In this document: one piece after another, positions 1 through 20,427 of the stretch
How positions within the stretch are numbered: the stretch's first letter is position 1
How the letters are laid out: every line of letters begins with the position of its first letter
Virus record (IMG/VR): IMGVR_UViG_3300010391_000277
Location: 1 to 20,427 of that record
Strand: one strand, 5' to 3'
DNA length: 20,427 nt
From: a virus
The notes under the pieces: model-generated
The model's database searches: none
The model's input: the letters and a program-made list of their open reading frames with translations, nothing else
Told to the model about the DNA's origin: nothing
Position numbers and translations under genes: made by a program

Positions 1-669
1 GATGGTGTTAAGTTCTGGAGATTCAAACACAACTACAAAAATCAGGGTACTCTTGATAAACTTCTTCCTATTTTGGAACAGTTTACAACCACACAACAGG
101 CAGATTTCTCTGACCCGAAAAATGGTACTGATTTAACTATCCTTATGACAGATAGTGAATTTAATGGTCATATTTATAAGACTATTTCTGCAATTATGTT
201 TAATAATAAATCTGCACTTCATGTAGACTCAATTCTTTCAAGAGGTTGGCTTGATGATAATATCACTTGGAGAGATGTGTTTAAGCCAAAACAAGCACCG
301 GGAATGCCACCATATGAATTTCTTGAAGCGATAGCTGAAGGTACAAATCCATATTGGGAAGATACTGACCAAACTAATAAGCATTGGGTATTTCCGGGTC
401 GTCCAGCTTTGGAAGAAGCAGCAAATACACGTAATCGTAATCTTGATAAAGATTCTGAAGAAGATTTTGAACAAGCATCGGATTTGGATGAAGAATATCC
501 ACGTGTTACAATCAGTAACATCACCGAATCAAAAGTTGGTACATATATTGACAATGCTGTAGATTTGGGTGCAGCAGCACTTGTTGAAACAAGCGAAGAA
601 AATTTATCTGAAACTGCTGGTGAAAGTTCAACAAGTGAAAGTGGTGATTATAAGGACTTACCATTTTAA
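1..669 (+). CDS. Single-stranded DNA-binding protein, gp32-like (5' end outside window)
   Basis: The reading frame is open from base 1, so this is the C-terminal 222 residues of a longer protein. A TTG at 73 is in frame but is probably internal. The last ~90 residues are strongly acidic and low in complexity (DSEEDFEQASDLDEEYP, then a Ser/Glu-rich stretch) and end in DYKDLPF. An acidic tail with a short hydrophobic tip is the hallmark of phage and bacterial SSBs, where it recruits replication and recombination partners. The following genes are a UvsX-like recombinase, a 5' nuclease and a replicative helicase, which fits a T4-type gp32 role: coating single-stranded DNA at the fork and during recombination. 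The OB fold itself is mostly outside the window, so the call rests on the tail and the context. A strong hairpin follows the stop codon. Confidence 0.72.
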   Translation, partial: DGVKFWRFKHNYKNQGTLDKLLPILEQFTTTQQADFSDPKNGTDLTILMTDSEFNGHIYKTISAIMFNNKSALHVDSILSRGWLDDNITWRDVFKPKQAPGMPPYEFLEAIAEGTNPYWEDTDQTNKHWVFPGRPALEEAANTRNRNLDKDSEEDFEQASDLDEEYPRVTISNITESKVGTYIDNAVDLGAAALVETSEENLSETAGESSTSESGDYKDLPF

Positions 670-679
670 AAATTACATA

Positions 680-711
680 ATATAAGGGGGAATTTTCATT
701 CCCCCTTATAT
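680..711 (+). terminator. Hairpin terminator after the SSB gene
   Basis: An uninterrupted 14-bp inverted repeat: TATAAGGGGGAAT (681-693) pairs with ATTCCCCCTTATA (698-710) around a TTTC loop, with one more A-T pair outside. It starts 10 bases after the SSB stop codon. The run after it is TATATTT rather than a pure U tract, so release may be partial. It separates the SSB gene from the recombinase gene. Confidence 0.8.
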
Positions 712-733
712 ATATTTAAACAATTTAATATTT

Positions 734-1879
734 ATGGCTAAAATAGCACATGAAGTTCCAGCAACTCCAGCAAGAAAACCAACAGCGAAAAAAAATTTTT
801 CATTAGACGATTTCAAGAAAAAAATAGGAGCAGATAAAGTTCCATCAAAACCACTCGTATGGATTCCAATTGATGATGCTTTGAAGGAAGCAACAGGAAT
901 GCCCGGAGTACCAAAGGGATATGTAACACTTTTTCGTGGATATACCAACACCGGTAAATCAACAGCATTGATGCGTGCAATAGTTAATGCACAAAAAATG
1001 GGAGTTATGCCGATTATTATTGATACTGAAAATAATATTGATGAAGGCAATGAAAGATTAACTAATATGGGTTTTGATTGGAATAAAGAATATATTCTGG
1101 TTAAAAATAAATTTCTTCTCGATAGTTTTGGAAAACAACAAGATAAAGACAGAAAAGAAGCAAGTATTGAAGATTTGGCTAAGTGTATTTATTATTTCCT
1201 TGACCAACAAGAAGCTGGAAATCTCGAAGTTGATTTATTTTTTGCAATTGATTCAATAGGAACATTAAACTGTATTAAGACAATTAATGCACTCGAAAAG
1301 AATGACAGTGATAATAATATGTGGAATGCAGGTGCATACGAAAAGGCGTTCATGTCATTACTAAATAATACTATTCCAAATAGTAGGAGAGTAGATAGTC
1401 CGTACACCAATACCATTGCTGCAGTTCAGAAAATCTGGTATGATAGTATGAACAAGGTAGTTAAACATAAAGGTGGCGAAACTTGGTTTTTTGGTTCAAG
1501 ACTTATTTATCATTTCGGTGGTATAATTACACACGGAACTGCAAGGGAAACCGCAACAAGTAAAGGTCGTGACGTTAATTTTGGTTTCAGTAATAAGGTT
1601 AATATCGCCAAGAATCACGTTGATGGCGAAAAGGGTGGTATATCCTTAGAAGGCAAAATTGCTTCAACACCGCATGGATTCGTGTTCGGAGATAAAGCAA
1701 GTATTGATGAATATAAGAAACAGCATATTTTGCACTTCCGTAATATATTCGAAGACGATAGTCTTACTGCTGATGACATAATCATTCAATCCAAACCAAT
1801 GGATGCCGATGGAAATGTCTTATTTGAAGATACTCTTATTGAAAGAAGTCAAAATATTTCAGAAGAAAGCGAAGAATGA
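734..1879 (+). CDS. uvsX: UvsX/RecA-like recombinase
   Basis: A 381-residue protein, close to the length of T4 UvsX. It has a RecA-type ATPase core. The Walker A motif is GYTNTGKST (residues 69-77, K75). A second strand carries IIIDTENNIDEG (about 94-105), in the place of the catalytic-glutamate strand of RecA/UvsX. Walker B is LFFAID (168-173). Such proteins form ATP-dependent filaments on single-stranded DNA and catalyse strand exchange, driving recombination-dependent replication and repair in T4-like phages. The N-terminus is basic and Ala/Pro-rich and the C-terminus is acidic. The start at 734 follows the terminator by ~20 bases and no Shine-Dalgarno is visible. The stop overlaps the next start in an ATGA, indicating translational coupling. 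RadA/Sms or bacterial RecA are less likely given size and neighbours. Confidence 0.9.
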   Translation: MAKIAHEVPATPARKPTAKKNFSLDDFKKKIGADKVPSKPLVWIPIDDALKEATGMPGVPKGYVTLFRGYTNTGKSTALMRAIVNAQKMGVMPIIIDTENNIDEGNERLTNMGFDWNKEYILVKNKFLLDSFGKQQDKDRKEASIEDLAKCIYYFLDQQEAGNLEVDLFFAIDSIGTLNCIKTINALEKNDSDNNMWNAGAYEKAFMSLLNNTIPNSRRVDSPYTNTIAAVQKIWYDSMNKVVKHKGGETWFFGSRLIYHFGGIITHGTARETATSKGRDVNFGFSNKVNIAKNHVDGEKGGISLEGKIASTPHGFVFGDKASIDEYKKQHILHFRNIFEDDSLTADDIIIQSKPMDADGNVLFEDTLIERSQNISEESEE

Positions 1880-2928
1880 AAATACGTACATTATTGGTTG
1901 ACAGTTCATATTTATTAAAGCGTTCCTTTCATGGTGCTAAAGATGTTTATACTAATTCTTTCGGTCATTGTGGTGGATTATATCAATTTATGACTACTGT
2001 TCGTAAATTGATTAAAGAACATATGATTAATAAAGTAGTTCTTGTTTTTGACGGTGAGGGCGGTGGAATTTTACGTCATCGTATCGACAAGGATTATAAA
2101 GCCAATCGTAAAACCAAAGAATGGTACAAAAAAATTGAAATGACTGCTGTGGAAATTCGCAGAGAAAAGGAAAAAGAAATGTCATTATTGAAACAAAGAA
2201 AAAGAATTCAAGCATATGCTGAAGAATTATTCTTGAGACAAATTGAAATTGATGATGTTGAAGCCGATGATTTAATCGCTGCATATTGTCTTCAATATAA
2301 TAATAAAGAAGAAATTATCTTATATTCGAATGACAGGGACTTTGCACAATTATTAGACTTGAATATAACAATATTATTTGCAAATATCGACCAACCAGTA
2401 AACAAATCAAATTATTTAATGCATTTCAATCATCACTATTCTAATGCATTGATATTGAAAATAATTTGTGGTGATACTGCTGATAATGTTCATGGAATTA
2501 AAGGTATTGGAGAAGATACGCTATTAAAATATTTTCCTGAATTGAAATTCAAACATCTTACTGTTAGAGAAATTTGTCAAAAAGCTGATGAACTCAATAA
2601 GGAAAGAATTGCAAATAAGCAGAAACCATTAAGGGTTTTTGAACATTTATTGAATGGTGTTGAAAGATTGAAAACCAATTTTCAATTGGTTAATCTAAGA
2701 CAACCAATGCTTACAGAAGCAGCAGTCGAAGAACTCAAGCAATTGGAAGTTCCGTTGTCACCGGATGGTAGAGGAAGTAAAAATTTATATAAAATGATGC
2801 TTGAAGATGAGTTCTTGACTGTGTATTCAAGTACATTTCCCAATTATGTTGAGCCTTTTTATACCGTTATTATGAATGAAAAACAATTACTTATAGAGTA
2901 TCAAAAAAATAATAAAGTAAATTTATAA
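1876..2928 (+). CDS. rnh: RNase H / 5'-3' exonuclease (FEN family)
   Basis: A 350-residue member of the PIN-like 5' nuclease family, like T4 RNase H, which removes RNA primers and flaps from lagging-strand fragments. Metal-binding acidic residues are in family order: D9 in LLVDSSYLLKRSFHG, D59 in VVLVFDG, E129/D131/D132 in DDVEADDLIAAYC, D153/D155 in YSNDRDF, and D200/D203 in ICGDTADNVHGIKGIG. The last segment continues into a helix-3-turn-helix (about 204-220) that binds duplex DNA. The basic arch region (about 76-115) is rich in Lys/Arg/Glu. The gene starts inside the recombinase stop codon (ATGA overlap), so the two are translationally coupled. The C-terminal ~100 residues are not recognised individually. 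Confidence 0.9.
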   Translation: MKIRTLLVDSSYLLKRSFHGAKDVYTNSFGHCGGLYQFMTTVRKLIKEHMINKVVLVFDGEGGGILRHRIDKDYKANRKTKEWYKKIEMTAVEIRREKEKEMSLLKQRKRIQAYAEELFLRQIEIDDVEADDLIAAYCLQYNNKEEIILYSNDRDFAQLLDLNITILFANIDQPVNKSNYLMHFNHHYSNALILKIICGDTADNVHGIKGIGEDTLLKYFPELKFKHLTVREICQKADELNKERIANKQKPLRVFEHLLNGVERLKTNFQLVNLRQPMLTEAAVEELKQLEVPLSPDGRGSKNLYKMMLEDEFLTVYSSTFPNYVEPFYTVIMNEKQLLIEYQKNNKVNL

Positions 2929-2957
2929 AAACTCTTTTAAATTCAAGACTTTCTAAT

Positions 2958-2965
2958 TATATTTG
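2958..2965 (+). promoter_or_regulatory. Possible Bacteroidetes -7 box
   Basis: TATATTTG matches the TAnnTTTG -7 element of Bacteroidetes primary-sigma promoters and lies 33 bases before the ATG at 2999. No TTG/TTTG -33 element is seen at the expected spacing, so this is weak. Confidence 0.3.
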
Positions 2966-2998
2966 TCATATAGTATTAACAATCAAAAATAAATTAAA

Positions 2999-3640
2999 AT
3001 GAGCGAAAAGGAATATAGTAACGTGTTTAGGTTTTCTTTATATCAGGGAAACGTTTTGTTGTGCGAAAAAGTTTTCGATGCAGACCAATTTAATCCTTTC
3101 ACTAGATATTCAATTGATATCAGAGAAATCCTACCCAAAGCAATTACTAAAATACAAAAAACCCTCTCCAAAAGAAATTATGATGTATTCTATGAAGTAG
3201 GTAGAGAAGATGTTACAGTAGATGATTCACCAGATATTTATTATGATTTATTTCAGTATCATCAGAAAATGATTAATGCATATAAACAGGAATGGAGAAG
3301 TGATATGCGTTATAATCCACAACCAATAATCCAACAAATTGAAGAAAAAATTATTAAAGGTGTTGAATGTAAAATTGGTTTTTACATAAATGATAAACCA
3401 ATTGTCGAAAGACTGTTCTATGTTGATGGCTTTAATCCTGTTGCAAGATGGTCAGTTGATTTAACGAATTGTGTTCTTGATGTTACTGATACAATTTTCA
3501 ATCAAATAAAAAGGAATGACATTAAAAATATGTGGGACGATTATGATTTGATTAACATCAGAGGATTATCAATTAATCAAATCAGGGAACTTTCTCCAAT
3601 GAAAAGGGAAGAAATGCTGAAGAAAGTCAGGAGAAACTGA
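2999..3640 (+). CDS. Hypothetical protein with internal duplication
   Basis: A 213-residue protein that I do not recognise. It contains two copies of a ~48-residue unit, at about 10-57 and 124-172. Both have an aromatic strand, then a segment ending in [DG]xFNP-[FV]-[TA]-R-[YW]-S-[IV]-D-[IL], then a helix (copy 1 DADQFNPFTRYSIDIREIL; copy 2 VDGFNPVARWSVDLTNCVL). A linker rich in Tyr/Gln/Asp joins them, and the C-terminus is basic (KKVRRN). No transmembrane segment or signal peptide is visible. It sits between the 5' nuclease and the replicative helicase, so a replication accessory role is possible, but that comes from position only. It ends just before a strong terminator. Confidence 0.85.
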   Translation: MSEKEYSNVFRFSLYQGNVLLCEKVFDADQFNPFTRYSIDIREILPKAITKIQKTLSKRNYDVFYEVGREDVTVDDSPDIYYDLFQYHQKMINAYKQEWRSDMRYNPQPIIQQIEEKIIKGVECKIGFYINDKPIVERLFYVDGFNPVARWSVDLTNCVLDVTDTIFNQIKRNDIKNMWDDYDLINIRGLSINQIRELSPMKREEMLKKVRRN

Positions 3641-3661
3641 GACAAAACATAAATAATTGTG

Positions 3662-3708
3662 AAGTTATTATGGGTTTTTCAAACAAAATTCCCATAATAA
3701 CTTTTTTT
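3662..3708 (+). terminator. Rho-independent terminator
   Basis: AAGTTATTATGGG (3662-3674) pairs perfectly with CCCATAATAACTT (3691-3703) across a 16-base loop and is followed directly by a T7 run. It ends the block running from the recombinase to the hypothetical gene and sits 17 bases before the helicase start. Confidence 0.9.
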
Positions 3709-3724
3709 ACATGCATATTTTAAA

Positions 3725-5728
3725 ATGAGTGAAATAACTGAAAATACTTTATCAGCATATCTCGGTCCTGAATTTCAACAACGCCTTATGTGGCAATTAC
3801 TTGTAGAACCTGAATTTGCTGAAAAAACGATACCTAATTTAGCTGTTGAATATTTTGATGACCCGAATCTCAAAAGACTTTTCATTATAATTCTTGAATA
3901 TTTCAAAGAATATGAAAAAGTTCCAAATCTTCAAAATCAAAGTATACAACAAGCAATCAATAAATACAAGACACCCAATAATATAATTGAAGAAGAATCA
4001 CTCTTTGCAGTAATCAAACGCATTGAAATGTGGAATGAAAGAGTGATTAATAAACAAATGTTACATGATGGTGATGTTGTACAAAAAACAACCAGTGGTT
4101 TTATTAAACAACAAGAATATCGAAAACTTGGTGAACACATTTTAGAAAAGACAAAAAATGGTGAAATTCGAAATAAACATACTTTAGGTGCAATCGAAGA
4201 AAAAATTCAAAAAATCAGTCATATTGGTGATGAAGAAGATTATGGTACTGAAGTTATTGAGAATATTGATAAGGTATTGAGAAAAGAATTCCGTGAAACC
4301 ATAGCAACTGGTGTTGATGTTATTGATGGATTAACTGGCGGTGGTTTAGGTAAAGGTGAAATTGGAGTTATTTTGAGTCCTTCGGGTGCTGGCAAAACTA
4401 CTTTGCTTACAAAGATTGCCAATACTGCATACGAGATAGAAAAGAATGTATTGCAAGTCATATTTGAGGATACTACCGAACAAATACAGAGAAAGCATTA
4501 TACAATATGGTCAAAAACATCGTTGAGCAAAATTGATGATGAAGATGAAAACATTAGAGTTAAAAAAATTGTTCATGAAAAAGCAGAAGAATTAAAAAAA
4601 TCAAGAGGTAAACTTATAATCAAGAAATTTAGTCAGGAAAATACGACAATGATGGATGTCCGTAACTGGATGATTCGTCATCAGAAAAAATGGGGTTATA
4701 AATTTGATATTCTTGTTCTCGATTATCTTGATTGTCTCGAATCACATAAGAAAACCGCAGATAGAAATGAAGCAGAACTGGTAATTGTCAAATCATTTGA
4801 AGCATTGGCAACTGATTTCGATATTCCCGGATGGACAGCTATTCAGTCCAATAGAAGTGGTTTTGATGCAGAATTTGTAGAAGCACATCAAACTGGTGGG
4901 AGTATAAAAAGAGTTCAGAAAGCGCATTTTTTTATGAGTGTAGCAAAAACTAAAGACCAAAAAGAAGCACAATTAGCTAATATTAGAATTATTAAAGCAA
5001 GATTTGCACAAGATGGTCAGACATTTCAAGATTGTATATTTAATAATGATACAATGGAAATCAGAATTGAAGATGATAGATATAAGTATAATAGAATAAA
5101 TAAGAATACAAAACATTATGATAGTGAAGATGTTGATAAAATTGATGATAATGCAAATAAAATTCATATTGCTATTAGTCAACATACTGAAGCAGAATTA
5201 ACTGAAAAAGTTAATGATGATAATATAAATGAAATTACAGTAAAAGATGTAACTGAAATGACATCAACTGAAATTAATGACCTATTGAAGAAAAATGCCG
5301 AACAACTGGTAGATAATAATCCAGAAATAACTAAGCAACATATTGATAATATCACAACTGAAATTAATAATAATATTGCCAATACTGTAAAAGAAAAAGA
5401 ATCGTTTGAATGGGATGGTGAATCTGGAAATACAACCACCGAAATAATTAATGAACAACCTGAAGTTAAATTTGATAATGTCGAACCATTAATTGAAATT
5501 GAACCGGAAGAAGTTAAAACTTCAATTATCGTTAAAAATATTGTAATGGAATACAATGTTGTCAATAAAAATGGTAGAATGTATCCATCACCAAACCCAG
5601 AAATAAAACCAATCACTGAGATTGAAAGGAGATTTATTGACCCAGATGCGCCACATGGTGAAAATAAATTAATACAAGAAACTCTGGCTAAATTACGTAA
5701 GAATCAGAATGTTATAAAAAAAGAATAA
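3725..5728 (+). CDS. DnaB/gp41-like replicative helicase with long C-terminal extension
   Basis: A 667-residue protein. Residues 1-170 form a helical N-terminal region. The RecA-like motor has Walker A SPSGAGKTT (218-226), an acidic strand QVIFEDTTEQ (about 244-253), Walker B ILVLDYLD (329-336, D333) and a QSNRSG motif (374-379) like the DnaB motif-H4 region. This fits the hexameric 5'-3' replicative helicase family (DnaB/T4 gp41), which unwinds the fork ahead of the polymerase and recruits primase. Family members are usually 430-480 residues. Here about 210 more follow the core: an Asn/Asp/Glu/Thr-rich low-complexity stretch (about 455-610) and a final ordered-looking segment with NKNGRMYP and a basic end. 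Whether primase activity is encoded elsewhere cannot be told from the window. The gene has its own transcription gap behind a terminator. Confidence 0.88.
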   Translation: MSEITENTLSAYLGPEFQQRLMWQLLVEPEFAEKTIPNLAVEYFDDPNLKRLFIIILEYFKEYEKVPNLQNQSIQQAINKYKTPNNIIEEESLFAVIKRIEMWNERVINKQMLHDGDVVQKTTSGFIKQQEYRKLGEHILEKTKNGEIRNKHTLGAIEEKIQKISHIGDEEDYGTEVIENIDKVLRKEFRETIATGVDVIDGLTGGGLGKGEIGVILSPSGAGKTTLLTKIANTAYEIEKNVLQVIFEDTTEQIQRKHYTIWSKTSLSKIDDEDENIRVKKIVHEKAEELKKSRGKLIIKKFSQENTTMMDVRNWMIRHQKKWGYKFDILVLDYLDCLESHKKTADRNEAELVIVKSFEALATDFDIPGWTAIQSNRSGFDAEFVEAHQTGGSIKRVQKAHFFMSVAKTKDQKEAQLANIRIIKARFAQDGQTFQDCIFNNDTMEIRIEDDRYKYNRINKNTKHYDSEDVDKIDDNANKIHIAISQHTEAELTEKVNDDNINEITVKDVTEMTSTEINDLLKKNAEQLVDNNPEITKQHIDNITTEINNNIANTVKEKESFEWDGESGNTTTEIINEQPEVKFDNVEPLIEIEPEEVKTSIIVKNIVMEYNVVNKNGRMYPSPNPEIKPITEIERRFIDPDAPHGENKLIQETLAKLRKNQNVIKKE

Positions 5729-5767
5729 AAATAATTATAAAATTTTGTAACTTTTTGAAAATTTATT

Positions 5768-5778
5768 CGTATTTATAT
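5768..5778. promoter_or_regulatory. Recurring intergenic motif GTATTTATA, copy 1
   Basis: GTATTTATA follows the helicase stop codon. The same 9-mer recurs in the gaps at 18073, 19118 and 20227, with one variant at 9727. It is probably a phage promoter element or another signal. Its reverse complement contains TATAAATA, the T4 late-promoter box, but that strand has no genes here. Confidence 0.35.
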
Positions 5779-5821
5779 TTTCAGGCGACAAAAAATATTT
5801 TTAATTTTTTTTGAAAAATAC

Positions 5822-5852
5822 TTGCACAATTAAAAAATGTGTTGTATGTTTG
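5822..5852 (+). promoter_or_regulatory. Bacteroidetes-type promoter of the RNA region
   Basis: TTG (5822-5824), a 20-base spacer, then TATGTTTG (5845-5852) match the TTTG-N19/20-TAnnTTTG consensus of Bacteroidetes primary-sigma promoters. The run TTTTTTGAAAAATACTTGCA just upstream resembles host stable-RNA promoters. Transcription should start near 5858-5862 and run through the tRNA-like cluster. This is the best promoter in the window. Confidence 0.65.
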
Positions 5853-5872
5853 TATCGTCTTAGAATAAAAAA

Positions 5873-5884
5873 CGTTCTTTAATG
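5873..5884 (+). promoter_or_regulatory. boxA-like antitermination element in the RNA leader
   Basis: CGTTCTTTAATG matches the rrn boxA core (YGYTCTTTAA) and lies ~15-20 bases after the predicted transcription start. Ribosomal RNA leaders use boxA to bind NusB/NusE and prevent premature termination in untranslated transcripts. Its presence fits a long untranslated RNA operon. A short match in AT-rich DNA could be chance. Confidence 0.4.
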
Positions 5885-5896
5885 TATTGAAAAAAT

Positions 5897-6022
5897 AAAA
5901 AGGAAACGGTTTGTTATTTCAGTAACAATTAGCTCAGTGTAGAGCTTCCGCATTTATAGCAGAAAGTCGTGGGGTCGCACCCACATTGTGTAAACAACAA
6001 TAACAAACAAACTGTCCTTTTT
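5897..6022 (+). ncRNA. tRNA-like RNA clamped by a long outer stem (element A)
   Basis: The core at 5923-5991 has tRNA form: a weak acceptor stem (five inner pairs), TA, a D arm (GCTC 5932-5935 with GAGC 5942-5945), an anticodon-type arm (5947-5963, one C-A mismatch, loop ATTTATA, anticodon position UUA), a five-base variable loop and a T-type arm (GTGGG with CCCAC). The T loop has only six bases and lacks the usual TTCRA, base 37 is U, and the D loop lacks GG. Around it an outer stem forms: AAAAAGGA (5897-5904) with TCCTTTTT (6015-6022) and GTTTGTTATT (5909-5918) with AATAACAAAC (5999-6008), with a small internal loop between. Taken literally UUA would read the ochre stop codon, which several genes here use. 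The degenerate features plus the stem look more like a tRNA mimic such as a Y RNA. Confidence 0.5.
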
Positions 6023-6036
6023 CTATAGTTTTTATA

Positions 6037-6053
6037 GCTTTTTCACAAAAAGC
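6037..6053 (+). other. Small hairpin between element A and tRNA-Met
   Basis: GCTTTTT pairs with AAAAAGC around a CAC triloop. A weaker neighbour hairpin (CTATA with TATAG, 6023-6037) precedes it. These could be processing signals or a weak terminator for element A. Confidence 0.4.
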
Positions 6054-6061
6054 CATTATAT

Positions 6062-6140
<79 letters not shown>

Positions 6141-6235
6141 CAAGTAAATTGAAATTATGAAAGTAATTAGTATGGTTCTGGAAACAGAGTAAGATAGAAT
6201 GAAACAAGTCCACACCATCTCAATTTCGGGCATAA

Positions 6236-6312
6236 AGAAGAACTGATAGTTTTTACAGTAAAATTGACGGTAAATCAAACACTTACAAATCAAAAACTAA
6301 CGAATTTCTTCT
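6236..6312 (+). ncRNA. Long hairpin RNA (element E), Y-RNA-like shape
   Basis: AGAAGAA (6236-6242) pairs with TTCTTCT (6306-6312) and TAGTTTTT (6247-6254) with AAAAACTA (6292-6299), separated by an asymmetric internal loop (CTGA opposite ACGAAT). A 37-base apical loop carries CAGTAA and ACGGTAAATCAAA. The 5' strand and loop align closely with 6392-6430 in element C. The stem, internal loop, stem and large apical loop order is the general shape of Y RNAs, though the canonical Ro60-binding sequence is not seen. The preceding 6143-6235 holds a small hairpin (TTCTG, GAAA loop, CAGAG, 6175-6188) and nothing else I can identify. Confidence 0.4.
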
Positions 6313-6340
6313 GAACTTATTGATGTTCTTTTAAATAAAT

Positions 6341-6477
6341 GGGGAGATAGCAAATTAAAAACAAAAATACTATCTCAATACTCTCTTAAATGAGAGAACT
6401 AATGGTGTTTTCAGTAATACGGTAAAGCAAATTGTGTTGAAAACAATTAATTATGAGTTCGATTCTCATTCTCCCCA
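6341..6477 (+). ncRNA. tRNA-like structure with a ~65-base D-loop insertion (element C)
   Basis: The ends form a perfect acceptor stem, GGGGAGA (6341-6347) with TCTCCCC (6470-6476), discriminator A. A perfect T arm (ATGAG, loop TTCGATT, CTCAT, 6453-6469) adjoins it. T8-A9 and the start of a D arm (TAGCAAA) follow the 5' strand. The D-arm 3' part (ACGGTAAAGC) appears only at 6419-6428. Then comes an arm ATTGT-GTTGAAA-ACAAT (6431-6447) whose middle triplet would be TGA (Ser), although a class II variable arm is missing. About 65 bases (6354-6418) therefore interrupt the D loop, including hairpin CTCTC/GAGAG and motif GGTGTTTTCAGTAA. Competing pairings exist: GAGATAG with CTATCTC (6344-6376), TGTTTTCA with TGAAAACA (6406-6445), and AATGAGA with TCTCATT. 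It may be a disrupted tRNA or a tRNA mimic. Confidence 0.5.
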
Positions 6478-6484
6478 CAAATAT

Positions 6485-6522
6485 ACGCAGTAAAGCCTCT
6501 TACGAAAGTAATGTAACTGCGT
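6485..6522 (+). ncRNA. Structured RNA hairpin with GNRA tetraloop
   Basis: ACGCAGT (6485-6491) pairs with ACTGCGT (6516-6522). Inside, TTAC-GAAA-GTAA (6500-6511) forms a second hairpin capped by a GAAA tetraloop. The 5' strand contains another CAGTAA. It lies between elements C and D and may be the 5' domain of D. Confidence 0.45.
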
Positions 6523-6545
6523 GACTGTATGAAGGGAAAACGAAA

Positions 6546-6650
6546 GGTGTTTACAGTAAATTCGTTGGTTCGAATCCAACATCCCGCCATTGGCGAGATT
6601 GGCTGAGTGGTTTAAAGCGCAAATATGCTAAATTTGAAAACAATTACACC
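6546..6650 (+). ncRNA. Circularly permuted tRNA-Ser(GCT)-like RNA (element D)
   Basis: A 5' half of tRNA-Ser lies at 6593-6636: acceptor GCGAGAT, TG, a class II D arm (GCTGAGTGGTTTAAAGC) and a perfect anticodon arm CAAAT-ATGCTAA-ATTTG with anticodon GCT. No matching 3' half follows. Just upstream is a lone 3' half: T arm GTTGG-TTCGAAT-CCAAC (6564-6580) and ATCCCGCC (6581-6588). The two acceptor strands pair with each other, ATCCCGCC with GGCGAGAT (6592-6599), seven of eight pairs with one A-C mismatch, closed by the triloop ATT. So the halves are in 3'-then-5' order. The outer ends also pair: GGTGT (6546-6550) with ACACC (6646-6650), or TGTTTACA with TGAAAACA (6635-6642). This could be a permuted tRNA gene or a Y-RNA-like tRNA mimic. 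Confidence 0.5.
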
Positions 6651-6679
6651 AAATACTTTTAAAATATTCCCTGAGTTTC

Positions 6680-6755
6680 AACGTCTGGAATGAGTCGCAT
6701 AGCGTCTCAAATGAGAAGATTTATCTTTATCACCAGTCGTTTTTTAATTTTTTTT
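6680..6755 (+). ncRNA. Structured 3' domain with terminator-like end
   Basis: AACGTCTGG (6680-6688) pairs with CCAGTCGTT (6733-6741) with one T-T mismatch. Inside it TGAGTCGC (6691-6698) pairs with GCGTCTCA (6702-6709), also with one T-T mismatch. A T-rich run follows. It may be the end of element D or a separate small RNA. Confidence 0.4.
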
Positions 6756-6769
6756 GTAATAGAAATGTG

Positions 6770-6823
6770 AAATGGGTGGGGATTGACATAGAAATATGTT
6801 AGCTCACCCATTTTTGTTTTTTT
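6770..6823 (+). terminator. Terminator of the RNA region
   Basis: AAATGGGTG (6770-6778) pairs with CACCCATTT (6805-6813). An inner hairpin ACATA-GAAA-TATGT (6786-6799) stacks within, and TTTTTGTTTTTTT follows. It separates the RNA operon from the Ro60-like gene. Confidence 0.75.
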
Positions 6824-6865
6824 AAAAATAATTGGTTAAAAATTTTTTTATAATAAAAATTAATA

Positions 6866-6873
6866 TATATTTG
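6866..6873 (+). promoter_or_regulatory. Possible -7 box before the Ro60-like gene
   Basis: TATATTTG fits the Bacteroidetes TAnnTTTG element and would give a leader of about 15-20 bases before the ATG at 6897. No -33 TTG is present at the right distance. Its place just after the terminator supports a separate promoter. Confidence 0.4.
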
Positions 6874-6896
6874 CATACTAATTAAAATTTTGTACT

Positions 6897-8525
6897 ATGG
6901 AAAATTTGGTATTAACACAAAAAATGCTTGTAGATGTTAGACAATCATTAATTGATGGTTTAACTGTTGCGAGTGGTGCTAAGAGCAGTGCAACTTATTA
7001 CCACAGCAAAGATGAACAAATGAAAGCTATTCAGGGTCAGATTAAGAACTTGTATAAACTTTCAAAGGAACTTCCATTAATTATAGCAAGTCAAAAGGGT
7101 GTTACTGGTAGATTTATATCAGAGGTATTGCTTAATGAATTTAAGCAAACTTTAAGGGGTGGAGCATGTAATATCGTTAATCCAATTGATTGGTATGATA
7201 ATGGATTGTCAGATAAGGCAGTTCTTACCGCATTAAATAACCTTGGTGAAAATGGTTTACCATATGTATTACGTCTTTTCGTTGATTTAAAAGATGCAAG
7301 GGTGAACAACGAAAGGTCGAGGAAAATCGCACTTGGCTTTATTTGGGGTCAGGATAATCTTGAATTCTATGCAATGAAGTACAGGAACAAGATTGCTGAA
7401 ATCCTAAAGCACGTATATGGCGTGAAAAAAACCAGTATATTACTTTCAATTGCACAGAAGAATGTTGTGACCAATGGTTTGTATGAAAGTGATAAGGAAT
7501 TGTTAATTGCTAATGACAATATTTTAAAATATTTTAATGGCAGTGACATGAAAGCATTCAAGTTATTACTTTTCTTATTCAAAAAAGATGTTGGCGTTGA
7601 ATATGGCGAAACTGAATTTCCTCTTTTGAGAGAATATCAAAGAGCAAAGGTTAATATTAATGGTGTTAAGACTGTGCCAGAAGAAGTATTGCTTGGTTTG
7701 ATTTCGTCAGTAAAACATCCACAATATCATTCAATGTGGGCAACTGATGCTCAAAGATTAGTTACAAAGGCTTTATTCAGAAAGAATGTGCAAGTGACTT
7801 CGGTTAACCAGCAGGTTCGTCAGACAAAATCAACTGCAAAGCTTGGTGTTGAAAAAACTGTTGATTTGGAAAAGGCAACGGATTTCCTTGCTCTTTACAA
7901 GACTGGTTATGAAAATGGCTGGACTGATGAATTGAATCTTGCGATTGTGAAACTCGCAACAAAGAAGAAAATTCAAGGATTCTTTTATCAGAATATTGGT
8001 ATAATTGTCGATGACAGTATCTCAATGACCGGAAACAAATTGGAATCCAAGAATACTCCAAGGGCAATTGCCGATTTTACTACATTGGTTCTCATGAACT
8101 CAGTAAAATCTTCGGTGGTTTTAAAGACCAGTGGATTTTCAACTGATATTGCCAGTTCGTTCATTGACCTTTTGAAGAATGAAAATCCTTCAAACCCATA
8201 TAATGCAATTTTTATTTTAACCGATGGTTATGAAAATTCGTATGACGGTTTGACTAATGAAGTCATTTCAATGTGGAAAGCAGAAACCCAGAGGAATATT
8301 CCAATGTTTCAGATTTCACCAATCACCAGTGCTGAAATGGGTGCAAACGTAAGAAAATTGGGCGAAGGTGTTGTCACAATGGCAATAAATAATCCAATTG
8401 CATTACAGCCACAAATCAATGCAAGACTTTTGGAAATCGATACCAAAAGATGGTTGGAAAATCAGGTATTGGCTCTTGAGTCAGCACCTATTACAAGGTC
8501 GAAGAAAATTAGTATTAACGCTTAA
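6897..8525 (+). CDS. Ro60-like protein (TROVE-like helical region plus vWA domain)
   Basis: A 542-residue protein, the usual length of Ro60. Residues 1-~350 are predominantly helical, like the HEAT-repeat ring of TROVE proteins. A von Willebrand A domain follows (about 365-515) with a complete MIDAS motif DDSIS (D372, S374, S376) after the hydrophobic strand NIGIIV, and ILTDG (D443) as the later metal site. The order helical ring then vWA is that of Ro60/Rsr, which binds Y RNAs on its surface and misfolded RNA ends in its cavity and can partner an exonuclease. TROVE identity is judged from architecture and length, not from an alignment. The neighbourhood supports it: tRNA-like non-coding RNAs lie directly upstream, as Y RNAs lie near bacterial Ro60 genes. 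A MoxR-partner vWA protein is the main alternative, but no MoxR ATPase is in the window. The next gene starts 11 bases later, so they form an operon. Confidence 0.62.
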   Translation: MENLVLTQKMLVDVRQSLIDGLTVASGAKSSATYYHSKDEQMKAIQGQIKNLYKLSKELPLIIASQKGVTGRFISEVLLNEFKQTLRGGACNIVNPIDWYDNGLSDKAVLTALNNLGENGLPYVLRLFVDLKDARVNNERSRKIALGFIWGQDNLEFYAMKYRNKIAEILKHVYGVKKTSILLSIAQKNVVTNGLYESDKELLIANDNILKYFNGSDMKAFKLLLFLFKKDVGVEYGETEFPLLREYQRAKVNINGVKTVPEEVLLGLISSVKHPQYHSMWATDAQRLVTKALFRKNVQVTSVNQQVRQTKSTAKLGVEKTVDLEKATDFLALYKTGYENGWTDELNLAIVKLATKKKIQGFFYQNIGIIVDDSISMTGNKLESKNTPRAIADFTTLVLMNSVKSSVVLKTSGFSTDIASSFIDLLKNENPSNPYNAIFILTDGYENSYDGLTNEVISMWKAETQRNIPMFQISPITSAEMGANVRKLGEGVVTMAINNPIALQPQINARLLEIDTKRWLENQVLALESAPITRSKKISINA

Positions 8526-8536
8526 TAATTCATATA

Positions 8537-9643
8537 ATGAATACAAGAGAATTTACAGAGTTGCTTAAAGGTTGTCGTCCTGTCAAAGATAGTGATGGTA
8601 ACATTGTAGTGCAAAGTATTTTAAATATGCAAGTTGTATGTCTTACAACTGATGAAGAATATTCATTGGATACTCGTTTTGCAAATCCTTTGACTGCTCT
8701 TCAAGCAGGTAATAACTCATACGGTCAAATTAGTTTTTCCAATAAAACTGATAAGGAAGTTATTGTGCCTACTCAGATGGCAGTTATGACCAAGCAGAGT
8801 GCTCAGAATCACGGTATGACAAAAGCTGGTTACATGGAAAAGTACGCCAATGTAACTTACCATGACGCAGGTTGTGTTCAGGGCGGACAAACTGGTTACT
8901 TTCGTGGTACTCAGGAATTCCGTATGCTTCCAATAACCATGCGTGAAATGGTGTTCGATACTATTGGACAACCAAGTGGATATCAAAGGATTTATCCTGC
9001 TATCAATAAATTAGGTACTGATACTCAGTCTGGTGCAGGTAACTATCTTAATGTTTACTTTGAAAAGTATGACAAGAAACTCGAACAGTTTATTGCACAC
9101 TTTGAACGTCCACGTAATCTTATAGGTATCATCGTATTGGTTGATGGTGAAATTGTTGCAATAGACAAATTCCCTTCATTCACATATGCCGAACAGGTTT
9201 GGGATTTGATGATTCGTGACTGTTATGGTGCATTGGCAATTATCAGTGAATTGAAGCACAAGACTTCAAATGCGATATTTACTGAAACTTTCAATGAAAC
9301 GAAGAAGACTAATCAGGAAAACATCGTTGATTTGCTTGAAAAAGCTTTGAAGAAAACCAAGCAAAGTGTTACTGCAAGTGTTCAAGAAAAGATTCAAGAA
9401 CTTCTTGAATTGACTTTTGAAGCAACTCTTGATACTGAAGGTAATCCTTCAGCTATGAGCAAAGCACCAAAAAGCTACGTTTTAAAAGATAGTGATAATA
9501 ACTATATTGGTCAGGTTATCACTGAAAATGAATATAATCATCTTGTTTCAATTGTAAAACGTGATACATTTAATCCAGATATATTAAGACAAGTAAATGA
9601 ATTAAAACGTAAAGCAAAAAAACAAAATAAATTTATGTTATAG
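8537..9643 (+). CDS. ARPP-1-like protein, partner of the Ro60-like gene
   Basis: A 368-residue protein. A central core resembles the ARPP-1 family: a strand-rich start (about 60-90, ISFSNKTDKEVIVPTQMAV), a segment with AGCVQGGQTGYF (111-122), and LIGIIVLVDGEIVAIDKFPSF (about 195-215) followed by an aromatic helix VWDLMIRDCYGALAI (221-235). ARPP-1 proteins are predicted, not characterised, and occur in conflict and repair operons. The C-terminal third is Lys/Glu-rich helix, perhaps coiled coil (about 250-300), then a basic tail. There is no signal peptide or membrane segment. The 11-base gap to the vWA gene and a shared terminator indicate co-transcription, so it probably acts with the Ro60-like protein. 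The family match is by memory of motifs; treat the function as unknown. Confidence 0.5.
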   Translation: MNTREFTELLKGCRPVKDSDGNIVVQSILNMQVVCLTTDEEYSLDTRFANPLTALQAGNNSYGQISFSNKTDKEVIVPTQMAVMTKQSAQNHGMTKAGYMEKYANVTYHDAGCVQGGQTGYFRGTQEFRMLPITMREMVFDTIGQPSGYQRIYPAINKLGTDTQSGAGNYLNVYFEKYDKKLEQFIAHFERPRNLIGIIVLVDGEIVAIDKFPSFTYAEQVWDLMIRDCYGALAIISELKHKTSNAIFTETFNETKKTNQENIVDLLEKALKKTKQSVTASVQEKIQELLELTFEATLDTEGNPSAMSKAPKSYVLKDSDNNYIGQVITENEYNHLVSIVKRDTFNPDILRQVNELKRKAKKQNKFML

Positions 9644-9659
9644 ATTTATTGTATATATC

Positions 9660-9696
9660 AAAAACCCGACTATAAACATAGTCGGGTTTTTTTTTT
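9660..9696 (+). terminator. Rho-independent terminator of the Ro60-like operon
   Basis: AAAACCCGACTAT (9661-9673) pairs with ATAGTCGGGTTTT (9678-9690) around an AAAC loop, with a T10 run. It ends the two-gene operon. Confidence 0.95.
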
Positions 9697-9725
9697 GCCA
9701 TATACAGTCATAATATAAAAATTTT

Positions 9726-9736
9726 TGTATTTATGT
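9726..9736. promoter_or_regulatory. Recurring intergenic motif, variant copy
   Basis: TGTATTTATGT differs by one base from the GTATTTATA element seen in four other gaps. It follows a terminator and lies 68 bases before the endonuclease start. Confidence 0.3.
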
Positions 9737-9802
9737 TAAATATATTCGAGCAGAAATGTTCGAAATTGCTAATTAGAGGTACGGCTTATAAGTTACATAA
9801 CC

Positions 9803-10528
9803 ATGAAGAAATTAACAACAGAAGAATTTATATTAAAAGCAAAAAAAATACATGGGAATAGGTATGATTATTCGAAATGTGTTTATAATGGTTCATTTAG
9901 TGTTGTCGATATTATTTGTGATAAACATGGTGTTTTTCAACAAACACCCAATCGTCATTTAAATAATCGTGGATGTGTTAAATGTGGTAATATTAAGCAA
10001 AGCAATTCACGAAGAAAAACATTAAAACATTTTATAGTTAAATCAAAAACTATTCATGGTGATAAATATGATTATTCAAAAGTTAATTATTTTGATTCAA
10101 GAATAAATGTAACAATTATTTGTCCTGAACATGGAGAGTTTAATCAAAAACCTAATAATCATCTAAAAGGGTTTGGATGTTCACAATGTAATATGAAATC
10201 ATTGGGTGAATTAATGATAATAAATTGGTTGAATCGAAATAATATTAAATATGAAATTCAAAAATCATTTTCAAATTGCAAAAATATTATACATCTCAGA
10301 TATGATTTCTATTTACCCAATCAAAAATTATTGATTGAATATGATGGTGAACCACATTTTAAAGAAATAGAATATTTAGGGGGTAAAGATGGATTAATGT
10401 ACAGACAAATTAATGATAAAATTAAGACCGATTATGCAATGAATAATAATTTTAATTTATTGCGAATTAAATATACTGAAAGAAAAAATCTATCGGAAAT
10501 TTTAAAAAATAATATTATAATTATTTAA
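9803..10528 (+). CDS. Free-standing homing endonuclease (Vsr/EDxHD-like)
   Basis: A 241-residue protein. Two copies of a ~55-residue zinc-ribbon-like DNA-binding unit (about 9-63 and 77-130) share F-I-x-K-[AS]-K-x-IHG-[ND]-[RK]-YDYSK, then IICxxHG, then a GCxxC pair. The C-terminal half is a PD-(D/E)XK-fold nuclease of the very-short-patch-repair type: E136, D168 in YDFYLP, the strand LLIEYDG (177-182, D181), H185, and a later acidic residue (D206 or D210). Such genes are common selfish elements in large phages. They cut a specific site in related genomes and spread by recombination. It sits between the Ro60-like operon and the fibre genes, and the first fibre gene starts 11 bases after its stop, so it has been inserted next to, and perhaps shares a transcript with, virion genes. 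It is more AT-rich than its neighbours. Confidence 0.85.
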   Translation: MKKLTTEEFILKAKKIHGNRYDYSKCVYNGSFSVVDIICDKHGVFQQTPNRHLNNRGCVKCGNIKQSNSRRKTLKHFIVKSKTIHGDKYDYSKVNYFDSRINVTIICPEHGEFNQKPNNHLKGFGCSQCNMKSLGELMIINWLNRNNIKYEIQKSFSNCKNIIHLRYDFYLPNQKLLIEYDGEPHFKEIEYLGGKDGLMYRQINDKIKTDYAMNNNFNLLRIKYTERKNLSEILKNNIIII

Positions 10529-10539
10529 CAATTAAATAT

Positions 10540-11676
10540 ATGGCTTTTTTTGCGAGACCAAATCTGGATGACTTGCAGTTTAAACAACTGAGTGGAAGTA
10601 CATTGACTTTATCAGGTCAAACTCAAATAATAAATCCATCTGGTTTAACAATATCGGATGGTAGTGGTAGTACAATTGTAATTAATGCAAAAGGTGCTTC
10701 AGTTGGTAATGTATTGACTTTTGATGGTAATGAAATTAATTTACAATTACCATCATCTGGCGCAAGCACTGGAATATATACATGTGCATCACCAACTACA
10801 TGTACAGTTGGTGGATTAAGTGCAAGTACTTCAATAACTGGATGTACTATTGCTCGTTTACTTGAAATGATATTAGTTCCGACATTATATCCTACATTAT
10901 CTGCACCATTTAATACTTTTTCAATTTTTCCTGCAACTACACAATATGAAGTGGGTACATCAATTAGTATTACAGGAACTTCAATATTCGATAGAGGATG
11001 TATCTGTCCTGCATATTGTGGTGGTCCACAATATAGAAGTGGTTTACCAATTGCTCATGTAGTTAATTTCTTTGGTAGTGACGTATCAGCATTTACAAGT
11101 AATTTAACTACTGGTGTAACATGTGCATCATATTGTGTTAGTGATAGTGGCAATGCAGTAAGTGGTAGAGTTATATATTCAGGTGGTTCACAACCATTGA
11201 ATAGTTCTGGTAGTAGTTATAGTACACCATTACCTTCAGGTACAACAGCAACAATACCAATAAATATTAGTGGAATTTATCCATATTTTTATGGTACTGT
11301 AGCAAGTAGTGGAGCATCTGCTGGTGGTAATAGACCTGCATCAACACCAGCATTAGTTACTGGTGGAACTAAAGTTGTGGCTCAAAGTACAGGTACTATT
11401 GCTATTATTTTTAATAGTACTTCTGATGATTATTTATTTTTTGCAATACCAACTGGAAGTACAAGTAAAACTAAATGGTTTGTCGATGCATTAAATAATG
11501 GTAATATTGGCGGTGCAGTAACTCCGGGGGGTAATTTATTCCCTACGTTTTGCACTGTTACTGGTGTTACTTCAACAATATGGGGTAATGTTGGTTGTTC
11601 ATCACAAACATATAAAGTTTATGTTAGTAATTATCAAACAGCATCAAGCACATCAATGCAATTAAGAAATACTTAA
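10540..11676 (+). CDS. Fibre-like virion surface protein 1
   Basis: A 378-residue protein rich in Ser, Thr, Gly and Asn. The N-terminus (1-70) starts with the LSGSTLTLSGQTQI segment shared with the 13424 and 19144 proteins and is likely an attachment or beta-helical part. Residues ~80-378 form a domain that also makes up the C-terminus of the 13424 protein. Shared landmarks are L-[FL]-E-x-[IL]-L-VP, then D/N-RGCI-x-P-x-YC, then Y-P-Y-[FY]-YG, then LVTGGTKVVA, then STSKTxWFV, and an ending QTYKVYVS...Q[FL]RN. This looks like a receptor-binding or tip domain. It contains about ten cysteines. No signal peptide is present, as expected for a virion protein. Function is inferred from composition, repeats and position. 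Confidence 0.65.
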   Translation: MAFFARPNLDDLQFKQLSGSTLTLSGQTQIINPSGLTISDGSGSTIVINAKGASVGNVLTFDGNEINLQLPSSGASTGIYTCASPTTCTVGGLSASTSITGCTIARLLEMILVPTLYPTLSAPFNTFSIFPATTQYEVGTSISITGTSIFDRGCICPAYCGGPQYRSGLPIAHVVNFFGSDVSAFTSNLTTGVTCASYCVSDSGNAVSGRVIYSGGSQPLNSSGSSYSTPLPSGTTATIPINISGIYPYFYGTVASSGASAGGNRPASTPALVTGGTKVVAQSTGTIAIIFNSTSDDYLFFAIPTGSTSKTKWFVDALNNGNIGGAVTPGGNLFPTFCTVTGVTSTIWGNVGCSSQTYKVYVSNYQTASSTSMQLRNT

Positions 11677-11688
11677 AAATATTAAGAT

Positions 11689-13401
11689 ATGGCTATAATA
11701 TTAAATGATAATATAAAAATAAATGCTGGTAAACCAAGCGAGTCTAAATATTTAACTTCTGGAAATACAGCATATGCTTCAATAACAGCAGTAAACGCAG
11801 CAATACCAATTTCAGAAAGATATGTTGGTTTAACTGTTCTTATTGATTCTGGTACAACAAATATTGAACATTGGTATGAAGAAGGCGTAACGAATGGTGA
11901 TTTAATTGAAAAGAAATTCAATACTATAATTCCAATTGGTGATTTCATTACGGGTGCAACAAATCTTGGATATTTTAGTGGACAAACAGGTATACAAACA
12001 TTACCAATAACCAATTTACCAGATACTGATTATAACGGTAATTATAATTCTTTATATAATTTTTATTATAGAGGAATTGATGGAAATATTCATGCAGATA
12101 CACCAACAGATGAAATTCCAAGAAGAGGTTATGTTAAAACTGCCATTCCAGTTAAGTCATTTCTTTGGAATGAATATACTGGTAGTACAAATTTACTTGG
12201 TTGGATTTTAGTCGATGGTGATATTTCAACTCAACTTGGAACATTTCAAAATGGTGTAATATATTATACTGGAGCATCAGAAGTATATACTGAAACTGGT
12301 TGGACTACGGGAATTGGATATAATAATGGATCGGATTTGGTTATTAGTACAGTTGTTGGTAGTTTAACAACTGGTACTACATTAGCAATTGGTGGTAGAC
12401 CTTTTGATTTCAGTGAACATAATAATTTACATTTTAGAACAATTGTATCAGAAACACCACAACTTATTGGAGTTAGAGATGATGAAACATTTATTTATTT
12501 ATCTGGCAATACAGGAAGTCAAATTATTACAGCAAGTAATGGTTTAACAAAAGTCGGTCAAAATGTAAAATTAGGTGGTACATTAACCGCTTCAACGGTA
12601 ATTACAGATTCAAATGCAATTCCAAGTGGTATCACATATGCTGCGGATTATTCGGCAACATTTATTTCACGTTCATTGATTGATAAAGGATATGTAGATG
12701 GCAGACTTTTATGTTCATTGGGTGGAGAAAGAATTTTTAAAATGATTTGTCAAACATCACATGGATTTAATACCAATTGCGTAGTTGGTTGGAGTGGTGG
12801 AACATATAATTTAGCAATTGCAAACGGTACATATGATGGTGAAATTCTTGGTGTTATAAGTAAATGTTTTAATGCGAATTGTTTCGAATTAACACAAGCA
12901 GGATACGTCACTGGTTTAACTCCAACACTTACAATGAATTGTACATATTTTCTTAGTGCTACAGTTGCGGGTAAATTATGTGAAATTGAACCAATTGTTC
13001 CTAATTTTTTGAGTAAATCAATGTTAATCGCTACATCAAGTAATACTGGATGGGTTCTACCATATGCAGCATACGTGATATCAAGTGGTTTTACGGATGG
13101 TGGAGCATTGGTTAAAAATGTTTGCCTTCCAACAATACCTACATATTCAATGATTAATTCAGACTTTTTTGTTGGTGTATCAGGTGGTTCAACAGTTGTT
13201 TTACCAACAACACCTAAATGTGGAATGGTTGTGGTTGTTGGAGATGTTGGCAATAATGCTGCAAGTTTTCCAATAACAATTGTTGGTAGTGTAGTCGGTT
13301 GTACATCAACATCACAAATTGATACCAATTCTGGTTCATTATCATATATTTATAACGGTACAAGATGGAATGTATTTGCATTCTCACCAGTACTTAGTTA
13401 A
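11689..13401 (+). CDS. Fibre-like virion surface protein 2
   Basis: A 570-residue modular protein. The N-terminus (MAIILNDNIKINAGKPSESKYL, 1-~75) matches the start of the 15820 protein, and both genes are preceded by TTAAGATATGG, indicating duplication of the 5' end. The middle has a region about prospective display (DTPTDEIPRRGY). At about 284-337 is the repeated module NGLTKVGQNVKLGG, ITDS, YAADYS, RSLIDKGYVD. The C-terminal ~200 residues are beta-rich and hold about ten of its cysteines. They end in a GDVGNNAASFPITIVG segment similar to the capping part of the 15820 protein. The module plan is typical of trimeric phage fibres. Twelve bases separate it from the previous gene. Confidence 0.65.
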   Translation: MAIILNDNIKINAGKPSESKYLTSGNTAYASITAVNAAIPISERYVGLTVLIDSGTTNIEHWYEEGVTNGDLIEKKFNTIIPIGDFITGATNLGYFSGQTGIQTLPITNLPDTDYNGNYNSLYNFYYRGIDGNIHADTPTDEIPRRGYVKTAIPVKSFLWNEYTGSTNLLGWILVDGDISTQLGTFQNGVIYYTGASEVYTETGWTTGIGYNNGSDLVISTVVGSLTTGTTLAIGGRPFDFSEHNNLHFRTIVSETPQLIGVRDDETFIYLSGNTGSQIITASNGLTKVGQNVKLGGTLTASTVITDSNAIPSGITYAADYSATFISRSLIDKGYVDGRLLCSLGGERIFKMICQTSHGFNTNCVVGWSGGTYNLAIANGTYDGEILGVISKCFNANCFELTQAGYVTGLTPTLTMNCTYFLSATVAGKLCEIEPIVPNFLSKSMLIATSSNTGWVLPYAAYVISSGFTDGGALVKNVCLPTIPTYSMINSDFFVGVSGGSTVVLPTTPKCGMVVVVGDVGNNAASFPITIVGSVVGCTSTSQIDTNSGSLSYIYNGTRWNVFAFSPVLS

Positions 13402-13423
13402 TATAATAACGTAAAGAAATATT

Positions 13424-15808
13424 ATGGCAAAAACATTTAGAACCAATCAGAATTTAATTAATGATGGATTTAGGCAATCAACCGGATATACGTTATCATT
13501 ATCTGGTAATACTTTAATTGGTAATTGTGCTACTTTTAAATATGCCACAAATCAACATACTAAATATACTGCTCGTTCAATTACTGATGCTGATTATGTA
13601 ACTGGTTTAACATCTGGTATTAGATTAATTGGTTCTAATCAACAACTTATATATCGAGATATTTCTGGAATTACGGGTGCTACTGGTTTTATTTATGATA
13701 ATGCAACATCAGGTGTTACAGTACCTAATTTATATATCTCACAAGCACCAGTAAATGAAGTTGGTGACTATTTTTTATTAACATGGGATAGTGGTACGAC
13801 TAAAGTAGGGAAAATAAATGCTGTTAGTGTTACAGGCTTACAATGCGCAACTAATGGTTTAGGTATTGTTGGTGATTGTGCATGTTTAGGAGGATTATTA
13901 ATTAATGATACAACAATATGTGGTTCAGATATATATTCATTAAGACTTCAAGGTTTATGTGGAATGTGTATAATAACAACAGCAAATAATATTGTTCTTG
14001 ATAGTCGTTGCAATAGTGGTGGAATATATTTAAAATCTCAATGCGGTACAATTAGTAGTCCTATAAGTAATTTTAGTTCTGCTATTGGTATAGCAATTGA
14101 TTATCCATCAGATATTTTTAAAATCTATGATAATCGTTCAGGCGTATCGCAAAGAGGTATTGAATATGCTGGTGATTATAGTGCATTTTATAGTCAACGT
14201 TCTATTGTTGATAAATCATATGTAGATGCCATTGCTGCTGGTCTTCAACCACATCCTGCTGTTGATGTCGCAACAACAGGTAATACGGTATTAACAGGAT
14301 TAACAGGTACAACAATAATTGATAGTATTGTTTTAAGTCAGGGTAATAGAATATTAATTAAAAATCAAATAGATGCCAAAAAAAATGGTATCTATATTTT
14401 AACTGGTACTACTTTTGTACGTGCAGGAGATTTTAATGAAAGTTCTGAATCTATTCATGGAGCATATACGTTTGTAATATCTGGTGCTACAAACGCTAAT
14501 ACTTCATGGGTATTAAGCACACCGAATCCAATAACAATTGATGTAACTCTTTTAACGTTCACATTATTTGCTCAAGTTACAGATATTATTGCAGGTACTG
14601 GAATAACTATTTCAAAGTTCTATGGTCAAAATACTATATCGGTAAATGGTCCAAGTATTGCGGGAAATTCTTTATTATGGAATAATTTAACATGTAAATT
14701 TGATGTAGATATTAGTGGTGGAACATTAGCAACAGCATTAAGTCAAACAATAACTGGTGCAACAAATGGTTTAACAAAATCAGGACAAGAATTAAAACTT
14801 GGTGGTACATTAACTGGAAGTACTGTAATAACAGATTCACGAGCAATTAAGGTTGGTATTCAATATGCAGGTAGTTATAGTTCAGGATTTACATTACATT
14901 CACTTATTGATAAAGAATATGTTGATACACAAATGTCCAGTGGTGGAACATATAATTTACAATCACCTGCAGCAATATGTGTTGGTGGAATTTGTGTGGG
15001 TACTGTTTTAACAGGAAAAACTGCATTTGAATTATTTGAAGAATTGCTTGTACCTGAATTATTTGGTATAATAACAGCACCAAGTACATCAATTAGTTTA
15101 TCTTCTGGTGGTACATTTGAAGTAGGTTGTGTTATTTCACAATTAATCATCGGAACATTCAATCGAGGATGTATTAATCCACAATATTGTAGTCTTTCTG
15201 ATAAAAGAAGTGGTTGTGCAAATGCATATTGTTTTACTGGATGTGGAATGCCAATAGGACTTCAAACATGTGTATTAACACCTGCAACTCAAACAAACGC
15301 AACGTATACGTTATCTGCGGGTACTCAAACATGGGGTGTTTGTACGAGATATGATGCAGGTTGTCCAGCTTTAGGTAGTAAAGGTACACAATATTGTGCA
15401 GCATTAGTTTCTGGATGTACTGCTGCAGCAAATTCAAGTATTACTGGTCTTTATCCATATTATTATGGAAAACTTACAAGTGGTTCACGTCCTGCAGTAA
15501 CAAATGTTTTAGTAACTGGTGGAACAAAAGTTGTTGCAAGCAGTACTGGAACTGTTACTGTTACCTTTAGTAGTGTTGGACAATGGACTTGGCTGGCAAT
15601 ACCATCATCGAGTACATCAAAAACCTGTTGGTTTGTAACTGCTCTTGATAATGGTAGAATAAATAATGCACCAACTGATAAATATCCTGATGAATGTGTA
15701 TTTAGTATTTGTTCAGGACAGGGATGTTGGACATCTCAAAATTATAAAGTTTATGTAAGTGGATTCGCTGCAACAGATGCCAGCGCAATTCAATTTAGAA
15801 ATAGTTAA
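13424..15808 (+). CDS. Large modular tail-fibre-like protein 3
   Basis: A 794-residue protein. Modules in order: an N-terminal part with ARSITDADYVTG; a Cys-rich beta region (about 140-215); a degenerate copy of the YAGDYS...RSIVDKSYVD unit (about 245-268); a module at about 271-405 with QGNRILIKNQIDAKKNGIY, VRAGDF and WVLSTPNPIT, a layout widespread in tail fibres of unrelated phages; the NGLTKSGQELKLGG to LIDKEYVD repeat (about 447-499); and a C-terminal ~290-residue domain homologous to residues 80-378 of the 10540 protein. The recognised QGNRILIKNQ module makes a tail-fibre or related adhesion role likely. About 28 cysteines occur. It follows the previous gene by 22 bases. Confidence 0.72.
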   Translation: MAKTFRTNQNLINDGFRQSTGYTLSLSGNTLIGNCATFKYATNQHTKYTARSITDADYVTGLTSGIRLIGSNQQLIYRDISGITGATGFIYDNATSGVTVPNLYISQAPVNEVGDYFLLTWDSGTTKVGKINAVSVTGLQCATNGLGIVGDCACLGGLLINDTTICGSDIYSLRLQGLCGMCIITTANNIVLDSRCNSGGIYLKSQCGTISSPISNFSSAIGIAIDYPSDIFKIYDNRSGVSQRGIEYAGDYSAFYSQRSIVDKSYVDAIAAGLQPHPAVDVATTGNTVLTGLTGTTIIDSIVLSQGNRILIKNQIDAKKNGIYILTGTTFVRAGDFNESSESIHGAYTFVISGATNANTSWVLSTPNPITIDVTLLTFTLFAQVTDIIAGTGITISKFYGQNTISVNGPSIAGNSLLWNNLTCKFDVDISGGTLATALSQTITGATNGLTKSGQELKLGGTLTGSTVITDSRAIKVGIQYAGSYSSGFTLHSLIDKEYVDTQMSSGGTYNLQSPAAICVGGICVGTVLTGKTAFELFEELLVPELFGIITAPSTSISLSSGGTFEVGCVISQLIIGTFNRGCINPQYCSLSDKRSGCANAYCFTGCGMPIGLQTCVLTPATQTNATYTLSAGTQTWGVCTRYDAGCPALGSKGTQYCAALVSGCTAAANSSITGLYPYYYGKLTSGSRPAVTNVLVTGGTKVVASSTGTVTVTFSSVGQWTWLAIPSSSTSKTCWFVTALDNGRINNAPTDKYPDECVFSICSGQGCWTSQNYKVYVSGFAATDASAIQFRNS

Positions 15809-15819
15809 AATTTTAAGAT

Positions 15820-17988
15820 ATGGCTATAAATTTAAGTGACAATATTTTTACAAGTGCTCCAAAACCAACAGATAGTAGGTATTTGAATAATCTTGTGCCA
15901 TATGCGAGTGTAAGTGCTGCCAATAGTGGAATTACTGGTGGTGTTGGTGGCGTTAGATATACTGGTTTAACTGTTAATATATTAGGTACTGAATATTGGT
16001 ATTGTAATGGTATTGGTGATGCAAATTTAGTTGTAAAAGATACGGGTATTTTAAATACGGGAATCACAAGTGCAATTAATGGTTTAACTAAAGTAGGAAC
16101 AGCAGTTAAATTAGGTGGTACAATAACTGGTAGTACTATAATTACAGATAGTCGTGTAACTCCACTCGGTATTCAATATGCAGCAGATTATTGTGGAACA
16201 TTTACTGCACGTAGTATACCAGATGCTGAATATGTAACTGGAAAAACTGCAGCAGCACTGGTAAATTATTATACTAAAGCACAAATCAATAGTTATACAG
16301 GACAGACTCTGACAAATATTAACACTAGATTGTTAACATCTGTATTTAATACATTTAGTGGTACAACACTACCTGCAAATTATTATAATAAAGCCCAAAT
16401 CAATAGTTATACTGCAAGTACTTTAACAAATATTAATAGTAGATTGTTAACATCTGTATTTAATACGTTTAGTGGTACAACACTACCTGCAAATTATTAT
16501 AATAAATTGCAGATTAATAGTTATACCGGACAGACTCTGACAAATATCAACAGCAGAGCACTTCAAAGTAATTTCGTGACACATACTGGTGACACCAGTA
16601 TTCATTATGTTCAGTCTGCAATTACTATCACTGAAACTCAAGTAACTAATTTGCCGACAGATTTAACTGGTTTACAGAATCAAATCGACCAACTTAGTCA
16701 AATTCAGACAACAACAATTTATTATCCAGAACACGATAATTCCGATGTTGTGGGCTATGAAACACTTAAAAGAAGTCCTGATAGTACAAGTGGACATACA
16801 CACACAGTTGGAATTAATAATAATACTATACAACTTGGTGCATGGGTAACAGCACAAGGCGACCCCGGAATAACTGGAATTACTGCTGGTTTATGGACGC
16901 TTCACACGCATGCTCAATGGGATGGTACGAATGGTACGAATTTCTTGCATTGGGATGTATATAAACGTACCACTGGTGGTACAGAAACTTTATTGTTTCG
17001 TGTAAGTACTGCAGATATTACCGTAACAACACTTGTTGAATACCAAGAAGAAATTGTATATAGTGGTATAACAATGAATCCAAGTGATAGGCTTGTATTG
17101 AAGATTTTGGCACAAACAACTGGTGGCGCAAAAAATGCGAGTATACTATTTGGTGGGACTCTGAATTTTGCTTTCATGCAACCACCAATATTATCCAATA
17201 TGGAAGTATTGTGGAGTAGTATTCTGGGAAAACCTGCATGGCTTACCGGAACAACACTTGGTGCATTTCAAGCAGGTCACTCACATAGTCAATATGTACT
17301 TCAAACAGCAATTAACACATTTACTGGTACAACATTACCTAGTAATTATTATAATAAAACACAGATTAATAGTTATAGTGGTCAAACTGATACAAGACTT
17401 GATATAATTGAAGCTGATTATATTACGGGTGTTACAAATGGTTTAACTAAAGTAGGTGCACATGATACATGTCTTGGTGGCGCATTGGTTGCAAATACTT
17501 GCATAAGTGGTGCATTTCTTTTTGGAGTAAATGTTACAAATATCAACCTTACTGGAACAACTGTTAATATTGGTGGTATAATTAAAATAACATCAATACC
17601 ATCTGCAGGTTTAACAACCGATTCATTTCTTGTTAGAGCAACTGATGGTACGGTTAAAACAATAAGTGGTTCAACTTTTGGTGATAGAAATAATATATAT
17701 TCATATACTGCAATCACTACTGGTGTAAATTTATATACTGGTAGTTCTTATGTTATATTGGTAAGTCCAAGTTCACCATTGGTAGTTTGTTTACCTGCAA
17801 CACCTGTTAATGGTGAAGTATTTAAGTTCAAAGATATTCTTCCCGGTGCATTGTTAAATAATATTACAATTTGTGGTAGTGGTAAATGTATTGATGGTTC
17901 ACCAACAGCATTAATTAATACCGATTATGGTGCACTTGAAATCATATATAATGGAACAAATTGGTTTAGTTTAAGTTTCATTAACTAA
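15820..17988 (+). CDS. Large modular tail-fibre-like protein 4 with tandem repeats and HxH motifs
   Basis: A 722-residue protein. The N-terminus resembles the 11689 protein. The NGLTKVGTAVKLGG to ARSIPDAEYVTG module follows at about 87-140. Three tandem 38-residue repeats lie at about 149-262 (unit NYYNKAQINSYTASTLTNIN, then a part with VFNTFSGTTLPA), and a fourth partial copy near 505-525. The middle (about 310-445) is a beta domain containing SGHTHT and LHTHAQW, and AGHSHSQ occurs near 485. HxH pairs coordinate metal along the axis of T4 gp37/gp12-type fibres, so these may do the same. The C-terminus ends in a segment about lattice capping (LPGALLNNITICGSG) shared with the 11689 protein. 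It is the last gene before a terminator. Confidence 0.72.
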   Translation: MAINLSDNIFTSAPKPTDSRYLNNLVPYASVSAANSGITGGVGGVRYTGLTVNILGTEYWYCNGIGDANLVVKDTGILNTGITSAINGLTKVGTAVKLGGTITGSTIITDSRVTPLGIQYAADYCGTFTARSIPDAEYVTGKTAAALVNYYTKAQINSYTGQTLTNINTRLLTSVFNTFSGTTLPANYYNKAQINSYTASTLTNINSRLLTSVFNTFSGTTLPANYYNKLQINSYTGQTLTNINSRALQSNFVTHTGDTSIHYVQSAITITETQVTNLPTDLTGLQNQIDQLSQIQTTTIYYPEHDNSDVVGYETLKRSPDSTSGHTHTVGINNNTIQLGAWVTAQGDPGITGITAGLWTLHTHAQWDGTNGTNFLHWDVYKRTTGGTETLLFRVSTADITVTTLVEYQEEIVYSGITMNPSDRLVLKILAQTTGGAKNASILFGGTLNFAFMQPPILSNMEVLWSSILGKPAWLTGTTLGAFQAGHSHSQYVLQTAINTFTGTTLPSNYYNKTQINSYSGQTDTRLDIIEADYITGVTNGLTKVGAHDTCLGGALVANTCISGAFLFGVNVTNINLTGTTVNIGGIIKITSIPSAGLTTDSFLVRATDGTVKTISGSTFGDRNNIYSYTAITTGVNLYTGSSYVILVSPSSPLVVCLPATPVNGEVFKFKDILPGALLNNITICGSGKCIDGSPTALINTDYGALEIIYNGTNWFSLSFIN
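16264..16605 (+). repeat. Tandem 114-base coding repeat, three copies
   Basis: Units begin at 16264, 16378 and 16492, spaced exactly 114 bases (38 codons). The first two are nearly identical and the third diverges in its second half. They encode the repeated NYY[NT]K[AL]QINSYT shaft unit. A partial fourth unit is at about 17317-17390. Tandem repeats of this kind let a fibre shaft change length by recombination. Confidence 0.85.
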
Positions 17989-18006
17989 TTTTAATTAAAG
18001 CAACGC

Positions 18007-18041
18007 AAAAAAATGAGAATGTAAAAATTCTCATTTTTTTT
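18007..18041 (+). terminator. Rho-independent terminator of the fibre operon
   Basis: AAAAAATGAGAAT pairs with ATTCTCATTTTTT around a six-base loop, and a T run follows. A second small hairpin CTTGT-AAA-ACAAG followed by ATTTTT (18042-18060) lies directly after it as a possible back-up. Confidence 0.9.
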
Positions 18042-18072
18042 CTTGTAAAACAAGATTTTTATGATTATTTTC

Positions 18073-18081
18073 GTATTTATA
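18073..18081. promoter_or_regulatory. Recurring intergenic motif GTATTTATA, copy 3
   Basis: An exact GTATTTATA 43 bases before the glycosyltransferase start and just after the tandem terminators. Position fits a promoter element for the next gene. Confidence 0.35.
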
Positions 18082-18123
18082 AAAAAGTATAAAAAATTAT
18101 AATTAAATAAAAATTTTAAGATT

Positions 18124-19029
18124 ATGGTAGTGGATAGTAAAATTAGAGACAATGATAAATATATAATTTTTGAGAGTACTGGAGGACATGGCAAGCAGGT
18201 TTGTGCAACTGCAGTGATTCGTGCAATAAAAAAACAATATCCTGACCGCAAATTGATATGGGTAACTCCGTGGGATGGACCTGCATTCTATAATCCAGAT
18301 ATATTTCGTTTTTATTTGTTCAATCAGATGCAATATTTTATGGATGATTTTTTGAAAGATGACACTATCATAATGAAACAAGACCCTTATAATGAAACTA
18401 ATCATATATTAAGAAAAGAACACTTAACTGAGACTTGGTGTAAAATGTTTAATGTTTCTTTCGATGGTTATAAACCCAAAATTTATTTAAATCCTCGTGA
18501 ATTAGAAATAGCAAAAGATAAAATAAAGCCAGATAACAGACCAATAATGTTGTTACAAACACATGGGGGGAGCAATCAGCAGTATTCAAAAAAATCTTGG
18601 TATAGGGACATGCCAATTGAAATTGCACAAAAACTTGTGAATTATTTTAGCAAATCATATAGAATTTTACATATTAAATCACCAGAACAACCAGTTTTAC
18701 AAGGTGTTGAACAACTAACATTACCATATCGGGAACTCTATGCTGTATTTCCTCTCAGTACCAAGAGATTATTTATTGATAGTTTCAGTCAACATGTTGC
18801 TGCTGCATTGGATTTGCAGAGTACTGTTGTATGGATTGGAAATAAACCCGAAGTATTTGGTTATCCAGAGCACATAAACGTACTGCCAACAGCAAATTAT
18901 GTACGAGAATTAAATAAATTTACATATTTACAGGATGATATTTCTGGGCAAATTCAGACTTTCCCCTATGATACAGTAAATGTATTTGATATAAATAAAA
19001 TTATTGAAGCCGTTAATATGCAGAAATAG
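18124..19029 (+). CDS. GT-B glycosyltransferase, heptosyltransferase (GT9)-like
   Basis: A 301-residue protein with a two-lobed GT-B pattern. The N-terminal lobe has a Gly-rich loop in FESTGGHGKQVCATAVIRAI (16-35) followed by the strand KLIWVTPW (43-50), as in ADP-heptose:LPS heptosyltransferases, where this loop contacts the acceptor side. The second lobe starts at IMLLQTHGGS (141-150) and has FIDSFSQHVAAALDLQSTVVWIG (217-239), the sugar-nucleotide region typical of GT9 and related O-antigen enzymes. It would transfer a sugar from a nucleotide donor; donor and acceptor are unknown. It lies between fibre genes with its own terminator and motif, so the acceptor could be the phage's own Ser/Thr/Asn-rich fibres, or host surface glycans. 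No membrane segment is visible. The start at 18124 gives the N-terminal strand intact. Confidence 0.7.
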   Translation: MVVDSKIRDNDKYIIFESTGGHGKQVCATAVIRAIKKQYPDRKLIWVTPWDGPAFYNPDIFRFYLFNQMQYFMDDFLKDDTIIMKQDPYNETNHILRKEHLTETWCKMFNVSFDGYKPKIYLNPRELEIAKDKIKPDNRPIMLLQTHGGSNQQYSKKSWYRDMPIEIAQKLVNYFSKSYRILHIKSPEQPVLQGVEQLTLPYRELYAVFPLSTKRLFIDSFSQHVAAALDLQSTVVWIGNKPEVFGYPEHINVLPTANYVRELNKFTYLQDDISGQIQTFPYDTVNVFDINKIIEAVNMQK

Positions 19030-19057
19030 TTATCTGTAATTTAATTCCTTAATTTTT

Positions 19058-19085
19058 AAACCCATCGATTTTCGATGGGTTTTTT
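19058..19085 (+). terminator. Rho-independent terminator after the glycosyltransferase
   Basis: AAACCCATCGA (19058-19068) pairs with TCGATGGGTTT (19072-19082) with a TTT loop and a T6 run. Confidence 0.93.
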
Positions 19086-19117
19086 ATTGTCATTATTCGT
19101 CAAGTATAATTTTAGAA

Positions 19118-19126
19118 GTATTTATA
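19118..19126. promoter_or_regulatory. Recurring intergenic motif GTATTTATA, copy 4
   Basis: An exact match 18 bases before the ATG at 19144, again just after a terminator. Confidence 0.4.
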
Positions 19127-19143
19127 TTTAAGAATTATATAAA

Positions 19144-20205
19144 ATGGCATTTGAAACAAAACTCAATCTAAATAGTTATAAATCTAAGCAAATTTCAGGA
19201 GATACCTTAAATTTATCTGGTTGTACACATATTTTTGGTGAATTTGAATTAGCAAGTGGTGGAACATTATCAATATTACCGAATCGTGGTGCTGGTAAAG
19301 TACTTACTTCTGATGCAAATGGTTTAGGAACTTGGCAAATTAATAGTAATATAAGTGCAATTACGGGTGCAACTAATGGTTTAACCAGAGTAGGTAATCA
19401 GGTTATATTAGGTGGTAATTTAACTGGAACAACAATAATTTCGGGTAATTTCGATAATTTTGATAATTGTTTTACTCTTAGTATAAATAATTTTGATTTT
19501 GATATAGGTGGAAAACTTAATATTTCGACATGTTGTACAACGCTTAGACTTGATGATGTTAGTTTGGCAACAAATGGTGTTGTTGGTATTTTTAGAGATT
19601 GTGGTGTGGTAATTAGTAGTATTGATACATTCAATAATACTTGTGGTGTTATTAATATATGTTCTTCTATTGGTAATATAGACGTTAAAGTAACAAGTGG
19701 ATTAACATTCTGTTCAACAAACAATAAGCCAATAATATATTTTGCGGATTATTCGGCAAATTATACAAATCGTAGTTTGGTTGATAAAGAATATGTAGAT
19801 AATAAAGTATTCAGTGGAACTACAAACGGAATAACTGGTGCAACAAATTTAGGCAGTGGAAATGGAACAATTTTCACAAGTGTAAGTGCTAATAAAATAA
19901 ACTTAAAGACTCTCAGTGGTGGAACTAATATAACACTTACTTGTGATGGCAATTATATTGGAATAAATTCGTCTGCAAGCAGTGTTTTGTCTGTATGTAC
20001 AATAAGTGGTAATAGTGCAGCAACGGGGTTTACTGTAAATCATGGATGTAATCAACAATTTGTTATGGTTCAAGTTGTTCAAGCTGCTTCACCATATTCA
20101 ACTGTATACACAGATATACAAAGACCAAATACAAATTGCGTATGTATCACATTTGATACAGCACCATTAACTGGTACAAATTATAAGATATTAATAACGG
20201 GATAA
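19144..20205 (+). CDS. Fibre-like virion surface protein 5
   Basis: A 353-residue protein. The start MAFETKLNLNSYKSKQISGDTLNLSGCTHI resembles that of the 10540 protein (N-x-L/Y-x-x-K-Q-[IL]-SG-[DS]-TL-LSG). It carries NGLTRVGNQVILGGNLTG (about 78-97), FADYSANYTNRSLVDKEYVD (about 200-220) and an ITGATN segment. The last ~75 residues are a distinct beta domain (SVCTISGNSAATGFTVNHGC, then FVMVQVVQA, ending NYKILITG), likely a tip or capping domain. Thirteen cysteines, often in CC or CxC pairs. It has its own upstream motif and follows a terminator, so it starts a new unit. Assigned by module sharing with the other fibre genes. Confidence 0.65.
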   Translation: MAFETKLNLNSYKSKQISGDTLNLSGCTHIFGEFELASGGTLSILPNRGAGKVLTSDANGLGTWQINSNISAITGATNGLTRVGNQVILGGNLTGTTIISGNFDNFDNCFTLSINNFDFDIGGKLNISTCCTTLRLDDVSLATNGVVGIFRDCGVVISSIDTFNNTCGVINICSSIGNIDVKVTSGLTFCSTNNKPIIYFADYSANYTNRSLVDKEYVDNKVFSGTTNGITGATNLGSGNGTIFTSVSANKINLKTLSGGTNITLTCDGNYIGINSSASSVLSVCTISGNSAATGFTVNHGCNQQFVMVQVVQAASPYSTVYTDIQRPNTNCVCITFDTAPLTGTNYKILITG

Positions 20206-20226
20206 TCAAAACCAAATAATATCTTA

Positions 20227-20235
20227 GTATTTATA
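20227..20235. promoter_or_regulatory. Recurring intergenic motif GTATTTATA, copy 5
   Basis: An exact match 14 bases before the ATG at 20249. No terminator lies in this 43-base gap, so the motif marks gene starts and not only transcript ends. Confidence 0.4.
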
Positions 20236-20248
20236 TAAAAGATAAAAT

Positions 20249-20427
20249 ATGGGAAGTAGGTCAAACATAAATTTAATTAGTAATACGACTGATGGTGTAA
20301 ACTGTGGTAGTGGTGGTTGTGGTGCAGGAGTTATTTTCATTGGTAAAGAAAATGGAAATATATTGAAATTCAAAACAATTTGTGCTGCAGGTAGTGTATC
20401 AATTATTAGTGGTGCAACCACAATTAC
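20249..20427 (+). CDS. Fibre-like protein 6 (3' end outside window)
   Basis: The frame is open from ATG 20249 to the window edge (59 residues seen). It starts MGSRSNINLISNTTDGVNCG and has a Gly/Cys-rich stretch (CGSGGCGAGV), then a beta-like segment ending in SIISGATTI. Composition matches the preceding fibre genes, though it lacks their shared N-terminus. Function is inferred from position and composition only. Confidence 0.55.
   Translation, partial: MGSRSNINLISNTTDGVNCGSGGCGAGVIFIGKENGNILKFKTICAAGSVSIISGATTI

What the first reader, a model, noticed from the sequence alone, without database searches (positions are those of the whole stretch)
5822..9643. Phage Ro60-like protein next to a cluster of tRNA-like non-coding RNAs and an ARPP-1-like partner
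Seen: tRNA-like RNAs with extra stems, insertions or permuted order lie directly upstream of a 542-residue protein with a helical N-terminus and a vWA domain with intact MIDAS, followed 11 bases later by an ARPP-1-like gene. Known: bacterial and phage Ro60 genes lie near Y RNAs, and one Y RNA class (YrlA) has a tRNA-like domain and tethers Ro60 to a nuclease. Inferred: this is a phage Ro60/Y-RNA ribonucleoprotein system, perhaps for RNA quality control, host RNA turnover or tRNA-targeting conflict. The third gene as a partner would be new to me.
Basis: partly seen in the sequence, partly recalled or inferred. Interest (0 to 1): 0.88.

Follow-up and report, generated by a model that had tools for sequence, protein, structure and literature searches.

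The report
Phage Ro60 with tRNA–Y-RNA chimera array
A family of very large bacterial viruses carries a distant version of the RNA-binding protein Ro60, a conserved partner gene, and an array of small RNAs in which a tRNA-like body is joined to one shared handle at three different places, in most genomes including one RNA whose tRNA is in circularly permuted order.

Summary
The 542-aa protein (6897-8525) matches no TROVE profile, but its AlphaFold model matches only Ro60 structures in the PDB at E<=1e-3 (12 of 12 hits). It belongs to a family in about 70 IMG/VR contigs up to 374 kb, plus distant relatives in a 462-kb phage and on plasmids. An ARPP-1 gene follows in 47 of 47 loci with room; in the two most divergent phages all other flanking genes differ.

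The upstream RNAs (5898-6680) are one conserved array. A common stem (GAAAACU...GUGUUU-ACAGUAA with its 3' strand) joins tRNA-like bodies at the acceptor end (B, like YrlA), in the D-loop (E) or in the variable loop (FG, circularly permuted), or closes a plain loop (D). Covariation is strong: FG has 99.1% of cells paired and 203 double changes against 58 in shuffles. One relative (L114) has the FG RNA in unpermuted order. The B 'anticodon' varies freely.

Phage Ro60/Y-RNA systems are known. New here: the set of chimera topologies including a permutation, an unrecognised Ro60 family, and a near-obligate ARPP partner. RNA binding and function are inferred, not shown.

The parts
5822..5852 (+). 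Promoter-like sequence for the RNA array: TTG (5822-5824) and TATGTTTG (5845-5852), as in Bacteroidota promoters (TAnnTTTG -7 box)
   Evidence: Read from the sequence; consensus from general knowledge; nearest cultured relative by UvsX is a Flavobacterium phage. Not tested.
5898..6021 (+). Chimera B: Y-like stem (5898-5904/6015-6021 and 5909-5917/6000-6008) closing a tRNA-like body (about 5925-5989) at its acceptor end
   Evidence: Fold z=-4.19; alignment A4 of 37 sequences, 94.3% of cells paired, 122 double changes versus 28 in shuffles; tRNA CM 30.1 bits
6062..6140 (+). Element C: initiator-tRNA(fMet)-like, CAU anticodon conserved; in this window a 6-nt insert in the T stem
   Evidence: ARAGORN and Rfam tRNA 44.5 bits; conserved at this place in most loci
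6237..6311 (+). Element D: the Y-like stem alone, closing a plain loop (GAAGAACTGATAGTTTTTACAGTAA ... AAAAACTAACGAATTTCTTC)
   Evidence: A7, 33 sequences, 99.3% of cells paired, 19 double changes versus 6.9
6341..6480 (+). Chimera E: full tRNA-like molecule (acceptor 6341-6347/6470-6476, then ACAA) with the Y-like stem inserted in the D-loop as a hairpin (6364-6411)
   Evidence: A5, 41 sequences, 94.6% paired, 184 double changes versus 48, acceptor 99.7%, anticodon and T stems 100%; z=-3.85
6534..6671 (+). Chimera FG: circularly permuted tRNA-like body inside the Y-like stem. Y 5' strand (6534-6552), T arm (6564-6580), acceptor hairpin (6581-6599), D arm (6602-6618), anticodon arm (6620-6636), Y 3' strand (6651-6671)
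   Evidence: A3, 39 sequences, 99.1% paired, 203 double changes versus 58; unpermuted version of the same RNA in L114
6770..6818 (+). Terminator-like GC hairpin plus poly-T, end of the array
   Evidence: HMM H found in 55 loci; fold z=-3.62
6897..8525 (+). Ro60-like (TROVE-fold) protein: helical repeats aa 8-356, vWA about aa 366-530 with MIDAS DxSxS...D
   Evidence: AlphaFold2 pLDDT 77.9; Foldseek: all 12 PDB hits at E<=1e-3 are Ro60/TROVE; no PF05731 hit
8537..9643 (+). ARPP-1 family partner
   Evidence: PF20208 E=5.4e-12; follows Ro60 in 47 of 47 loci with room
9661..9697 (+). Terminator-like hairpin and poly-T after ARPP-1
   Evidence: Read from the sequence

Best explanation
The locus encodes a phage Ro60 ribonucleoprotein. 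SHOWN by computation: a Ro60-fold protein; an upstream array of structured RNAs sharing one Y-RNA-like two-helix stem; the stem attached to tRNA-like bodies at three topologically different positions; near-constant linkage to ARPP-1. INFERRED: the array is made as one transcript from about 5855 to 6818 and cut by tRNA-processing enzymes. The common stem is the Ro60 site, bound on the outside of the ring as in Y RNAs. Each RNP therefore displays a tRNA mimic in a different orientation, and the mimics work as tethers or gates. They bring Ro60 and its ARPP partner to a tRNA-binding factor (host exonuclease, RNase P, a modification enzyme or an anticodon nuclease), so that damaged or structured RNA, most plausibly tRNA, is captured, degraded or shielded during infection. 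B is unlikely to be charged or to decode, because its acceptor end is buried in the stem. E and FG keep an acceptor end, with an encoded CCA or near-CCA.
For: Fold match. Covariation in four RNA types. The stem's 5'-strand motif is found 188 times in 198 kb upstream of Ro60 genes but 12 times on the same strand in 561 kb elsewhere. Searching 2.9 million viral contigs with the RNA motif alone gave 40 contigs; 33 are Ro60 contigs, 6 end too close to the array to tell, and 1 lacks Ro60. FG scores of 138 bits or more occur only at Ro60 loci. Same architecture with different letters in a phage at 27% protein identity. Ro60-ARPP pair in 47 of 47 loci with room. In the one exception both genes are gone, B and C are not found and D is truncated. 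B anticodon: 20 different triplets in 37 sequences, with U33 and A37/A38 mostly kept. Large relatives carry up to 53 ordinary tRNA hits.
Against: No binding or expression data. Pfam TROVE and Rfam YrlA models do not match, and the published bacterial Y-RNA motif GNCGAAN0-1G (from memory) is not on the 5' strand. No PNPase or RtcB gene above cut-off in the 11 phages tested, so any exonuclease would be the host's. TM-scores to Ro60 are only about 0.4. Ro60 and ARPP-1 also occur together on a plasmid where no tRNA-like array was found.
Confidence: 0.62

Rival explanations
1. Decoy or sensor against tRNA-cleaving toxins: the array makes tRNA bodies with many different anticodons, held by Ro60, as bait for host anticodon nucleases, with ARPP sensing or acting on the damage.
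For: Anticodon triplet of B is hypervariable while U33, A37 and A38, which many tRNA enzymes read, are kept. Large relatives carry up to 53 tRNA hits and mostly an RNA ligase (10 of 11), which fits tRNA warfare. An anticodon-nuclease inhibitor role was proposed for YrlA in Salmonella (PMC7790460).
Against: Free variation is also what relaxed constraint gives; no positive-selection test was made. No known defence model matches.
Confidence: 0.2
2. Working translation tRNAs: the elements are phage tRNAs with odd introns, read by chance as chimeras.
For: C looks like an intact initiator tRNA with conserved CAU. E and FG keep acceptor, T and anticodon stems, and 24 of 39 FG encode NCCA.
Against: Anticodons are not conserved and U33 is often lost in E and FG. 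B has no free acceptor end. The shared stem covaries and tracks Ro60. Ordinary tRNAs lie elsewhere in the same genomes.
Confidence: 0.05
3. Mobile RNA: the array is a landing zone of selfish elements (introns, homing-endonuclease genes) whose shared stem is a splicing or mobility signal, Ro60 being a bystander.
For: Extra ORFs, some related to the endonuclease-like gene cluster, sit among the modules in many loci; module copy number varies.
Against: Order E-B-C-D-F-G-D is largely constant; the RNAs persist without the ORFs (window); no intron family matches in Rfam; the array is degraded where Ro60 is missing.
Confidence: 0.08

Closest known systems
Bacterial Rsr-YrlA/Y RNA RNPs (Deinococcus, Salmonella rsr-yrlBA-rtcBA; PMC7790460; Chen et al. 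2014, abstract recalled)
   Same: Ro60 protein encoded next to Y-type RNAs, one with a tRNA-like domain beyond the Ro stem
   Different: Here several RNAs join the stem to the tRNA body at three places, one circularly permuted; no RtcB/RtcA found; Pfam TROVE and Rfam YrlA models do not match; ARPP follows
Phage Ro60/Y RNA systems: Listeria phage CKA15 (PMC12282133), jumbo phages with TROVE (PMC7824862), Vibrio phage pir03 (PMC7765460), Thermus phage phiLo Ro60 structure 9l5y
   Same: Phage-encoded Ro60; in CKA15 the Rsr gene lies within 2 kb downstream of three highly transcribed regions that may be Y RNAs
   Different: Different Ro60 sequence family; RNA architectures of those phages were not examined here; no ARPP reported in the passages read
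Ro60-like plus ARPP pairs on plasmids (Alkaliphilus pB6464; Nostoc plasmids)
   Same: Ro60-like gene followed by ARPP-1 (Alkaliphilus) or, after XisH/XisI, ARPP-2 (Nostoc)
   Different: No tRNA-like array detected upstream in the Alkaliphilus plasmid
Circularly permuted tRNA genes of algae and archaea (general knowledge)
   Same: 3' half precedes 5' half and an acceptor loop joins them
   Different: Here the molecule's ends lie in a Ro60-type stem, and an unpermuted relative exists (L114)

Membership tests
Ro60/TROVE protein | Ring of helical repeats plus vWA domain | tested here: met
   Full-length Foldseek match; all 12 PDB hits at E<=1e-3 are Ro60/TROVE, next hit E=0.068; viral library also gives Ro-like/TROVE proteins
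Ro60/TROVE protein | MIDAS DxSxS...T...D in vWA | tested here: met
   D372, S374, S376 and D443 invariant across five divergent lineages; the T was not assigned
Ro60/TROVE protein | Match to the TROVE sequence profile PF05731 | tested here: not met
   No hit in 16 members or in 10 phages; hence called Ro60-like, a separate family by sequence
Ro60/TROVE protein | Binds Y RNA and misfolded RNA 3' ends | not testable with these tools
   Needs purified protein
Y RNA / YrlA | Two-helix stem with conserved internal loop, formed by the RNA ends, closing a variable domain | tested here: met
   B and D; FG; in E the stem is an internal hairpin
Y RNA / YrlA | tRNA-like domain | tested here: met
   B, E, FG
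Y RNA / YrlA | Rfam YrlA model RF02553 | tested here: not met
   Nothing over the 69-bit cut-off in 5 phages; best 29.7 bits falls in a tRNA cluster, not at the Ro60 locus
Y RNA / YrlA | GNCGAAN0-1G motif on the 5' strand (recalled) | tested here: not met
   5' strands read GAAAACU...; CGAA or CAAA lies on the 3' strand
Decoding tRNA | Conserved anticodon and free acceptor end | tested here: not met
   B: 20 anticodons in 37 sequences, acceptor buried
ARPP-1 | Pfam PF20208 above cut-off | tested here: met
   46.1 versus 27 bits; no fold hit at E<=1e-3 in PDB

The most novel reading that the evidence does not exclude
A multi-RNA Ro60 particle that presents tRNA bodies in several topologies, including a circularly permuted one and one with a hypervariable anticodon, as decoys or sensors in a tRNA-cleavage conflict, with ARPP as the dedicated effector.
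Probability: 0.2. Interest if true: 0.92.

Novelty: new variant of a known kind. Interest (0 to 1): 0.8.

Why it matters
Bacterial Ro60 RNPs have few model systems, and the purpose of their tRNA mimicry is open. Here nature varied where the tRNA body is hung on the Ro60 stem while keeping both parts, which makes the tether, gate and decoy ideas separately testable. The finding adds a phage Ro60 family that sequence profiles miss, a regular protein partner (ARPP) with a lead to its function, and a case of one structured RNA in both linear and circularly permuted form among relatives.

Tried and rejected
Sequence profiles for the 6897 protein (Pfam, PHROGs, NCBIfam, PADLOC, PDB sequences) gave nothing useful. 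No relative in bacterial or archaeal genomes (a narrow two-pattern scan). RtcB and PNPase not found above cut-off in the 11 phages. ARPP-1 fold search: no hit at E<=1e-3; the weak PNPase hits have probability under 0.1 and were not used. An alternative helix in E explains the alignment less well than the D-loop Y hairpin. Low Rfam hits (RT-11, Tymo tRNA-like) are weak and on the opposite strand and were rejected. The Alkaliphilus plasmid array search found no tRNA-like RNA. Papers defining YrlA were not held, so its motif and topology are from memory.
Full report
WHAT IS THERE. The window is a 20-kb IMG/VR virus record, a fragment of a large phage: UvsX-like recombinase, 5'-3' exonuclease and DnaB-like helicase lie upstream. 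The nearest cultured relative by UvsX is a Flavobacterium phage at 37%, so a Bacteroidota host is likely. Between the helicase (ends 5728) and the tail-fibre-like genes lie the RNA array (5898-6680), a terminator-like hairpin (6770-6818), the 542-aa protein (6897-8525), ARPP-1 (8537-9643) and a small endonuclease-like gene.

THE PROTEIN. No sequence library names it. A 21-sequence alignment gave an AlphaFold2 model of pLDDT 77.9 with helical repeats followed by a vWA domain. Foldseek against the PDB found 12 hits at E<=1e-3, every one a Ro60 or TROVE entry (including Deinococcus Rsr and phage phiLo Ro60); the next hit is at 0.068. TM-scores are modest (about 0.4). The viral structure library again returned Ro-like and TROVE proteins. 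Relatives: about 70 IMG/VR contigs at 48-87% identity, a 462-kb phage at 27.6%, and plasmids of Alkaliphilus and Nostoc. NN-x-R and KYR-x-K...H in the helical part and D-S-S...D of the MIDAS are invariant in five divergent members.

THE PARTNER. ARPP-1 follows Ro60 in all 47 loci with room; three have a 186-188-aa ORF between them. In the two most divergent phages (L114 at 48%, L064 at 28%) all other flanking genes are unrelated, yet the pair and array stay. On the Alkaliphilus plasmid the Ro60-like gene is also followed by ARPP-1; on Nostoc plasmids ARPP-2 lies three genes on. ARPP-1 is modelled with fair confidence (pLDDT 81) but matches no solved fold at E<=1e-3.

THE RNA ARRAY. HMMs of window segments found the same modules in relatives, usually in the order E-B-C-D-(E)-F-G-D. 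A shared stem recurs: helix 1, AACUG-type strand, helix 2 (GUGUUU), then WCAGUAA; the 3' strand has AAAUAC, an A-rich stretch, and the helix 1 partner. Attachments differ. B: stem closes a tRNA-like body at its acceptor end. D: stem closes a plain loop. E: a tRNA-like molecule with the stem in its D-loop. FG: a circularly permuted tRNA-like body (T arm, acceptor hairpin, D arm, anticodon arm) inside the stem, so that the stem occupies the variable-loop position. In every case the stem's 5' strand leads into the body and the 3' strand comes from it.

COVARIATION. Structures were written by hand on MAFFT alignments and counted. FG: 99.1% of 1170 cells paired, 203 double changes against 57.7 in shuffles; sliding partners drops pairing to 40-55%. 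B: 94.3%, 122 against 28. E with a 7-bp acceptor: 94.6%, 184 against 48. D: 99.3%, 19 against 7. Shuffles do not remove relatedness, but the slid controls keep it and fail too. In L114 the FG RNA exists unpermuted, with the stem as a hairpin in the variable loop, an independent check of the permuted reading. In the 462-kb phage the same architectures have other sequences, and one more E-type chimera lies in its tRNA cluster.

LINKAGE TESTS. The stem motif occurs 188 times in 198 kb upstream of Ro60 and 12 times in 561 kb elsewhere on the same strand. A scan of all viral contigs for an FG motif found 40 contigs: 33 are known Ro60 contigs, 6 end within 540 bases of the motif, and 1 (140,815 bp) has no detectable Ro60. 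In that contig the array is followed directly by the tail-fibre-like gene, both Ro60 and ARPP-1 are missing, B and C are not found, D is truncated and an ORF of another origin is inserted. Joint absence with array decay is what a single functional unit would show; it is one case.

NOT DECODING tRNAs. In B the anticodon has 20 forms in 37 sequences, including UCA and UUA, while U33 and A37/A38 mostly stay. Ordinary tRNAs of the large relatives lie elsewhere (up to 53 hits per genome). C, by contrast, keeps CAU and looks like an initiator tRNA; its role in the array is unknown.

MECHANISM. Most likely a Ro60 RNP whose tRNA-like bodies act as tethers or gates to tRNA-binding factors, as proposed for bacterial Y RNAs, here with ARPP as a fixed partner. 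Anatomy is shown by computation; binding, processing and purpose are inferred. Since no PNPase or RtcB was found in the phages, while an RNA ligase is present in 10 of 11, the RNP would work with host nucleases or phage ligases.

AGAINST THE KNOWN. Phage Ro60 and Y RNAs are known (PMC7824862, PMC12282133, PMC7765460), so this is not a new kind. It is a new variant: a sequence-divergent Ro60 family, an array of chimeras in several topologies, and a regular ARPP partner. Rfam YrlA and Pfam TROVE do not match, so it works like those systems but is not filed in those profile families. The papers that define YrlA in detail were not in the held library, so a published chimera of this sort cannot be excluded.

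Noticed in passing
window 6341-6390 and homologues (alignment A5): In E a second, competing complementarity joins the 5' acceptor/D segment to the stem's internal loop (GAGATAG with CTATCTC): mean run 6.7 bp, against 5.8 with partners swapped. Possibly a switch or pseudoknot.
   Followed up: partly
window 6062-6140; L086, L092, L113: Initiator-tRNA-like element C sits in nearly every array and often has inserts in the variable loop or T stem; one locus has two copies.
   Followed up: partly
L140 7746-10318; L141; L142: Ro60-like plus ARPP genes on a 435-kb Alkaliphilus plasmid and on Nostoc plasmids (with XisH/XisI between); a wider, unnamed Ro60-ARPP pairing in bacteria.
   Followed up: partly
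G011 contig 72500-82500 (L178, L181): Phage relative with a decayed array, no Ro60 and no ARPP-1, and an ORF of other origin inserted: a natural deletion.
   Followed up: yes
L135 (LR756500 86180-86440): An extra E-type chimera inside the ordinary tRNA cluster of the 462-kb phage.
   Followed up: partly
window 9803-10528 and ORFs among modules in many loci: Endonuclease-like genes (DUF4379 zinc finger in the window) and other small ORFs are inserted repeatedly in and next to the array.
   Followed up: partly
window 6142-6233: A 90-nt stretch between C and D not seen in most relatives, and the second D copy before the terminator is missing here.
   Followed up: no
window 10540-17988: Four related repeat-rich tail-fibre-like proteins in a row (cluster c0).
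   Followed up: no

What the first reader, a model, noticed from the sequence alone, without database searches (positions are those of the whole stretch)
6546..6650. tRNA-Ser(GCT) halves in circularly permuted order
The T arm and acceptor 3' strand lie upstream of the acceptor 5' strand, D arm and GCT anticodon arm. The two acceptor strands pair 7 of 8 across a three-base loop, and the outer flanks pair as well. No other partner for either half is found nearby. Permuted tRNA genes are known in some algae and archaea; I know of no phage case. A Y RNA whose end stem replaces the normal tRNA ends would have the same geometry.
Basis: partly seen in the sequence, partly recalled or inferred. Interest (0 to 1): 0.78.

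Follow-up and report, generated by a model that had tools for sequence, protein, structure and literature searches.

The report
Permuted tRNA-shaped phage Y RNA
A large bacterial virus carries a small RNA shaped like a transfer RNA whose two ends have moved to a different place. It sits with three sister RNAs that share one conserved stem, next to a gene for a ring protein (Ro60) that in other organisms holds such RNAs, so it is very probably a Ro60 partner RNA and not a working transfer RNA.

Summary
The permuted order is real and deeply conserved, but the RNA is longer (6534-6671) and very probably not a decoding tRNA-Ser(GCT). It sits 225 bp upstream of a 542-aa gene whose predicted fold matches Ro60/Rsr. 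In 60 of 62 related phage loci the same RNA lies upstream of that gene. Pairing and covariation are strong (98.7% of cells paired, 23 pairs with double changes). The tertiary 15-48 pair switches G-C to A-U without exception. The ends form a two-helix stem with conserved sequence. That stem recurs on three neighbouring RNAs: at the ends of a normal-order tRNA, in the D loop of a tRNA-Ser-like RNA, and on a short RNA. A sister phage (L154) carries the same tRNA in conventional order with the stem closed in the variable arm. Rotating it at the stem tip restores alignment to the permuted form. The permuted genes form one clade, so one circular permutation explains them. Anticodons drift (15 triplets, U33 in 27/41) and the CCA loop can shrink to a triloop, so I read it as a Y RNA: a tRNA-shaped module tethered to Ro60. 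Y RNAs with tRNA-like domains are known. A full anticodon arm, a stem moved between tRNA positions and a traceable permutation appear new. Binding and function are untested.

The parts
6534..6671 (+). Permuted tRNA-shaped Y RNA (type c), whole RNA by conserved pairing
   Evidence: alignment A2 of 41 orthologues, pair counts, CM R1 124.7 bits
6534..6538 (+). Helix I of the common stem, 5' strand GGGAA (pairs with 6667-6671)
   Evidence: 99.5% paired, double changes in 2 of 5 pairs
6544..6552 (+). Helix II of the common stem, 5' strand (pairs with 6651-6659), followed by conserved ACAGTAA
   Evidence: 97.6% paired
6564..6580 (+). T arm
   Evidence: 99.5% paired, 3 of 5 pairs with double changes
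6581..6599 (+). Closed acceptor stem: 3' strand 6581-6588, triloop ATT, 5' strand 6592-6599; relatives have loops of 5-23 nt, usually with NCCA after the 3' strand
   Evidence: 98.3% paired, all 7 counted pairs with double changes; loops
6600..6619 (+). D arm (stem 6602-6604/6616-6618) with GG loop
   Evidence: 100% paired; 15-48 tertiary pair 34 G-C / 7 A-U, no exception
6620..6636 (+). Anticodon arm, GCT at 6627-6629
   Evidence: 5 of 5 stem pairs with double changes; loop always 7 nt, triplet not conserved
6651..6671 (+). 3' strand of the common stem: helix II 6651-6659, helix I 6667-6671
6341..6480 (+). Type b RNA: tRNA-Ser(UGA)-like with the common stem closed and inserted in the D loop (about 6357-6420)
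   Evidence: alignment A3 of 28, acceptor/T/anticodon/D stems 100% paired, helix I 99%; R3 146.9 bits
6236..6312 (+). Type d RNA: short RNA with the common stem and no recognisable tRNA
   Evidence: stem-only model R2 35.7 bits, E 5.5e-6; R1 38.8 bits
5897..6021 (+). Type a RNA: normal-order tRNA-like (5923-5992) whose ends are extended by the common stem, ending in a run of T
   Evidence: R1 36.7 bits, E 1e-4; Rfam tRNA 30.1 bits; fold z -4.24; 28 distinct copies counted
6062..6141 (+). Conventional tRNA-Met lying among the stem RNAs
   Evidence: ARAGORN, Rfam 44.5 bits
6897..8525 (+). Ro60/Rsr-fold protein, 542 aa (helical repeats 1-356, vWA fold 366-497, DxSxS at 372-376)
   Evidence: AlphaFold2 pLDDT 71; all 11 PDB fold matches at E<=1e-3 are Ro60/Rsr/TROVE; Pfam TROVE not matched
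8537..9643 (+). ARPP-1 domain protein, the gene after Ro60 here and in the distant phage LR756500
   Evidence: Pfam PF20208 5e-12; 33% identity to the LR756500 neighbour

Best explanation
The locus encodes a phage Ro60 ribonucleoprotein: a Ro60-like ring protein and at least four small RNAs that share one stem. The feature at 6546-6650 is the core of one of these, a Y RNA of about 138 nt. Its 5' and 3' ends pair in a two-helix stem (helix I, internal loop, helix II, ACAGTAA), which I infer is the Ro60-binding handle. The rest folds as a complete L-shaped tRNA (T, acceptor, D and anticodon arms) whose acceptor end is closed by a loop. The permutation arose once: an ancestor had a conventional-order tRNA with this stem grafted into the variable arm, and the gene's ends then moved from the acceptor to the stem tip. 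The most likely mode of action, by analogy with bacterial YrlA, is that the stem tethers the RNA to the ring while the tRNA-shaped domain gates the ring or brings in a tRNA-recognising enzyme, for example PNPase or a tRNA-modifying or repair enzyme. Shown here: structure, conservation, shared stem, linkage to a Ro60-fold gene, permutation. Inferred: binding, processing and function.
For: Covariation over all helices. 15-48 tertiary pair 34 G-C / 7 A-U, with at least 5 changes on the Ro60 tree, at least 3 forced by well supported branches. Ro60 fold downstream in a helical plus vWA model. RNA upstream of Ro60 in 60 of 62 loci. DNA-pattern search independent of the protein: 36 of 43 hits are the same Ro60 contigs, and 6 of the other 7 lie near contig ends. 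Same stem on paralogous RNAs upstream of Ro60. Seven Ro60 loci not used in any model all carry stem RNAs, including the 462-kb phage LR756500 with about 28% Ro60 identity. Rotation test: L154 scores 140 rotated versus 88 as is, and the best of all 142 cut points is the stem tip. Permuted genes are one clade, 97/88 support.
Against: The protein does not match Pfam TROVE, and the fold match has modest TM-scores (about 0.45) from a model of pLDDT 71. One 140.8-kb fragment (G001) has the RNAs but no Ro60. L058 lacks the permuted RNA with 3.9 kb upstream held. 27 of 41 copies keep NCCA exactly at the tRNA 3' position, which a pure mimic would not need. No expression or binding data.
Confidence: 0.83

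Rival explanations
1. A working permuted tRNA-Ser(GCT) gene: the transcript is circularised or spliced at the flanks, the acceptor loop is cut out, and the tRNA decodes AGC/AGU.
For: Complete tRNA fold with a 7-nt anticodon loop and T/A at 33/37 in the window; Ser-like D arm; NCCA kept in 27 of 41 relatives.
Against: 15 different triplets among 41 orthologues, two of which would read stop codons; U33 missing in 14. Loop positions 33-36 drift at about the rate of unpaired linkers, 31% versus 27% over 20 disjoint pairs. The flanks are a conserved two-helix stem shared with other RNAs, without a bulge-helix-bulge motif. The window copy has no CCA.
Confidence: 0.05
2. A two-piece RNA: RNase P and 3' processing cut the acceptor loop, leaving two strands held by the common stem with a real CCA end, as in permuted two-piece tmRNA. 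The product could be aminoacylated or bind EF-Tu while tethered to Ro60.
For: 27 of 41 loops have NCCA directly after the 7-bp acceptor strand, 26 of them with a purine before CCA, the motif bacterial RNase P contacts (RNase P point from general knowledge).
Against: 7 of 41, window included, have an uncut-looking triloop without CCA; several long loops extend the hairpin by AAT/ATT, ATT/AAT or AAA/TTT pairs, which suggests a closed end.
Confidence: 0.08
3. A decoy: the tRNA-shaped Y RNAs soak up host anticodon nucleases or other tRNA-attacking defences, with varied anticodon loops as bait.
For: Complete anticodon arms kept in type a, b and c RNAs although the triplets vary. A nuclease-inhibitor role has been proposed for Salmonella YrlA (PMC7790460).
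Against: No excess divergence of the triplet over linkers, so no sign of an arms race; one type a RNA (L048) has no anticodon arm.
Confidence: 0.12
4. A remnant of a decayed tRNA array in which two tRNA halves happen to lie in this order.
For: Tandem tRNAs can produce permuted-looking hits.
Against: Same order and covarying structure in 60 of 62 loci; real copies score 123-153 bits against 18-47 for tandem arrays.
Confidence: 0.01

Closest known systems
Bacterial Y RNA YrlA (Salmonella, Deinococcus and others)
   Same: Encoded near Ro60; long stem made of the 5' and 3' ends; tRNA-like domain with D, T and acceptor arms (PMC8394870). With the ends at the anticodon or variable-arm side, 5'-3' polarity forces the order T - acceptor - D, as seen here.
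   Different: Keeps a complete anticodon arm. The stem sequence is its own conserved motif. The same stem also sits in the D loop, in the variable arm or at the ends of normal-order tRNAs. A conventional-order homologue survives in L154.
Ro60 / Rsr (TROVE) proteins, including Thermus phage phiLo Ro60 (PDB 9l5y) and TROVE proteins noted in a few jumbo phages (PMC7824862)
   Same: Helical-repeat domain plus vWA domain, DxSxS motif, best fold matches
   Different: Not recognised by Pfam TROVE or PHROGs; a separate phage lineage not found in GTDB genomes at the sensitivity used
Circularly permuted tRNA genes of red and green algae and archaea
   Same: 3' half encoded upstream of 5' half, acceptor ends joined by a short linker
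   Different: No bulge-helix-bulge, no conserved anticodon, terminal stem is a conserved module, sits with a Ro60-fold gene
Permuted two-piece tmRNA
   Same: Acceptor stem closed by a loop that may carry CCA
   Different: No tag reading frame or mRNA-like domain; ARAGORN finds no tmRNA

Membership tests
Bacterial Y RNA (YrlA type) | Encoded next to a Ro60 gene | tested here: met
   225 bp upstream here; 60 of 62 loci
Bacterial Y RNA (YrlA type) | Long stem formed by the 5' and 3' ends | tested here: met
   Two helices, 99.5% and 97.6% of cells paired
Bacterial Y RNA (YrlA type) | Domain resembling tRNA acceptor, D and T arms | tested here: met
   All arms covary; tertiary 15-48 pair kept
Bacterial Y RNA (YrlA type) | Stem binds the Ro60 protein | not testable with these tools
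   Inferred from linkage and from sharing among paralogous RNAs
Bacterial Y RNA (YrlA type) | Match to a curated RNA family | tested here: inconclusive
   No Y RNA family matched the window region even at E up to 5, but I did not check whether Rfam holds a YrlA model
Ro60 / Rsr (TROVE) | Helical-repeat ring plus vWA fold | tested here: met
   AlphaFold2 model; 11 of 11 PDB matches at E<=1e-3 are Ro60, Rsr or TROVE
Ro60 / Rsr (TROVE) | vWA metal-site motif DxSxS | tested here: met
   D372, S374, S376 invariant in 20 sequences
Ro60 / Rsr (TROVE) | Pfam TROVE profile match | tested here: not met
   No match up to E 10; control genome Deinobacterium matched
Permuted tRNA gene | 3' half upstream of 5' half | tested here: met
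Permuted tRNA gene | Conserved decoding anticodon with U33 | tested here: not met
   15 triplets, U33 in 27 of 41
Permuted tRNA gene | Bulge-helix-bulge or other splice motif at the flanks | tested here: not met
   Flanks form 5-bp and 9-bp helices around a 5/7-nt internal loop
Permuted tRNA gene | Mature tRNA made in the cell | not testable with these tools
   No RNA data
Permuted two-piece tmRNA | tmRNA match and tag frame | tested here: not met
   ARAGORN reports no tmRNA

The most novel reading that the evidence does not exclude
These phages carry a transplantable Ro60-binding stem that evolution has moved between tRNA ends, D loop and variable arm, and one such RNA then underwent a single natural circular permutation. 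The result is a set of full-length tRNA mimics that load a phage Ro60 ring, as a phage-made RNA quality-control or anti-defence machine with several interchangeable tRNA-shaped adaptors.
Probability: 0.45. Interest if true: 0.88.

Novelty: new variant of a known kind. Interest (0 to 1): 0.8.

Why it matters
Natural circular permutations of RNA genes with the un-permuted sister still at hand are rare. Here the step can be placed on a tree and points to a general route: graft a stem into a tRNA loop, then move the gene ends to the stem tip. It also offers an answer to why Y RNAs look like permuted tRNAs: they may descend from tRNAs carrying a Ro60 stem. Several RNAs with one shared stem make the Ro60-binding rule directly testable. 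What Ro60 does for a phage is an open question, and the Ro60 - ARPP-1 gene pair plus stem RNAs define a compact module to test.

Tried and rejected
GGTGT/ACACC as the end stem: replaced by the conserved pairing. Hypervariable anticodon as evidence for a decoy: an all-pairs comparison suggested an excess over Ro60 four-fold sites (0.475 versus 0.247 for the closest pairs), but disjoint pairs show no excess over linkers (10 versus 8 of 18, p = 0.41), so I dropped it. Further R1 hits elsewhere in the phage genomes: those inspected were tandem conventional tRNAs. First regex for the stem was wrong and was replaced (then models R1-R3). Profile search of solved structures by sequence found nothing. 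No Ro60 relative in GTDB genomes in two scans. Fetching a cellular YrlA for side-by-side comparison failed. The key YrlA papers (PMC4201824, PMC6047535, PMC10870794, PMC6281776) are not in the library, so the statement that Y RNAs with tRNA-like domains occur near Ro60 in over 250 bacteria and phages is from memory.

Full report
CHECK OF THE OBSERVATION. The window holds, in this order on the + strand, a T arm (6564-6580), an acceptor 3' strand (6581-6588), a three-base loop, an acceptor 5' strand (6592-6599), a D arm and an anticodon arm with GCT (6627-6629). The two acceptor strands pair 7 of 8. ARAGORN reports only tRNA-Met; Rfam reports tRNA-Met and the tRNA-like 5923-5992 above threshold, and weak tRNA matches at 6404-6477 and 6593-6650.

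RELATIVES. The gene just downstream (6897-8525, 542 aa) was used to fetch 62 related loci from IMG/VR. In 60 of them the same permuted RNA lies upstream in the same order; the exceptions are L040 (only 962 nt upstream held) and L058. Forty-one distinct copies were aligned (A2). Of 1435 base-pair cells 98.7% are standard pairs, 23 of 35 pairs have changes on both sides, and the covariation score is 0.451 against 0.134 in shuffles and 0.05-0.09 with partners slid by 1-3 columns. Every counted pair of the closed acceptor stem and of the anticodon stem has double changes. The tertiary pair 15-48 of tRNA, which is not part of any helix, is G-C in 34 and A-U in 7 with no mismatch. On the Ro60 tree this needs at least 5 changes, at least 3 forced by well supported branches. 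The molecule therefore folds as an L-shaped tRNA.

THE ENDS. The conserved terminal pairing is GGGAA/TTCCC (6534-6538/6667-6671) plus nine pairs 6544-6552/6651-6659, followed inside by the highly conserved ACAGTAA. There is no bulge-helix-bulge.

THE STEM IS A SHARED MODULE. The model of the permuted RNA (R1) also finds, in the same loci and on the same strand, shorter RNAs that share only the stem. A stem-only model (R2) confirms this, and in whole phage genomes its best hits lie upstream of the Ro60 gene. In the window there are four such RNAs: 5897-6021, a normal-order tRNA-like RNA with the stem on its ends (28 distinct copies); 6236-6312, a short RNA; 6341-6480, a tRNA-Ser(UGA)-like RNA with the stem closed and inserted in the D loop (28 aligned copies, acceptor, T, D and anticodon stems 100% paired, helix I 99%, helix II 90%); and the permuted RNA.

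THE NEIGHBOUR PROTEIN. Pfam, PHROGs and sequence profiles of solved structures give no match. An AlphaFold2 model from 20 relatives (pLDDT 71) shows a helical domain followed by a vWA fold. All 11 PDB matches at E <= 1e-3 are Ro60, Rsr or TROVE proteins, from Ro60-RNA complexes to D. radiodurans Rsr and Thermus phage phiLo Ro60. The vWA metal motif DxSxS is invariant. I take it as a Ro60 homologue by fold, with the caveat that TM-scores are about 0.45. The next gene (8537-9643) carries an ARPP-1 domain.

HELD-OUT TESTS. A protein-independent DNA pattern for the stem found 43 stretches in IMG/VR; 36 are the same Ro60 contigs, six of the other seven lie near contig ends and the seventh (L104/G001) holds about 1.7 kb beyond the RNA without Ro60. 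A deeper Ro60 search gave further loci not used in any model, and all seven examined carry stem RNAs upstream. Two (L134, L180) have the permuted RNA at 125-129 bits. The most distant, LR756500 (462 kb, Ro60 about 28% identical), has the stem around a normal-order tRNA (29 bits, E 6e-5) and two D-loop insertions near Ro60 at 61-63 bits. Its Ro60 is also followed by an ARPP-1 gene, 33% identical to the window's. One 140.8-kb fragment, G001, has the permuted and D-loop RNAs but no Ro60 in the part sequenced.

THE PERMUTATION. L154 (373.8-kb contig, Ro60 49% identical to the window) has at 3691-3829 the same tRNA in conventional order, with the common stem closed in its variable arm (Rfam tRNA 47.8 bits). 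Rotated at the stem tip, it aligns with the permuted RNAs at a best score of 140 instead of 88. Of all 142 possible cut points the best is at the stem tip. L046 has a similar conventional-order RNA at 4033-4176. On the Ro60 tree rooted with LR756500, the phages with the permuted RNA form one clade (97/88) with L154 as sister (L154 and LR756500 have long branches). The simplest history is one change of gene ends, from acceptor to stem tip.

DECODING. The orthologous anticodon loops carry 15 triplets, including two that would read stop codons, and 14 of 41 lack U33. Over 20 disjoint pairs, positions 33-36 diverge like unpaired linkers, 31% versus 27%. This argues against a decoding role and also removes the apparent arms-race signal. 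The acceptor loop keeps NCCA in 27 of 41 copies but is a CCA-less triloop in 7 including the window. I leave open that NCCA copies are cut by tRNA-processing enzymes.

HOW IT MOST LIKELY WORKS. By analogy with YrlA, whose end stem binds Rsr and whose tRNA-like domain binds the effector PNPase and is modified by tRNA enzymes (PMC8394870), the shared stem is the Ro60 handle and the tRNA-shaped domain is the effector side. Jumbo phages with TROVE proteins have been noted before (PMC7824862). Shown here: structure, conservation, shared stem, linkage, permutation. Inferred: Ro60 binding, effector identity, benefit to the phage.

NOVELTY. Y RNAs with tRNA-like domains, and their presence in phages, are known (from memory for Chen et al. 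2014, which is not in the library). I found no report in the papers available here of a complete anticodon arm in such an RNA, of one Ro60 stem at several different positions on tRNAs, or of a conventional-order sister that documents the permutation.

Noticed in passing
window 6113-6118: The tRNA-Met (6062-6141) has about six extra bases (AAAAAC) in the 5' strand of its T stem compared with relatives; a decayed gene, a sequencing error or an odd insertion.
   Followed up: no
window 6344-6350 with 6370-6376 (type b RNA): The acceptor 5' strand plus D-stem start (GAGATAG) is complementary to CTATCTC inside the D-loop insert in most of 28 relatives and covaries in L016 and both L060 copies: a possible alternative fold.
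   Followed up: partly
window 6485-6522: Hairpin ACGCAGT...GAAA...ACTGCGT between the type b and type c RNAs; similar hairpins (AAGCCTCTTAC-GAAA-GTAA) appear in L005 and L024. Function unknown.
   Followed up: no
window 5874-5882 and 6325-6333; also L007, L011, L019: A GTTCTTTAA-like motif recurs just upstream of several stem RNAs and resembles the boxA antitermination element of rRNA operons.
   Followed up: no
window 5845-5852 and 6866-6873: TAnnTTTG sequences upstream of the RNA cluster and of the Ro60 gene resemble the Bacteroidota promoter -7 element, hinting at a Bacteroidota host.
   Followed up: no
L117 (G001:77000-84000): Phage fragment with the stem RNAs but without Ro60 or ARPP-1; a homologue of the window's structural gene at 10540 follows about 0.66 kb after the permuted RNA.
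   Followed up: partly
L048 4318-4409: Type a RNA that has lost its anticodon arm but keeps the stem and a T arm.
   Followed up: no
window 9803-10528: HNH/homing-type endonuclease gene lying between the ARPP-1 gene and the structural genes (PHROG 559).
   Followed up: no
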